A DNA stretch of 64,000 nucleotides from Acholeplasmatales bacterium. GTDB lineage: Bacteria; Bacillota_I; Bacilli_A; Acholeplasmatales; JAEDCM01. Below, piece by piece: positions 1-64,000 of the stretch. How positions within the stretch are numbered: position 1 is the stretch's first letter; each line of letters starts with the position of its first letter. A program made the translations under genes and the position numbers. The DNA lies in NCBI GenBank assembly GCA_017961685.1, contig JAGCWW010000016.1, positions 1 through 64,000 of the forward strand, written 5' to 3'. The notes under the pieces were generated by a model. The model was not told the origin of the DNA, did not search any database, and saw only the letters and a list, made by a program, of their open reading frames with translations.

Positions 1-1
1 A

Positions 2-907
<906 letters not shown>

Positions 908-919
908 GAGGTGTAGCAA

Positions 920-3433
920 ATGGATGAGAATGATTTAATGGATGTTGAATTTAATCATGGAAAGATTAAAGATATAGGCTTAAAGCATGAACTTGAAGGA
1001 TCTTTCTTAAGTTATGCGATGAGTGTTATTGTTAGCCGTGCTATACCAGATGTAAGAGATGGTTTAAAACCAGTTCAAAGAAGAATTTTATGGGGTATGA
1101 GTGAACTTAACTTAACTCCAGGCGTTGCACATAAGAAAAGTGCACGTATCGTCGGTGATGTAATGGGAAAGTATCACCCTCATGGTGATTCTTCTATCTA
1201 TGAAGCTATGGTACACATGGCTCAAGATTTTAGTTATAGATATCCTTTAGTTGATGGTCACGGAAACTTTGGGTCAGTTGACGGTGATGGAGCTGCGGCT
1301 ATGCGTTATACTGAAGCACGTATGAGTAAAATGGCTATGGAAATGCTTAGAGATATCAATAAAGAAACTGTTCCTTTTGTTGATAACTATGATGCAAGTG
1401 AATCAGAACCAGAAATCCTACCTGCAAGAGTACCAAATTTACTAATTAATGGTACTACTGGTATTGCCGTAGGTATGGCAACAAATATTCCACCACATAA
1501 CTTAGGTGAAGTTATTGATGGTACACTTGCTTTAATTGATAATCCTGAATTAGATTCCCTAGATTTAATGAACTACATTAAAGGTCCTGACTTCCCTACA
1601 GGTGGTATTATTTTAGGGGCAAGTGGACTTACTAGTGCTTATACTACAGGTAATGGTTCTATTACAATTAGAAGTAAAGCTGAAATAGTTGAAAATAACG
1701 GTAAGGAATCAATTGTTGTAACTGAAATACCTTTTGGTGTAAGAAAAAGTGCACTAATTGAAAAGATAGCTCAACTTGTTAAAGATAAGGTTATTGATGG
1801 TATTACTGATTTACGTGATGAATCAAATAGACAAGGATTAAAATTAGTAATTGAAATAAGACGTGATGCTAATTCATTTGTTATTTTAAACACTTTATAT
1901 AAAGAAACTCCACTTCAACAATCTTATGGTATTAACATGACAGCAATTGTTAACCAAAGACCAGAAAAGCTTGGATTAAAGCGAATTTTAGAATGTTACA
2001 TTGAACATCAAATCAATGTAATTACTAATAGAGTTAAGTTTGATTTAAAGAAAGCTATTGATAGATTAGAAATCGTTAATGGTTATGTTATAGCACTAGA
2101 TAATATTGATGAAATAATTAATATTATTAGAAATACTACTGATGGATCAGAAAAAGATAAATTAATGTCTAGATTTGGTTTATCTGATAGACAAGCTCAA
2201 GCAATTTTAGATATGAGATTAAAGAGCTTAAGTGGTTTATCTAGAGAAAAGACTTTAGAAGAAAAAGCTCAACTTGAAGAAGCTATTAAAGACTATAATG
2301 ATATTTTAGCTAATCCAGATAGAATTAAACAAATCATTAAAGATGAATTAACTGAAATTAAGAATAAATATAATGATGAAAGACATTCTACTATCGATTT
2401 AACTAGTGATATCGATATTGATAATGAAGATTTAATTCCTCGTACAGATGTAATGCTTATCATAACTAAGGGTGGTTATGTAAAGCGTACAAACCTAGAT
2501 GAATTTAAGACTCAACGCCGTGGAGGTACTGGTCATGGTGGAATGAAGACTCATGAAGATGATATGATTGTTGATTCAATGGTTGTATCAAGTCATGATT
2601 ATCTATTATTCTTCACTACTTGGGGTAGAGTATATAAACAAAAAGCATATCGTATCCCAGAAGGATCTAGAACAAGTAAAGGTATACCAGTAATAAATAT
2701 CGTACCTCTAGAAAAAGGAGTGGACGGTAAAGCTAATGAAGAACTTAGAGCAATTACTGTTGTAAATGAATTTGATAGAGATGATGAATACTTATTATTC
2801 GTAACTAAACGTGGTATTGTTAAACGTACTAAGGTTAGTGATTATCAAAATATTAGATCAAGTGGTATCATAGCAATTGGTATGAAGGAAAATGATGAAT
2901 TATTAGATGTTGTTAAGACAGATGGTAAGCGTCAAATTGTCCTTGGTGCATCTAATGGTAAGGCTATAAGATTTGATGAAAATGATATATCAGTTGTAGG
3001 ACGTACTGCTTCTGGTGTTAAGGGTATGAGTATTGAAGATGATGAACAATTAGTTGGTGTATCAGTAATTAATGATGAAAACCAAGAAATCTTAATTGTA
3101 ACTGAAAATGGTTATGGTAAACGTACTGTAGCAAGTGAATACAGATTACAATCTCGTGCTGGTAAGGGTGTTAAGACATTAAATGTTACTGATAAGAATG
3201 GTAAGTTAGTAAGCTTACATACTATAACTAATGATGAAGACTTACTAATCACTACTTCTAAGGGTAATGTAATTAGAATTTCAAGTAAGAATATCCCAAC
3301 AACAGGAAGAGCAACTCAAGGTGTTATTCTAATTGATATGAGAAACAATAAGAATAGTAACCAAAAGATTTCAGCAGTATCAATTATCCCTCATTCTGAA
3401 GATGAAGATGAATTAGAAGAAAGTGCTGAATAA
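920..3433 (+). CDS. gyrA: DNA gyrase subunit A
   Basis: Breakage-reunion subunit of gyrase, 837 aa, the family's normal length. The active-site tyrosine is Tyr130 in AMRYTEARM. The quinolone-determining stretch [10 protein letters not shown] (86-95) keeps Ser91 and acidic Glu95, the quinolone-susceptible residues. A C-terminal beta-pinwheel follows, and the chain ends in an acidic tail. The GyrA-box at 532-538 reads QRRGGTG, with Thr where the consensus has Lys or Arg. ParC is excluded mainly by adjacency to gyrB and by the presence of a GyrA-box. AGGAGGTG sits just upstream of the ATG. Confidence 0.97.
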
Positions 3434-3453
3434 TCGCTAAATAAAAGGATTTT

Positions 3454-3487
3454 GGGCTTATTAATTTAAGCCCTTATTCTTTTTTAT
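3454..3487 (+). terminator. Intrinsic terminator after gyrA
   Basis: A 7-bp stem, GGGCTTA/TAAGCCC, with a 6-nt loop, followed by a T-rich run. It closes the gyrBA transcript 20 bases after the stop. Confidence 0.85.
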
Positions 3488-3540
3488 TTAAAATAAAATA
3501 TTTTAATTATTGTATTATTTTTAAAAAGATTTATAATAGA

Positions 3541-3738
3541 TATGTAAAGCAATGATAAGGACTAAGTAATATTTATTTTATTTATAGAGAGCTAACGGTT
3601 GGTGTAAGTTAGTAATAGAAAAATATGAAATCTACCCTTTAGTGATATTAATAATATCCGTATCCCGCGTTAAGGGTTTAAGAAGTAAAAAAGGTGGCAC
3701 CACGTTAATACACGTCCTTTCAAAAGAAAGGCGTTTTT
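3541..3738 (+). promoter_or_regulatory. T-box riboswitch (tRNA-Ser type) upstream of serS
   Basis: The gyrA-serS gap is 327 bases and, besides the gyrA terminator, holds a T-box leader. Stem I has the AGAGAGCTAACGGTTGG-type segment (from 3587). The candidate specifier is TCT (3631-3633), preceded by GAAA and read as Ser UCU. The conserved T-box core AAGGTGGCACCACG is at 3691-3704. A terminator hairpin CCTTTC-AAAA-GAAAGG with a T-run occupies 3716-3738. By family knowledge, uncharged tRNA pairs with the specifier and T-box bulge, stabilises the antiterminator and switches serS on. The exact specifier register is my inference. Confidence 0.9.
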
Positions 3739-3760
3739 ATTTTATATAGGAGGAAATAAT

Positions 3761-5038
3761 ATGTTAGACATTAAATTTGTAAGAGAAAATCCCGAAATCG
3801 TAAAGGAAAACATCAAAAAGAAATTTCAAGATGAAAAACTTCCACTTGTTGATGAAGTAATTGATCTTGATAAGAAAATTAGAGCTTTTAAAGGTGAAGC
3901 TGAATCACTTAGAGCAAGTCGTAATGATTTATCTAAACAAATTGGAGCTTTAATGAGAGAAAAGAAAATTGATGAAGCTAATGAAATTAAAGCAACAGTT
4001 AATAAAAATAATGAAAGAATAGCTGAAATCGAAAAGGAACAAGTTGTTTTAGAGGAAGAATTATTAAAGAAAATGATGGTTATTCCAAATATCATCGATG
4101 CTTCTGTTCCAATTGGTAAAGATGATTCAGAAAACGTAGAAAATCAAAAATTTGGTGAACCAGTAGTTCCAAGCTATGAAATTCCATACCATGCAGATAT
4201 TATGGCTAAGTTTGATGGTCTTGATAAAGATGCATCAGGTAGAGTTTCAGGTAACGGCTTCTACTATTTATGTGGTCCAATCGCTAGACTTCATTCAGCA
4301 ATGTTAAGCTATGCTAGAGATTTTATGATTTCTAAAGGTTTCATTTATTGTATTCCACCATTTATGATAAAAAGCGATGTAGTAAATGGAGTTATGTCAT
4401 TTGCTGAAATGGAAAATATGATGTATAAAATTGAAGGTGAAGATTTATACTTAATCGGTACTTCTGAACACTCAATGATTGGTAGATTTAAAGGACAAAT
4501 CATTAAAGAAAATCAATTACCATTAACTCTAACAAGTTATTCTCCATGTTTCCGTAAGGAAGTTGGAGCTCATGGAATTGAAGAACGTGGAGTATATAGA
4601 GTACATCAATTTGAAAAGCAAGAAATGATTGTTATTTGTAAGCCTGAAGATTCAATGGAATGGTATAATAAAATGTGGAGTTACACAGTAGAATTCTTTA
4701 GAAATTTAGACGTTCCAGTAAGAACTTTAGAGTGCTGTAGTGGAGATTTAGCTGACTTAAAAGTTAAGTCATGTGATGTTGAAGCTTGGTCTCCTCGTCA
4801 AAAGAAATATTTCGAAGTTGGATCATGTTCTACACTTGGTGATGCACAAGCTAGAAGACTTGGAATTAGAACTAAAAATGAAAATGGAACATACTTAGTT
4901 CATACATTAAATAACACAGTTTTAGCTACTCCAAGAGGACTAATTGCAGTGCTTGAAAACAACTACAATGAAGATGGTTCAATCAACGTTCCAAAAGCTC
5001 TACAACCATATATGGGTGGTATGACTATTATTATATAA
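3761..5038 (+). CDS. serS: Serine-tRNA ligase
   Basis: Charges tRNA-Ser with serine in the cytoplasm. 425 aa, normal length. An N-terminal coiled-coil tRNA-binding arm (about residues 30-100, rich in Glu/Lys) precedes a class II catalytic core with TSEH, motif 2 (CFRKEVGAHG), the EERGVYRVHQF segment and motif 3 (NNTVLATPRGLIAVLE). AGGAGG lies 8 bases before the ATG. It is transcribed alone, from a leader carrying a serine-type T-box, so expression should rise on serine starvation. The dnaA-gyrBA-serS order is common in Bacilli. Confidence 0.98.
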   Translation: MLDIKFVRENPEIVKENIKKKFQDEKLPLVDEVIDLDKKIRAFKGEAESLRASRNDLSKQIGALMREKKIDEANEIKATVNKNNERIAEIEKEQVVLEEELLKKMMVIPNIIDASVPIGKDDSENVENQKFGEPVVPSYEIPYHADIMAKFDGLDKDASGRVSGNGFYYLCGPIARLHSAMLSYARDFMISKGFIYCIPPFMIKSDVVNGVMSFAEMENMMYKIEGEDLYLIGTSEHSMIGRFKGQIIKENQLPLTLTSYSPCFRKEVGAHGIEERGVYRVHQFEKQEMIVICKPEDSMEWYNKMWSYTVEFFRNLDVPVRTLECCSGDLADLKVKSCDVEAWSPRQKKYFEVGSCSTLGDAQARRLGIRTKNENGTYLVHTLNNTVLATPRGLIAVLENNYNEDGSINVPKALQPYMGGMTIII

Positions 5039-5040
5039 AA

Positions 5041-5093
5041 AAAGGCTTAATAAAGCCTTTATATAAGATTGTGATTATTCACAATCTTTTTTA
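5041..5093. terminator. Bidirectional double-hairpin terminator between serS and the leftward gene
   Basis: Two perfect stems lie in tandem: AAAGGCTT/AAGCCTTT (5041-5060) and AAGATTGTGA/TCACAATCTT (5065-5088). A T-run follows on the plus strand, and the equivalent lies before 5041 on the minus strand. The second hairpin overlaps the last codons of the leftward gene. Confidence 0.8.
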
Positions 5094-6772
5094 TTTTTAT
5101 AATAATTTATAAGGTATTTCACATATCTTAATTGGATAGAATCTTTTTCAATTTTACTCATATCCAAAAATGTTTTTTCATCAATTATCTTCATAAAAGT
5201 ACTTTCTAAATATGATCCTTCTTTTTCCGTTTTTAGATAATCAAATTGGCGTTTGTTATAGTGTAATAGAATGTCATTAATTGTTTTATTTAGTTCTTCT
5301 TCGCTATCTAGTTTTACTGTTATTATGCCAAAGAAATCTGGTTTTCCTGATTTAGAAAATAATCTTGCAACTCCAAGTAGTTCAAAAAGGGAATCTTCTT
5401 TTATTAGATAATCATTATTATTATGGAATAGATATGAATCAATATAACTTTCTTCATTTAGTTCTCTTAGCATGGCATATTTTAATAAATCTTTAAAACT
5501 ATTATTTTTATTCATTTTATAATCGTTATAATCCATAGAACCCGATCCTGATGGAACAAATTTTGATTGATTTACATCAGTAAAACTACATTGTCTATTA
5601 ACTAAATAATATTTTTTATTATTTGCTTCTAATTGTAAAATGATATTTATACCTATTAGGTTAGTTAATGGACTTTTTTCAATATCTCTAAACCCATTAG
5701 TTACTTGATCTAAGGCTATTTTTCTTCCATCAATTAGAAATGTTGGATCACTATTTAATGTGATATTTCTATAAATCATTTCATCATTTGTGACATAATC
5801 ACTATATAATACTTTTTTAATATGTATTTTTTTCCCATTATAGAAGTTTAAATCACTATTAATTCCACATAATTTAGAATCAAATAAGACTTGTTTGGAA
5901 TCTATTTTCTCTGATAATATACATCCATACGCTGTTTTTTCATTAAATGTCTTTTGTTTATATATTTTATCTAATATAACTGGCATATTATTAGCATATT
6001 TTCTTAAATTTTCATTTTCTATATTAGAAAACATAAAAGAAAATTCATTAATATTATCATCTATAAAGTTACTACATATAAAGTCTTTATAAATTCGATT
6101 AATTTTAGAGGATTTTTCAATATTAAATGCTATATTCTTTTTAATATCATCTGATATTTTTATATCCTTTGTCCCATAAAAAGTATTATTAAATACTTTC
6201 CTATCTTTAATTAAACTTATAATTTTATTTATGATTGGAAGAATAGCTGTTAAGAATGTTAAAACAGTAATAATTGATATTTTTGTTCTATCATAAGATA
6301 TTGCGGTAGCAATAGCACTAATAATAAATATTAAGACTGCGATAATATCTATTGACTGAATATTATGTTTTATTTTGTTTTTTTGTTTTTCTATCTTTTT
6401 TAAGAATTTATGATAATATTTATCACAAATATTAGTTTTATTAATGTCATTAACTACTTTAAAATATTTATCAAATTCTATTTTATTTTCACTAGGTATT
6501 TCTTCTTTATCTATTCTTATATAAATAAATAGACCATTCTTATTATTTTTAATTATTCTATCTCTAGTAACACTAATACCTTTAATATTTTCAATAGTAA
6601 AAAGAATTTTTGTGCGTATATTAATGGTGTTACTATCAAGAGTAATACTTAAATTCTGATTCTTATTTATTTCTTCTTTTATTTCTAAATCAAACTCTAT
6701 GGGATTATAAATTCCTAATAAACAATCATATTTATTAACTAAGTATATAAATGTATTATCATTATTATGCAT
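5075..6772 (-). CDS. Unknown two-TM membrane protein with a Nudix-like C-terminal region
   Basis: 565 aa; I do not recognise a named family. Residues 1-135 are a soluble, Asn/Ile/Lys-rich N-terminal region. Two adjacent hydrophobic helices follow (about 141-159 and 165-187), then a long soluble part. About residues 370-505 resemble a Nudix fold: a strand YYLVNRQ, a segment VPSGSGSMD in the place of the Nudix glycines, and RELNEES (436-442), which matches the REUXEE core. The first Gly of the box is missing and its Glu is replaced by Asp, so catalysis is doubtful. An ATG 15 bases upstream is rejected, because GGAGG (6781-6785) overlaps it and sits 8 bases from the ATG at 6772. The gene stands alone, opposite to its neighbours, and is very AT-rich, compatible with acquisition. 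Confidence 0.75.
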   Translation of the reverse strand: MHNNDNTFIYLVNKYDCLLGIYNPIEFDLEIKEEINKNQNLSITLDSNTINIRTKILFTIENIKGISVTRDRIIKNNKNGLFIYIRIDKEEIPSENKIEFDKYFKVVNDINKTNICDKYYHKFLKKIEKQKNKIKHNIQSIDIIAVLIFIISAIATAISYDRTKISIITVLTFLTAILPIINKIISLIKDRKVFNNTFYGTKDIKISDDIKKNIAFNIEKSSKINRIYKDFICSNFIDDNINEFSFMFSNIENENLRKYANNMPVILDKIYKQKTFNEKTAYGCILSEKIDSKQVLFDSKLCGINSDLNFYNGKKIHIKKVLYSDYVTNDEMIYRNITLNSDPTFLIDGRKIALDQVTNGFRDIEKSPLTNLIGINIILQLEANNKKYYLVNRQCSFTDVNQSKFVPSGSGSMDYNDYKMNKNNSFKDLLKYAMLRELNEESYIDSYLFHNNNDYLIKEDSLFELLGVARLFSKSGKPDFFGIITVKLDSEEELNKTINDILLHYNKRQFDYLKTEKEGSYLESTFMKIIDEKTFLDMSKIEKDSIQLRYVKYLINYYKNKKDCE

Positions 6773-6795
6773 AACGTATTCCTCCATACATTTTA

Positions 6796-6824
6796 ATTAT
6801 AAAATAATTAATATATATTTTCAA
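6796..6824 (-). promoter_or_regulatory. Sigma-A type promoter of the two-TM/Nudix-like gene
   Basis: On the minus strand TTGAAA (6819-6824), a 17-base spacer and a perfect TATAAT (6796-6801). The predicted start of transcription near 6789 leaves a very short leader holding GGAGG, which supports the start codon at 6772. Confidence 0.7.
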
Positions 6825-6840
6825 TTATATTTATTAAGAT

Positions 6841-6871
6841 AAAAAAGAAAACGGCTTAAATTAGCCGTTTT
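6841..6871 (-). terminator. Terminator of the leftward HIT operon
   Basis: Stem AAAACGGCT/AGCCGTTTT (6848-6856 with 6863-6871). On the minus strand it is followed by TTTTCTTTTTT. It ends the 7768-to-6893 transcript. Confidence 0.8.
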
Positions 6872-6892
6872 TTATTTTTATAAAATTCGAGA

Positions 6893-7327
6893 TTATTCTT
6901 CAGGAGACCAACTTTTTTGAAGTGGTCTGATATCTAATTTACCACTTACTTCTACTGCTACTTGATACTTATCTTCATATACAATTTTACCTGGTAATGT
7001 ATTAGTATAAACTAGGTAAAATGGATGGTTGTATCTTTCAAGTAACCACATAGCTGGAAGTATCATATTAAGCATTTCTTCAGAGTTTTCTGTCTTGAAA
7101 AAACATATAACTTTTTCTTGACTTGTGCATTGTGGGGGCCATGGTAAATTAGTTGCGAACCAATCATCAATCTCTTTGAATAAGCCGCTATCTTCTTCAT
7201 CCATGATATCGTTTTGAACTAAGTCCCAGCACATGCTAAAAATACCTCTAGCATACATTGTATTTTGAGCTAGTTCTTGTCCTTGAATTCTAACGTATTT
7301 AAATCTAGAAATGATTGTTTTATTCAT
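6893..7327 (-). CDS. Conserved hypothetical protein, 144 aa
   Basis: I do not recognise a characterised family. It is soluble, with no signal peptide or TM segment. It has an aromatic/acidic centre (EIDDWFATNLPWPPQC near residues 46-61) and single Cys residues, and ends in SWSPEE. The start is supported by GGAGGTGATGCT directly before the ATG. It lies 27 bases downstream of the HIT gene on the same strand, without a terminator between, so the two are probably one transcript. No function is assigned. Confidence 0.75.
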   Translation of the reverse strand: MNKTIISRFKYVRIQGQELAQNTMYARGIFSMCWDLVQNDIMDEEDSGLFKEIDDWFATNLPWPPQCTSQEKVICFFKTENSEEMLNMILPAMWLLERYNHPFYLVYTNTLPGKIVYEDKYQVAVEVSGKLDIRPLQKSWSPEE

Positions 7328-7354
7328 AGCATCACCTCCATTAGACGAGGATTT

Positions 7355-7768
7355 TTATTGTAAGTTTTTAACAATTTCGTTTTTGATATCTTCAAAGTTT
7401 TGAGGATCAAATTTATCACTATGATCTACCCATTTAACATCAACTGTATCATTAAAGAATCTTGGTATTACATGAATGTGTAGATGGAACACTGTTTGAC
7501 CTGCAGCTTCACCACAGTTATTTAAAATATTAATACCATCACAATTAAAAGTTTTCTTTAAAGCTTTAGCTATTTTTTTCGCAATTTTCATCGCATAACC
7601 AAATGTTTCATCATCTATTTCTAAGACATTCGCATAGTGAGCTTTAGGTATAACTAATGTATGACCTACTCCTGCTTGCGATAAATCTAGGATACATTTT
7701 ACTCTTTCATCTTCATAAACTGTTGTTGAAGGAATACTACCTTCAATTATCTTACAAAATACGCACAT
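7355..7768 (-). CDS. HIT family nucleotide hydrolase/transferase
   Basis: 137 aa, the usual size of a stand-alone HIT protein of the HinT/Hit group. The catalytic histidine triad is HLHIHVIP near residues 98-105. The N-terminal CVFCKI has the CxxC start common in this family and often zinc-binding. Known members hydrolyse purine nucleoside phosphoramidates or dinucleoside polyphosphates; the in vivo substrate is not predictable here. It is the first gene of a short leftward operon with the 144-aa unknown. GAGGTG precedes the ATG. Confidence 0.93.
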   Translation of the reverse strand: MCVFCKIIEGSIPSTTVYEDERVKCILDLSQAGVGHTLVIPKAHYANVLEIDDETFGYAMKIAKKIAKALKKTFNCDGINILNNCGEAAGQTVFHLHIHVIPRFFNDTVDVKWVDHSDKFDPQNFEDIKNEIVKNLQ

Positions 7769-7837
7769 ATATATTCACCTCAACTTAATTATAACATAAA
7801 ATTTATCTATAAAAATACTTCTTCTTATTATTGAACA

Positions 7838-7898
7838 ATTATTTAAAACTTTGTTTAAATAATAGTTTGTTGTAAATAGTTATAAAAAATGGTAAAAT
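7838..7898 (+). promoter_or_regulatory. Inverted repeat and promoter in the HIT/HD divergent gap
   Basis: The 222-base gap between the HIT gene and the rightward HD gene holds a 10-bp AT-only inverted repeat (7838-7847 and 7854-7863), then a promoter-like TTGTAA (7870-7875), 17 bases and TAAAAT (7893-7898). The rest is a leader of about 80 bases with no structure I can name, ending in AGGAGG before the ATG at 7991. Confidence 0.45.
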
Positions 7899-7990
7899 TA
7901 ATACATAGTAATATGCTATTACTACTTCTTTTTAAATTAAAGAAAAATATAAAATAAGGCTTAAATAAGACATTTTTTATAGGAGGACAT

Positions 7991-9169
7991 ATGGTTAATA
8001 AAGTATTTAGAGATCCACTTTATGGATATGTTAGAGTTAATGATGAAATCATTGATGATTTAATTAATTCCATTGAATTTCAAAGATTAAGAAGAATAAA
8101 ACAGTTATGTGGAGTGTCCATGGTTTTTCATATGGCCGACCATACAAGGTTCTCTCATTCTCTAGGTGCTTATGAACTTGCTAGAGAGGTTTTAGAAAAA
8201 GTTATTGATGTAAACAATGCCTTATCTGATTATGAAAAAATCGTCTTCTTATGTAGTGCTTTATTACATGATATTGGACATGGTCCATATTCTCATAGCT
8301 TTGAAAAGATATTTGGCATTAGTCATGAGACTATGACAACAAATATTATTTTAGGCGATACTGAAGTAAATTTAATATTAAAGAAATATGATCCAAAATT
8401 ACCTGAAGATATTTCTTCTGTTATAGATCATAAACATAAATTTCCACTAATTGAACAATTAGTATCTTCTCAACTTGATGTTGATAGAATGGATTATTTA
8501 AGAAGGGATGCCTACTTTACAGGTGCTCAATTTGGAGATATTGATATTGAAAAGATTTTAAGAGGAATGTTAGTTAGAAATGGTAAGATTGTATTTAAAT
8601 ACAATTCCGTTCCAAACATTGAAGATTATTTAATGAGTAGATATCATATGTATTATCAAGTTTATTATCATCCAGTATCTAGATGTTTTGAGGTTATGCT
8701 TGAAATGATTTATGCAAGATGGTATGAATTAATTAAGTCAGGTTATGAATTTAAAACTGATGTAAGTCTATTAATTAATGTAATAGATGATAAAACTGTA
8801 GATTCATTCTTAAAAATAGATGATTTTTATGTAAATGGATGTATTCAACAATTCCAATACGAAAATGATCCAATTTTAAAAGATTTAGCATATAGATTAT
8901 TCAATAGAAAATTATTTAACCATATTGATAAAAAATATGCATCAGATGAACAAGTTAAAGCAATTGAAGAGCTTAAAAATAATAAAAACTATTATTATAA
9001 AGAAGATGTCGTTTCTAAATCAGCTTATGATTATCAAATAGAAGAACAATTAACTATTTTAGTTCCAGGAGATAAAGAAGTAGATTTACTTGAATTCTCA
9101 CCAATTGTAAAAGCATTTAGTAAGAGTAGTAAATATACATCTAGATTAATCTACTACAGTGAAATTTAA
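7991..9169 (+). CDS. HD-domain dNTP triphosphohydrolase-like protein (YwfO/EF1143 type)
   Basis: 392 aa with a canonical HD metal site: RFSHSLG, then LLHDIGHGPYSHSFE, then the distal Asp in SSQLDVDRMDYLRRD. This matches the dGTPase-like family in Bacillota (YwfO, EF1143), which removes triphosphate from deoxynucleotides; other HD phosphohydrolases are possible. Cytoplasmic. AGGAGG lies 5 bases before the ATG. Its 3' end overlaps rnmV by 11 bases, so it heads the HD-rnmV-rsmA-ispE operon. Confidence 0.88.
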   Translation: MVNKVFRDPLYGYVRVNDEIIDDLINSIEFQRLRRIKQLCGVSMVFHMADHTRFSHSLGAYELAREVLEKVIDVNNALSDYEKIVFLCSALLHDIGHGPYSHSFEKIFGISHETMTTNIILGDTEVNLILKKYDPKLPEDISSVIDHKHKFPLIEQLVSSQLDVDRMDYLRRDAYFTGAQFGDIDIEKILRGMLVRNGKIVFKYNSVPNIEDYLMSRYHMYYQVYYHPVSRCFEVMLEMIYARWYELIKSGYEFKTDVSLLINVIDDKTVDSFLKIDDFYVNGCIQQFQYENDPILKDLAYRLFNRKLFNHIDKKYASDEQVKAIEELKNNKNYYYKEDVVSKSAYDYQIEEQLTILVPGDKEVDLLEFSPIVKAFSKSSKYTSRLIYYSEI

Positions 9170-9695
9170 AGAAATTGTTGTAGTTGAAGGTTTGCATGAT
9201 TTAGAAAGATTAAAGAGTATTTATCCTGATATTGATGTTTTAATAACTAATGGTAGTGAAATTGATAAATTCTTACCTACAATAGTTGAAGCATCAAAAA
9301 AAAGAGATATTATATTATTCTTAGATCCAGACTATCCTGGAGAAAGAATAAGAAAGAAAATTCAAAGTGTAATTCCAAATGCTAAACATGCCTTTTTAAA
9401 GAAGGATTTAGCTATTAGTAAAAACCATAAAAAAGTAGGCATTGAACATGCTAAAAAAGAAGACATTATTGAGGCTTTAGAAAGTGTCTTATCACCATCT
9501 GAAACTACTGGTGAAATAACATATTTAGAGCTATATGATTTAGGATTATTTGGTAATGAAAATAGTGCTAAATTAAGGGATGAAGTATGTTTAAAATTAA
9601 ACATTGGACATACTAACGGAAAGACATTTTTGAAGAGAATTAATATGTTTAATATAAGCATAGAAACAATAAAAAATGCTTTAGATAAGCGATAA
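9159..9695 (+). CDS. rnmV: Ribonuclease M5 (5S rRNA maturation)
   Basis: 178 aa TOPRIM protein that trims precursor 5S rRNA in Bacillota. The TOPRIM glutamate is in VVEGLHD, a variant of the usual EGKDD, and the acidic motif is FLDPDYPGERIR, typical of RNase M5. The start is GTG at 9159, inside the end of the HD gene, with only a weak ribosome site, so translation is probably coupled. The rnmV-rsmA-ispE-spoVG order matches that of Bacillus. Confidence 0.93.
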   Translation: MKFKEIVVVEGLHDLERLKSIYPDIDVLITNGSEIDKFLPTIVEASKKRDIILFLDPDYPGERIRKKIQSVIPNAKHAFLKKDLAISKNHKKVGIEHAKKEDIIEALESVLSPSETTGEITYLELYDLGLFGNENSAKLRDEVCLKLNIGHTNGKTFLKRINMFNISIETIKNALDKR

Positions 9696-9719
9696 TACAA
9701 TAACAAAGGGATGATTAGA

Positions 9720-11015
9720 ATGAACACAAAAAAGATTATTGATGAGAATCAGTTTCATATCAAAAAGAAGTTTGGACAAAACTTTTTAACTGATAAACAA
9801 ATCTTAGAAAAAATAGTTTCCGCAGCTGAAATTAATGACTCTATTGGCGTAATAGAAATAGGTCCAGGATTAGGTGTTTTAACTGAGAAATTATTAGAGA
9901 AAGCTAAGCATGTTTTAGCATATGAAATTGATAGTGAATTAATCCCAATTTTAGAGAAAAATTTAAGTAATTATTCTAATCTAACTTTAATAAATAAAGA
10001 CATATTATTAGCTGATGTAAAATCAGATATCAATAGATATTTATGTGACTGTGATAAAGTATATGTTGTTGCTAATCTACCTTATTATATTACTACTCCA
10101 ATTTTACTTGGTTTACTTCAAAAAGTGCATATTGATAAGTATGTAGTTATGATGCAATTAGAAGTAGCTGATAGATTATGTGGTAAGGTTAGTACAAAAG
10201 ATTACAATTCCCTATCTATTACAATCCAATATCAAGCAAGTGTAAGAAAATTATTCAAAGTACCTCGTACTGTATTTAAACCTGCACCAAATGTAGATAG
10301 TGCTGTAATAGAAATTAAGGCATATGATGAAATAAAACATAAGCCAAGAAACCCAGAATTATTCTTTGATGTTGTTAGAAATTCCTTTGCTCAAAGAAGA
10401 AAAACTTTAATCAATAATTTAATGAATAGATTTGGTCCTGAAAAGGAAAAAATAACTAAAATTTTAAATAAGATGGGTATTAAAGAAACAGCAAGAAGTG
10501 AAGAATTAACTGTAGATCAATTCGTTGATTTAGCTGATAATATTTTAACTGAATTTATGGATAGTGAATTAGTAGATTTATATGATAAGGATGCTAATCC
10601 ACTAGGATTAACAATTCATAGAAATGCCTTAGATAAGCCAAATGCCTACATTAAGGTTACTTCATGTTTAATTAAATATAATAACCTATATTATATCCAA
10701 CAAAGAAGTCCTTATAAGATAACAAGTCCTAATTTATATGAGCTTCCAGGTGGAGGTTTAGATAGTGGTGAAGGTGAAGTAGAAGGCTTAATTAGAGAAG
10801 TAAAAGAAGAAACAGAATTAGATATTAAAAATATAAAACTTTTAGGTAGAACTTTAGGTAAATACATTATTAGATGTGTATACTTTGCAGATGCTGTACA
10901 TAATAATGTAGTTTTACATGAAGCCATAAATTATAAGTGGGTAACAAAAGAAGAATTAAAAGATTTGGATCTATTCACTAAACATCCTGAATTATTAGAG
11001 GAATTAGATGATTAA
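9720..11015 (+). CDS. rsmA: RsmA (16S rRNA A1518/A1519 dimethyltransferase) fused to a Nudix domain
   Basis: 431 aa against the usual 265-295. Residues 1 to about 280 are RsmA/KsgA, which dimethylates two adenines at the 3' end of 16S rRNA. They hold the SAM loop IEIGPGLGVLTE, the catalytic NLPYYITTPI motif and the C-terminal SFAQRRKTL. From about residue 285 a second domain follows in frame. It starts with ELVDLYDKDANPLG, typical of IDI-like Nudix proteins, and has a near-complete Nudix box starting GGGLDSGE and ending REVKEET, with Glu in place of the last Gly. Function of this half is unknown; family members cleave nucleoside or prenyl diphosphates. AAAGGG is 9 bases before the ATG at 9720 but abuts the ATG at 9711, so I use 9720. 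It overlaps ispE by 8 bases. Confidence 0.93.
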   Translation: MNTKKIIDENQFHIKKKFGQNFLTDKQILEKIVSAAEINDSIGVIEIGPGLGVLTEKLLEKAKHVLAYEIDSELIPILEKNLSNYSNLTLINKDILLADVKSDINRYLCDCDKVYVVANLPYYITTPILLGLLQKVHIDKYVVMMQLEVADRLCGKVSTKDYNSLSITIQYQASVRKLFKVPRTVFKPAPNVDSAVIEIKAYDEIKHKPRNPELFFDVVRNSFAQRRKTLINNLMNRFGPEKEKITKILNKMGIKETARSEELTVDQFVDLADNILTEFMDSELVDLYDKDANPLGLTIHRNALDKPNAYIKVTSCLIKYNNLYYIQQRSPYKITSPNLYELPGGGLDSGEGEVEGLIREVKEETELDIKNIKLLGRTLGKYIIRCVYFADAVHNNVVLHEAINYKWVTKEELKDLDLFTKHPELLEELDD

Positions 11016-11736
11016 AGAAATTGCTTATGCTAAAATAAATATTTATCTAAAAGTTTTAGGAAAAAGAAATGATGGTTATCATAATTTAGAATCTTTAATG
11101 GTTCCAATTGATTTATTTGATGAATTAGAATTTATGGATAGCAGTAAAGATGAAATTATATCTAATATTGATATTAAAGATAACATTATGTTTAAAGCAA
11201 TCAATTATTTAAAAGAAAAATATAATATTAAAAAATATGTAAAAATTATTTTAAATAAAAACATACCTTTATCAAGTGGGCTAGCTGGAGGATCAGCTGA
11301 TTTATCCGCAACTTTAAGAGGATTAAATAGATTATGGAATCTTAATTTAAGTATTGATGAACTAGGTAAAATTTCTCTACTATTTGGTTCAGATACATTA
11401 TTCTGTATGTATAATAAACCAGCTATTATTAAGGGTAGAGGAGAGGTAATAGAATTTGTAGATTACGCACCTAGAAATGTATTACTTTTCAATCCAAAAA
11501 TAGAAGTAAAAACAAAAGATGTTTTTAGTAATTACAAAGAATCTGATGAAGGTGAAAACGAACTAGAAATGGCTTTATTAAGGCTATATCCAAGTATTAA
11601 AGATTTTAAAGAATATTATGAAAAACAAGGTTTAAACTTACACTTAAGTGGTAGTGGATCAACTTATTTTTCATTTGATAAAAAAGAGTTTAAATCAAAT
11701 AAGAATTACATAGAAATTAAGACTAAAACTATGTAA
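11008..11736 (+). CDS. ispE: 4-diphosphocytidyl-2-C-methyl-D-erythritol kinase
   Basis: GHMP kinase of the MEP isoprenoid pathway that phosphorylates CDP-ME. 242 aa, shorter than the usual 280-300. The substrate-binding start AYAKINIYLKVLGKRNDGYH, the ATP loop PLSSGLAGGSADLSA and the C-terminal GSGSTYF are present. The shortening is in the C-terminal half and at the end, where only a few Lys-rich residues follow GSGSTYF. The start lies inside the end of the RsmA-Nudix gene, with GAGGAA as ribosome site. Confidence 0.93.
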   Translation: MIKEIAYAKINIYLKVLGKRNDGYHNLESLMVPIDLFDELEFMDSSKDEIISNIDIKDNIMFKAINYLKEKYNIKKYVKIILNKNIPLSSGLAGGSADLSATLRGLNRLWNLNLSIDELGKISLLFGSDTLFCMYNKPAIIKGRGEVIEFVDYAPRNVLLFNPKIEVKTKDVFSNYKESDEGENELEMALLRLYPSIKDFKEYYEKQGLNLHLSGSGSTYFSFDKKEFKSNKNYIEIKTKTM

Positions 11737-11778
11737 GAAAAATATTTTCATTTTTTGCATTTATTTTCATAAAAAACA

Positions 11779-11807
11779 TTGAAAACGTTTTCTAAGTATG
11801 ATATAAT
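11779..11807 (+). promoter_or_regulatory. spoVG promoter overlapped by a cre-like palindrome
   Basis: TTGAAA (11779-11784), 17-base spacer, TATAAT (11802-11807) preceded by TGA (extended -10). The 12-bp perfect palindrome GAAAACGTTTTC (11781-11792) overlaps the -35. With its flanks (11779-11793) it fits the published CcpA cre consensus WTGNAANCGNWNNCW at every position. Confidence 0.65.
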
Positions 11808-11837
11808 AATGGTGTATATGTGCGAAGGGAATGATTG

Positions 11838-12098
11838 ATGATGAAAATAACAGATGTAAGATTAAAGAAAGTAGACGGACACAACAGATTAAAAGCAATT
11901 GCTTCTGTTACAATTGATGATTGCTTCGTAATCCATGAGCTAAGAATTATTGATGGTGATAATGGCTTATTTATTGCTATGCCTTCAAGAAAACTTCCTG
12001 AAGGAGAATTTAAAGATATAGCTCATCCAATCAATGCTGAAACAAGAGAACAACTTGAAAAAGCAATAATTGATGAATACAATAAACAAGAAAATTAA
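11838..12098 (+). CDS. spoVG: SpoVG family regulator
   Basis: Small (86 aa) nucleic-acid-binding protein; in other Bacillota it affects septation, surface and virulence gene expression. The signature [39 protein letters not shown] is close to Bacillus SpoVG. Start choice: AAGGGA (11825-11830) is 7-8 bases from the ATG at 11838; ATG 11841 is also possible; an in-frame TTG at 11835 is less likely. It has its own promoter. SpoVG also occurs in non-sporulating bacteria, so it does not imply sporulation. Confidence 0.95.
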
Positions 12099-12103
12099 TT
12101 ATT

Positions 12104-12130
12104 AGGACTTATATAAGTCCTTTTATTTTT
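12104..12130 (+). terminator. Terminator after spoVG
   Basis: Stem AGGACTT/AAGTCCT with loop ATAT, then TTTATTTTT. A TATAAT for the next gene follows at 12135-12140. Confidence 0.8.
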
Positions 12131-12158
12131 GTGTTATAATTAACTTTGAGGTGATAGG

Positions 12159-13046
12159 ATGAAAATAAGATGTTTAATTGAGAATAAAGAAACACCCTTT
12201 TTTATTTATGAACATGGTTTATCTTTATTAATTAACGAAAATATATTATTTGATACAGGTTCTACACCAAATTTTATAAAGAATGCGAAAAAATTAAATA
12301 TTGATTTATCTAAAATAGATACAGTTATTCTTTCACACGCTCATTTTGATCATACAGGTGGAATTATTGATTTTATTAAAGATTATGATTTTAAAGGTAA
12401 TATTTACGTTGGGGAACATTTTTTAGATAATAAATATTCTTTTGAAGATGATAATTATGTTTATAAAGGTATTCCATTTAAGCTTGATGAATTAAAGACA
12501 TTAAAGTATGTTAAAAATGATTTAAAAATAGATAAAAATATAGTTCTACATAATAACTTCACAGAAAATAATATGTTTGAAAGAATTAATAGTAAATTCT
12601 TTATTCTAGATAAGAGCTATGTTAAAGATTTATTCTTAGAAGAAACAGTTATGACTGTTGATACAGATAAAGGATTAATACTAGTAGTTGGATGTAGTCA
12701 TGTGGGTATTTGTAATATAGTTGATGAAGTAATTAGAAGAACTAATAAGAAAATTAGAGGCATAATTGGCGGATTACATTTATCAAAAGAAAGTGTTGAA
12801 TACGCTAAAAAGATAATTGAAAAATTAAAAAAATATGATTTAGAATTTATTTGTCCAATACACTGTTCAGGTCATGAAAAATTATTTAGACAAGAATTTA
12901 AGAACAAGTGTAAAATCTTGGAATCTGGCGATTTATTTGATATTGATGAAGTTAAAAAAGAATATAAAACGCGTAATAATAAAGCGTTAGATGAGGCTTA
13001 TGGGGAGCAAACTGATAGGAATTATAAGGATGGAGACAGAAATTAG
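12159..13046 (+). CDS. Metallo-beta-lactamase fold hydrolase (DHPS-like family)
   Basis: 295 aa. The Zn-binding motif SHAHFDHTGG lies near residues 60-69, with a later His in VVGCSHVG, and GGLHL and CPIHCSGH towards the C-terminus. This pattern marks the family annotated as 7,8-dihydropterin-6-methyl-4-(beta-D-ribofuranosyl)-aminobenzene-5'-phosphate synthase; no pathway context supports that reaction here. Cytoplasmic. GAGGTGAT precedes the ATG. The last ~30 residues (Lys, Asp, Glu, Asn rich, ending KDGDRN) extend past the fold and look unstructured. Confidence 0.85.
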   Translation: MKIRCLIENKETPFFIYEHGLSLLINENILFDTGSTPNFIKNAKKLNIDLSKIDTVILSHAHFDHTGGIIDFIKDYDFKGNIYVGEHFLDNKYSFEDDNYVYKGIPFKLDELKTLKYVKNDLKIDKNIVLHNNFTENNMFERINSKFFILDKSYVKDLFLEETVMTVDTDKGLILVVGCSHVGICNIVDEVIRRTNKKIRGIIGGLHLSKESVEYAKKIIEKLKKYDLEFICPIHCSGHEKLFRQEFKNKCKILESGDLFDIDEVKKEYKTRNNKALDEAYGEQTDRNYKDGDRN

Positions 13047-13133
13047 AAATTATAATTATTATTAAAATTATTTTGTAATTTTAAAAAATATGCTATAATA
13101 CTCTAATACGTGAGTTAATAAAGGAGGGTTTAT

Positions 13134-14078
13134 ATGATTGAGAAGATGTTAGAAAAAATAAAGCAAGCTAAATCTATCGTAATTATTGGTCACGTTACTC
13201 CAGATGGTGATTGTCTTGGATGTCAATTTGGTTTAAAAGAAATCATCAAAGATACTTTCAATAAGAAGGAAGTATATGCAATTGGAGAAGAGTCACAAAC
13301 ACTTGCTTATATGGGTAAGTTAGATACAGTAAGTGATAAAGTAGTTAAAGAATCATTAGTTATTTTAGTTGACTTAGCTAATATGGAACGTGCTGCGGAT
13401 AAAAGATACAATACAGGTGTTGATTTAATTAAAATAGATCACCATTTTAATAGTGAAGAGGTTGGTTCACTTTGTTATGTAGATTGTAATGTATCAGCTT
13501 GTGCTGAAATAATAGCAAGAATAGCAATTGAAAATGATTTAGTAGTTAGTGCAGATGCTGCAACAAGCTTACTTACAGGTATAATTACTGATTCAGGTGG
13601 TTTTAGATATACAGGTGTATCAAATGAAACATTTAAAATTACTGCATTCTTACTTGAAAGAGGTGCTGATATAGTTGAATTAAATAAAAAGATTGCTATG
13701 GTATCTTATAATGAGCTTAAAATTAAAGGTTATGTTATTGAAAATATGAAAGTAACTGATACAGGCTTTGCTTATTGTGTAATCACTAAAAAAACAATGG
13801 AAGAATACCATGTCATATATGAAGAAGCAAGTAATGCCGTTAATTCACTCGCAAATATTTATGGTTATCCTGTATGGGCATTAATTCTAGAAAAGGGTAG
13901 TGAATATCGTATTAGACTTAGATCTAATGGTCCTAGAATTGATTTACTTGCCAATAAATATGGTGGCGGTGGTCATAAACTTGCTAGTGGTTGTAGAATA
14001 TATAACTTAAAAGAAGTATACCAATTTAGTGCTGATGCTGATGAGGTAGTTAGAGAATATAAGAGAAAAGAGGCATAA
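13134..14078 (+). CDS. nrnA: DHH-family nanoRNase/pAp phosphatase
   Basis: 314 aa, degrades 2-5-nt RNAs and dephosphorylates pAp. DHH motifs: GHVTPDGDC (I), VDLANMERA (II), IDHHFN (III) and the later ITDSGGFRY. The DHHA1 domain ends with RSNGPRIDLLA and GGGGHKLASG. AGGAGG lies 7 bases before the ATG, and TATAAT is at 13094-13099 with a poorly placed TTGTAA. It leads an operon with mgtC and mnmE, spaced by 3-4 bases. Confidence 0.93.
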   Translation: MIEKMLEKIKQAKSIVIIGHVTPDGDCLGCQFGLKEIIKDTFNKKEVYAIGEESQTLAYMGKLDTVSDKVVKESLVILVDLANMERAADKRYNTGVDLIKIDHHFNSEEVGSLCYVDCNVSACAEIIARIAIENDLVVSADAATSLLTGIITDSGGFRYTGVSNETFKITAFLLERGADIVELNKKIAMVSYNELKIKGYVIENMKVTDTGFAYCVITKKTMEEYHVIYEEASNAVNSLANIYGYPVWALILEKGSEYRIRLRSNGPRIDLLANKYGGGGHKLASGCRIYNLKEVYQFSADADEVVREYKRKEA

Positions 14079-14081
14079 GAT

Positions 14082-14645
14082 ATGTTTTATTTAGCTGAAC
14101 AAGTAACGTATATTGATATTGAAGGTATAATCGCTTTAGCCGTTGCGTTTATATTTTCTTTCCTAATTGGATTTGAAAGACAAGCAGTTAGAACTAGATC
14201 ATCAATGTCTAGTCACGTATTAGTATCTGTAAGTGCATGTGCTGTAGCACTTCTACAAAGATATATTTACGAATTTGACCCATCAACAAACAGCCAAAGA
14301 ATTATAGCCGCAATACTTACAGGTATGGGATTCTTAGGTGCTGGTGTTATTATTAAAACAGGCGATAAGATTAGAGGTTTAACTACAGCGTCAACTATTT
14401 GGTTCTGTATTATAACATCTATTATTTTAGGTATGAACTACTTAATCTTAGGTTCGATAATGGCTTGTTTTGGCGTTTTATTCGTATATCTAAGAGATTT
14501 AGTAAGAGGTGTAAATCCATTTACAATGAATAGCTTTAGAGAAAATAGAAAACGTCGTATTGAAAAACATAAATTAGAAATGCAAGAATCATCATATGAA
14601 GATTATGATGATGAAGATGGAGAAATACTAAAAGAAGAGGACTGA
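14082..14645 (+). CDS. MgtC/SapB family membrane protein
   Basis: 187 aa with four to five TM helices in residues 10-140. The MgtC core is present: FSFLIGFERQ, the TRSSMSSHVLVS segment, and TGMGFLGAGVIIKTGDKIRGLTTA. A charged cytoplasmic tail (about 45 residues, ending in an Asp/Glu run) replaces the ACT-like domain of longer members. The family modulates Mg2+ homeostasis and ATP synthase in other bacteria; its role here is not shown. It starts 3 bases after nrnA. Confidence 0.92.
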   Translation: MFYLAEQVTYIDIEGIIALAVAFIFSFLIGFERQAVRTRSSMSSHVLVSVSACAVALLQRYIYEFDPSTNSQRIIAAILTGMGFLGAGVIIKTGDKIRGLTTASTIWFCIITSIILGMNYLILGSIMACFGVLFVYLRDLVRGVNPFTMNSFRENRKRRIEKHKLEMQESSYEDYDDEDGEILKEED

Positions 14646-14649
14646 TTCT

Positions 14650-15990
14650 ATGAGCGAAGCCATTTGCGCTATTTGTACACCTTATGGCAGTGGCGCTATA
14701 TCTATTATTAGATGTAGCGGTGATGATTGTATTAATCTAGTTAATAAATGCTTTAAGGGAAGTAATTTAAATAATGCTTTAGCTAATACTATCCATTATG
14801 GTCATATTTTTGATAATGATGAATTAATTGATGAAGTAATGGTAGCTGTTTTTAGAGCGCCTAAATCTTTTACAACAGAAGATAGTATTGAAATAAACTG
14901 TCATGGTGGAGTATATGTAACTAATAGAGTTTTAAGAACTTTACTTAAAAATGGTTTTAGATTAGCGGAACCAGGTGAGTTTAGTAAACGCGCATTCCTA
15001 AATGGTAGAATAGATTTAGTTCAAGCTGAATCAATTATGGATATGGTTAGCGCTAAAAATAAACTTGCTTTAGGTATTGCGAATAATGGTTTAAATAAAA
15101 ACACTTCTTTAATGATCAAAAATCTTAAACAAGAAGTTTTAGATATATTAGTAGATATTGAAGTTAATATTGATTACCCTGAATATACTGATATACCTGA
15201 AATAGAATATAAGTCACTTGATGAAAGAATTGATAAAGTCATTTTAAAGATGAAAAAGATTTTAGAAAAGTCATCTGGTGGTAAGATGATTAGAGAAGGA
15301 ATTAAGACTGTTATTGTAGGTAAACCTAATGTAGGTAAGTCTAGTTTATTAAATGCCTTATTAGACGAAGAAAAGGCTATAGTAAGCGATATTGAGGGAA
15401 CTACACGTGACTATATTGAAGGATTTTTAAATATAGGTGGTATTACTTTAAACTTAATTGATACTGCTGGTATTAGAGAGTCTATTGATGAAGTTGAACG
15501 TATAGGAGTTGAACGTAGTTTATCTAAATTAAATGAAGCTGATTTAGTTTTAGTACTTTTAGATAATAGTAGAAAATTAACTGATTTAGATTTAGAAATT
15601 TTAAATAAAACAGAAAATAAAAAAAGAATTGTTATTATGAATAAAACTGATTTATCAAGTGAAAATGATTATAAGGCAGATATTTATATGTCTATAAATA
15701 ATAACGAAGGAATTGATAAATTAGAAGATAAAATATTAGAAATATTAAACTTAAATGAATTTAATGTCAATGATTCTAACTACTTATCTAATGTTAGACA
15801 TATATCGTTATTAGAAAAAGCATTAGAGTCATTAAATGAAGCTAAAAATGCGGTTAAATTAATGATTGAAGTAGATATGATTAGTATTGATATTAAAAAT
15901 GCACTAGATTCATTAGGTGAAATAGTTGGTGAAAGTAATACAGAATTAGTAATTGATAGATTATTCCAAAGATTCTGTTTAGGAAAATAA
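14650..15990 (+). CDS. mnmE: tRNA modification GTPase MnmE
   Basis: 446 aa GTPase that with MnmG makes cmnm5U34 in tRNA. The N-terminal tetrahydrofolate-binding domain starts ICAICTPYGSGAISIIR. The G domain has GKPNVGKSSLLNALL (P loop), GTTRDY, DTAGIRE and NKTDL. The C-terminus is FCLGK, with the cysteine conserved in MnmE. Third gene of the nrnA-mgtC-mnmE operon, with a 4-base gap. MnmG is not in this window. Confidence 0.97.
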   Translation: MSEAICAICTPYGSGAISIIRCSGDDCINLVNKCFKGSNLNNALANTIHYGHIFDNDELIDEVMVAVFRAPKSFTTEDSIEINCHGGVYVTNRVLRTLLKNGFRLAEPGEFSKRAFLNGRIDLVQAESIMDMVSAKNKLALGIANNGLNKNTSLMIKNLKQEVLDILVDIEVNIDYPEYTDIPEIEYKSLDERIDKVILKMKKILEKSSGGKMIREGIKTVIVGKPNVGKSSLLNALLDEEKAIVSDIEGTTRDYIEGFLNIGGITLNLIDTAGIRESIDEVERIGVERSLSKLNEADLVLVLLDNSRKLTDLDLEILNKTENKKRIVIMNKTDLSSENDYKADIYMSINNNEGIDKLEDKILEILNLNEFNVNDSNYLSNVRHISLLEKALESLNEAKNAVKLMIEVDMISIDIKNALDSLGEIVGESNTELVIDRLFQRFCLGK

Positions 15991-16027
15991 TTATATAATT
16001 GTTATTATATTAATTATTAAGTAATTA

Positions 16028-16036
16028 TGTTATAAT
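16028..16036 (+). promoter_or_regulatory. Extended -10 promoter of dnaX
   Basis: TGT-TATAAT lies 22 bases before the dnaX ATG; no good -35 is seen. The leader would be about 15 bases. Confidence 0.5.
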
Positions 16037-16058
16037 ATTTTTGTTGGGTGGTGAAGGC

Positions 16059-17723
16059 ATGTCTTATCAAGCTTTGTATAGAACATATAGACCTCAAAGC
16101 TTTAAAGAGGTTGCAGGACAAGAGCATATTACAAGAACACTTATGAATGCTTTAAAGAATGAAAAGATAAGTCATGCATATTTGTTCAGTGGACCAAGAG
16201 GTACAGGTAAAACAAGTATCGCTAAAATATTTGCGAAAGCAGTAAACTGTGAACAAGCCCCAACAAGTGATTGCTGCTGCACATGTGATATCTGTAAAGG
16301 TATTACAGAAGGTAAGATTGGCGATGTAATTGAAATAGATGCCGCAAGTAATAACGGTGTTGATGAAATCAGAGATTTAAGAGAAAGAGTAAAATATGTT
16401 CCTAGTATTTGTAAGTATAAAGTATACATTATAGATGAGGTTCATATGTTATCTACAAGTGCATTTAACGCACTACTTAAAACTTTGGAAGAACCGCCTA
16501 AACACGCCATTTTCATTCTAGCAACAACTGAAATACATAAGATTCCTGCGACAATTCTTTCACGTTGTCAAAGATTTGATTTTAGAGCTATTTCAAATGA
16601 AGATTTGAAAAAGAGATTATATGAAGTTTGTAGTAAAGAAAACATCAAAATAACAGATGAAGCAATTGAAGTAATTGCGATAAATGCTGAAGGTGGACTT
16701 AGAGATGCTTTAAGCTTATTAGATCAAGCATTGAGTTACTCTACAGGTGAAATCACCGCAAGTGATGTTCATAGAATTAGTGGTAGTGTAACAGCAACTG
16801 ATTTAATTGAATTAATAAAAGCAATTAAAAATATGGATCCATCTAAAGCTATGAATATTATTGATAGCTTAACAAATAATGGTAAGGAAATAGGAAGAAT
16901 AGTATTAGACTTAATATCTTTCTTTAAGAACTTACTTTTATATAAAAATGTTCCTAATTATAATAGTGATGCATCCATTTATAAAAATAATGAATTCGTT
17001 ACTTTATCAAAGGAATTATCTAACCAAAGAATATACTTATTTATTAACATTTTAAGTGAAGTTCAAAATAATATTAAATGGACTAACCAAAAACGTGCAT
17101 ATCTTGATTTAGGTATCATTAAAATGACTGATGCATTTGAACTAAAGAATGTTAATGATAATGAATTGTTATATAAACTAGAAAAAAGAGTTGAAGAACT
17201 AGAAAAAAGACCAGCTGTACAACAAGTTATTAAAGAACCTATAAAAGAAGCTTCAGAAGAAACTTATGAATCTGATTATGATATGATTAAAAAGATTCTA
17301 TCTAATCCTAATGAGGATAAGAAGAACTTAATGCTTAGAGGATGGTCTACTTTAGGAAAAATTACAGATATAGAATTAAAACAAGTTGGAAACATGCTTT
17401 CTAAGGGTGACTTAGTATGTATGAATGACTATGATATGATTTTAGTATTTGAAGAACAATATATTTGTAGACAATTACAAAAGGTAGAAAATAAAGCATT
17501 AGTTAAAAAAATATTAAACAGGAAATCACATTTAATTAATGACTATGTTGCTTTAACTAAAGAAGCATGGGATAAATTAAATGAAGAATTAAAAAAACCA
17601 AATGCTAAACAACTTGATATTGAAGAAAAAGTAGTTATCGAAGCTAAAGAAGAACCAATATCAGAATTTGAAGAAGCAGGATTAAAATTATTTGGCAAAG
17701 AAAATATAAAATTTGAGGAGTGA
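16059..17723 (+). CDS. dnaX: DNA polymerase III subunit gamma/tau
   Basis: Clamp-loader ATPase, 554 aa. Walker A is GPRGTGKTS; a four-Cys zinc module follows (Cys in CEQ...DCCCTCDIC); Walker B is IDEVH; the SRC arginine-finger motif is in ILSRCQRFDF. The C-terminal third has a charged coiled stretch and a tau-like domain. Start: the ATG at 16059, with GGTGGTGAAGG in front; in-frame TTG codons at 16041 and 16044 lie upstream of the ribosome site. No convincing frameshift site for a separate gamma form is seen. First gene of dnaX-ebfC-recR. Stop is TGA. Confidence 0.97.
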   Translation: MSYQALYRTYRPQSFKEVAGQEHITRTLMNALKNEKISHAYLFSGPRGTGKTSIAKIFAKAVNCEQAPTSDCCCTCDICKGITEGKIGDVIEIDAASNNGVDEIRDLRERVKYVPSICKYKVYIIDEVHMLSTSAFNALLKTLEEPPKHAIFILATTEIHKIPATILSRCQRFDFRAISNEDLKKRLYEVCSKENIKITDEAIEVIAINAEGGLRDALSLLDQALSYSTGEITASDVHRISGSVTATDLIELIKAIKNMDPSKAMNIIDSLTNNGKEIGRIVLDLISFFKNLLLYKNVPNYNSDASIYKNNEFVTLSKELSNQRIYLFINILSEVQNNIKWTNQKRAYLDLGIIKMTDAFELKNVNDNELLYKLEKRVEELEKRPAVQQVIKEPIKEASEETYESDYDMIKKILSNPNEDKKNLMLRGWSTLGKITDIELKQVGNMLSKGDLVCMNDYDMILVFEEQYICRQLQKVENKALVKKILNRKSHLINDYVALTKEAWDKLNEELKKPNAKQLDIEEKVVIEAKEEPISEFEEAGLKLFGKENIKFEE

Positions 17724-17729
17724 TGAGTT

Positions 17730-18029
17730 ATGAATCCAAATATGGTAAAGAAAATTCAAAGAATGCAAAGAGAAATGATGGAAGCACAAAAGCAATTAGA
17801 AGCTACAGAATTTACTGGTACAGCTGCTGGTGTTGTTGAAGTTACAGTTTTAGGTTCAAAGGAAGTATTAAAGGTAAGCATTAATAAAGACGCAATTGAT
17901 TCAATTGATGATTTAGAAATGATTGAAGATACAATTGTTGCTGCCTTAAATAACGCATTTGAAAATGTAGATAATGAAACTCAAAGAGTTATGTCTCAAT
18001 TCCAAATGCCTGGTGGATTTGGCTTTTAA
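17730..18029 (+). CDS. YbaB/EbfC family nucleoid-associated protein
   Basis: 99 aa DNA-binding dimer. Typical features are the N-terminal MVKKIQRMQREMMEAQKQLE helix, the strand GVVEVTVLGSKEVLKVSI and the glycine-rich end QMPGGFGF. Between dnaX and recR, the usual Bacilli order; its stop overlaps the recR start (TAATG). Confidence 0.96.
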   Translation: MNPNMVKKIQRMQREMMEAQKQLEATEFTGTAAGVVEVTVLGSKEVLKVSINKDAIDSIDDLEMIEDTIVAALNNAFENVDNETQRVMSQFQMPGGFGF

Positions 18030-18616
18030 TGAAATATTTAGATGAAATAAATGCCTTAATAGAGTCATTATCTAAATATCAAGGAGTAGGCCCTAAAACT
18101 GCTGAAAGATTAGCTATTAATACCGTAACTAAATGGAATAATGAAGAAATAGATAACTTCATTAATGCCTTAGTTGATATTAAAAAACTTAAAAGATGTA
18201 AATACTGTGGTAATATCACAAAAGACGATGTATGCGAAATATGTAATAGTAGATCTAATAAAAAAATAATGGTCATTGAAGATGTAAAAGACTTATTTGC
18301 GATTGAAAAATGTGAAGCATATGATGGTGTATATCATATATTAGATGGTGTTATAAATTATCAAGCAGGAATAACTCCGCTTGATTTAAATTTAGAACCC
18401 CTATTTTCTAGAGCAAAAGAAGCTGATGAAATAATTATCGCAACTAATCCATCTATTGAAGGTGAAATAACAGCTCAATATATTAAAGAGATGTTAAAGG
18501 ATGAAAAATGCAATGTCACACGTATTGCGTATGGACTTCCTGTAGGCGGAAATTTAGAATATGCAGATAGTAAAACACTAGAAAAAGCTTTAGAAGGAAG
18601 AAGAAATATCAAGTAA
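18029..18616 (+). CDS. recR: Recombination protein RecR
   Basis: 195 aa, works with RecO/RecF at gaps. An HhH start (YQGVGPKTAERLA) is followed by a zinc finger (CKYCGNITKDDVCEIC) and a TOPRIM domain (MVIEDVKDLFAIE, then NPSIEGEITAQYI). Starts on the last base of the ebfC stop, so translation is coupled. Confidence 0.97.
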   Translation: MKYLDEINALIESLSKYQGVGPKTAERLAINTVTKWNNEEIDNFINALVDIKKLKRCKYCGNITKDDVCEICNSRSNKKIMVIEDVKDLFAIEKCEAYDGVYHILDGVINYQAGITPLDLNLEPLFSRAKEADEIIIATNPSIEGEITAQYIKEMLKDEKCNVTRIAYGLPVGGNLEYADSKTLEKALEGRRNIK

Positions 18617-18629
18617 AATATAAAAAGTA

Positions 18630-18658
18630 CTTGAAAAAAATTTATATTTCATATAAAA
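18630..18658 (+). promoter_or_regulatory. Promoter of rpoE
   Basis: TTGAAA (18630-18635), 17 bases, TAAAAT (18653-18658), 28 bases before the ATG. Confidence 0.6.
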
Positions 18659-18686
18659 TATAGTAGTCATTTAAGGAGTGAGTTTA

Positions 18687-19220
18687 ATGAACGATAAATC
18701 AATGTTAGAAGTAGCCATTGAAATTATGGAAGCTTCAAACGAACCTAAAAATATTTATAAATTAATTGATGAGGTAACTGAAAAGCTAGGTTATGGAGAT
18801 GACTTCCAAGCTAAAGCTCAATTATATATTGATATCACTACAAGTGCTGAATTCGTATATTGTGGTGGAGAAGATGATCTTTGGGATTTAAAGATTAGAC
18901 AATCATTAGATATGTGGGATAAATCATTCTTCGAAAATGAAAATGCAGAAGCAATCGATGATGAAGATGATGAAGACAACATTTCTATGGAAGATTACAA
19001 CTACGTTGAAGATGAAGAATCTGATGAAGATGCTGAAGAAGCAGATGAAGATGAAGAAGAAGATGAAAGTACTTATGAAATCGATGAATCTGAAGGCGAT
19101 GAAGACGAAGATGAAGAAAATTCATGGGACGATGATGAAGAAAATTCATGGGATGACGACGAAGAAGAAAAGTATAATGATATGATGGATGACTACGAGG
19201 ATTTATACGAAGACAAATAA
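18687..19220 (+). CDS. rpoE: RNA polymerase delta subunit
   Basis: 177 aa accessory subunit found in Firmicutes, which speeds RNA polymerase recycling. Residues 1-85 form the HARE-HTH domain (MLEVAIEIMEASNEPKNIYKL); the rest is an Asp/Glu tail of about 90 residues that acts as a nucleic-acid mimic. Start: ATG 18687, 8 bases from AAGGAG; an in-frame GTG at 18678 overlaps that site. The tail contains a 24-nt tandem repeat (19113-19160). Confidence 0.95.
   Translation: MNDKSMLEVAIEIMEASNEPKNIYKLIDEVTEKLGYGDDFQAKAQLYIDITTSAEFVYCGGEDDLWDLKIRQSLDMWDKSFFENENAEAIDDEDDEDNISMEDYNYVEDEESDEDAEEADEDEEEDESTYEIDESEGDEDEDEENSWDDDEENSWDDDEEEKYNDMMDDYEDLYEDK
19113..19160 (+). repeat. Two 24-nt tandem repeats in the rpoE acidic tail
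   Basis: The two copies (19113-19136 and 19137-19160) encode EENSWDDD twice. They differ at only three or four third-codon positions, suggesting a local duplication. Confidence 0.85.
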
Positions 19221-19226
19221 TATTTA

Positions 19227-19249
19227 AAGAGGATTTATTCCTCTTTTTT
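19227..19249 (+). terminator. Terminator after rpoE
   Basis: Stem AAGAGGA/TCCTCTT, loop TTTAT, then TTTT. Confidence 0.8.
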
Positions 19250-19263
19250 ACTAAGGAGATTTT

Positions 19264-19827
19264 ATGGATAGTTTTATAGAATTCGATAGCTTAAAAAAAG
19301 AATATAATAACTTAATGGTTGAAAGATTCAGTGATGCTCCTTTTAGTGAATCATTTGAATGTATTTATGATGTTATAGAATACATTTATGAATGTGAAAA
19401 ACAAGGAGAAGAAATAAGTGATGATTTATTTGATCTATTCACTTTTGGTTATAGATATTTAAATGAGAAATTCTTATATATGAATAGCTTACTTGAAAGA
19501 GTATATAAGAATGATTCAAATTTAAAGAAACATTATAGTGATTTAGATATGTTATTCTATATAATGGATTTTGTAACTGATGCAAAACTAGAAGAAATAA
19601 ATCCAGCTGAATTACTAAACCTTGAAGAAGAAGTATTAACTTCAATAGAAAAGAATACTCCATTAAAGGATGATTTAAATAAGAGATTAGATGATGTCAC
19701 AAAGAAGATATTTATGAAAGGTTATCACGGCTTCATGGAAACATTTGAAATGTTATATGATGCGATAACTTATGGTATTGAAGAAAAAGATACTGATGAT
19801 GGTGAATTCTTTGAAATAGAGAAATAA
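19264..19827 (+). CDS. Hypothetical acidic helical protein, 187 aa
   Basis: Not recognised. It is predicted soluble, almost all helical and acidic, with repeated aromatic/acidic pairs (YDVIEYIYECEK, FYIMDFVTD, MLYDAITYGIEE). There is no signal peptide, TM segment or known motif. TAAGGAG lies 7 bases before the ATG. It sits 15 bases after the rpoE terminator, so some read-through from rpoE is possible, but no own promoter is clear. Confidence 0.8.
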   Translation: MDSFIEFDSLKKEYNNLMVERFSDAPFSESFECIYDVIEYIYECEKQGEEISDDLFDLFTFGYRYLNEKFLYMNSLLERVYKNDSNLKKHYSDLDMLFYIMDFVTDAKLEEINPAELLNLEEEVLTSIEKNTPLKDDLNKRLDDVTKKIFMKGYHGFMETFEMLYDAITYGIEEKDTDDGEFFEIEK

Positions 19828-19828
19828 A

Positions 19829-21469
<1,641 letters not shown>

Positions 21470-21504
21470 TTATTATAACATAACAATTATAATAATTCTA
21501 TAAC

Positions 21505-21532
21505 AAAAAAAGGCCCCTACAAAAGTAGAGGC
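21505..21532 (-). terminator. Terminator of the 121-aa membrane protein gene
   Basis: Stem GCCTCTAC/GTAGGGGC (one G-T pair), loop TTTT, followed on the minus strand by a T run. Confidence 0.85.
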
Positions 21533-21541
21533 GTTTTCATT

Positions 21542-21907
21542 TTATTCAGCTTTTTCTTCAGTAGCAGTTTCTTCTTTAGTTTCTTCAGCAGGAGCTTCTT
21601 CCTTAACTTCAGTTGCTTCAGCATCAACTACATCATCTTTATTTTCTTTCTTACCTGTAAATTCGTTTACTGAACCTGCACCATATAATAAAGTGAAGTC
21701 GTTTTTACAAATTTGAGTAATGAAGTCAATGATTACGATGATAGTACCAAGAATAGGAACAAACATTAGGATTGCACCGATAAGAGGAGATGAATCCTTT
21801 GTTTCAATGTACTTAAAAATACGTGCAACGATTCCAATTCCAAATAAAGCTAAAATTACCTTTAAAAATTTATTGATGTTATTATACCATCTTTCAAAAC
21901 CATTCAT
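21542..21907 (-). CDS. Small two-TM membrane protein with acidic tail
   Basis: 121 aa, unrecognised. A short amphipathic start (MNGFERWYNNINK) precedes two hydrophobic segments (about 14-28 and 39-62) and then a Glu/Ala/Thr/Lys tail with repeated EET and EEK units. The start at 21907 is set by AGGAGG 7 bases upstream; a longer reading frame from 21994 would place the promoter inside the gene. It has its own promoter and terminator. The tail resembles those of MscL and FtsH in this genome, so acidic C-tails may be a local habit. Confidence 0.7.
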   Translation of the reverse strand: MNGFERWYNNINKFLKVILALFGIGIVARIFKYIETKDSSPLIGAILMFVPILGTIIVIIDFITQICKNDFTLLYGAGSVNEFTGKKENKDDVVDAEATEVKEEAPAEETKEETATEEKAE

Positions 21908-21930
21908 AGCGAAAACCTCCTTTGTATAAT

Positions 21931-21959
21931 ATTTTATAATTATTTTATTAATAATACAA
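21931..21959 (-). promoter_or_regulatory. Promoter of the 121-aa membrane protein gene
   Basis: On the minus strand TTGTAT (21954-21959), 17 bases, TAAAAT (21931-21936). Confidence 0.6.
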
Positions 21960-22000
21960 TAAAAAGACACAAATTGTACATAAAAAATGGACATATGAAT

Positions 22001-22028
22001 AAAAAAAGTAGAAGAATTATTCTTCTAC
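22001..22028 (-). terminator. Terminator of the tilS-hpt-ftsH-rqcP operon
   Basis: Nearly perfect palindrome GTAGAAGAAT-T-ATTCTTCTAC (22008-22028) that includes the rqcP stop; on the minus strand a T7 run follows. Confidence 0.8.
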
Positions 22029-22277
22029 CTTTTCTTCTTTAATTATTTCATACATTAAATCCGCTTCATTTTTCTTAACGAATTCATTTGTATTTAAGAC
22101 TTTAAATGTGACTATTTTTAAACCAAATCTTATTTCAACAATATCATTTATTTTGATTTCAGTAGATGGTTTACAAACTTTTCCATTTATCTTAATCTTT
22201 TCATGATCTGCGACTTCTTTAGCAACAGTTCTACGTTTAATAAGACGAGATACCTTTAAGTATTTATCTACTCTCAT
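22017..22277 (-). CDS. rqcP: RqcP (YabO-type S4-domain ribosome quality-control protein)
   Basis: 86 aa. The S4 RNA-binding domain fills it: [23 protein letters not shown], then [14 protein letters not shown]. In Bacillus this protein binds stalled 50S subunits with RqcH to allow Ala tailing. Its start overlaps the ftsH stop by one base, so the two are translationally coupled. The sequence is much closer to YabO than to Hsp15. Confidence 0.92.
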
Positions 22278-24358
22278 TATTCTTCCTTATTTTCTTCATC
22301 GCTAGAAGTAGTTTCTTCTTTAGTCTCTTCAGCTTTAGGAGTTTCTTCAACTTCTATAACTTCTGGTTTATCAGAATCATCTTTTTTAATTGATTCTTCA
22401 GCAGCTTTCTTAATTTCATCAATTGAAACTTCTTGGTTATCAACTGTGACTTTTTTTTCTTCTTTTTCGTTTTTAGCTTTATCAGCAGCCTTTTTATCAT
22501 CCCACCACTTTAAATGACCAGTTTCAACGATTTCCATAATATCTTGATTGTTGATTGTTTCAATTTCAAGAAGATATTTAGCGATGTTTTCTAATAATTC
22601 TTTATTTTCAGTAATACATTTTTTAGCACGAGCATAACACTCATCCATAATCTTTCTTACTTGATCATCAATTTCTTTAGCAACGGCATCAGAGAAGTTC
22701 TTTTCAGCTAGATAATCTCTACCTAAGAATACGTTACCTCCGCCATTTTCGTATTGTACAGTACCCATATCTGACATACCATATTGAGTAACCATTGCAC
22801 GTGCAATTTTTGTTGCTTGTTGGAAGTCATTATGAGCTCCTGTAGAAATTTCATTAAAGCAAATTTCTTCAGCAACTCTACCACCTAAGAAACCAGTAAT
22901 CTTATCTAGTAAGCCTTGCTTAGTTTCAAAGAATGTTTCTTGTTCAGGAAGCATTAAGGCATATCCTCCTGCTTGACCACGAGGAATGATTGTTACTTTT
23001 TGAACAATGTTTGCATTTTCTAATTTAACACCTATTACAGCATGACCTGCTTCATGATGAGCAACCATAATTCTTTCTTTATCAGAATATTTTCTACTCT
23101 TTTTAGCAGGACCCATTAATACTCTATCAACAGCTTCATCGATATCAGCAAGTTCAATTACTTTACGATTAGCTCTTGCAGCAAGAAGTGCTGCTTCATT
23201 TAAAAGGTTTGCAATTTCAGCTCCAGAGAAACCTGGAATTCTTTGTGCTACTTCATTAAAGTGTACGTTTGGAGCAAATAATTTATTTCTTCCATGTACT
23301 TTTAAAATTGCTTCTCTACCTACTACATCAGGATTTGGAACTGTAATTTGTCTATCAAATCTTCCTGGACGAAGTAGTGCAGGGTCTAATATATCAGGAC
23401 GGTTTGTTGCAGCCATTACGATAATACCTGAGTTATTACCAAATCCATCCATTTCAACTAATAATTGGTTAAGTGTTTGTTCTCTTTCATCGTGTCCACC
23501 ACCTAAACCAGCACCTCTTTGTCTACCTACTGCATCAATTTCATCGATGAATACGATACAAGGAGAGTTTTCTTTAGCTGTTTTAAATAAATCTCTAACA
23601 CGGCTAGCACCAACACCAACGAACATTTCAACGAAATCAGAACCTGAAATTGAGAAGAATGGAACATTAGCTTCACCAGCTACGGCTTTAGCAAGTAATG
23701 TTTTACCTGTACCTGGAGAACCAAAAAGTAGAATACCTTTTGGAATTCTTGCTCCAATTTCAACATATTTTCTAGGGTTCTTTAAGAAGTCAACAACTTC
23801 TTCAAGTTCTTGTTTTTCTTCATCACAACCAGCAACATCTTTAAAGGTTACTGTTTTATCTTTAGCTAATCTTGCATTAGATTTTGCAAAATCAAATGCT
23901 TTACTATTTCCCCCACCGCTAGATAATGCTCTAAATAGTAGGATGAATATAATGATTGATCCAACTAAAGGAAGTAAGTTAATAATTACTGATAGAACGT
24001 TAGTATTACTTACTGTACCATACTCAAATGTAATAGTAGAAGTAGAAAGTAATAATGGTTCAATTGTATCTTCAAATGTATTTTGAGATACATATACATA
24101 ATAATTATTTTCTTTTCCAGTTGATGTTGTGTATACACCAGTTACATAATATAACATATCGTTATTTCCTGTTGCTGGTTTAACATTAACAGACTTAACT
24201 CTTTCAGGGAATTCAACTACTTGTTGGTAGAATTCTTGATAAGTTAATTTTGTTTTCTTAGATTTATTACCGAATAATAATAGAAGGCATCCTACAACTA
24301 TTGCAGCAACAATCAAATACATGATTATGCTTGTAATAAGCGATTTTTTATTATTCAA
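22277..24358 (-). CDS. ftsH: ATP-dependent zinc metalloprotease FtsH
   Basis: 693 aa membrane AAA protease. TM1 is at about residues 8-28, an extracytoplasmic domain follows, and TM2 is near 115. The AAA module has Walker [15 protein letters not shown], Walker [10 protein letters not shown] and the SRH region; the Zn site is HEAGHAV. The last ~90 residues are an acidic, Lys/Glu-rich extension. 2 bases after hpt. Degrades misassembled membrane proteins and regulators. Confidence 0.97.
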
Positions 24359-24360
24359 TG

Positions 24361-24909
24361 TTAATCACCCCTCTTATAAATTTCTTCCTTTAAAACTCCT
24401 ATAAAAGGAAGGTTACGATATTTTTCATTATAGTCTAGACCAAATCCTACCGCAAACTCATTTGGGATTTGATATCCAACATATTTAGGCTTAATATCAG
24501 TGATACGTCTTTCTGGCTTATCAAGTAGTGTAACTATAACTATCGATTTAGCCCCTCTAACAGATAAGATTTCACTAATAGTTTTTAATGTCTTACCAGT
24601 ATCAACGATATCTTCAACTATGATTATATCTCTATCCTTAACACTACAGTTTAAGTCCTTTTTAATTTGAACGTCTCCGCTACTAGTGCCATGGTAGCTA
24701 GATGCAACCATAAAGTCCATTTCAATTTGTATATCCATATGCATAATTAAACTTGTCATAAAAGGAACGCATCCTTTTAGTAAGCCTATTATAAGTGGTG
24801 GAGTAGTATTATCCCTATAATCATCACTTAATTGCTTTCCAAGTTGTTTGCACATTGATTCAATTTGCTCTTCTGAGACAAGTACATCTTTTATGTCATC
24901 AGTCATCAT
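24361..24909 (-). CDS. hpt: Hypoxanthine phosphoribosyltransferase
   Basis: 182 aa purine salvage enzyme. The PRPP motif is [14 protein letters not shown], the hood/flexible loop is ASSYHGTSS and the base-binding segment is [23 protein letters not shown] lies 7 bases before the ATG, inside the end of tilS (11-base overlap). The tilS-hpt-ftsH order is conserved in Bacilli. Confidence 0.97.
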
Positions 24910-26200
24910 TTTTTTTCACCTCATAAACTACATAAATAGGATCTATGACATCCTTTGGACCTTTAATAATACCAGGAATACCTAATATTTCATCATCCAT
25001 GTTTAAAACAATAGGAACCTTTTTTCTAACGTCCATAGGAATTTTCATATCAATGAATAAATCCTTTATTTTTTTCTTACCGAAAACAAATTTGAAATAA
25101 TCGCCATCGCGTCTATTTCTAATTTTAAGCGGTAATACTAAAGTATTATAACATAATTTTAAAAAGATTTCTTCATTATTTTTAATATTTCTAGTTATTT
25201 TCACAATTGACCCATCAGGTAGTTCAGCTTGTTCTTCTAAATTTAAGACAAATTCATAATTTTCATACTCATTTATTCTAGTGATAGAAGAAGTTTCATA
25301 ATTTTTCATAAAACATAATCCTTTAGAAATATGAACTGTATCATGAGCCTTTCCTGTAAGTATCATTTTCTTGATTAAGTTAATCTTATTGTATGAACAA
25401 GGTATTTGATTTTGTTCTAGAATATATGAAATAAAATCTAGTTTAACAGCATCATCTAAACTAGCAAATTCATCATTATTTATTTCGCCTCTGTTTTTAT
25501 TATAAAGTTTAATTGATTGTTTTCTAATAAAATCAAATGCCTGATACATTTGTTTAGAATATCTTAAAACATTTTGATAAATGTTTGGATTTTCTTCAAC
25601 TAAAATAGGTACGATATTATGTCTATATCTATTTCTAGTGTATTTATCTTTTGAGTTAGATCCATCTTCCATAAATGGAATATTATTTGCTTCTTGATAG
25701 TTTTTAATTTCACTTCTAGTAACACATAACAATGGTCTAATTATTGATACATTACCATAGTTGATTAATGGCCTTATTCCGCCATAACCATATAAGTTAC
25801 TACCACGAGACATACGCATTAAAATAGTCTCAAGTAGATCATCTAAATGATGTGCTGTAGCTATCTTACTAGCCATATATTTTTTAGCAACATCAAAGAA
25901 GAATTCATATCTTAAACGTCTAGCCTCATCTTGGAAGTTAGTACCTTCAATCTTATCTAGTTTAATAGATTCAAAAGGTATATTTTTTTCTTTCGCATAA
26001 TCTCTAACAAAGATTAATTCATTATCAGATTCAACTCTTACATTATGATTGACATGAGCTATTACAATTTTATAACCAAGATTATAAAGCACGTTTAAAA
26101 GAACCATTGAGTCTATACCACCAGATACACCAACAACAATGGTTTCATCTTTTTCGATTAATTTCTCTTGCTTAATAAAATCTTTAATATTATCAATCAT
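24899..26200 (-). CDS. tilS: tRNA(Ile)-lysidine synthase
   Basis: 433 aa. The N-type ATP pyrophosphatase loop is VVGVSGGIDSMVLL. HHLDDLLETILMR and SRGSNLYGYGGI follow, and the C-terminal domain has RNRRDGDYFKF. It converts C34 of the AUA-reading tRNA-Ile to lysidine and is essential in most bacteria. Start: GAGGTGAATTCT leads to the ATG at 26200; an in-frame GTG inside that ribosome site is rejected. Confidence 0.96.
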   Translation of the reverse strand: MIDNIKDFIKQEKLIEKDETIVVGVSGGIDSMVLLNVLYNLGYKIVIAHVNHNVRVESDNELIFVRDYAKEKNIPFESIKLDKIEGTNFQDEARRLRYEFFFDVAKKYMASKIATAHHLDDLLETILMRMSRGSNLYGYGGIRPLINYGNVSIIRPLLCVTRSEIKNYQEANNIPFMEDGSNSKDKYTRNRYRHNIVPILVEENPNIYQNVLRYSKQMYQAFDFIRKQSIKLYNKNRGEINNDEFASLDDAVKLDFISYILEQNQIPCSYNKINLIKKMILTGKAHDTVHISKGLCFMKNYETSSITRINEYENYEFVLNLEEQAELPDGSIVKITRNIKNNEEIFLKLCYNTLVLPLKIRNRRDGDYFKFVFGKKKIKDLFIDMKIPMDVRKKVPIVLNMDDEILGIPGIIKGPKDVIDPIYVVYEVKKNDD

Positions 26201-26295
26201 AGAATTCACCTCTTTATATTATAACATAAATAATTATATTTTAAAAATATAATGAAAAAACGATAAATTGTTGTATAATATTTTTGGTGATTAAA

Positions 26296-26850
26296 ATGGA
26301 TATTATTTTAGCGTCTAATTCTCCAAGAAGAAAAGAAATATTAGAATCCTTAGGTTATAAATTTAGAATAGCACCAGCTGATATTGATGAAAATATTGAT
26401 TTAACAGGTGAAAGATTAGTATGTGAGCTAGCAAAAAGAAAGGCTTTAAGAATTTATAACTACAATAAGGATAGTATCGTTATAGGTAGTGATACAATCG
26501 TTTATTATAATGGTAAAGTTTATAATAAACCTAAAAGCGAAGAAGAATGTTACTTTATGCTTAAAAGTTTATCAGGTAAAACTCATGAAGTTATTACAGG
26601 AGTATATATTGCAAATCCTTTTGAACCTATATCATTTTTTGAAAAAGCATATGTTACTTTTAGGGAATTGACTGATGAAGAAATATATAATTACATTAAA
26701 ACTAAAGAACCATTTGATAAGGCTGGAGGATATGCTATTCAAGGTGTTGGTAACTCATTAGTTGAAAGCTATAAAGGTGATCTTTATACAATTATTGGTT
26801 TGCCTAAAGATTTAGTAAATAGCCATTTAAAGCGATTATTGAATAGATAA
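26296..26850 (+). CDS. Maf family nucleotide pyrophosphatase
   Basis: 184 aa. The family start LASNSPRRKEILESLG is present, with the catalytic GSDTIV and KPKSEEEC, SGKTHEVITGV and AGGYAIQG. Hydrolyses non-canonical or dTTP/UTP-type nucleotides; associated with septum arrest when overproduced in Bacillus. The ATG at 26296 follows GGTGATT; TTG at 26284 is upstream of it. TATAAT at 26274-26279. Confidence 0.94.
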   Translation: MDIILASNSPRRKEILESLGYKFRIAPADIDENIDLTGERLVCELAKRKALRIYNYNKDSIVIGSDTIVYYNGKVYNKPKSEEECYFMLKSLSGKTHEVITGVYIANPFEPISFFEKAYVTFRELTDEEIYNYIKTKEPFDKAGGYAIQGVGNSLVESYKGDLYTIIGLPKDLVNSHLKRLLNR

Positions 26851-26876
26851 CAAGTCGATTTGACTTGTTTTTTATT
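26851..26876 (+). terminator. Terminator after maf
   Basis: Stem CAAGTC/GACTTG, loop GATTT, then T7. Confidence 0.85.
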
Positions 26877-26902
26877 TTACTAGGCAAAATGAACCATTAC
26901 TT

Positions 26903-26981
26903 TTTCTTATAAATTATATAAGAAATAATTTTAAAAATTATTCTTTTTATTCTTTAAGAATAATATAAGATGTTGTATAAT
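26903..26981 (+). promoter_or_regulatory. Two inverted repeats and promoter upstream of the DUF1846 gene
   Basis: The first inverted repeat is TTTCTTATA/TATAAGAAA (26903-26911, 26917-26925). The second is ATTATTCTT/AAGAATAAT (26937-26945, 26956-26964). TATAAT follows at 26976-26981. The arms are 9 bp and perfect but contain mainly A and T; the second overlaps the expected -35. Confidence 0.45.
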
Positions 26982-27004
26982 TGTTAGTGTTATGAGGTGG
27001 CAAT

Positions 27005-28486
27005 ATGAGACAAGCATTTGATGTAGAAAAATATTTAGAATTACAATCTAAAAACATATTAGATAGAGTAAATAAATTTGACAACAAATTATACATTGAA
27101 TTTGGTGGAAAGTTATTTGATGACTATCATGCTTCTAGAGTTTTACCAGGTTTCTGTCCTGATTCAAAACTTAGAATGTTAAAGACTATTAAAGATAAGG
27201 TTGAAATTTGTATTGCGATAAATGCAAATGATATCCAAAACAATAAGGTTAGAGGAGATTTAGGAATAACTTATCCAAGTGAAGTATTAAGATTAATTGA
27301 TGCATTTAGAGAATCTGAACTTTATGTTGGTAGTGTTGTTATTACACAATACTCATCATTCCCTAGTGTTGATCAATTTATCACTAAATTAAACAACCAA
27401 AATATTAAAACTTATCTACACTATGCAATACCTTCATATCCACACAATGTTTCACTAATCCTATCTGATGAAGGGTTTGGAAAGAATGAATACATTGAAA
27501 CAACTAAGCCTATTGTTGTTGTTACTGCACCAGGACCTGGTTCAGGAAAGATGGCAACATGCTTATCACAGTTATATCATGAACACAAAAGAGGAATTAG
27601 AGCAGGTTATGCTAAATATGAAACATTCCCTATTTGGTCAATTCCACTAAAGCATCCAGTTAACCTTGCTTATGAAGCAGCAACTGCTGATTTAAACGAT
27701 GTTAATATGATTGACCCATTCCATTTAGAAGCTTATGGTACTTTAGCAGTTAACTATAATAGAGATGTTGAAGTATTCCCTGTTGTTAAAACTATATTTG
27801 AAGAAATTTATGGTGAATCTCCATATAAATCACCTACAGATATGGGTGTAAACATGGCTGGATTTGCTATTATTGATGATGAAGCAGCTTGTGAAGCAAG
27901 TAAGGCTGAAATCATTAGAAGATACTTAGATTCATTATGTGATTATAGAAATGGTAAAATTAAAGAAGAGTCAGTTGACAAAATTGCCTTACTTATGAGA
28001 CAATTAGATATATCAGTAGATGATAGAAAGTGTGTTAAGGCTGCTTTAGAAAAAGCTGAAACAACTGGAACACCTTCTATGGCTTTAGAGTTCCCTGATG
28101 GAACAATCATTACATCTAGAACATCTGATTTACTAGGTGCTAGTGCAGCATTAATCTTAAATGCACTTAAGCATTTAGCAGGAATTAGAGATAAGATGTT
28201 ATTATTATCAAAGAATATCATTAAACCTATTCAAGATTTAAAGATTAAACAATTAGGTAATCACAATCCAAGATTACACTCAGATGAGGTATTAATTGCA
28301 CTAGCTATATGTGCAACAACAAATACAACTGCTGAACTTGCTTTAAGTCAGCTAGATAAATTAAGAGGATGTCAAGTTCACTCAACAGTAATGTTACCAA
28401 GTGTGGACGCAAATGTCTTCAAGAAGTTAGGTATCAATTTAACATGCGAACCTAATTTCTACGCAAAGAAACTTTATAGAAAGTAG
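27005..28486 (+). CDS. DUF1846 domain protein
   Basis: 493 aa, full length for this uncharacterised Bacillota family (PF08903). Recognised from the start QAFDVEKYLELQSKNI, EFGGKLFDDYHASRVLPGF, TAPGPGSGKMATCLSQLYHEH (P-loop-like GPGSGK) and MGVNMAGFAI. Cytoplasmic. The glycine loop suggests nucleotide or phosphate binding, but no reaction is established. mscL follows 15 bases later. Confidence 0.9.
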   Translation: MRQAFDVEKYLELQSKNILDRVNKFDNKLYIEFGGKLFDDYHASRVLPGFCPDSKLRMLKTIKDKVEICIAINANDIQNNKVRGDLGITYPSEVLRLIDAFRESELYVGSVVITQYSSFPSVDQFITKLNNQNIKTYLHYAIPSYPHNVSLILSDEGFGKNEYIETTKPIVVVTAPGPGSGKMATCLSQLYHEHKRGIRAGYAKYETFPIWSIPLKHPVNLAYEAATADLNDVNMIDPFHLEAYGTLAVNYNRDVEVFPVVKTIFEEIYGESPYKSPTDMGVNMAGFAIIDDEAACEASKAEIIRRYLDSLCDYRNGKIKEESVDKIALLMRQLDISVDDRKCVKAALEKAETTGTPSMALEFPDGTIITSRTSDLLGASAALILNALKHLAGIRDKMLLLSKNIIKPIQDLKIKQLGNHNPRLHSDEVLIALAICATTNTTAELALSQLDKLRGCQVHSTVMLPSVDANVFKKLGINLTCEPNFYAKKLYRK

Positions 28487-28501
28487 AAGGAGGAAAAAAC
28501 T

Positions 28502-29074
28502 ATGGGATTCTTTAAAGAGTTTAAGGCATTCATTTCTAGAGGAAACGTTCTAGATATGGCTGTAGGTGTTGTAATTGGTAATGCTTTTGGTGCTATCGTT
28601 ACTGCATTAGTTAATATTTTACTAAGTGTTTGTTTATGGGCAGTACCAGGAGGCTTAAAAGGTTTAGTAACTGTATTACCAGCTGCAAATAGTGCACAAA
28701 GAGGTATTGAGGGAATTGGTCAATCATTCAAGGCTAAGGAAATCGTTGATGCAACAATTAAATTTGCTGCTGCTCAAGGAAAAACAATTACAATTGACAG
28801 TGATGACTTTATGCTATGGCAAAATGCATTAACTAGCAAGTACACTTTACATGGTCAAACTTACACTTACAATATGTCTGCAGTTATTGACTGGGGTGCA
28901 TTCATTAATGCAGTATTAAGTTTCTTAATTATCGCATTAGTATTATTCATCATTATTAGAACTGCTAACAAAGCTGCTGCTAAGAGAAACGAATTCAGAG
29001 AGAAAAGAGCTGCTGAAAAAGCTGCTGCCGATGGTGTAGAAGAAGCTGTTGCTGAAGAAGCACCTGCTGAATAA
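28502..29074 (+). CDS. mscL: Large-conductance mechanosensitive channel MscL with enlarged loop
   Basis: 190 aa, against about 120-150 usual. The cytoplasmic N-helix and TM1 are canonical ([30 protein letters not shown]); TM2 is at about 139-160. Between them the outside loop is about 90 residues rather than ~30-40 and holds a small soluble stretch. The C-terminal helix is Ala/Glu-rich and acidic. Releases solutes on hypo-osmotic shock. GAAGGAGG is 8 bases before the ATG; apparently co-transcribed with the DUF1846 gene. Confidence 0.93.
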
Positions 29075-29096
29075 TCTTTTTTAAATAAGACAAACA

Positions 29097-29125
29097 AAAA
29101 AGGCTTTTAGTAAGCCTTTTTTTAT
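29097..29125. terminator. Bidirectional terminator between mscL and hslO
   Basis: Stem AAAAAGGCTT/AAGCCTTTTT, loop TTAGT, with T-runs in both directions; overlaps the hslO stop. Confidence 0.85.
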
Positions 29126-30000
29126 TGCTTGTTATTTTGTTTTTCATTTAATATTTCTACTAATTCATCTTTAGTAAAAATGTATTTTGTATTACAGAAA
29201 TTACATACTGTTTCAATAGATTCATCTTTAATTAAATCTTCTAAATCAGATACCTTTAACATCTTTAAACCACGTCTAAAGTTATCTTTACTACATCTAC
29301 AATACCACTTAAGTGGCATATTAGAATCTAGTAGCTCGTAATTGTTTTCACCAACTAATTCTTTAATGATATCTTCAGGAGTATAACCATCTTTAACCAT
29401 TGTTGAAACTTCTTTAATATTTTTTAATTTGTTTTCTAATTCTGTAATTACTTCATCACTACAATTAGGTAAAACTTGAATAATAAAACCACCTGAAGCA
29501 AGTATTGTGTTATCATCATTTACTAATACACCAAGTCCTACAGATGAAGGAATTTGTTCACTAGATGCAAAGTAATATGTAAAGTCATCAGCGATTTCTC
29601 CTGTTTGAAGTGGAGAAGATGATGTAAATACTTCATTGTTGATTAAAGTTTTAACTTCAAGTAAGCCATCAGTACCTACAGCATAGCTTACATTAATCTT
29701 ACCACTATCATTATATTGATAGAATTGGTAAGGATCTCCTACATAACCTCTAACAGTACCGTACTTTGTAGCTTCAACTACAATATCTTTAATTGGTCCA
29801 CCACCATTAATTTTAACTGTGACATTTTCTTCTTTTAAAACCGCAGTTAAAAGGGAAGCTGTCATTGTTCTACCTAAAGCAGCACTACTTGATGGCCATA
29901 AGCCATGTCTTTTTTGAGCTTCCGCAACTAATTCAGTAGTAACACAAGCATATATTCTTATTTGTTTATCATAGGCTAAAGCCTTTGCTAATGTATCCAT
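29122..30000 (-). CDS. hslO: Redox-regulated chaperone Hsp33
   Basis: 292 aa holdase activated by oxidation. Recognised from HGLWPSSSAALGRTMTA, GGGPIKDIVVEA and RGYVGDP. The zinc redox switch is CRC near 236 and CNFC near 267. Start: GGTGAT leads to ATG 30000; the upstream TTG/ATG codons to 30015 lie before the ribosome site. Confidence 0.96.
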   Translation of the reverse strand: MDTLAKALAYDKQIRIYACVTTELVAEAQKRHGLWPSSSAALGRTMTASLLTAVLKEENVTVKINGGGPIKDIVVEATKYGTVRGYVGDPYQFYQYNDSGKINVSYAVGTDGLLEVKTLINNEVFTSSSPLQTGEIADDFTYYFASSEQIPSSVGLGVLVNDDNTILASGGFIIQVLPNCSDEVITELENKLKNIKEVSTMVKDGYTPEDIIKELVGENNYELLDSNMPLKWYCRCSKDNFRRGLKMLKVSDLEDLIKDESIETVCNFCNTKYIFTKDELVEILNEKQNNKQ

Positions 30001-30017
30001 ATTTATCACCATCAATA

Positions 30018-30050
30018 ATTATATCACAATTAATTATTATATGGTATAAT
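30018..30050. promoter_or_regulatory. Divergent extended -10 promoters of hslO and dusB
   Basis: Minus strand: TGA-TATAAT (30018-30026) for hslO. Plus strand: TGG-TATAAT (30042-30050) for dusB. The two elements lie within about 30 bases; -35 elements are weak. Confidence 0.55.
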
Positions 30051-30071
30051 AATTGCTGGTAGGTGTGAACT

Positions 30072-31064
30072 ATGTTTAAAATTGGTAATGTTGAAATTAA
30101 AAATAGAATAGTTTTAGCTCCTATGGCTGGTATAACTAATGAGGCTTATAGATTAGTATGTAAGAAGTATAATGCTGGGTTAGTTTATGCGGAAATGGTT
30201 AGCGCTAATGGCTTAGAATTTTCTAACCAAAGAACAGTAGATATGTTAAAGGTCAATGACGAAGAAAAGCCCTTAAGTATGCAAATTTTCGGTTATGACA
30301 TAGACTTAATGGTAAAGGCCGCAAAGACTGTAGAAAAGACTAATGCAGACATCATTGATATCAATATGGGATGCCCTGTTCATAAGATAGTTAAATCAAA
30401 ATCAGGAAGCTATTTACTCAAAGAACCTGAACATATTTATAATATGGTTAAAGCAATTGTAGAAGCGGTAAATAAACCTGTTACAGTTAAAATAAGAAGC
30501 GGTTTTGATCTAAACTGTATTAATGCAGTTGAAGTAGCAAAACTTATTGAAAAAGCAGGAGCATCTGCTATATGTATACACGCTAGAACAAGAAGTCAAA
30601 TGTATTCAGGTAAAGCTGATTGGAATATTATTAAAGAAGTAAAAGAAGCTGTAAATATCCCTGTAATAGGTAATGGAGATATAAGAAGTGCAAATGATGC
30701 CTTAAGAATGATTAAAGAAACTAAATGTGATGCTGTAATGATAGGTAGAGGATGTTTAGGTAATCCATTTTTACTTAATGAAGCTTATGAACTTATAGAA
30801 AATAATAGAGTAATTGATAGACCAAGTATTAAAGAAATAAAAGAAACTTTAATCTTACATTATACAGAATTAAAGAGAATCAAAAGAGAAAAAGTTGCGA
30901 TACTTGAAATGAGAAGTCTAGCAACTTACTATGTAAAAGGATTAAGAAATAATACTTATTTTAAACAAGCAATTTGTAATATTAAAACAGAAGAAGAATT
31001 CTTTAAAATAGTTAATGATTTCTTTGACAACTATAGTTACGAAACTGATAGTTGCGAGATGTAA
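30072..31064 (+). CDS. dusB: tRNA-dihydrouridine synthase DusB
   Basis: 330 aa FMN enzyme. FMN barrel features: VLAPMAGITNEAYR, MQIFGYD, INMGCPVHKIVKSKSGS (catalytic Cys), IHARTRSQMYSGKADW, GNGDI and GRGCLGNPF. Reduces U in the tRNA D-loop. Single gene with its own promoter. Confidence 0.95.
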   Translation: MFKIGNVEIKNRIVLAPMAGITNEAYRLVCKKYNAGLVYAEMVSANGLEFSNQRTVDMLKVNDEEKPLSMQIFGYDIDLMVKAAKTVEKTNADIIDINMGCPVHKIVKSKSGSYLLKEPEHIYNMVKAIVEAVNKPVTVKIRSGFDLNCINAVEVAKLIEKAGASAICIHARTRSQMYSGKADWNIIKEVKEAVNIPVIGNGDIRSANDALRMIKETKCDAVMIGRGCLGNPFLLNEAYELIENNRVIDRPSIKEIKETLILHYTELKRIKREKVAILEMRSLATYYVKGLRNNTYFKQAICNIKTEEEFFKIVNDFFDNYSYETDSCEM

Positions 31065-31123
31065 AGTAAAATATTCTATCAAAAACAATCAAACAATAAT
31101 ATTATTATGTTGGAGGTAATAAT

Positions 31124-32014
31124 ATGAATGTAATTGAAGTTAATAATTTATCAAAATCATATGGTGAATTAAAAGCTGTTGATAATATTAGCTTTAATGT
31201 CCACGAAGGTGAATTATTTGCCTTTTTAGGTGTTAATGGTGCTGGTAAATCAACAACAATCAATATGATTTGTAATATCACTAAACCAGATAGCGGAGAA
31301 ATTAAAATCTGTGGTAATGATATTAATAATATTGAATCTAAAAAACAAATAGGTGTCGTTTTTCAAGGATCGGTTCTAGATGATAGATTAACTGTATTAG
31401 AAAACTTAAAATCTAGAGCAGCTTATTATAATTTAGATAAAGATTATATTAAAGAAAGAATAGATTATTTAATTAAAATATTTGATTTAAATGAAATAAT
31501 TAATAAGAAATATAAGACTTTATCAGGTGGCCAAAGAAGAAGAGTTGATATAGCTAGAGCATTAATTCATAAACCTAGTATTTTATTTCTTGATGAACCT
31601 ACTACAGGCTTAGATCCAAAGAGTAGAATAATGGTTTGGAATGTAATTGATGAATTAAGAAAAAACGCTAATCTAACTGTTTTTCTTACAACTCACTACA
31701 TGGAAGAAACTAAGGATGCGAATAGAGTAGTTATAATAGATCATGGACATATTTTAGTTAATGATTCACCAATAAACTTAAAGGAACAGTATACTAAAAA
31801 CTATTTAAAAATATATGTAGAAAAAGATAGTAATTTAGAAAGTAGATTTAATAGTTTTGAATATAAAACTAATGCTTATTATATTCCATTTGATAATTCA
31901 AATGAAGTAATTGAATTTATCGAAAAGAATAAGGATATTTTAACTGACTTTGAAGTAATTAAAGGAGATATGGATGATGTCTTCTTAAATGTTACTGGAA
32001 GGGAGTTGGAATAA
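31124..32014 (+). CDS. ABC transporter ATP-binding protein (NatA/DrrA type)
   Basis: 296 aa. Walker A GVNGAGKST, Q-loop VVFQGSVLDD, signature LSGGQRRRVDIARAL, Walker B ILFLDEPTTGLD and H-loop LTTHYMEE. The C-terminal ~80 residues match the regulatory extension of exporters. It pairs with the permease that starts on its stop codon. GGAGG lies 7 bases upstream of the ATG. The substrate is unknown; drug, sodium or lipid export are the usual roles. Confidence 0.95.
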   Translation: MNVIEVNNLSKSYGELKAVDNISFNVHEGELFAFLGVNGAGKSTTINMICNITKPDSGEIKICGNDINNIESKKQIGVVFQGSVLDDRLTVLENLKSRAAYYNLDKDYIKERIDYLIKIFDLNEIINKKYKTLSGGQRRRVDIARALIHKPSILFLDEPTTGLDPKSRIMVWNVIDELRKNANLTVFLTTHYMEETKDANRVVIIDHGHILVNDSPINLKEQYTKNYLKIYVEKDSNLESRFNSFEYKTNAYYIPFDNSNEVIEFIEKNKDILTDFEVIKGDMDDVFLNVTGRELE

Positions 32015-32916
32015 TGAGACAAATACTTAGTCTAACTAAAAGAAATATGAAAGTATTTCTAAGAGATAAAACAGGTGTCTTCTTTTCTCTACTTTCTCCA
32101 TTATTAGTATTAGTATTATTCATTCTTTTCTTAGGAGATCTACAAATAGATTCTGTTAGAAGCACATTAGAAAATTATGGTGTTTCAGAATTATTTAATA
32201 GTAGCTTTCCAAAAGAAGTAGCTTACAACTGGTTAATTGCAGGAGTTATAGGTGTTAGCTGTATAACTGTATCATTTTCTTGTTTAGCTGTAATTATTAC
32301 AGATAGAGAAAAAGGAATAGAAAATGATTATAAAGCTAGTCCTATATCTAATACTAAAGTATATATTTCATATATTTTAGGAGTATTCTTTTCAACATTA
32401 TTAATAATGGCAATTGTTTCAATAGCTGGTATATTATTTTTAGCTATATCAGGTTCCCTAAATATGGCTTTAAAAGATGTGTTAGTATTTATACTTGGAG
32501 TAATCCTTGGAAGCTTTAATGCATCACTATTTGCTTATGCATTAACAAGCTTTATAAAAACAACAGCAGCTCATGGAGCATTTACTGGTTTAATTTGTGC
32601 TATATCAGGATTTTTAATTGGTGCATATATGCCTCTATCAGCATTCCCTAAACCAATACAATATATTTGTGGCATTATTCCAGGAAGTCATTCTGCAGGA
32701 ATATGTAGAAGTGCTTTATTAAATAACTATATAGCAAGTGCGGAAACTAAGAGTGTTGATGTAGCGGAATCCTTAAATGAATATTTTTCTATGAAGCTTA
32801 ATTTATTTGGAAATAATATTAATCAAACTGGAATGTTTGTATACCTAATTATTTCAACAATTATCTTCTTAGGTATTAATATTATAATTTTAAAATTACA
32901 TAATAAGAAAAGATAA
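32014..32916 (+). CDS. ABC-2 type permease
   Basis: 300 aa with six hydrophobic helices. TM1 (about 23-43) is followed by an extracellular loop, then TMs near 70-95, 120-145, 152-178, 185-208 and 272-292. IIPGSHSAG before the last helix is typical of ABC-2 exporters. One-base overlap with the ATPase gene (TAATG). Confidence 0.92.
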   Translation: MRQILSLTKRNMKVFLRDKTGVFFSLLSPLLVLVLFILFLGDLQIDSVRSTLENYGVSELFNSSFPKEVAYNWLIAGVIGVSCITVSFSCLAVIITDREKGIENDYKASPISNTKVYISYILGVFFSTLLIMAIVSIAGILFLAISGSLNMALKDVLVFILGVILGSFNASLFAYALTSFIKTTAAHGAFTGLICAISGFLIGAYMPLSAFPKPIQYICGIIPGSHSAGICRSALLNNYIASAETKSVDVAESLNEYFSMKLNLFGNNINQTGMFVYLIISTIIFLGINIIILKLHNKKR

Positions 32917-32940
32917 ATCCCTAAATCTAGGGATTTTTCT
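32916..32940 (+). terminator. Terminator after the ABC exporter
   Basis: Stem AATCCCT/AGGGATT, loop AAATCT, then TTT. Confidence 0.8.
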
Positions 32941-32946
32941 ATACAT

Positions 32947-32975
32947 TTGTAATATATATTATAACGTGTTATAAT
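32947..32975 (+). promoter_or_regulatory. Promoter of the SMP-30 gene with an operator-like inverted repeat
   Basis: TTGTAA (32947-32952), 17 bases, TATAAT (32970-32975). An inverted repeat ATTATAAC-gt-GTTATAAT (32958-32975) covers the -10. Confidence 0.65.
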
Positions 32976-32995
32976 AAATATAAAGAGGCGATATA

Positions 32996-33847
32996 ATGAA
33001 AGATAAATTTAAGGTAGAATTATTTCTAGATTTTGAAAATAATCTTGCCGAATCTCCTATTTATGATCCTAAAAATAAATTAGTTTCATGGATAGATATA
33101 GTTAAGGGTACACTTAATACTCTAGATAAAAGAGGTAAGATTTCAACAATTAACTTTAATGAAAAAATAGGTGCGGCTATACCACTAAAAAATAATAATT
33201 CATTTTTAGTTTGTGGTACAAAAGCATTATATACTTATGAAGATGGAAGTATTAAAGAACTTTATGATTTAACTAACGTATTAGATCCATCTCAAAGATG
33301 CAATGATGCGAAAGTAGATGATTTTAATAGATTATGGTTCTCATCTATAGTAGATGATGGTATTCATGCACCTGAAGGAAAACTATTCTGTTATACAAAT
33401 AAAGAAGTTATATGTATGGATCCTGATTTAAAATTAGGTAATGGTATTTGTTTTAATAAGAAAAACAATAGAATGTTTTTAGCTGATTCAGCAGCTCACT
33501 GTATTTTTGTATATGACTATAATTTAGATACAGGTTATATTACAAATAGAAGAATCTTATGTAACATTTATGATGGAGTACCTGATGGTATGCTTATTGA
33601 TAAGGATGAAAACTTGTGGGTAGCCATTTGGGGTGGAGCTAGAATTGAGGTTAGAAGTAGTAAAACAGGTCTACTTAAGAAAACAATAGATACACCTATT
33701 ACTAACCCTACAGCACTTACCTTTAATGAAGAAGAAGGAATGATAATTATTAGTTCTGCTAAGGCTAGTGATGGTACTGGTGGTAAGCTTTATTCATATA
33801 AGGTAGATGTTAAATTTCCTCCATTTAATTACGCAAAAATAGATTAA
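32996..33847 (+). CDS. SMP-30/gluconolactonase-like beta-propeller hydrolase
   Basis: 283 aa. The metal-site residues of the SMP-30/LRE family are visible: Glu in LAESPIYD, Asn in RCNDAKVD, Asn in GNGICF and Asp in GVPDGM. Family members hydrolyse sugar lactones. No signal peptide. Single gene with an operator-like site in its promoter, suggesting induction by a sugar, though no regulator gene is adjacent. Confidence 0.9.
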   Translation: MKDKFKVELFLDFENNLAESPIYDPKNKLVSWIDIVKGTLNTLDKRGKISTINFNEKIGAAIPLKNNNSFLVCGTKALYTYEDGSIKELYDLTNVLDPSQRCNDAKVDDFNRLWFSSIVDDGIHAPEGKLFCYTNKEVICMDPDLKLGNGICFNKKNNRMFLADSAAHCIFVYDYNLDTGYITNRRILCNIYDGVPDGMLIDKDENLWVAIWGGARIEVRSSKTGLLKKTIDTPITNPTALTFNEEEGMIIISSAKASDGTGGKLYSYKVDVKFPPFNYAKID

Positions 33848-33850
33848 ATA

Positions 33851-33876
33851 AAAATCCCTTAATCAAGGGATTTTTT
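33851..33876. terminator. Bidirectional terminator between the SMP-30 gene and hflX
   Basis: Stem AAAATCCCTT/AAGGGATTTT, loop AATC, with T run; overlaps the hflX stop. Confidence 0.8.
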
Positions 33877-35103
33877 ATATGCTTCATATATGTGTAAATT
33901 CTTGTTTTTAATAGTTGCTAAAACATTAATTGAGTTATCTAAATATTCCATTCTAATGATGTTTTCATTTTCTTTTAACTTGCTTACTAAGTCTCCTCTA
34001 TCATATGGAATAAATAATTCTAAAGTAGTAACTTCATTTAAAATCATTTTCTTAATAGTCATCGCAAGTAACTTTAAATTAAATCCTGTTTTAGCACTAA
34101 TCATAATAGAGTTTTCTTCTTCAGGGAAGAACTGTTCATCAAGTAAATCACACTTATTATAAACATATAGAATAGGTATATCTTTACAACCTAATTCTTC
34201 TAATACTTTATTAGTTACATCTATTTGTAGCTTATAATTAGGATTAGCACAATCAACTATATGTAGTATTAAATCAGCTTCGGTAATTTCTTGTAATGTT
34301 GATTTAAATGAATTAACTAAATGATGAGGAAGTTTAGATACAAAACCAACTGTATCAGTTAGAATGAATGATTGATTATCAGGGAATGTTATTTTTCTAT
34401 TAGAAGTAGTAAGTGTTGCGAATAACATATCCTTAGATAATACTTTCTTTTTATTATCCTGATATAAATCAATTAAAGCATTCATGATTTTTGATTTACC
34501 AGAGTTAGTATAACCAACAAGCGCTACAGTTTTATCACTACGTTTTTTTATTCTATTTTGTCTACTAATATTTATTTGTTTTAAATCAGCTTCTAATTTA
34601 TTAATTCTTTTTTCAATTTTACGTCTATCAAGTTCTAATTGTGTTTCACCTGGACCTTTAGCATTGAATCCACCACCTTGACGTGATAGACTCTTAGATA
34701 AACCTATAAGTCTAGGTAACATATATTTATATTGTGCTAAGCTTACTTCAATCATTGCTTCACTTGTTTTAGCACGTGAAGCGAAGATGTTTAGTATTAA
34801 CATTGACCTGTCGATAACCTCTAAATCTAGGCAATTTTCAATGTTTCTAATTTGACTTGGAGATAGTTCATCATTAAAGATTACAAGATTAATATCATAG
34901 GTTGTAGCAACCATTTTAATCTCATCTAATTTACCCATTCCAACAAAATAACCTACTTTAGGTTTATCTAATTTTTGTCTTATTTTATAGACACGATTTA
35001 TATCATTAGCTTCACAAAGATTAGCTAATTCTTTTTCATAATAATCGATTAAACCATCATCATAATCAATGGAAACTATTATAGCATCATAAATTTCTTC
35101 CAT
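33859..35103 (-). CDS. hflX: Ribosome-splitting GTPase HflX
   Basis: 414 aa. The N-terminal ND1 domain has YFVGMGKLDEI and VIFNDELSPSQIRNIE; the linker has RQGGGFNAKGPGETQLELDRR. The G domain has GYTNSGKSKIMNAL, DTVGFVSKLPHHLV and NKCDL. Splits stalled or stressed 70S ribosomes. AGGAGG is 8 bases before the ATG. Single leftward gene, divergent from cdaA. Confidence 0.96.
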   Translation of the reverse strand: MEEIYDAIIVSIDYDDGLIDYYEKELANLCEANDINRVYKIRQKLDKPKVGYFVGMGKLDEIKMVATTYDINLVIFNDELSPSQIRNIENCLDLEVIDRSMLILNIFASRAKTSEAMIEVSLAQYKYMLPRLIGLSKSLSRQGGGFNAKGPGETQLELDRRKIEKRINKLEADLKQINISRQNRIKKRSDKTVALVGYTNSGKSKIMNALIDLYQDNKKKVLSKDMLFATLTTSNRKITFPDNQSFILTDTVGFVSKLPHHLVNSFKSTLQEITEADLILHIVDCANPNYKLQIDVTNKVLEELGCKDIPILYVYNKCDLLDEQFFPEEENSIMISAKTGFNLKLLAMTIKKMILNEVTTLELFIPYDRGDLVSKLKENENIIRMEYLDNSINVLATIKNKNLHIYEAYKKSLD

Positions 35104-35190
35104 ATAAATCGCCTCCTATAATACTATTTTAGCATAAAATGTATTTGTTTTAAATTAATTATAATGTTATAATTAAATTGGTGATAGAAT

Positions 35191-35952
35191 ATGGACGCTT
35201 TATGGATTATATTAGACGTATATATCGTCTTTGTCGTAGTACTATTCATCCTATCAATAGTACTTAAGAACAAGAAAATATTTATTTATTCATTATTCTG
35301 CGGTGTTGTACTTGCTATAGCTATTTTAGTTGGCTATGCCCCTGAAGGAAAGTTAAAGATGGCTAAGTGGTTATTTACAGACCAAGAACATGGAATTAAT
35401 TTAAGATTCTACATTCCATTCTTATTTATCGTTTTAATTGGTAAAGAATTAAGATTAGAATTAGATAACATTAGACCTCAAGAAATTGGCACAATAAGGA
35501 CTATTTCTAGTTCACAAAGTTCTAAGGGAGCTATAATTGATGCGGTATATTATCTAGCAGAAAGAAAGATAGGAGCTATTATTACAATTGAAAAGCATAA
35601 CTCATTAGATCAATATGCTGAAAAAGCTATTCAAATGAATTCTGATATTTCTAAAGAGTTATTAATCAACATATTTGAACCTAACACACCACTACATGAT
35701 GGTGCCGTAATTATTAGAGGAGATAAAATACGTTGTGCTGGTGCATATTATGTATTAACTCAATCTGAATCTGGTGATAAGACAATGGGTTCACGTCATA
35801 GAGCTGCGCTTGGTATAAGTGAAGTAAGTGATGCCTTAACAATCGTATGTAGTGAAGAAACTGGACATATTAGTATTACAACAGAAGGGATCATGCTTAG
35901 AGTAAGCGATAGAGAAAAACTTGTTGAATACATCGACATGTTCTTAAAGTAG
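35191..35952 (+). CDS. cdaA: Membrane diadenylate cyclase CdaA
   Basis: 253 aa, makes c-di-AMP from two ATP. Three TM helices (about 4-25, 29-48, 73-90) are followed by a DAC domain with LHDGAVII and GSRHRAALG, the two catalytic signatures. In Bacillus cdaA is followed by cdaR and glmM; here a 58-aa membrane protein follows instead, 9 bases later. c-di-AMP controls K+ and osmolyte balance. Confidence 0.95.
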   Translation: MDALWIILDVYIVFVVVLFILSIVLKNKKIFIYSLFCGVVLAIAILVGYAPEGKLKMAKWLFTDQEHGINLRFYIPFLFIVLIGKELRLELDNIRPQEIGTIRTISSSQSSKGAIIDAVYYLAERKIGAIITIEKHNSLDQYAEKAIQMNSDISKELLINIFEPNTPLHDGAVIIRGDKIRCAGAYYVLTQSESGDKTMGSRHRAALGISEVSDALTIVCSEETGHISITTEGIMLRVSDREKLVEYIDMFLK

Positions 35953-35961
35953 GAGGTAGCT

Positions 35962-36138
35962 ATGAAGATATTATCAATCATCTTTGGATTTATTGCTGAT
36001 CCATTTAGAAAAGTAACAAGTCATATCAATAGTGAAAAGATTACAAAATACATTTCAAAACACAATCTAATTGTGTATGGAATAACTGTTTTAATAACTA
36101 TTCTATCTGCTTTAACATTCTATTTGTGGTTAAAATAA
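35962..36138 (+). CDS. 58-aa single-pass membrane microprotein downstream of cdaA
   Basis: Unrecognised small gene. AGGAGG lies 6 bases before the ATG at 35962, and a stop at 36136-36138 precedes a strong terminator. About 35 soluble, basic residues (starting MKILSIIFGF, then PFRKVTSHI) lead to one hydrophobic helix (IVYGITVLITILSALTFYLW). It is too short for CdaR, which has YbbR repeats. Position and coupling to cdaA suggest a membrane partner; that is inference. Confidence 0.75.
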   Translation: MKILSIIFGFIADPFRKVTSHINSEKITKYISKHNLIVYGITVLITILSALTFYLWLK

Positions 36139-36150
36139 TTATAATAAAAC

Positions 36151-36173
36151 GACCTCTAAAGAGGTCTTTTTTT
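36151..36173 (+). terminator. Terminator of the cdaA operon
   Basis: Stem GACCTCT/AGAGGTC, loop AA, then T7. Confidence 0.85.
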
Positions 36174-36263
36174 ATACATTTTGTATAGAAAAATGTTACA
36201 AATTGTAAAGAAAATGCAAAGGAAATCGCTTTAATTTGACTTTTTTTACTGAAAGTAATAAAA

Positions 36264-36297
36264 TATAATTGATATTTATGGGCGTAGGATATTTATG
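36264..36297 (+). promoter_or_regulatory. -10 element and direct repeats in the leader of the giant gene
   Basis: TATAAT at 36264-36269 without a clear -35, followed by two direct copies of GATATTTATG (36271-36280 and 36288-36297), 17 bases apart. No known riboswitch is recognised in the 185-base gap. Confidence 0.4.
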
Positions 36298-36323
36298 CCT
36301 AAATTTTAAAGGAGATGATGCTT

Positions 36324-39300
36324 GTGGGTAATATTATGGACGAAAAACCTAAGAAGACTAAAAAAGCACCAAGAATTAAACACAAAAAGTTAATCATACT
36401 ATTTACAGCAATTTTAGTTGTTGCAACAGTATTTATTATAAAAATATTCAACACAAAGAAGTACGCTTTGGCAGAGGAGACACAATCATTTGAGATTGAA
36501 CGTCCAAAGACTGGTACTCCACTTGATTATTCAGGTAAAGATAACGCAGCTATATGTAACTGGGTTATAAAACATGAGGGCGGCTTCAAGACTGTTACAA
36601 CTGGTGCAGCTATTGCTAAGGTTGTAGGTATGAGCTACAAACAAGATATAAAGAATACAAGAATAGTTACTAATGATGGTTGCTATATTGAAACAATAAG
36701 TAACAGTTCATTAGTAAAGGTTCATTATGAAAAATATTTAAAAGATGATCAAGTAGTTATTAAAAACTGTAAGAAAGATTCTTATAGAACAGTAACAACA
36801 GAAGAATTCTTAAGTGAATATGGTTGGCACCCAACAGAGTATCAAGCATATATCCTAAATGAAGAAACAATTTTAGAAGCAACTATTGAGCAAGCAGGAG
36901 ATAATTATAAGCTTACGTTAAATCTAGATCCTGTATCTTCAGCACCTAAGAAACAAATAGAAACAAAAACAACAGGTGGAGCTAAAGGCTACCCAGGATA
37001 TAAAAAAGCAATTCTAACAATTACTCTTGATAGTACATGGAGAACATTAGAAATTGCTACAGAAGAAGTATATGATATTAATATGCCAGGTATTGGTTCT
37101 ATCACTTGTAAGGGTGATATGGTTGAAGTATTTGAATATGGTGATTTTGAAATTCCAAATAAAGATGAATTTAAATCACATCTAGGCACAACTAATAATG
37201 ATTCAGTTGATGATGATAAAGATACAATAAGTTATCTACAAGAAATATTTGGACCACTTATTAAGGGTGAAATGAATGACTTTGATTTAACAGCTGATAT
37301 TCTAGATACTAAGTTAAATGGTAATTTGAATTTAAGATTAGATAATGGAATATCCGCAAATGTTAGATTAGATGATATATTTGTTAAATATGATGGCGCA
37401 TATGTTTATGTCAAGTTAGGTAATAACAAATACAAACTTGAAGTAAATAAATTAATGAAACAATTTAGTGGAACTAATGTTCAAAGTTCTGTAAATGTTG
37501 ATGATTTAATTTCCCAAGTAAATAACGCAGTTATTAAAAAAGATGGAAATAATGTAACAGTTACAATCGATTTAAATATGATGGGTATGCATGCTATGGC
37601 AAAAATCAATGCAACTCTAAATAGTGAAGAAGAATATGTATTTACTGATTTATATGCTGTATTAACTATAGCTAATAAAGATTTCATCTTCACAATGAAG
37701 CCATCAAATGCTTACTCATATCCAACTGTTGATAGCACATATGAAAATATAACTGATATGTTCTATATCGTTGATGAAGTAAAAGCATTAATCGATAAAC
37801 CAGTTGAAATTGATTTAGAAACAACTATTAAAGATGTTAATATTAAAGTTAATGCAATTTATGATAATGGCTTAGCTAGTGGAAATATTATAATTAATGA
37901 TAAATATGAAGCTAACATTTACTATGAAAAAGATAATGTATACTTCGTATGTAATAACTTAAAGTTTAAGTTTAATATTAATGATATTGATAAGTTCTCT
38001 GATACTAAGATTGATTTAGGAGAATTTAAACTTAACGTAAGAGATATTCTTGATACATTAAAGACTTTAGATATTGATATGCTAGGTTCTAAGTCTTTTA
38101 GTATTAAAGCTAATTTAGATAAGTTTGTTAAAGACTTTGGAACATTAGAATTAAAGGTATCTAAGACTGATAAATTAAATGTTAGAATTGAAAATTATAA
38201 CTTAGATTTAAGTGTAGCACAAGCTACAAGTAAGGTTGCTACTAAACCTGAATTAGAATATGTTGATGTAGCTGACTTAAAGTGGGTAATTGATAATGTA
38301 ATGGATGCTATCAATTATGAAGCTTATAGTTTTGATTTAGATTTAATTTATAATGATATAAAGGTAAATGGTAATGTTTATCTTGATAGAGATTTAAATG
38401 CAAAAGCAAACATTAATCTAGATTATAAAGATTATTCATTTAAAGATGTAAAAGTAATTTACAAAGATAAAACAATTTATGTTGAATATGCTAATTTAAA
38501 ATTCAATTTAACAGTTGATGATATTAAAGATGTATTAGCTAAGTTCAACGTTGAATTAGATACTAATACAAATATTGATTTAGATGCTTTAATTGATGAA
38601 GTATATGGATCACTTAATATTACAAACACAGAAGATTCAATAAATATTTTAGTTAATTTATTAAGCGTAAATAGCTTATTAGAAAATGTTAGTGTAACTC
38701 TAACAAAGGATAATAAGTTAAGTATTAATTTAAAAGATATTAACGCTAACTTAGTATTAAGTAAGGCAGAAAAAGAAGAAATTACAATTTCTAATGATTA
38801 TATAAGTTATAGTGAAATTAGTTTTGTAATTGATGAAGTGCTTGAAGCATTAGATTATGAAGCATATAACTTCACAATTGATGCAACTTATAAAGATATT
38901 AAAGTAAATGGTAATAGTTACTTAGATAAAGATTTAAATGTATTAGCAACTATTAATTTAACTTATAAAGATTATGAATTTAACGGAATTAATTTAATTT
39001 ATACTAATGATGTAATTTATGTTGAATTCAAGAACTTAAAGTTTAGCTTAACAGTTGATGATATTAAAGAAGTATTAGCTAAATTTGATGTTAAGTTAGA
39101 AGATAATAATATTGATATTAATTCAATTATTAATGATTTAACAAGTTCATTAACTTTAACAGCTATTAATAATACATTAACAGTAAATGCTAATTTAAGT
39201 AGTGTTAATAGTTTGTTAGAAAATGTAAGTATTATTCTAGATAATAATTATAGCGCAAGCATTAATTTAAAAGATATTAGCGCAAATATTAAGCTAGAAG

Positions 39301-41357
39301 AAGCAACTAAACAAGAAATTATTATTAATAATGATTATATTAATTATTCAGAAATTAGTTTCTTAATTGATGATATTAAGAACGTATTAGACTTTGAAGC
39401 ATATAACTTTAATATTAATCTAGAATATAAAGATCTAGTTGTAACTGGAACTATTTATCTAGATAAAGATTTAAATGTTGAAGCTAATTTAAATGTAACA
39501 TACCTTGGTATGGCATTTAATGATATTGTATTAATGTATCAAAATGGTGATATTTACTTATCATATGGATTAATGTCTATAAAGATTAATAAAGATGATA
39601 TTAATGATATTATTGAAAAGATTAATACAACATTCAATTTAACAATTAGTACTGATAGTCTAAATACAGAATTTGATGTAAAACAAATCATTAATGATGT
39701 ATTAAATAGCTTAGTATTAAGCGTAAATGATGAAACAGTTAACGTTAAACTTGATTTATCAAGTATTAATAGTATGTTAGAAAACATTAATATTAACATT
39801 AATAAAGACTTTAACTTAAATGTTGAATTCGATACAATTAAGGCAAACATCACTTTAACAAGTGCTAATAAGAAAGATTTAGTAATGCCTGAAGCTGTAA
39901 TTAATAAGTCTAAGGTAATGTTATTAATTGAATATGCTGAACAATTAAGAGAAGTAGTTGAAAAGTGGAGATATCATATCGGATTTGAACTTCATGTTAA
40001 TAATCATGATGTTTATGCAGATGTTAATATCGTAACTAATAAACCAAACGCTGGTTTAGCATTATATGGAAAACTAATTATCTTCAATGGTAAGAAACAA
40101 TATTATGTTGAAGCAAGTATTATCCAAGAAATGGTTTCAGGTGTAAAGAAAGATATAGCTTACTTAAAGTTTAGTCAAACAATTACTAACCTTAATAAGA
40201 CTAATCCAATTAAGAGTACTACTAGCCAATATATCAACTTCAAGATTGATTTTGATGAATTAATCGAATTAGCAAATTATGCCGTTGATAAACTTGGAAT
40301 TACTGATGATACTATTAAGATGGCTATTACTTATCTAGGTACAATAGTTAATACTGATGGTAACTTTGATGATCTATTCAATGAATTAAAAGATAAAGCA
40401 AAATCAATTGATTTATCAATGATTAATGATATGATTGATTTATCTAAGCTATATATTGATGTTGATGATAATGAATTAACTATTAACTTAGGAGAAAATA
40501 GTGAAAATAATGTTCAAATATTAAAAGTTTTAAGAGAAAATGGCGCAATTAAGGGATTAAATGTAAAAGACTTTGAAATAAATAATGATATCTTAAATGC
40601 TAACTTTGAATTATTAGAAGATGCAAATATTACTAATGCTAATTACTCAGGATGTCTAAACTTCACTGGTATTAGTGGATTAGTTAAAGCAGCATTAAAT
40701 AACTATAGTAAAGGTGAAATAGCATTTAGTGGTTCCGCAACAGTTAAGTTCTTAACTGGTGGTGTTGAAATTAATTTCGATGTTAAGTTAGACTTTGATT
40801 ATGAAGGAAAACTTAGAGGCGCAATTAACTTAAGCGTTGAAAAATTAGGATTAGGTTTACTTGGTTCAATTATTATTAGTCATGAATCAACATCACAAAT
40901 CTATATCCAAAATAATATGATTTATATTAGTCGTAAAACTAATTCAACATCAACTAGAAAGATGACTTTATCTGAATTTGGTAAAGATGCGTTAGAACAA
41001 ATTATTTGGTTATTAGATTTTACTGATACAATCGCAGATACAATAAGAAATACAGAGGCTAAAGAGATTAAGATTGAAGAAGTATTAAAATCTTATAGTG
41101 GAAGTGATAATAGCTATAATGTAACATTAGATGGTGAAAAACTAGTAGGATCTACTCTATTTGGTGATATTAGCTTAGGATTAAAGACAACAAAAATCAA
41201 TAATGAAGATTACTTATCAAGTGCATCAATTAGTACAAAGATAGTATCAGTTGTAAGTGTTAGCGCAGATGTAACATTTAATAATAACACAATTAGTTGG
41301 TCTTCATTCCCAAGTATTGAAACACTAAATGGATATACAGAGTATAAAGTTAATTAA
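36324..41357 (+). CDS. Giant membrane-anchored extracellular repeat protein (1677 aa)
   Basis: Not assignable to a named family. A short basic cytoplasmic start (KPKKTKKAPRIKHKK) precedes one TM or signal-anchor segment (LIILFTAILVVATVFII); everything after is predicted outside. A first domain of about 250 residues is followed by at least six related units of about 175-187 aa, each a helix (for example ISFVIDEVLEALDYEAYNF) followed by beta strands with D/N-rich turns. No sorting signal (LPXTG) or catalytic motif is seen. Start: AAAGGAG ends 9 bases before GTG 36324; ATG 36315 abuts the ribosome site and ATG 36336 is too far. The repeated beta units are reminiscent of LolA/LppX-like half-barrels, which is only a guess. 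Confidence 0.8.
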   Translation: MGNIMDEKPKKTKKAPRIKHKKLIILFTAILVVATVFIIKIFNTKKYALAEETQSFEIERPKTGTPLDYSGKDNAAICNWVIKHEGGFKTVTTGAAIAKVVGMSYKQDIKNTRIVTNDGCYIETISNSSLVKVHYEKYLKDDQVVIKNCKKDSYRTVTTEEFLSEYGWHPTEYQAYILNEETILEATIEQAGDNYKLTLNLDPVSSAPKKQIETKTTGGAKGYPGYKKAILTITLDSTWRTLEIATEEVYDINMPGIGSITCKGDMVEVFEYGDFEIPNKDEFKSHLGTTNNDSVDDDKDTISYLQEIFGPLIKGEMNDFDLTADILDTKLNGNLNLRLDNGISANVRLDDIFVKYDGAYVYVKLGNNKYKLEVNKLMKQFSGTNVQSSVNVDDLISQVNNAVIKKDGNNVTVTIDLNMMGMHAMAKINATLNSEEEYVFTDLYAVLTIANKDFIFTMKPSNAYSYPTVDSTYENITDMFYIVDEVKALIDKPVEIDLETTIKDVNIKVNAIYDNGLASGNIIINDKYEANIYYEKDNVYFVCNNLKFKFNINDIDKFSDTKIDLGEFKLNVRDILDTLKTLDIDMLGSKSFSIKANLDKFVKDFGTLELKVSKTDKLNVRIENYNLDLSVAQATSKVATKPELEYVDVADLKWVIDNVMDAINYEAYSFDLDLIYNDIKVNGNVYLDRDLNAKANINLDYKDYSFKDVKVIYKDKTIYVEYANLKFNLTVDDIKDVLAKFNVELDTNTNIDLDALIDEVYGSLNITNTEDSINILVNLLSVNSLLENVSVTLTKDNKLSINLKDINANLVLSKAEKEEITISNDYISYSEISFVIDEVLEALDYEAYNFTIDATYKDIKVNGNSYLDKDLNVLATINLTYKDYEFNGINLIYTNDVIYVEFKNLKFSLTVDDIKEVLAKFDVKLEDNNIDINSIINDLTSSLTLTAINNTLTVNANLSSVNSLLENVSIILDNNYSASINLKDISANIKLEEATKQEIIINNDYINYSEISFLIDDIKNVLDFEAYNFNINLEYKDLVVTGTIYLDKDLNVEANLNVTYLGMAFNDIVLMYQNGDIYLSYGLMSIKINKDDINDIIEKINTTFNLTISTDSLNTEFDVKQIINDVLNSLVLSVNDETVNVKLDLSSINSMLENINININKDFNLNVEFDTIKANITLTSANKKDLVMPEAVINKSKVMLLIEYAEQLREVVEKWRYHIGFELHVNNHDVYADVNIVTNKPNAGLALYGKLIIFNGKKQYYVEASIIQEMVSGVKKDIAYLKFSQTITNLNKTNPIKSTTSQYINFKIDFDELIELANYAVDKLGITDDTIKMAITYLGTIVNTDGNFDDLFNELKDKAKSIDLSMINDMIDLSKLYIDVDDNELTINLGENSENNVQILKVLRENGAIKGLNVKDFEINNDILNANFELLEDANITNANYSGCLNFTGISGLVKAALNNYSKGEIAFSGSATVKFLTGGVEINFDVKLDFDYEGKLRGAINLSVEKLGLGLLGSIIISHESTSQIYIQNNMIYISRKTNSTSTRKMTLSEFGKDALEQIIWLLDFTDTIADTIRNTEAKEIKIEEVLKSYSGSDNSYNVTLDGEKLVGSTLFGDISLGLKTTKINNEDYLSSASISTKIVSVVSVSADVTFNNNTISWSSFPSIETLNGYTEYKVN
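37228..40470 (+). repeat. Six intragenic repeat units of about 530 nt
   Basis: The helix that opens each unit recurs at about 37228, 37758, 38280, 38818, 39355 and 39915. Units 3-5 are closest to each other (shared FEAYNF/YEAYNF, YLDKDLN, LTVDDIK, SSVNSLLEN), implying recent duplication; units 1, 2 and 6 are more diverged. Confidence 0.8.
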
Positions 41358-41361
41358 AATT

Positions 41362-41389
41362 AGGAAGTGAATTTTCACTTCCTTTTTTA
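41362..41389 (+). terminator. Terminator after the giant gene
   Basis: Stem AGGAAGTGA/TCACTTCCT, loop ATTT, then T6. The following ~75 bases are A/T-rich with no further feature seen. Confidence 0.85.
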
Positions 41390-41467
41390 TAACTAAATAT
41401 TATCATAAAGATATATGGTATAAATTCGCCTTATATATAGAATAATAAATACATATATATAGATTTA

Positions 41468-41496
41468 TTGTTTTTTTAAATATATAATGTTATAAT
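41468..41496 (+). promoter_or_regulatory. Promoter of ddh
   Basis: TTGTTT (41468-41473), 17 bases, TATAAT (41491-41496) with TGT before it (extended -10). Confidence 0.65.
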
Positions 41497-41521
41497 TTTA
41501 TTGGTTTTAAGGAGGTTTATT

Positions 41522-42502
41522 ATGATTAGAATCGGAATTTATGGATATGGAAATTTAGGTAGAGGTGTAGAAGCCGCTATTAGTAATAGTAAAGATATGG
41601 TTTTAGTTGGAGTATTCACTAGACGTGATCCATCTACAGTTAAAACAGAAACAGATGTTAATGTTATTAGCGCAAATGATATTTTAGATTACAAAGATAA
41701 AATTGATGTTTTAGTATTATGTGGAGGTTCAGCAACTGACCTACCTGTACAAACACCAGAATTAGTAAAAAACTTTAACGTAATTGATTCATTTGATACT
41801 CATGCTAAAGTTTTAACACATTTTAAGAATGTTGATGAGGCTGCTAAAGCTACTAAGCACATTGGTGTTATTTCAGTAGGTTGGGATCCAGGTTTCTTCT
41901 CAATTGCTAGACTTTACTCAAATGCTTTCTTACCAGATGGTAATGATTACACATTCTGGGGTAAGGGTGTAAGTCAAGGTCATAGCGATGCCATTAGAAG
42001 AATTGAAGGAGTATTAGATGCTAAACAATATACAGTACCAGTAAAAGAAGCATTAGATGCAGTTAGAAGCGGATCTAATCCTGAACTTACAACTAGACAA
42101 AAGCATACTAGATTATGCTATGTAGTTGCTAAAGAAGGTGCTGATAAAGCAAGAATTGAAAAAGAAATCAAAGAAATGCCAAATTATTTTGCAGATTACG
42201 ATACAACAGTTCATTTCATTTCTTTAGAAGAATTAAAAGAAAAGCATTCAGGAATGCCTCATGGAGGACATGTAATTAGAACTGGTGCTACAGGACTTGG
42301 ATTAAACTATAAAGATAGTATTGAATTAACATTAAAGCTTGATTCTAACCCATTCTTTACAGGTTCAATTCTAATTAGTTATGCTAGAGCATGCTATAGA
42401 TTAAATAAAGAAGGAAAATCAGGATGCTTAACAGCATTTGATATTGCTCCTAAGTATTTAATTGATAAGGATTATGAAGAAATTTTAGGTCATTTACTAT
42501 AA
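41522..42502 (+). CDS. ddh: meso-Diaminopimelate D-dehydrogenase
   Basis: 326 aa NADPH enzyme making meso-DAP in one step from tetrahydrodipicolinate, for lysine and/or wall peptide. Recognised by the Rossmann start RIGIYGYGNLGRGVE, VGWDPGFFS, SQGHSDAIRRIEGV and SGMPHGGHVIRTG. The ATG at 41522 is 6 bases after AAGGAGG; an in-frame TTG at 41501 precedes the ribosome site and is rejected. Its presence suggests a DAP-type wall or a lysine route. Confidence 0.95.
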   Translation: MIRIGIYGYGNLGRGVEAAISNSKDMVLVGVFTRRDPSTVKTETDVNVISANDILDYKDKIDVLVLCGGSATDLPVQTPELVKNFNVIDSFDTHAKVLTHFKNVDEAAKATKHIGVISVGWDPGFFSIARLYSNAFLPDGNDYTFWGKGVSQGHSDAIRRIEGVLDAKQYTVPVKEALDAVRSGSNPELTTRQKHTRLCYVVAKEGADKARIEKEIKEMPNYFADYDTTVHFISLEELKEKHSGMPHGGHVIRTGATGLGLNYKDSIELTLKLDSNPFFTGSILISYARACYRLNKEGKSGCLTAFDIAPKYLIDKDYEEILGHLL

Positions 42503-42512
42503 AAAAATGGAG

Positions 42513-42541
42513 AAAAGCGTTATGAGAACGCTTTTTTCTTT
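42513..42541 (+). terminator. Terminator after ddh
   Basis: Stem AAAAGCGTT/AACGCTTTT, loop ATGAG, then TT and a T-rich tail. Confidence 0.85.
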
Positions 42542-42566
42542 ACATTCATAATTAAAGTGCTATAAT
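42539..42566 (+). promoter_or_regulatory. Promoter of the first paralogous membrane gene
   Basis: TTTACA (42539-42544), 16 bases, TATAAT (42561-42566), 22 bases before the ATG. Confidence 0.6.
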
Positions 42567-42588
42567 GCTATCCGTAGGAGATGATAGC

Positions 42589-42948
42589 ATGTCAAATGCA
42601 AGAAAAATCTTTATGATTATAGCAGCTATTCTATCAATTGGACTTGCATTACTATTAGGTATTTGTGCTATAGCCTTCTTTGTTTCAATGAACAATGAAG
42701 AGCTACTTCAAAAAATGCTTGATGGATTAAATAGAACATCTAAATCAGTAGATGAAGATAAAGCATTCGTATTTAGATTCGGTATTATATTCTTAATATT
42801 TGCTATTCTTGAATTAGCAAATGTTGTCTTATCATTTATGGGATTTAAAACAAAGAAAACAGGTGTAATGGTTTTAAACATTATACTTGGTGTAGCATCA
42901 GGTGTTTATGTAAATAGTGTTGGTGGGATTATAGGACTGCTGGAATAG
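42589..42948 (+). CDS. Small membrane protein, paralog 1 of 3
   Basis: 119 aa, unrecognised family. Hydrophobic helices at about 6-31, 62-81 and 92-115, with a charged outside or inside loop in between. The opening NARKIFMIIAAILSIG recurs in the next two genes (AKRILLTISGALSIA, AQKILMIIAGALSIF), as does the ending (LNI[IV][LF]G[VA].S...V..VGGIIGL). Start at 42589 from GGAG 8 bases upstream; an ATG at 42565 lies inside the promoter -10 and is rejected. Confidence 0.8.
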   Translation: MSNARKIFMIIAAILSIGLALLLGICAIAFFVSMNNEELLQKMLDGLNRTSKSVDEDKAFVFRFGIIFLIFAILELANVVLSFMGFKTKKTGVMVLNIILGVASGVYVNSVGGIIGLLE

Positions 42949-42953
42949 ATTAG

Positions 42954-42978
42954 AACTGACATTGGTCAGTTTTTTTCT
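42954..42978 (+). terminator. Terminator after paralog 1
   Basis: Stem AACTGAC/GTCAGTT, loop ATTG, then T-rich. Confidence 0.8.
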
Positions 42979-43009
42979 TTTTATGGTATAATAATATGAG
43001 GTGATTATT

Positions 43010-43408
43010 ATGGAAAAAGCAAAAAGAATATTACTTACCATTTCTGGTGCACTATCTATAGCTATGATCTTTGTTTGGCTAGCACTTGGGATTGTTTTTA
43101 TTAGTATCGCAAATAACGCTGAGTTAATGAATAGAATGTCTGAAGAAATTGAAGAAAAGGTAGTTGCGGGATTCTTTGAAATATTCTTTGGGATGTTTGG
43201 CGCATTTTTCTTATATTTTTCCGTTATGAGCATATTTAGTGCTATATTTGCCTTTAAGGGAAGAGATAGTGATAGTAAATCAATGATGATTTTAAATATT
43301 GTTTTTGGGGCATTATCCGCAATGGAAGTAAGTATTGTTGGTGGAATACTTGGTTTAATTAGTATAAGTAGAAAAAACAATAGAAAAAAACAAATAGTAG
43401 AAGAATAG
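43010..43408 (+). CDS. Small membrane protein, paralog 2 of 3
   Basis: 132 aa. The same layout as its neighbours: N-terminal helix after a KAKR start, a central charged loop (MSEEIEEKVV), two further helices around FEIFFGMFGAFFLYFSVMSI and MMILNIVFG, and a basic tail (SRKNNRKKQ). The ATG at 43010 follows GAGGTGAT; an in-frame GTG at 43001 is inside that ribosome site. Function unknown. Confidence 0.78.
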   Translation: MEKAKRILLTISGALSIAMIFVWLALGIVFISIANNAELMNRMSEEIEEKVVAGFFEIFFGMFGAFFLYFSVMSIFSAIFAFKGRDSDSKSMMILNIVFGALSAMEVSIVGGILGLISISRKNNRKKQIVEE

Positions 43409-43433
43409 AAGAAAAACTCTTCTATTTTTTTTA
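43405..43433 (+). terminator. Terminator after paralog 2
   Basis: Stem ATAGAAG/CTTCTAT, loop of 7, then T7. Confidence 0.75.
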
Positions 43434-43471
43434 TTGTAATATTGTAATAATATTAAAGGAGATGAATATTT

Positions 43472-43843
43472 TTGAAAACTGCACAAAAGATTTTAATGAT
43501 TATTGCTGGTGCTTTATCAATCTTTATGGTTATTATCTGGGCTATCTGCGCAGGAGCATTCTTTGTTTGTGCAAATAGCGATAAATACATTCTTGATTAC
43601 ATAGCTGAACATCCAGATGTAACAGAAGAAACTGCTAAGGCTGCATTAATGGCTGTTGGAATAATGTTTGCTATATTTGCTTTATTCAGTATAATAAACG
43701 CTGCTCTATCATTTAAGGCAATAAGTACTGATAGAAAGGGATTACTAGTTTTAAACATCGTTTTTGCTGTATTATCAAGCGTAATGGTAAATTTAGTAGG
43801 AGCAATCTTCGGATTAATCGCAAGAAATCAAAAGAAAGAATAA
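43472..43843 (+). CDS. Small membrane protein, paralog 3 of 3
   Basis: 123 aa, closely related to the two upstream genes. It appears to start at TTG 43472: AAAGGAG lies 10 bases upstream, and the protein then begins MKTAQKILMIIAGALSI, aligning with its paralogs. The nearer ATG at 43462 is out of frame. Three hydrophobic helices, an inner loop with YIAEHPDVTEETAK, and a basic end (ARNQKKE). Confidence 0.75.
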   Translation: MKTAQKILMIIAGALSIFMVIIWAICAGAFFVCANSDKYILDYIAEHPDVTEETAKAALMAVGIMFAIFALFSIINAALSFKAISTDRKGLLVLNIVFAVLSSVMVNLVGAIFGLIARNQKKE

Positions 43844-43846
43844 AAT

Positions 43847-43873
43847 TGGAGATTAAATCTCCATTTTTATTTT
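43847..43873 (+). terminator. Terminator after paralog 3
   Basis: Stem TGGAGA/TCTCCA, loop TTAAA, then TTTTTATTTTT. Confidence 0.75.
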
Positions 43874-43916
43874 TATATAAAATATAGTATAATATTATTA
43901 TTGAGAGTGTGATTTT

Positions 43917-45401
43917 ATGAAAAAGCAAATATTTAATCCTTTTTTACCATTAAATGAGTTTATTCCAGATGGTGAACCACACGTTTTTGATGATAGGGTT
44001 TATCTATATGGATCTCATGATAAAGAAGGTGGAGATACTTTTTGCATGCTAGATTATGCTGTATATTCCGCTAGTATTTATGATTTAAAAACATGGAAAT
44101 TTGAAGGAATAAGCTATGAAGCTAAAAATGATCCAAACTATAAAGAGCGCCCATATATGTATGCACCTGATTGCGTAAAGGGTAATGATGGAAAATATTA
44201 CTTATATTATGCGATGAGTGGTAATAGAGGTGTTGGAGGATATTTTGGACCTATAAGTGTTGCGGTATCTGATAGGCCATATGGAAAATTTAAATTCATT
44301 GGTTTTGTGAGATACAAAAATGGAGATTTAATGTTAGATTATGTTCCATTTGACCCAGCTGTAATGAATGATGATGGAGTTATTAGACTTTATTATGGTA
44401 CACAATATGATTATGAAGAAGATATAGAAACTTTCTTAAAAAATGATGAATTAATAACTTTAGAAGCTAACATGTTTGGTAAAACAAAAGAAGAAATAAT
44501 TGAATATGCTAAACGTGATAGCGTAAATGGAGCTATAACGGCAACTCTAGAAGATGATATGCTTACAGTTAAAGAGGCACCTCATCATATCTTTGAATAC
44601 AATACAAGAAATAATGATTTTAAGGATCATCCATTCTTTGAAGCTTCATCAATTAGAAAGTTTAATAATAAATATTACTTCATTTATTCATCAAAAGGAA
44701 ATCATGAATTATGTTATGCAATAAGCGACTATCCTGATAAAGACTTTAAGTTTATGGGAACTTTAGTATCTAATGGAGATATTGGATATAAGGGTAGAAG
44801 TGAAGAAAATAGATTAAACATGACGGGAACTACTCATGGTTCTATAGAATATATAAACGGAAAATATTATGTATTCTACCATAGATTAACTCATAAATCA
44901 GATTATAGTAGACAAGCTTGTGCTGAAGAAATAAAGATGAATAGTGATGGTTCATTTGACCAAGTTGAAATTACAAGTTGTGGACTTAACGGTGGACCAT
45001 TAATTGCTAAAGGAAAATACAGCGCATGTATAGCTTGTAATATTACAAATGGTAAAATGCCACATGGATCTAATAAAATATTTAGTGAGCATTTTCCAAA
45101 TGTAAATAACGATAAAGATAATCGTTTTATTGGGGAAATCACAAATAATACTTTAATAGGATTTAAATATTTCTTATTTGATCACAATAAAAAAATAAAA
45201 CTAACTTATCGTGGTTTAGCTAATGGATATGTATCAATTAGTAATGATTTACCTGATAAATTCATAAAAAAAGTTAAAATTAATCCAGAAAGTGACTTTA
45301 AAACAATTGAAATTGATATAGACTTTAATAGCGGAGTTAAGCCATTATATCTATATTTTGAAATTGATGGATTACTTGATTTATTAGATATTAGCTTCTA
45401 A
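43917..45401 (+). CDS. Glycoside hydrolase family 43-like enzyme
   Basis: 494 aa, likely a cytoplasmic arabinofuranosidase or xylosidase type enzyme, as no signal peptide is present. Five-bladed propeller marks: acidic start IPDGEPHVFDDRVYLYGSHD, APDCVKGNDGKYYLYYAMSG, the second Asp in YVPFDPAVMNDDG, the probable general acid Glu in FFEASSIRKFNNKYY and the active-site His in TGTTHGS. The C-terminal ~120 residues look like an added beta-sandwich. Substrate not predictable. TATAAT-like sequence precedes; single gene. Confidence 0.9.
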   Translation: MKKQIFNPFLPLNEFIPDGEPHVFDDRVYLYGSHDKEGGDTFCMLDYAVYSASIYDLKTWKFEGISYEAKNDPNYKERPYMYAPDCVKGNDGKYYLYYAMSGNRGVGGYFGPISVAVSDRPYGKFKFIGFVRYKNGDLMLDYVPFDPAVMNDDGVIRLYYGTQYDYEEDIETFLKNDELITLEANMFGKTKEEIIEYAKRDSVNGAITATLEDDMLTVKEAPHHIFEYNTRNNDFKDHPFFEASSIRKFNNKYYFIYSSKGNHELCYAISDYPDKDFKFMGTLVSNGDIGYKGRSEENRLNMTGTTHGSIEYINGKYYVFYHRLTHKSDYSRQACAEEIKMNSDGSFDQVEITSCGLNGGPLIAKGKYSACIACNITNGKMPHGSNKIFSEHFPNVNNDKDNRFIGEITNNTLIGFKYFLFDHNKKIKLTYRGLANGYVSISNDLPDKFIKKVKINPESDFKTIEIDIDFNSGVKPLYLYFEIDGLLDLLDISF

Positions 45402-45415
45402 ACGTTAACAAAATG

Positions 45416-45445
45416 TTTACATTTGTAATACAACTGTGCTATAAT
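45416..45445 (+). promoter_or_regulatory. Promoter and dyad of the RHH-SPFH-TIR operon
   Basis: TTTACA (45416-45421), 18 bases, TATAAT (45440-45445) with TGC before it. The dyad TTACA-tt-TGTAA (45417-45428) overlaps the -35 and could bind the ribbon-helix-helix protein encoded next. Only one promoter is visible before 52544. Confidence 0.55.
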
Positions 45446-45464
45446 ATGTTTAGGAGTGATGAAA

Positions 45465-45650
45465 ATGGAAAAGAAATTAACAATTGAACCAAAAAAATAC
45501 AAGGGTGAAACAAATGTTGTTTCAATGAGACTTCCAATTGAATTAATTAAGGAAGTTGATAGAATTGCTAAAGAAACAGGGAGAACCAGAAATGAAGTAT
45601 TAATCTTATGTTTAGAGTTTTCTCTAGAGAATATTGAAATTAAACCATAA
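45465..45650 (+). CDS. Ribbon-helix-helix (CopG/Arc-like) DNA-binding protein
   Basis: 61 aa. The strand ETNVVSMRLPIELIKEVDRIAKETGRTRNEVLILCLEF is the usual RHH form: an alternating beta strand, then two helices. It probably acts as a dimeric repressor of its own operon, by family. The ATG at 45465 is 8 bases from AGGAG; ATG 45459 is too close. Leads the operon, 19 bases before the SPFH gene. Confidence 0.87.
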   Translation: MEKKLTIEPKKYKGETNVVSMRLPIELIKEVDRIAKETGRTRNEVLILCLEFSLENIEIKP

Positions 45651-45669
45651 GGAGAGAGAGGAAAAGAAT

Positions 45670-47061
45670 ATGGCAAAAGAAATAATTAGCGTTATTAAAT
45701 ATGAAGGACCAAATGATGTATTAATTTGGAAGCATCCTACTGAAGATTTTAATCTAGGAACTCAATTAATCGTTCACGAATCTCAAGAAGCTATCTTCTT
45801 TAGAGACGGTAAAGCATTAGACTTATTTGGAGCAGGTAGACATACTTTAACTACTCAAAAGCTACCACTTTTAGATAAGCTTTATAAAATTCCTACAGGT
45901 GGAGAAGAATTATTCCATACAGAGGTTTATTATGTAAATACTGTATTCCACACTAATGTTAAATGGGGAACAGATTCTAAGGTTAGAATGTTTGATCCTA
46001 TTTCAGGACTAGTAGTAGAACTTGGAGCAAGTGGAGAATTCACTTTAAAGGTTAGTGATTCAAGAAAATTATTAATCAAATTAGTAGGTACAACAAATAG
46101 TCTAAAGACTGGAGATATCGTAGATACTGATAGTATTTATAACGTTAAAGTATTAACAGGTAAGTTTAGAGCATTAGTTGTAAGTAAAGTTAAATCTATT
46201 TTATCTAGAATTATTAAAGATAATAATATAAACATTCTAGAAGTAGATGCACATGTTGAAGAAATCGGTAATGCTTTAAAGGATGAAATCAATGAAGTAT
46301 TTGACGAATATGGTTTATATATTCCTGAATTCTATGTAAATAACATTGCTACACCTGATGATGATCCTAACTTTAGAAAGCTAAAAGAACAATATGCTGA
46401 AAAGTATCTATTAGTTAAGGATGAACAAATCAAGAAGGATGTTGCGCTTGCTGAACAACAAAGAAGAATTGTTCAAGCTCAAACAGGTGCTCAAGAAGAA
46501 ATCATTAAGGCTCAAGCATCAGCTGAGGCTTATAGATTAAAAGCACAAGCAGAAGCTCAAGAAATGCAAATGAAGGGCTACACATACCAACAAGAAACTC
46601 AAAGACAAGTTGGTGTTGGAGCTGTTGAAAATATGGGCAAAGGTGGAGGTTCAGGCTCTGGCGCTGGTGGAATCTCTGATGTTGTAGGTTTAGGTGTTAC
46701 TTTAGGTGCCCTAGGTGGAGTAGTAAATGTAGCTAAAGATGCTATGAAGCCAGTTATCGAAGAAACTAAAGAAATGGGCGCAAATGTTGCTGCTAATTTA
46801 AAGGATTCTTGGACTTGCCCTGCATGTGGTAAGCAAGGAATCACATCTAAATTCTGCCCAGAATGTGGAGCAAAGAAGCCAGAAGTTAAAAAGCCTCAAG
46901 GATGGACTTGTCCAAACTGTGGAACAATTAACACTGGAAAATTCTGTGCTGAATGCGGAACTAAAAAACCAGAAGAAAATGCAGGCTGGGACTGTGAATG
47001 TGGTGAAAAGAATATAACTAGCAAATTCTGTCCAAACTGCGGAAAGAAGAAAGGTGAATAA
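45670..47061 (+). CDS. SPFH-domain protein with C-terminal zinc ribbons (YdjI-like)
   Basis: 463 aa. The SPFH-like domain covers about residues 1-265 (IISVIKYEGPNDVLIWKHP, ALDLFGAGRHTLTT), followed by an Ala/Gln/Glu coiled coil (265-310), a Gly-rich stretch (315-350) and three zinc ribbons, each with two CxxC-type pairs (CPACGKQG, CPNCGTIN, CECGEKN with partners). Similar proteins, often called virion core protein or YdjI, occur with membrane-stress genes in Bacillota. There is no membrane helix, so it is cytoplasmic and probably membrane-associated. Start: ATG 45670; a TTG at 45634 is upstream of the ribosome site. Confidence 0.88.
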   Translation: MAKEIISVIKYEGPNDVLIWKHPTEDFNLGTQLIVHESQEAIFFRDGKALDLFGAGRHTLTTQKLPLLDKLYKIPTGGEELFHTEVYYVNTVFHTNVKWGTDSKVRMFDPISGLVVELGASGEFTLKVSDSRKLLIKLVGTTNSLKTGDIVDTDSIYNVKVLTGKFRALVVSKVKSILSRIIKDNNINILEVDAHVEEIGNALKDEINEVFDEYGLYIPEFYVNNIATPDDDPNFRKLKEQYAEKYLLVKDEQIKKDVALAEQQRRIVQAQTGAQEEIIKAQASAEAYRLKAQAEAQEMQMKGYTYQQETQRQVGVGAVENMGKGGGSGSGAGGISDVVGLGVTLGALGGVVNVAKDAMKPVIEETKEMGANVAANLKDSWTCPACGKQGITSKFCPECGAKKPEVKKPQGWTCPNCGTINTGKFCAECGTKKPEENAGWDCECGEKNITSKFCPNCGKKKGE

Positions 47062-47063
47062 TT

Positions 47064-47765
47064 ATGAGTAAAGCATTAAAGATATATTTTGCGATAGTAG
47101 CTATTTTAGCTATTATGGTTTCTGTATTAGTATTTGTTATACCATTTGATAAGAAATGTTATGCAACATTTATTACTTCATACATTTTCTTATTAGTATC
47201 TTTATTATGTCAAGGATATGTAGCTTTCCTAGTATTCAAAAAATCAAGTTCCTTAAAGAGTAAGATTTATGGAATACCAGTTATTAGAGTAAGTATGATT
47301 TACTTAATGATCCAATTTATCTCAACATTTGCGATAATCGCAGCTAATGCATTTGTATGCGTACCTGTATGGATTCCTGTATGTATCAATATCGTAATCT
47401 TAGGATTTGCAGCTATTGGTATTCTACTTACTAGTGCTGTTAAAGACTTTATTGAAAGTGTTGAAAAAGAAGAAAAACAAAGAACAGCTTTCCTTAATAA
47501 CTTCAAAATTGAAGTTGAATCTTTAAGTAATAAAACAAGCGATGAAGCGCTAAACAAAGACATTTATAAGTTTATTGAAAAAGTTAAATATAGTGATCCA
47601 ATGTCAAGCGATAAGCTAGTTGACATTGAAAATGAAATCAATGTTAAATACATGGAATTAAAAGAATTAGTATTAAATGATGATATCGAAAATGCTAAAA
47701 AAGCATTAGTTGAAATTAATGATTTAATGGATAAGAGAAATAGAATTTGTAAGTTAGAAAAATAA
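47064..47765 (+). CDS. Multi-TM membrane protein with helical cytoplasmic tail
   Basis: 233 aa, unrecognised. Four hydrophobic helices (about 5-27, 36-57, 74-95, 101-124), then about 105 residues of charged helix with SVEKEEKQRTAFLNNFKIEVE and DLMDKRNRICK. Only 2 bases after the SPFH gene, and 14 before the first TIR gene, so it is inside the operon. It could be a membrane platform for the TIR and SPFH proteins; this is inference. Confidence 0.8.
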   Translation: MSKALKIYFAIVAILAIMVSVLVFVIPFDKKCYATFITSYIFLLVSLLCQGYVAFLVFKKSSSLKSKIYGIPVIRVSMIYLMIQFISTFAIIAANAFVCVPVWIPVCINIVILGFAAIGILLTSAVKDFIESVEKEEKQRTAFLNNFKIEVESLSNKTSDEALNKDIYKFIEKVKYSDPMSSDKLVDIENEINVKYMELKELVLNDDIENAKKALVEINDLMDKRNRICKLEK

Positions 47766-47779
47766 GAAGAGGTGATCCT

Positions 47780-49582
47780 ATGGGATCTTGCAGATGTAAG
47801 ATGTGTGGTGGTCACATTCATTATGCTGCTGATGCATCAGTTGCTACTTGTGATTTCTGTGGTACAGAACAAACAATAGTTAAATCTGATGATTCAAAGA
47901 AGGTTAGCCTATTTAATAGAGCAAACACTCTTCGTATGCAAAATGAATTTGACAAAGCACAATTAACATATGACAACATTTTAATAGATGAACCTAATAA
48001 TGCAGAGGCCCACTGGGGCATCTGCTTATGCCGTTATGGGATAGAATATGTTACTATTGGTAGTAAAAAAGTACCTACTTGTCATAGAACTTCAATTAGG
48101 AGTATCTTTGATGATTTAGACTACAAAGAAGCAATTAATAATGCTGATGTTGTAGCTAAAAGGGTATATGAAAACGAAGCAACAGTAATAGATAAGGTAC
48201 AAAAAGATATTCTAGAAATCTTCCAAAAGGAAGAACCATATGACATCTTTATTAGTTATAAGGAACATGATGAATCAAAAAAAAGAACAAAAGATTCTAT
48301 TAAAGCGGAAAATATCTATAAAGTTTTAGATAAAAAGGGTTATAGAGTATTTTTCTCTAAAGTTTCTTTAAATAATATTGATGTATCTAAATATGAACCA
48401 ATTATCTTTGCGGCTTTAATGAGTTCTAAAGTTATGTTATCTATAGGTTCAAAAGCGGATTACTTTAATGCCACATGGGAAAAGAATGAATGGTCTAGAT
48501 TCATGACTTTAATGAAAGATGATATAAAGAAATATTTAATCCCATGTTACTTTGATATGGATAAAAAAGATCTACCTGAAGAATTCATGATGCTTCAAGC
48601 TGAAGATATTAGTAGTGATGATCTTGAAGAATTAGTTAAAAGAGTTGATAGATTATTTACTACTAGTGAAAAAGTAGTAGTTACTACTGAACAAGTTGAG
48701 GTTAGAGAAAAGGTTGTTAATAAATTATCTGTAGAAAATAATATTGGTAGAATTGGTTTATTCTTAGCGGATGGCCAATTTGCTAAAGTTAAAGAATTAA
48801 GTGAAAAAGTATTAGATACTGACTTTAAATGTGCTTTAGCATATTATTATAAAATGTTAGCTTCTTATGGATGTAAAAACGAAAAAGAATTAATCGATAG
48901 AAGAATTATTTTAGATAATGATAAAAATGCTGAAAAAGCATTAATGTTTGCGGATAATGATTTAAAAAATAAAATAGAAGATATTAATGCAAAGGTTAAG
49001 GAAGCTATTATAGAAAAAGAAAAGAATGATTTAATGCAAAAAGTTAAATCATATCTATATAATAAAAAATATAGCGAAGCACTTGATACTTTAAAGAGTT
49101 TATATAATTATAAAAATACTGATGATTTCATCATTAAAACTAAAGATGAAATATATGAAGCGGCTAATAGATTAGAAGCTGATAAAAAGCATAAAGACGC
49201 CATTTCTGTATATTCATTATTAGATGGATATAAAGATTCAAACTCTTTAATTGAAAAGATAAAATATATTATTCAAGTTGAAGAAGCTTGTCAAAAATGC
49301 GACAAATTAGTTGAATCAGTTAATGCATCTATTAATCATATTAATAACACTAAAGTATATGATCAAGATGCTATAAAGAAAATAAAAGAAAGATTAACTC
49401 AAATAAGAGATTTAGATTTATGTCCTTATGCTATGGAAAAGCATGAAGCTTTAACAAAGAAATTTAAGGACTTAGAAGAACAAAGAGAAAAAAGTAGAAA
49501 GGCTAGTTTGTTTGTAGCCTTAGGCTTAGTAGGAGTAACAATTATAATAGTTATAGTTGTCTTTATATTAGCCAAGAAATAG
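47780..49582 (+). CDS. Zinc-ribbon/TPR/TIR protein with C-terminal membrane anchor (TIR-1)
   Basis: 600 aa. Zinc ribbon CKMC and CDFC (residues 6-27), a TPR-like segment (about 40-130), TIR domain (about 153-292: YDIFISYKEHDE, GYRVFFSKVSL, YEPIIFAAL, SSKVMLSIGS) with WxxxE at Trp233-Glu237, the position of the catalytic Glu in NADase TIRs. Then about 280 helical residues with TPR-like pairs, and a final TM helix (about 575-597) followed only by AKK, a tail-anchor arrangement. The N-terminal two-thirds is a paralog of the next gene. By family knowledge TIRs of this type can cleave NAD+ or act as signalling adaptors; activity here is not shown. GAGGTG is the ribosome site. Confidence 0.87.
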   Translation: MGSCRCKMCGGHIHYAADASVATCDFCGTEQTIVKSDDSKKVSLFNRANTLRMQNEFDKAQLTYDNILIDEPNNAEAHWGICLCRYGIEYVTIGSKKVPTCHRTSIRSIFDDLDYKEAINNADVVAKRVYENEATVIDKVQKDILEIFQKEEPYDIFISYKEHDESKKRTKDSIKAENIYKVLDKKGYRVFFSKVSLNNIDVSKYEPIIFAALMSSKVMLSIGSKADYFNATWEKNEWSRFMTLMKDDIKKYLIPCYFDMDKKDLPEEFMMLQAEDISSDDLEELVKRVDRLFTTSEKVVVTTEQVEVREKVVNKLSVENNIGRIGLFLADGQFAKVKELSEKVLDTDFKCALAYYYKMLASYGCKNEKELIDRRIILDNDKNAEKALMFADNDLKNKIEDINAKVKEAIIEKEKNDLMQKVKSYLYNKKYSEALDTLKSLYNYKNTDDFIIKTKDEIYEAANRLEADKKHKDAISVYSLLDGYKDSNSLIEKIKYIIQVEEACQKCDKLVESVNASINHINNTKVYDQDAIKKIKERLTQIRDLDLCPYAMEKHEALTKKFKDLEEQREKSRKASLFVALGLVGVTIIIVIVVFILAKK

Positions 49583-49601
49583 TTAAGTTGGAGGTGATTC
49601 T

Positions 49602-52544
49602 ATGGGATCATGTAGATGTAAGATGTGTGGTGGTCATATTCATTATGACGATAATTTATCTATTGCAACATGTGAATTCTGTGGTACAGAACAAACTGTA
49701 TTTAGAAGTGATGATGCTAAAAGATTAAGTTTATTTAATAGAGCCAACAGTCTTAGACTTCAAAACGAATTTGATAAAGCACAATTAACATATGATAACA
49801 TCCTAATAGATGAACCAAACAACTCAGAAGCTCACTGGGGTATTTGTCTATGCCGTTATGGTATTGAATATATTGAAGCAAATAATAAAAGAGTACCAAT
49901 TTGTCATAGAACAGCTATGAAAAGTATTTTTGATGATCTTGATTATAAAGAAAGTATTGAAAATGCTGATGTAGTTGCTAAAAAATATTACCAAGAAGAA
50001 GCTAAAGTAATTGATAAGATTCAAAAAGATATTTTAAAAATATCACAAAAGGAAGAACCTTATGATATCTTTATCAGTTATAAAGAAAACGATGAAAACA
50101 GTATTAGAACAAAAGATTCTATGATGGGTGAAATAATATATAATGCCCTAACTAATAAAGGTTATAGAGTATTCTATTCTAAAATTGCTTTAAAGAATAA
50201 AGATGTTAGTATGTATGAACCTATTATTTTTGCGGCTTTAAGAAGCGCAAGAATAATGATTCCTATTGGTTCTAAACCTGAATACTTTAATTCTATTTGG
50301 GAAAAGAATGAATGGTCTAGATTCTTAAGCTTTATGCAAGATGATGATAAAAAGTATGTAATTCCATGTTACTTTGATATGGATTCATTTAATATGCCAG
50401 ATGAATTCTTAGTATTTGAAGCAGTTAATTTAAATGATGCTAATTATACTGAAACTATTATTAATAGAATTAATAAACTACTTAATAAAAAGGTTGAGAA
50501 ATCTTCTAGTGAAGCCGTTAATCAACCGTATAATAGTACAATTAATAATATGCTTGAAAGAATTAAATACTGTATAGCAGAAAAAGATTTTAAGAAAGCA
50601 AGTGAATTAATTGAAAGCACATTAAATATTGATTATAAATGTGCTAAAGCATATTATTTAAAAGTATTTGTTAATAATAACGCAAGTACTCTAGATGATT
50701 TTGTTAATAATAAAATAGCTATTGAAGAAGATCCTGACTTTAAAAAAGCCTTAAATTTTGCGGATGAAAAATATAAGGAACAATTAATTACTATCAGTAA
50801 GAATATTCAAGATAGTAGAATACTAAATGCCTTAGAAGAAGTCTATAAAGTATTTGTTAGAAGAATTATAGAAGATAACTTTAGTGATGCATTTAGATTA
50901 AGTAGAAAAATAACTGGATATAAAGATGTAAATAAGAAGGTCGAAGATTTAAAAGAAAAATGCTATCAACGTGCTCAAGAAGCATGTAATGCTCATTATT
51001 ATGAAAGAGCAATAGAACTTTATTCATTACTATATAGTTATAAAGATTCTGATGAGATGGTTAAATTCTGCAGAAAAATGAAAATCAAAGATGATAATTT
51101 AGCTGAAGCAGCTAAGCTATCAGAAAAAATGGATTTAATTATTGGTAGATATAAATCTAAAGAATTACATGACAGTGATGTAGCATATTATGGGACATAT
51201 GCCACAAGATATAGGTCTTTAACTAAAGAATATGATACTTATACAGAGCGTATTAATTATTATGTTGGCTATATGAATACAATTGCAAACGCTAAGACAG
51301 TTGAAATTCGTGCAGAAAATAGAAGAAGAAATTTCATAATTATACGTAATGCAATAATAATAGCTATAGCTTTAGCTCTTATGTTAACAATAATAATTAC
51401 ACCAATTGTTTCTTCTAGAAAGAAAAAACAAAAGAGATATAGAGAAGCTGTAGAATTCATTGATAAGGGTGATTATTATAGTGCTTCAAGAAAACTAGAA
51501 GGTTTAAAATATAAAGATTCAGATATATTAAGGCAATTATTAAAAGCTGAAAATTGGCTTAAAAATGGTAATTATGAGGAAGCAATTGATTATGTTTATA
51601 ATGCTGGTGGAACAACTAATGTTAGTTATGATTCTAAAGAAGGTACAGCAACAAAAACAGATGAAGTTATAAAAAAACTATATATAAATAATGATCCAAC
51701 AGCAACAGGTAGAGAGTTTGTTAAATGGACTATTAATAATTATGAAATAGACTTTAAAGAATATATTTTAGATTTAAAACTAAAGGCTGAATATAATAAA
51801 ATAGAATATTCTATTTTCTATGGTAATTTACCAACAAAAGCAGAAGAATATCAAACATTGCCAAAAACTTATACGTATGAAGAAATAGGAACTGTTAGTA
51901 TTCCTAATGCCGTTTGGCCAGGATATACATTCTTAGGTTGGACTACTGAAAACGATAATGAACTTAAAAAGAATTATTCATTTAATTCTAATCAAACAGG
52001 TGATATTTATTTAATTGCTCATTGGAAAGCTAATGAATATATTATTACTGTTGATACAAATGGCGGAGAAGAATTAGTAGATAATAGATTTCCTGTAACT
52101 TCAGGAAAAAATTATATATTACCAGTTCCTGCTGAAAGAGAAGGATATACTTTTGAAGGATATGGAATATCTTATAAGAGATATACAGATAATGAAGGTA
52201 AAAGTTTATCTGGTTATGATCTTGCACAAGATGTTACATTTAAGGCAATCTGGGAAGGAAATCCATACAAAGTAACTATTAAAGCAGGATCTTATGGATA
52301 TATTAGGATTCCAAATAATACAGAGAGAACGACAGATGATGAAACTATAGGACGTATGGCAACTGGTAGTAGTAATTCAAAAGAAAAGACTTTAAGGTGT
52401 GGAACTACCTTAACATTAGTCGCAGAACATATTATGTCTGGTTTTATGGGATGGTATGTTGATGGGGAAAAGGTAAGTAGTTCTTCAGAATACACATTTA
52501 CTATTCCTGCGCATGATTGCACAATAGAAACAAGATATTCATAA
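49602..52544 (+). CDS. Zinc-ribbon/TPR/TIR protein with TM helix and C-terminal InlB-like B-repeats (TIR-2)
   Basis: 980 aa. Residues 1-290 repeat the zinc ribbon, TPR and TIR layout of TIR-1, including Trp233-x3-Glu237. Helical repeats follow to about 570; one TM segment lies at about 577-598, between RAENRRRN and SSRKKKQKR. After it come a TPR-like stretch, about 730-980 with at least three beta-grasp B-repeats (GYTFLGWTTE...AHWKANEY, GYTFEGYG...AIWEGNPY, GFMGWYVDG), as in Listeria internalins and many gut surface proteins. If the N-half is cytoplasmic, the B-repeats are outside, though positive charge on both sides of the TM leaves the direction uncertain. The same promoter serves it and TIR-1. 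Confidence 0.87.
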   Translation: MGSCRCKMCGGHIHYDDNLSIATCEFCGTEQTVFRSDDAKRLSLFNRANSLRLQNEFDKAQLTYDNILIDEPNNSEAHWGICLCRYGIEYIEANNKRVPICHRTAMKSIFDDLDYKESIENADVVAKKYYQEEAKVIDKIQKDILKISQKEEPYDIFISYKENDENSIRTKDSMMGEIIYNALTNKGYRVFYSKIALKNKDVSMYEPIIFAALRSARIMIPIGSKPEYFNSIWEKNEWSRFLSFMQDDDKKYVIPCYFDMDSFNMPDEFLVFEAVNLNDANYTETIINRINKLLNKKVEKSSSEAVNQPYNSTINNMLERIKYCIAEKDFKKASELIESTLNIDYKCAKAYYLKVFVNNNASTLDDFVNNKIAIEEDPDFKKALNFADEKYKEQLITISKNIQDSRILNALEEVYKVFVRRIIEDNFSDAFRLSRKITGYKDVNKKVEDLKEKCYQRAQEACNAHYYERAIELYSLLYSYKDSDEMVKFCRKMKIKDDNLAEAAKLSEKMDLIIGRYKSKELHDSDVAYYGTYATRYRSLTKEYDTYTERINYYVGYMNTIANAKTVEIRAENRRRNFIIIRNAIIIAIALALMLTIIITPIVSSRKKKQKRYREAVEFIDKGDYYSASRKLEGLKYKDSDILRQLLKAENWLKNGNYEEAIDYVYNAGGTTNVSYDSKEGTATKTDEVIKKLYINNDPTATGREFVKWTINNYEIDFKEYILDLKLKAEYNKIEYSIFYGNLPTKAEEYQTLPKTYTYEEIGTVSIPNAVWPGYTFLGWTTENDNELKKNYSFNSNQTGDIYLIAHWKANEYIITVDTNGGEELVDNRFPVTSGKNYILPVPAEREGYTFEGYGISYKRYTDNEGKSLSGYDLAQDVTFKAIWEGNPYKVTIKAGSYGYIRIPNNTERTTDDETIGRMATGSSNSKEKTLRCGTTLTLVAEHIMSGFMGWYVDGEKVSSSSEYTFTIPAHDCTIETRYS

Positions 52545-52555
52545 TATAAATTCTT

Positions 52556-52582
52556 AAGATGGATTTTTATCCATCTTTTTAA
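52556..52582 (+). terminator. Terminator of the RHH-SPFH-TIR operon
   Basis: Stem AAGATGGA/TCCATCTT, loop of 6, then TTT. Confidence 0.8.
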
Positions 52583-52607
52583 TATAATAAATAATGTAGG
52601 TGGTTTT

Positions 52608-53777
52608 ATGTTAGAAGTTTATTTAAACAAATTGGAAGAAAAAGAAAAATTAGATGGATTCCCTTGGATCTTCAATAACGAAGTTAATCATTTTAAAGGT
52701 AATATTGTTAATGGAGAAGTAGTAAAGGTTTTAACTTTTGAAGGTAAGTTTATATGCTATGGCTTTATTAATACAATATCTAAAATAATGATTAGAATAT
52801 TGTCATTAGATGAGAATGAAATAATAGATGAAGACTTCTTTAGAAGAAAAATTAAATATGCTATAGCTCATAGAGAAAACCTTAATTTTAAAGATTCCAA
52901 TTGTTATAGATTAATATTTGCGGAAGCTGATAGTCTTCCAGGTTTAATAGTTGATAAATACGCTGATTATTTATCTGTACAATTCTTATGTCTTGGTATG
53001 GATAAAATAAAGGATATGTTAGTTAAATTATTAGTAGAAGAAACTAACTGTAAAGGTATTTATGAACGTGGTGATGTAGAGGTTAGACATAAAGAAGGTC
53101 TAGAAATAAAAAAAGGCTTCATTTACGGAAATTTCAATCCTAGAATAGAAGTCTTAGAAAATGGTATAAAGTTTATTGTTGATGTAGAAAACGGACAAAA
53201 AACAGGTTATTTCTTAGATCAAAAACTAAATAGAGATAATGTTAAATATTACTGTAAAGATAAAGTAGTTTTAGATTGTTTCTCTAATGTTGGTGGTTTT
53301 GCTTTAAATGCTTTAAAGAATGGTGCTAAACAAGTAGATGCCCTAGATATATCTAAAAAAGCATGTGATGATATATTATATAATGCTAATTTAAATAACT
53401 TTAAAAATATTAATGTTATTTGTGAAGATACCTTTAATTATTTAAGAAGTGATATAAAGGATAAATATGATTGTATCATACTTGATCCACCCGCATTTAC
53501 CAAGAATAAGGATTCTGTAAAGAAGGCTTATAACGGATATAAAGAAATAAACCTACAAGCTATTAAGATTTTAAGAAGCGGAGGATATTTACTAACATTT
53601 AGTTGTAGCCAGCACATGACTCCTGATTTATTCTTCCAAATGATTAATGATGCGATTAAAGATAGTAAAAGAAAAGCACAAATCATTGACTTTAGAATAC
53701 AATCACCAGATCATCCAACACTACTTAATTCAACAGAACAACTATACCTTAAATGCGTTATTTTAAGAGTTTTATAG
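52608..53777 (+). CDS. RlmI-like class I SAM-dependent rRNA methyltransferase
   Basis: 389 aa. An N-terminal PUA-like domain (about 1-75) precedes an EEHEE-type middle and a Rossmann MTase core: VLDCFSNVGGFALNALK (SAM loop), CIILDPPAF and the probable catalytic Cys in LTFSCSQHM. This is the family of E. coli RlmI (23S rRNA m5C1962); in Bacillota the target can differ, so no symbol is given. Single gene between two terminators. Confidence 0.9.
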   Translation: MLEVYLNKLEEKEKLDGFPWIFNNEVNHFKGNIVNGEVVKVLTFEGKFICYGFINTISKIMIRILSLDENEIIDEDFFRRKIKYAIAHRENLNFKDSNCYRLIFAEADSLPGLIVDKYADYLSVQFLCLGMDKIKDMLVKLLVEETNCKGIYERGDVEVRHKEGLEIKKGFIYGNFNPRIEVLENGIKFIVDVENGQKTGYFLDQKLNRDNVKYYCKDKVVLDCFSNVGGFALNALKNGAKQVDALDISKKACDDILYNANLNNFKNINVICEDTFNYLRSDIKDKYDCIILDPPAFTKNKDSVKKAYNGYKEINLQAIKILRSGGYLLTFSCSQHMTPDLFFQMINDAIKDSKRKAQIIDFRIQSPDHPTLLNSTEQLYLKCVILRVL

Positions 53778-53783
53778 AATATA

Positions 53784-53812
53784 AAAAGCACTTTTAAATA
53801 AGTGCTTTTATT
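53784..53812. terminator. Bidirectional terminator between the methyltransferase and response regulator genes
   Basis: Stem AAAAGCACTT/AAGTGCTTTT, loop TTTAAAT-like 6 nt, with T runs; overlaps the response-regulator stop. Confidence 0.8.
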
Positions 53813-54419
53813 TATTGTTAGTTATAATATATCCCTTACTTACGGCATATATTGCGAGTTTATGAACAGAATCAAATCCTGTTTTAGCAAGAAGTGAGGC
53901 TATATGAGTTTTAACTGTATTAATTGATACACATAATTTATCTGATATCTCTTTTTGATCAAGACCATTACAAATAAGCTGTAATATTTCTAATTCTCTT
54001 TTAGTTAAATCAACATTACCTATTTTGTTATTACCTTCTTGAGGGAAGATGTGATAACCATTAAGTGTTTGAGATAAAATAGATAGTAAATCAGATCCAG
54101 AAGTATTCTTATAAATAAAAGAATCTACATTAGCTTCTTTAGCTTTTTTGATATATGAAACTTCAGGCATTCCTGTCATAATGATTATCTTTATATCAGG
54201 AAAGTCTTTTTTTATTTTCTTTGATGCTTCTATACCATTATTACCATTTTCAGTATAAACGTCCATTAATACTAAATCAGGTCTAAGTCTATTACATGCA
54301 TCATAAGCTAAATCAGCATCCGCTAATTTTAAAATAACATCATATTCATTTTTATCTAGTTGGTATGAGATAGAATCTCTTAAAATACCTTGATCTTCAA
54401 CGACTATTATTTTTTTCAT
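53808..54419 (-). CDS. NarL/LuxR-type response regulator
   Basis: 203 aa. Receiver: VVEDQGILRDS, phosphoacceptor Asp in LVLMDVYTENG, Thr in MTGMPE and Lys in SFIYKN. LuxR HTH: LTKRELEILQLICNGLDQKEISDKLCVSINTVKTHI. Start at ATG 54419, with GAGG 8 bases upstream; an in-frame TTG at 54425 is too close. Divergent from the two sensor genes, sharing an intergenic region of 84 bases. Confidence 0.95.
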   Translation of the reverse strand: MKKIIVVEDQGILRDSISYQLDKNEYDVILKLADADLAYDACNRLRPDLVLMDVYTENGNNGIEASKKIKKDFPDIKIIIMTGMPEVSYIKKAKEANVDSFIYKNTSGSDLLSILSQTLNGYHIFPQEGNNKIGNVDLTKRELEILQLICNGLDQKEISDKLCVSINTVKTHIASLLAKTGFDSVHKLAIYAVSKGYIITNNK

Positions 54420-54503
54420 ATACAAAACCTCAATTAGATTATAACAAATAAATTGTTATATTGTAAAGATTATATGTTATAATGTGATATGAGGAGGGAT
54501 TTT

Positions 54504-56843
54504 ATGAAGAAAAGTTACATTATCATAATTTTATCTTTCATATTAGTATTAATTACAACAGTACTTTTACTTTCATCAAAATTTAATAGTAAATATGATA
54601 TTGTGCTTTCTAAAGAATTCTCTTCAAGTTACAGTGAAAAGTTAGACAATTCATATAAAACGAAAACAGTAAGGATTGAATATTTTGCGACATACCTAGA
54701 TAAAGCAAAAGCTGTTGAAATGGATGAATATAGCGCTAAAGCATATTTAGATAGTGGCTTAGGTAAGACTTTTATACCTTCATTTAATATGAAAGTAGTA
54801 TTAGTACAAAATAAGAAAAATACTGATAAAGTTATAACAAGCCTAAAGGAATTAGAAGAATCTAATTTAAAGGTAAATATTGTTAATGGTTCATCATTTA
54901 CAACACGCCTAATGTATTTATCTATATCAAAATCATTAACTGATGAATTTAAATTAAGTAATACAATTACATATTTAAAGAGTTTAAATGATAATGATAA
55001 TCTAATACATAAAAGTTATAATTTAGAAAAAGCTGACTACATTCTAACAAGTGATTTATACGCTAAAGAGTTACTTGATAGTGGTGAGAATATTAATATT
55101 TATGATATAGATGAAGGAAGTCTAGAAGCTAATTTTGGTTTATTAGTAATAGATGATTCTCTTGATTTAACTAATTATAAAAAGTCTGTTAGTGATAGTA
55201 ATTTAAAGGTATCAGAATATGAAAATACATTTACTCTTGATGATTATAGTATAAGCGGTGAGTTCGCGCGTGATAGAGTAAATCAATTTAGAAGAAAAGT
55301 ACTTGGAACTTATAAGTTCTCAGGTGTTAATAGTGATGAAAGATCAATTATTTTAATTTTATTTATTGTCATAATGGTTCCTTGGGCAATCTATATTGGT
55401 ATTAGAATTAATGACTATGAACTTAGAAAAGCCGTCTTTGTTTGCCTAGGTATAGTATTATCATGGTTATTCTTAAGATACTTTAAAAACCATATGTATA
55501 ATGATGTCTTACTTCGTTATATTTGGTATTTAAATTACTTACCTTTAATATTTGCGCCTATCCTATTCTTAAATGCAAACTTGGTTATGACACTAAAGAG
55601 AAGTAAGAAAGTAATGAAGATAACTTTATTCTTATTTATAATATCAATAGTAATGTTATTCTTAGTTCTAGCAAATGATATCTTTGAATTTGCGTTTGTG
55701 TTTAAAAATGGTATTGAAAATTGGTCAAGCTATTCATATGGATTCTTATTCTATGTAATATGCTTAGTTGGCTTCTCAGAACTAATCGCAGGTATTGTTT
55801 TATTAATTAAAAAGAATTATAAACAAACTAGTAAAAAGGTCTTATTTGCGCCAATTCTCATTTTCTTATTTATCTTTGGATATATTGCTTGTGACTTCGT
55901 TGGAGTAAGCTATGTTGTTGAAATGGACTACACATTAATCATATGTTTATTCGCCCTAATTCTATGGGAATTTACACTTCGTGCAGGTTTAGTTCAAAAC
56001 TGTGGAAGATACTATTCACTATTTAATAATATGACTTTTGATTTAGCACTAGAATCAAAAGAAGAAGAAATAATATTTAAGACAAATAACTTTAATGAAG
56101 GATCTACTAATGAAAGATATAGTAAATATGAAATTAGTAATGGTTATGCAGTATTAAAAGATGATTTAACAGTTTTAGATAAAGCAAAACTAGAATTAGA
56201 AAAGAGAAAGAGTTTATTAGAAAAGAATAATAATACCTTAAAACATGAACATAAAATCATGGCTGAGTATTATTCACTTTCAAGTCAAAATGAAATATTA
56301 AATGAAATTGATATGGATTATAAACTTAAAAATGATGAAATTATTGATTTAATTAATAAGATTGAACCACTTAATGATAAAAAAGAAATTTATCCATATC
56401 TAGCAAGAATAAAATTCTTAGTAAGTTATACTAAACAAAAATATAATTGTTACATTAATTCTAAGATTAATGAAAAAACAGAAATTCAAACAATTGCTTT
56501 AGCTGTTCATATAATAATGGAAGATGCGAAGAGCTTAAATCTTGAATGTGGGTTACTTTGTAATTCAATGGAATTAATTGATTCAAATTTAGGTGTAATT
56601 ATAATTGATATCATTTATATGATGATGGAAAATGCTTTAAAAAATAATAGTGATTTATTTGTTAATATTGATGTTAATGAATCAATTACGGTCTTTGGTT
56701 TATTTAAAGAAAATTCAGAGATTGTTGATACTTATTTAACTAATAGTGTTAAGGCTTTAATAGAGAATAAACAAATCGATTATGAAGTTAAAAAAGTTGA
56801 TGATATGTTAAAGCTAATATTTAGAATAAGGAGTGTGATGTAA
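54504..56843 (+). CDS. 7TM sensor with solute-binding-like ectodomain and degenerate kinase end
   Basis: 779 aa. TM1/signal at about 4-24; an outside domain of about 260 residues with type 2 solute-binding-like elements (VVLVQNKKNTDKV, ADYILTSDLYAKELL) is inferred only from pattern. Then seven TM helices (about 285-500). The cytoplasmic end has a coiled coil, LARIKFLVSYTKQKYNCYINSK, and a histidine-kinase-like fold with N-box-like MMENALKNNSD, but the phosphoacceptor His and the ATP-lid glycine motifs are not seen, so kinase activity is unlikely. The ATG at 54504 is preceded by GAGGAGGG; ATG 54489 precedes it. Followed after 1 base by the true kinase. Confidence 0.8.
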   Translation: MKKSYIIIILSFILVLITTVLLLSSKFNSKYDIVLSKEFSSSYSEKLDNSYKTKTVRIEYFATYLDKAKAVEMDEYSAKAYLDSGLGKTFIPSFNMKVVLVQNKKNTDKVITSLKELEESNLKVNIVNGSSFTTRLMYLSISKSLTDEFKLSNTITYLKSLNDNDNLIHKSYNLEKADYILTSDLYAKELLDSGENINIYDIDEGSLEANFGLLVIDDSLDLTNYKKSVSDSNLKVSEYENTFTLDDYSISGEFARDRVNQFRRKVLGTYKFSGVNSDERSIILILFIVIMVPWAIYIGIRINDYELRKAVFVCLGIVLSWLFLRYFKNHMYNDVLLRYIWYLNYLPLIFAPILFLNANLVMTLKRSKKVMKITLFLFIISIVMLFLVLANDIFEFAFVFKNGIENWSSYSYGFLFYVICLVGFSELIAGIVLLIKKNYKQTSKKVLFAPILIFLFIFGYIACDFVGVSYVVEMDYTLIICLFALILWEFTLRAGLVQNCGRYYSLFNNMTFDLALESKEEEIIFKTNNFNEGSTNERYSKYEISNGYAVLKDDLTVLDKAKLELEKRKSLLEKNNNTLKHEHKIMAEYYSLSSQNEILNEIDMDYKLKNDEIIDLINKIEPLNDKKEIYPYLARIKFLVSYTKQKYNCYINSKINEKTEIQTIALAVHIIMEDAKSLNLECGLLCNSMELIDSNLGVIIIDIIYMMMENALKNNSDLFVNIDVNESITVFGLFKENSEIVDTYLTNSVKALIENKQIDYEVKKVDDMLKLIFRIRSVM

Positions 56844-56844
56844 T

Positions 56845-58209
56845 ATGAGATATTTATATACACTTCCTGTAATAGCTATATTATTCTTAATATTTGTAGC
56901 TGTTGTAACATTACTTACTCAAGTAGTAGTCACATCTTTCTCAGTTATTATGAGACCAAAGAAGAAAAAGCCTTTAATAAGCCATATCTTTAACATTAGT
57001 TTAATACTTTATTATTGTGTAATGTGTGGAATTATCGCATCTGTTCAAAGACATTTAACTGAAGGAATAATTGTTTTTGAATATTATACAGTTATTAGAT
57101 ATTTAGCAATTTCTGTAGTTATAACATCTATTTTAAATGTTATATTTAATAGGGAATATGCAAATATTGGAATTGCTATAACTTCTATTTTATTACTTCC
57201 AGTATTTGAAGAAGTATTTAAAAAAGGTTATGCTTATATTTATATTTTCTGCTTATTATATTATCTTGTTTATTCAATATATTTAGTTTTAACATTATAT
57301 GAATATAATAAAAAGACCATTAATAACTTATCTATTAAAGAAGCTCTAGATTCTTTGCCTATAGGTATTTGTTTTGCGAATAAAAAGAATAGAATTATAT
57401 TCAATAATAAAACAATGATAAATATCTTAAACTATAATGGTATAGAATCAAGAATTAAGATTATTGATCTATGGGATGAAATAAAGAGTAAAGACTTTAT
57501 ATTTGATGATGAAAATACAGGATTACTTAAATATAATGATGAAACATTCATGGTAGTATTAGATAAAGCAAATGATTTAGAATATCAAATTAAAGCAACT
57601 AATATTTCAGCTGAATATGAAATCATTGATGAAATCCTACAAGCTAATCAAACTCTAGAAGAACAAGAAAAATCATTAAAAGATTATATTGTTAAGATTG
57701 AAGAAATTGAGCGTCAAAAATCCCTACTTAGAGTAAAGGGTAGAATTCATGATGTATTTGCTCAAAGATTATCCATAATTCATCAATACTTAGATAATGA
57801 AGATATTCAAAATATAAGTAATGAAGAAATAAAGAAATTATTAATTGATATGACTAAAGATATCAAAGAAGAAAACGAACTTAATTATGATGAAATTAAA
57901 AATAACATCATTTCATCTTATGCCTTAATTGGTATGAAGATTGACTTTGTAGGCGACTTTAATGATAAAGAGGGACAAAACGCTATCTTAAAGATTGTTA
58001 GAGAAGCCGCAACTAACGCTCTACGTCATGGTGGTGCTAGTGAGTTAAAAGTAGAATACACAAACGGAATTATTACTATTACAAATAATGGCGTAGAACC
58101 AAATGTTATAAAAGAAGGTAATGGTATAAAGAACATGAAATTCATTGCTAAAGAAAACAAACTAGACCTACAAATTGAACTAAAACCTTATCGAATTATC
58201 ATAAAATAG
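56845..58209 (+). CDS. HisKA_3-type sensor histidine kinase
   Basis: 454 aa. N-terminal TM helices to about residue 150, a PAS-like segment (LDSLPIGICFANKKNRIIFNNK, about 167-190), coiled coil, dimerisation/phosphoacceptor helix GRIHDVFAQRL with His302, and an ATPase with the N-box REAATNALRHGG and G-box GNGIKNM. Adjacent to the 7TM protein and the divergent NarL-type regulator, its likely partner. The signal is unknown. Confidence 0.93.
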   Translation: MRYLYTLPVIAILFLIFVAVVTLLTQVVVTSFSVIMRPKKKKPLISHIFNISLILYYCVMCGIIASVQRHLTEGIIVFEYYTVIRYLAISVVITSILNVIFNREYANIGIAITSILLLPVFEEVFKKGYAYIYIFCLLYYLVYSIYLVLTLYEYNKKTINNLSIKEALDSLPIGICFANKKNRIIFNNKTMINILNYNGIESRIKIIDLWDEIKSKDFIFDDENTGLLKYNDETFMVVLDKANDLEYQIKATNISAEYEIIDEILQANQTLEEQEKSLKDYIVKIEEIERQKSLLRVKGRIHDVFAQRLSIIHQYLDNEDIQNISNEEIKKLLIDMTKDIKEENELNYDEIKNNIISSYALIGMKIDFVGDFNDKEGQNAILKIVREAATNALRHGGASELKVEYTNGIITITNNGVEPNVIKEGNGIKNMKFIAKENKLDLQIELKPYRIIIK

Positions 58210-58212
58210 GTT

Positions 58213-58243
58213 AAACTCATCCTTTTGGGTGAGTTTTTTTACT
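58213..58243 (+). terminator. Terminator of the sensor operon
   Basis: Stem AAACTCATCC/GGGTGAGTTT, loop TTTT, then T4. Confidence 0.85.
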
Positions 58244-58328
58244 ATTAAATCATCCTTAGTTATGATTACTTTAAACTTAAATTTGACTAAAATTATAATA
58301 GAAGAATTATTTTTAAAGGAGGGATAAT

Positions 58329-58592
58329 ATGAAAAGATTAATAAAATTAATAGCTTCACTTTTTATTTGTATATCTTTATCTTTTATCTCAATTAAAAAT
58401 AATAAAGCAAAAGCTAAAACATATACTAACAGCATTGAAATAAAATGCGAAAATAAGGTTAGTGATACTAACGAAGGAAAGTTATCTATGGGCGCTGAAG
58501 TAGCAATTGTTTTAGGTGCAATCATTGTTTCTTCAAGCATTGGAATAGTAATGTATTTACTTGTTTTTAAGAAGAAAAAGAATAAAAATTAA
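58329..58592 (+). CDS. Small secreted or membrane-anchored protein, 87 aa
   Basis: Unrecognised. A signal-peptide-like N-terminus (KRLIKLIASLFICISLSFIS), a short polar outside stretch of about 35 residues (TNSIEIKCENKVSDT), and one TM helix (AEVAIVLGAIIVSSSIGIVMYLLVF) ending in basic FKKKKNKN. AAAGGAGGG precedes the ATG. Between the kinase operon and yebC, with its own region, so it may be a target of the signalling locus; inference. Confidence 0.75.
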   Translation: MKRLIKLIASLFICISLSFISIKNNKAKAKTYTNSIEIKCENKVSDTNEGKLSMGAEVAIVLGAIIVSSSIGIVMYLLVFKKKKNKN

Positions 58593-58599
58593 AATAAGC

Positions 58600-58675
58600 C
58601 TTACATTTAGTTTATATATTTTTTTATAATATATAATAATATAATCTTGAAATGTAAGTCTTTTTTTTGTATAAT
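58600..58675 (+). promoter_or_regulatory. yebC promoter with overlapping inverted repeat
   Basis: TTGAAA (58647-58652), 17 bases, TATAAT (58670-58675). A 9-bp inverted repeat CTTACATTT (58600-58608) and AAATGTAAG (58650-58658) flanks 41 AT-rich bases, and its right arm overlaps the -35; with the T run that follows it could instead end the upstream transcript. Confidence 0.6.
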
Positions 58676-58707
58676 CTTAATGTAAAAATAGAAAGGACAG
58701 TGTTATT

Positions 58708-59445
58708 ATGGGTAGAGCACATGAAGTACGTGCAGCATCAATGGCTAAAACAGCCGCAGCAAAATCAAAATTATACGCAAAATACGGAAAAGAATTATAT
58801 ATGGCAGCTAAAGGAAACCCTGATCCAGTTAACAACCTTGCTTTAAGAGGTGTTGTTGCTAGAGCTAAGAAAGATCAAGTTCCTGCAGATGTTATTAAAA
58901 GAGCAATAGAAAAGGCAGCTGGTGGATCAGCTGAATCATATATCTACAAGAGATTCGAAGGTTTCGGACACAATAACTCAATGGTTATCGTTGACTGTTT
59001 AACTGATAATGGAAATAGAACAGCAGCTACAATTCCAACAATCTTCTCTAAGTGTGGAATTAAGATGGGTGTTCCTGGTTGTGCAGCTCACAGCTTCAAG
59101 AACCAATCAATCTTCACATTTGAAGGAAAGACTGAAGATGAAGTACTTGAAATCTTATTAATGGCTGATTGTGATGTAGATGAAGTTAATGTAGATGAAG
59201 ATGGATGGGTAACAGTTACAGCTAAACCAGAAGCATACAACGCAGTTAGAACAGCTTTAACAGATGCAGATCCAGAAATCAAATTTGAAGATGATAAGAT
59301 TACTTGGACTCCAAATGATTATGTTGACTTAGATGATGAACAAATGGAAAAGTTCCAAAGATTCTTAGATATGCTTGAAGATAACGAAGACGTTCAAGAC
59401 GTTTATCATAATGTAAATATGCCTATAGTTGAGGAAGAAGAATAA
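58708..59445 (+). CDS. YebC/PmpR family (TACO1-like) translation factor
   Basis: 245 aa. The family opening GRAHEVRAASMAKTAAAKS is a variant of the usual GHSKWANI, matching the YeeN-like branch. Further marks: KDQVPADVIKRAIEKAAGGS, YEGFG-like FEGFGHNNSM and VDCLTDNGNRT. Named transcriptional regulators in older literature; more recent work shows a role in easing ribosome stalling at proline-rich sites. Single gene. Confidence 0.93.
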   Translation: MGRAHEVRAASMAKTAAAKSKLYAKYGKELYMAAKGNPDPVNNLALRGVVARAKKDQVPADVIKRAIEKAAGGSAESYIYKRFEGFGHNNSMVIVDCLTDNGNRTAATIPTIFSKCGIKMGVPGCAAHSFKNQSIFTFEGKTEDEVLEILLMADCDVDEVNVDEDGWVTVTAKPEAYNAVRTALTDADPEIKFEDDKITWTPNDYVDLDDEQMEKFQRFLDMLEDNEDVQDVYHNVNMPIVEEEE

Positions 59446-59448
59446 AAG

Positions 59449-59469
59449 ACGGCTTGATAGCCGTTTTTA
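59449..59469 (+). terminator. Terminator after yebC
   Basis: Stem ACGGCT/AGCCGT, loop TGAT, then T4. Confidence 0.75.
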
Positions 59470-59491
59470 TTTCCTAAAAGGAGGTTAAATT

Positions 59492-61117
59492 ATGAAGAAG
59501 AGTTATTTACTTGCTTTAATACCCTTATGCCTAGTTTTTGTAGGTTGTAAGAAAAAAACAACTAAGACAAAAACTACTAGTAAAGATACTACTAGAGTTA
59601 CAACAAATTTAAATACAACAACAAAACTAACAACATCTAAAAAAACTCCTGATTATGAAGAATTATTACAGGATTATTACTATGAAGTTAAAGGCGATGA
59701 TGTCATAATTCTTGGAGTTAAAGAGAAAGAAGCCCAAGAATTAGTGGTTCCTGAAGGAGTTACTAAAATAGTAGATGATGATGACTATGATGGCTTTAGA
59801 TATTTATATAACCTAGAAAAAGTAACATTACCTAAATCATTAAAGGAAATAGAAAAAGGGTCTTTTGCAGGCTGTAATAAGTTAGTGGAAATATATAATT
59901 TATCAGATATAAATTTAACTTTAAATGATGAAAATGATAAAACATATATTACAGAAAATGCCTATGCAATTCATAAATCTTTAAGTGAAGAATCAAATAT
60001 TGTAAGATTTAATGGCTATTCATTTATTCATACAGATGAGGTAAGTAAGTTATTTAATTATACAGGTACTGATAAATTTTTGACAACTCCATCTAGTTAT
60101 AATTATATTGGTGAAGATATCACAAGTTATGATATAAGAGAAAAAGCATTTATGTATAACGAAATGGTTACGCTTGAATTATCAGAAGCCGTAAATGTTA
60201 TTGAAAGTTATGCCTTTGGAGATTGCTATAATTTATCAAGTGTTATAGTTGGTAAAAATGTAACTGAAATAAAAAGTCATGCTTTTGGTAGTGATGATAG
60301 ATCTGATGAAGCTTATACAGTTGGTATGTATAATGAATGTAATAGATTAGTTGAAGTAATTAATAAATCAGATTTAAATATCGAAAAGGGCAGTAGAACT
60401 AATGGGCGTATTGCTAAAAATGCTTTAGTTGTAAAAGGAGAAAATGAGGATTCATCTATCGTCATAAAAGATAATTATGTTTTCTTAAAAACAAGTGATG
60501 AAGCATATTTAACATGTTATATAGGAAATGAAGAAACTGTTATAACACCTGATTCATTTGTTTTTGGAAATGAGACAATAGATTCATACATTATAAACGA
60601 TTATGCGCTAGCTTATAAAGATAATATAGAAAAAGTAATTATTTCTAATTCAGCAACATCTATTGAACAAGGTATAATTTTTAATGATCAATTTCATAGA
60701 AGAAATGATACAGTAGAAGAAATAATAATAGGAAATAATGTAACATTTATTCAAGCAAATGCCTTTGCTGAGTCATATGAGTTAAAAAAATTAACTCTTG
60801 GTAGTAAAGTCAAAAATATAAAAATAGGTTCGTTTTCTTATTGTTCTGAATTAACTGATGTAGTTATTTTATCTGAAGAAACATTAGAGTTAGATGAAAA
60901 ATCATTTTACAAACCAAACAATTCAGATTATAAGCCAATAGAAAGAGTATTCTTTAAAGGTACTAAAGAAACATGGGATAATTGGCCAAGTGATAAAAAA
61001 GGTATAAATAATAGCCAATTATTTAATGCAACAATCTATTACTATAGTGCCGAAAAACCAACTGATGATGGTAATTACTGGACTATGGTAAATGATGAAA
61101 TAATTATATGGGAATAG
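59492..61117 (+). CDS. BspA-like LRR surface lipoprotein
   Basis: 541 aa. Lipobox LVFVGC (Cys19) predicts a lipid-anchored extracellular protein. Residues 20-60 form a Lys/Thr/Ser linker. The rest carries BspA-type leucine-rich repeats: LEKVTLPKSLKEIEKGSFAGCNKL, VIESYAFGDCYNLSSVIVGKNVTEI, NVTFIQANAFAESYELKKLTLGSKV. Such proteins act as adhesins in host-associated bacteria. AAAGGAGG is 8 bases before the ATG; the DUF2156 gene follows after 3 bases. Confidence 0.88.
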   Translation: MKKSYLLALIPLCLVFVGCKKKTTKTKTTSKDTTRVTTNLNTTTKLTTSKKTPDYEELLQDYYYEVKGDDVIILGVKEKEAQELVVPEGVTKIVDDDDYDGFRYLYNLEKVTLPKSLKEIEKGSFAGCNKLVEIYNLSDINLTLNDENDKTYITENAYAIHKSLSEESNIVRFNGYSFIHTDEVSKLFNYTGTDKFLTTPSSYNYIGEDITSYDIREKAFMYNEMVTLELSEAVNVIESYAFGDCYNLSSVIVGKNVTEIKSHAFGSDDRSDEAYTVGMYNECNRLVEVINKSDLNIEKGSRTNGRIAKNALVVKGENEDSSIVIKDNYVFLKTSDEAYLTCYIGNEETVITPDSFVFGNETIDSYIINDYALAYKDNIEKVIISNSATSIEQGIIFNDQFHRRNDTVEEIIIGNNVTFIQANAFAESYELKKLTLGSKVKNIKIGSFSYCSELTDVVILSEETLELDEKSFYKPNNSDYKPIERVFFKGTKETWDNWPSDKKGINNSQLFNATIYYYSAEKPTDDGNYWTMVNDEIIIWE

Positions 61118-61120
61118 GTT

Positions 61121-61936
61121 ATGACATTTAAAAAGATTACATGCAAAGATTTAGATATTATAAAAAAATTTGTATCTACTAATAATTATTTTATATCTGA
61201 TTTAACTGTTGGTGCGATATTCATGTGGAAAGACTTTTATGGTTATGAAATATGTTATAACAATGATTATCTAATTATTAAATCAGATGATGGATATTTA
61301 TTTCCTTTAGGTGATTATAAAAAAGGCATTGAAGCAATAAAAGAAGAAAAAATAACATTAATACCAGAACAATACATAGATAATTTTAAAGACTATAAAT
61401 TAGAAGAAATTGATTTTAGAAAAGATTATGTATATAACGCTTTTGATTTAGCATATTTAGAGGATAAGAAATATGAAAAAAAGCTTGAACATATAAAAAA
61501 GTTTAATAAGCTATATCCTAATTATAGTTATGAAATTATAAGTAAAGATAATATTAAAGATATTATAAATGAATATTCTAATCTAACAAGACCAGTAGAG
61601 AAAATGGCTATATATGAAGCTAATATGGCTCTTGAAGTCTTAAAACATTATGATGATAACACATTTATTGGAATGCTTTTAAAAGTTGATGGCAGAGTAA
61701 TAGCTTTTACTGTAGGTGAGATTTTATTTGACATTTTACATGTTCATATAGAAAAAGCAAATATAGAATATAAAGGTGTATATCAAGTGATTAATAATTT
61801 GTTTTCTAAATATATATTAGAAAATTATAATATTAAATATATTAATAGACAAGATGATGCAGGTTTTGAAGGGCTTAGAAAAGCAAAGAAATCATATTAT
61901 CCCACAACATATTATAAAAAATATTTTACAAAATAA
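61121..61936 (+). CDS. DUF2156 (LPG synthetase C-terminal-like) protein
   Basis: 271 aa, cytoplasmic by sequence. GNAT-like fold of the phosphatidylglycerol lysyltransferase C-terminal family: LTVGAIFMWKDFYGYEICY, the middle HVHIEKANIEYKGVYQVINN and the signature NRQDDAGFEGLRKAKKSYYP. There is no membrane flippase domain, so aminoacyl transfer to lipid is not assured. Starts 3 bases after the LRR lipoprotein with a weak ribosome site; probably coupled. Confidence 0.88.
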   Translation: MTFKKITCKDLDIIKKFVSTNNYFISDLTVGAIFMWKDFYGYEICYNNDYLIIKSDDGYLFPLGDYKKGIEAIKEEKITLIPEQYIDNFKDYKLEEIDFRKDYVYNAFDLAYLEDKKYEKKLEHIKKFNKLYPNYSYEIISKDNIKDIINEYSNLTRPVEKMAIYEANMALEVLKHYDDNTFIGMLLKVDGRVIAFTVGEILFDILHVHIEKANIEYKGVYQVINNLFSKYILENYNIKYINRQDDAGFEGLRKAKKSYYPTTYYKKYFTK

Positions 61937-61966
61937 AATGCGAGAAATTTTCTTGCATTTTTTCTT
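61936..61966 (+). terminator. Terminator after the DUF2156 gene
   Basis: AAATGCGAGAAA pairs with TTTCTTGCATTT (one G-T pair) in a long hairpin with a minimal loop, then TTTCTTTTT. Confidence 0.7.
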
Positions 61967-61974
61967 TTTATCTA

Positions 61975-62030
61975 TTGTATTTTTATAAAACAATGCTATA
62001 ATATAGTTGAACAGTTGAATAAACGTTCAA
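61975..62030 (+). promoter_or_regulatory. Promoter and operator of the metal-efflux operon
   Basis: TTGTAT (61975-61980), 16 bases, TATAAT (61997-62002). Downstream, TTGAAC (62007-62012) and GTTCAA (62025-62030) form a perfect inverted pair around a further TTGAAT (62015-62020), in the typical TGAA-type operator form of ArsR/SmtB repressors. Confidence 0.75.
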
Positions 62031-62047
62031 GTGTAAGGAGTGATAAC

Positions 62048-62359
62048 ATGTCAGTTGAAGATATAAAAAAAGAACTACCAAATGAAGATAGTTTATATGA
62101 TTTAGCGGAATTATTCAAAGTATTTGGTGATTCAACGCGTATAAGAATATTATCTTGCTTAAAGGTTAGTGAGTTATGCGTTAATGATATCGCAGAGGCA
62201 CTTAATATGACATTATCAGCTGTAAGTCATCAATTAAGAATTCTTAAGAATGCTTATCTAATTAAATCTAGAAAGCAAGGAAAAGAAGTATATTATTCTT
62301 TAGATGATGATCATGTAGAAAAAATAATTGACTGTGGACTTGACCACATTAATGAATAG
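62048..62359 (+). CDS. ArsR/SmtB-family metal-sensing repressor
   Basis: 103 aa winged HTH. ELFKVFGDSTRIRILSCL, then ELCVNDIAEALNMTLSAVSHQLRILK. The alpha-5 metal site known from CzrA/SmtB is DDDHVEKIIDCGLDHINE, keeping Asp, His and His, with Glu in place of the last His, so Zn/Co/Cd sensing is likely. The alpha-3N site is incomplete (one Cys). TAAGGAG precedes the ATG at 62048; an earlier TTG at 62015 lies within the operator. Confidence 0.92.
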   Translation: MSVEDIKKELPNEDSLYDLAELFKVFGDSTRIRILSCLKVSELCVNDIAEALNMTLSAVSHQLRILKNAYLIKSRKQGKEVYYSLDDDHVEKIIDCGLDHINE

Positions 62360-62369
62360 GAGGTATATT

Positions 62370-62588
62370 ATGCAAAAGAGTTTTAGATTAATAGATTTAG
62401 ATTGTGCAAATTGTGCAAGTAAAATGGAAAGAGGAATAAATAAGATTAAAGGAGTAAATAGTTGTAATATCAATTTCATGATGCAAAAGATGATTATTGA
62501 TATTGATGATGATAAATTTGAATCTATCATGGACGAGGTAGAAAAATATATTAAGAAAGTAGAACCAGATTGTAAGGTTAAAAGATAA
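62370..62588 (+). CDS. HMA-domain metal-binding protein
   Basis: 72 aa, one ferredoxin-like HMA domain with the metal motif CANC (Cys at about 13 and 16) in DLDCANCASKM. It probably delivers or exchanges Zn/Cd with the adjoining ATPase, which lacks an N-terminal HMA domain of its own. AGGAGG is 7 bases before the ATG at 62370; the stop overlaps the ATPase start (TAATG). Confidence 0.9.
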   Translation: MQKSFRLIDLDCANCASKMERGINKIKGVNSCNINFMMQKMIIDIDDDKFESIMDEVEKYIKKVEPDCKVKR

Positions 62589-64000
62589 TGAAAAAAAGAT
62601 TAATTAGGATAATTATATCTTTAATCTTATTTATAACTTTATTTACTGTTGATAAAATAATTGGGCTAGATGATGTAGTTGATATGGATTTTCCAATCCT
62701 ACCATTTTGTCTATATCTAGCAATATATATTCTAATAGGTTATGATGTTGTATTTAAAGCAATTAGAAATATATGTCATGGTCAAATATTTGATGAGAAT
62801 TTCTTAATGTGTGTAGCAACAATAGGTGCTTATGCGATTGGTGCATATGAAGAAGCAGTAGTCGTTTTATTATTTTATCAAATAGGTGAATATTTCCAAG
62901 ATTACGCAGTTAATAAATCAAGAAAATCCATTTCAAGTTTAATGAATATTAGACCTGATTATGCCAATCTACTAATAGATGGGGAATTCAAGGAAGTTGA
63001 TCCAGAAGAAGTAAAAATAGGAGATATTATATTAGTAAAACCTGGAGAAAAGATTCCACTAGATGGAATAATTGTTAAAGGTGAAACATCAATTGATACT
63101 AAGAGTTTAACAGGTGAATCTTTGCCTAGAGATGCATTTACTAATGATTTAGTAATAAGTGGATGTGTTAATATTAGTAGTCAAATTGAAGTTAAGGTAG
63201 AGAAAGAATTTTATGATTCAACTGTATCAAAAATACTTGATTTAGTTGAAAATGCAACAAGCCAAAAGGCTAAGTATGAGAACTTCATAACTAAGTTCGC
63301 AAAGTTCTACACACCTATAGTTTGTCTTCTTGCATTATTACTATTCTTAATACCTGGAATAATCACAAGTAACTATCAAGAATGGCTTTATAGAGCCCTT
63401 AACTTCTTAGTAGTATCTTGTCCATGTGCTCTTGTTATATCTATTCCATTATCATTCTTTAGTGGTATTGGAGCCGCAAGTAAAAATGGTATTTTAATTA
63501 AAGGTTCTAACTACTTAGAACAATTTAATAAAGTTAATACTTTTGTATTTGATAAAACAGGAACTTTAACTAAAGGAAACTTTAAAGTAACTAAGATTTA
63601 TCCAGAAAATAGGAAAGATGACATTATTAAATATGCAGCTATTGCTGAATATAATTCAAGTCATCCTATAGCTAGAAGTATCGTAGAATTTTATAATAAT
63701 GAAATAGATACAGATTACATTTTAACTAATGTTTCTGGTAAAGGTATAATTGCGAAGAAGAATGAAGAAATAATTCTTTGTGGTAATGATAAATTATTAC
63801 TTGAAAACAACATAGAATTTGATAAAGTTGAAGAAGTAGGAACAATTATTTATGTTGCTAGAAATAATAATTATTTAGGTTATATTTTAATAACTGATGA
63901 AGTTAAAGAAGAATCTAGTTATGTTATTAGTTCACTTAATAACTTTAGTAGAACTATAATGCTAACAGGTGATAACTTTAAACAAGCAAGTTTTGTTAAA
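62588..64000 (+). CDS. Heavy-metal translocating P1B-type ATPase, N-terminal part (runs off the window)
   Basis: Open to the window end; about 470 residues present. Two opening TM helices and a first helical hairpin, actuator domain with TGES (SLTGESLP), the metal-translocating CPC in VVSCPCALVIS, phosphorylation motif FDKTGTLT, and HP motif SHPIA. The C-terminal hinge has TGDN near 63969. CPC plus the separate HMA chaperone and the ArsR gene suggest a Zn/Cd/Pb exporter (CadA/ZntA-like). Cu transport is less likely given the regulator type. Confidence 0.94.
   Translation, partial: MKKRLIRIIISLILFITLFTVDKIIGLDDVVDMDFPILPFCLYLAIYILIGYDVVFKAIRNICHGQIFDENFLMCVATIGAYAIGAYEEAVVVLLFYQIGEYFQDYAVNKSRKSISSLMNIRPDYANLLIDGEFKEVDPEEVKIGDIILVKPGEKIPLDGIIVKGETSIDTKSLTGESLPRDAFTNDLVISGCVNISSQIEVKVEKEFYDSTVSKILDLVENATSQKAKYENFITKFAKFYTPIVCLLALLLFLIPGIITSNYQEWLYRALNFLVVSCPCALVISIPLSFFSGIGAASKNGILIKGSNYLEQFNKVNTFVFDKTGTLTKGNFKVTKIYPENRKDDIIKYAAIAEYNSSHPIARSIVEFYNNEIDTDYILTNVSGKGIIAKKNEEIILCGNDKLLLENNIEFDKVEEVGTIIYVARNNNYLGYILITDEVKEESSYVISSLNNFSRTIMLTGDNFKQASFVK

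Follow-up and report, generated by a model that had tools for sequence, protein, structure and literature searches.

LolA-fold proteins are, to our knowledge, known as single carriers. Their fold comprises strands 1-6 and 7-11 with the L7 lid between them, which gates a hydrophobic pocket; in LprG and LolB the lid consists of three short helices, and the function of LprG and LolA requires the pocket (PMC6363788). In MucB, lipid binding probably resides in the half-barrel (PMC7400510).

This study analysed a window of 64,000 nucleotides from an Acholeplasmatales bacterium (assembly GCA_017961685.1, contig JAGCWW010000016.1, positions 1 to 64,000), in which one gene encodes a giant membrane-anchored protein with repeated units predicted to adopt this fold. 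The fold is already known; what appears to be new is its occurrence in tandem arrays, in which 3 to 17 units share a single membrane-anchored chain between a constant head and a constant cap. The open-access papers searched contained no description of a variable-copy tandem LolA-fold array that is fused to a second LolA-like protein or paired with one.

General features of the gene

The open reading frame at 36315-41357 of the forward strand is uninterrupted over 1680 codons. The GTG codon at 36324, taken as the start in the first-pass annotation, has the best-placed ribosome site, with a spacer of 9 nt (Table 1). Terminator-like hairpins gave 4 strand-wise matches against 0.6 expected, and since they flank the repeat gene on both sides, it probably has its own transcript. 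Comparison with the homolog of a congener revealed purifying selection (pN 0.28, pS 0.50). The whole repeat protein has no sequence match in Pfam, NCBIfam or PDB, in agreement with the earlier failure to recognise a family, and nothing significant was obtained when N-domains, units and partner proteins were searched in the same databases.

Like the window protein, the homologs begin with basic residues followed by a hydrophobic N-terminus. The protein had been described as anchored and extracellular; the membrane anchor is borne out by the transmembrane helix in the sequence, while the outward orientation is a sound inference, because a basic tail precedes the helix and homologs carry lipobox signal peptides and surface-type add-on domains. 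The C-terminus, as noted before, has no LPXTG or similar sorting signal of the kind expected of a wall-anchored adhesin.

Table 1. Coordinates of the repeat gene, its domains and flanking signals in the window
Feature	Position	Strand	Remarks
Upstream terminator-like hairpin	36151-36166		
Promoter-like site TTGACT-17-TAAAAT	36236..36264	+	matches the consensus only; no regional enrichment of such matches
Shine-Dalgarno AGGAG	36310..36314	+	9 nt 5' of GTG 36324
Giant membrane-anchored repeat protein gene	36324..41357	+	ORF open also from ATG 36315
Single N-terminal transmembrane helix	36390..36446	+	from sequence; preceded by strongly basic cytoplasmic tail
N-terminal domain, residues 61-281	36495..37157	+	conserved in fused homologs; separate gene in others; LolA-like fold predicted
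Unit 1	37203..37787	+	unit HMM, structure model
Unit 2	37734..38306	+	unit HMM, structure model
Unit 3	38253..38846	+	unit HMM, structure model
Unit 4	38793..39383	+	unit HMM, structure model
Unit 5	39330..39944	+	unit HMM, structure model
Divergent sixth unit, residues 1201-1400	39915..40514	+	sequence-borderline
Conserved C-terminal cap, residues 1307-1664 (~360 aa)	40233..41306	+	contains divergent terminal unit
Downstream terminator-like hairpin	41362..41383	+	

Repeat units, N-domain and C-cap

The ~530-nt repeats reported previously were recovered at the DNA level with a period of 537-540, as three 248-nt copies with 65-70% identity to the reference copy. The protein units are ~180 aa long. 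A unit profile HMM, started from three of them and extended iteratively with homologs, matched residues 315-489, 491-662, 661-842, 842-1021 and 1020-1207 (E 6e-22 to 7e-46), with a weak match in the terminal region at residues 1487-1660 (E 9e-10). In the alignment of overlapping unit triplets that was used (A4), a few rows are displaced by one unit. Adjacent units overlap at their ends in Table 1, as each was taken to include the helix that links them.

The unit starts given by the first-pass annotation (37228, 37758, 38280, 38818, 39355 and 39915) correspond to residues 305, 482, 656, 835, 1014 and 1201, which coincide with the unit positions, and its repeat phase was therefore right. Its count of at least six units holds for the five that are clear by profile HMM, the sixth (residues 1201-1400) being borderline. 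The middle units, 3-5, which had been called very alike, are the most similar ones, yet their amino-acid identity is just 31-54%, and units 1-2 share only 15-25% with the rest. From these matches and the models, the protein seems to be composed of seven or eight domains in a row, five of them clearly repeated.

The C-cap is kept in nearly all full-length homologs (E down to 1e-113), and hhalign places the C-terminal region on the unit profile with E 7e-6. HMM-HMM comparison of the N-domain with the units revealed no link, so that their likeness is one of predicted fold only. Across the homologs, the family plan is a fixed head, middle units in variable number and a fixed cap.

Predicted fold

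The AlphaFold2 model of units 3-5, based on an alignment of 26 rows, reached a pLDDT of 83.8 and a pTM of 0.67, the latter hinting at a defined arrangement between the three units. It shows the order H-6E-H-H-5E three times, that is, helix, six strands, two helices and five strands, which agrees with the earlier description of a helix followed by beta strands; the folds came out repeated, and the non-repetitive alternative was not seen. In a model of the N-domain with units 1-2 (pLDDT 81.3), the N-domain shows the same general plan.

Foldseek searches against PDB matched the unit model to LppX, LolA, RseB and LprF, and the N-domain model to LolA, RseB and LprG, all at probability 1.00. The best credible match was LppX 2byo (probability 1.00, TM 0.54 by target length), and TM-scores of 0.4-0.55 indicate likeness of fold, not of function. 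Other near-top matches were disregarded, as these were long beta-repeat proteins aligned across units, with lower probability and rmsd >20 A.

The three modelled units are predicted to have the 11-strand antiparallel sheet in 6+5 order characteristic of the LolA superfamily (CATH 2.50.20), with a lid of two helices per unit between strands 6 and 7, and the predicted models match solved members of the superfamily by Foldseek. This layout is that of the published LolA fold, and therefore supports the earlier guess of a LolA/LppX-like half-barrel as far as the fold is concerned, the arrangement being a tandem array. Over 70 units, the strands are hydrophobic on one face (alternation 4.09 versus 1.61, sd 0.36, in shuffled sequences; 0/5000), a property expected of any sheet with helices on one side, and necessary for a pocket, though no proof of it.

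Relatives and distribution

A first scan of the genome collection with the full-length protein gave no match. Matches to the repeat protein were found in 23 of 61 genomes, comprising the host's own and its relatives, and a public genome scan yielded 18 loci, most of which bear the labels Anaeroplasmataceae, Anaeroplasma or Acholeplasmatales. The homologs carry 3-17 units and reach lengths of up to 4623 aa; the array of a congener is shorter by one unit, and the cultured type strain Anaeroplasma bactoclasticum ATCC 27112, which is represented among the 18 loci, has six units in one ORF. Across the class, the unit profile matches 43 of 395 genomes in six family-level groups, the carriers being Anaeroplasmataceae and other small-genome families. 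A large family is thereby named, formerly seen as giant unnamed proteins with no Pfam or NCBIfam model.

The N-domain profile matches 61 of the 395 genomes, and N-domain and units co-occur in 40 of the 43 unit-bearing ones (hypergeometric 1e-35). Group f11 and part of f21 encode the N-domain (~300 aa) and the unit-bearing protein (584-1241 aa) in separate genes; at each of the nine split loci read, the two genes are same-strand neighbours separated by -4 to 32 nt. These repeat proteins carry few units, most include the C-cap, and in two (L093, L097) the N-terminus is a lipobox signal peptide. That the N-domain and the repeat part are fused in some lineages and encoded side by side in others indicates that they work together. 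In six split loci (L089, L090, L091, L092, L093, L099) an HTH_3 regulator gene lies divergently upstream of the pair, possibly as its dedicated regulator.

Several further observations concern the homologs and stray N-domains. In the Anaeroplasmataceae homologs L037 (residues 1956-2363 of 2440 aa) and L048, the C-cap is followed by a Listeria-Bacteroides repeat and a weak BspA-type LRR, modules absent from the window protein. Two Anaeroplasmataceae genomes have only the N-domain, in the same place with the same neighbours. The N-domain copies G041:C1:287817-288440 and G280:C95:56666-57289 have one in-frame TAA each and are possibly decaying genes. The host itself encodes a second protein with an N-domain-like region on contig C69 (locus L101, 2405-4645, reverse strand); it is of 746 aa, with a lipobox (LLTGC) and no recognisable units or C-cap, and adjoins a 790-aa lipoprotein (4807-7179, reverse strand) in which a ~70-aa repeat, built around an FYNTE-like motif, occurs about four times.

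Host, cell wall and gene neighbourhood

The host genome, an assembly of 84 contigs that is 82% complete, gave no match to penicillin-binding transpeptidase or Mur ligase families in searches whose controls worked, which agrees with a wall-less relative of Acholeplasmatales; the bacterium thus appears to be wall-less. The same lack would explain the missing wall-sorting signal of the repeat protein. Peptidoglycan has been lost several times in these lineages, and their orders mix walled with wall-less species, including unexpected walls in Anaeroplasmataceae (PMC10868615). The carriers of the repeat family fit this mixture, since PF00905 transpeptidase is lacking in 22 of 30 and present in 8. 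These 8 rule out a specific link of the repeat family with wall loss, and the family is therefore no invention of it.

The window gene is flanked by cdaA and a diaminopimelate (DAP) dehydrogenase gene, and the Anaeroplasmataceae homologs by ackA and HD/trmFO-type genes. No conserved transporter or lipid gene lies beside the repeat gene in the window or the homolog neighbourhoods, and a functional operon around the window gene is ruled out by the bracketing terminators and by neighbours that differ between clades. The place after cdaA is usually occupied by cdaR. A giant replacement for CdaR is ruled out, because homologs outside the genus are not beside cdaA and a small membrane ORF intervenes. 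This ORF (35963-36139, forward strand), directly after the diadenylate cyclase gene cdaA, encodes 58 aa with a single membrane helix, has a strong ribosome site and is conserved in both congeners (L034, L035). On the other side, the diaminopimelate dehydrogenase (41501-42502, forward strand) probably has lysine synthesis as its only role, neither Mur ligase nor transpeptidase having been detected in the genome; it is followed by three tandem DUF4064-like small membrane paralogs (42565-43843, forward strand), all below the Pfam cut-off.

Proposed function and alternatives

The predicted architecture is consistent with a multivalent, outward-facing binder or relay for hydrophobic ligands such as lipids or lipoproteins, a reading that we favour tentatively, at close to even confidence. 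The protein would be a tandem array of LolA-fold beta-clams that starts with a LolA-like N-domain, continues with some six middle units and ends in a divergent one, and a single N-terminal helix would tether it to the outside of the cell membrane of an apparently wall-less bacterium. In each clear unit the prediction gives 11 strands (6+5) in one curved sheet, with a helical lid connecting strands 6 and 7; in LolA, LprG and MucB this arrangement holds acyl chains or lipids. The row of units may thus bind many hydrophobic ligands (lipids, fatty acids, sterols or lipoproteins) simultaneously, or hand them along, and ligands would move between the membrane on the N-domain side and whatever stands outside at the C-cap. 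Ligand binding and its purpose are inferred, and RseB and other LolA-fold members, in which the fold has further uses, count against a lipid binder, as does the lack of a conserved transporter or lipid gene in the neighbourhood. A more specific version, in which lipids or sterols travel from clam to clam between the cell's single membrane and its environment or other membranes, appears unlikely; such a surface relay between the membrane-side N-domain and the distal C-cap in wall-poor bacteria is a possibility. If true, the array would correspond to the bridge proteins, with a chain of beads of another fold in place of their continuous groove.

The protein may instead be a stalk with a structural or adhesive role, in which the LolA fold is a mere building block and the repeat number sets the stand-off of the C-cap and added domains; this is a serious, though less probable, alternative. 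The repeat number is quick to change, ranging from 3 to 17 and differing by one unit between congeners, some Anaeroplasmataceae homologs carry the surface-protein modules mentioned above, and the window protein has a strongly acidic, Asn/Asp-rich surface with a net charge of -97. However, the modelled units keep the 6+5 strands and helical lid, features superfluous in a simple spacer, the C-cap is a conserved domain at which the window protein ends with no adhesive module, and the split-gene versions have few units only. RseB and MucB rank high among the fold matches, which raises the question of an envelope sensor of their kind, the array sensing lipid or envelope stress and the well-conserved N-domain relaying the signal. 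We regard this as improbable: the HTH_3 gene directly upstream of the pair in six split loci and the N-domain conservation speak for it, but the cytoplasmic part is a basic stretch of just ~25 residues, the window gene has neither an anti-sigma partner nor a regulator next to it, and up to 17 copies would not be needed. As for an assembly error in the ORF or copy number, the fragmented and incomplete host assembly is the point in its favour. A copy-number artefact is nevertheless unlikely, because amino-acid identity between units does not exceed 54%, too low for them to be confused, the congener has one unit fewer and the type strain has six in one ORF; these sequence checks revealed no sign of an assembly effect, and together with purifying selection and the same architecture in a cultured strain they make this explanation scarcely credible.

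Arrays of this kind point to undescribed lipid handling or cell-surface building in lineages whose lipid uptake and surface make-up are poorly known. Since a cultured type strain carries the array, lipid binding is open to direct testing.

Comparison with known systems

The sequence profiles place the units in none of the LppX, LolA and DUF6612 families. One N-domain member is weakly similar to DUF6612 (PF20316; E 0.0028), which is not significant family-wide, and HMM-HMM comparison with DUF6612 gave no signal, only two sequences being alignable. RseB and MucB resemble the window protein in having a LolA-like domain and an envelope location, but they consist of one such domain and a small C-terminal domain and work with an anti-sigma factor, of which there is no sign here: no anti-sigma gene lies alongside in the window or homolog neighbourhoods, and HTH_3 was found in split loci only.

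Repeating beta-groove bridges such as VPS13 and AsmA/TamB are also long, built of repeated beta-sheet modules and anchored at one end, but they form a continuous groove (PMC7613979), whereas the units here are separate predicted 6+5 clams; neither VPS13 nor TamB was among the Foldseek matches listed. LolA and LolB (CATH 2.50.20) share the 6+5 strand order and the lid position, but are single domains, soluble or lipidated, that work for an outer membrane, a structure absent from the Bacilli, to which the host lineage belongs. The tandem array with a transmembrane anchor likewise differs from the single-domain carrier with LolCDE/LolB that defines LolA lipoprotein sorting.

For LppX_LprAFG (PF07161), 1 of 70 units matches with E 0.022, short of the gathering cut-off, and the LppX profile had no match in the same class, where its control had none either. 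The predicted 11-strand half-barrel and helical lid and the probable location outside the cell membrane are shared with LppX, LprG and LprF, which are single-domain mycobacterial lipoproteins of ~190 aa, whereas the units described here stand in a tandem array with a transmembrane anchor.
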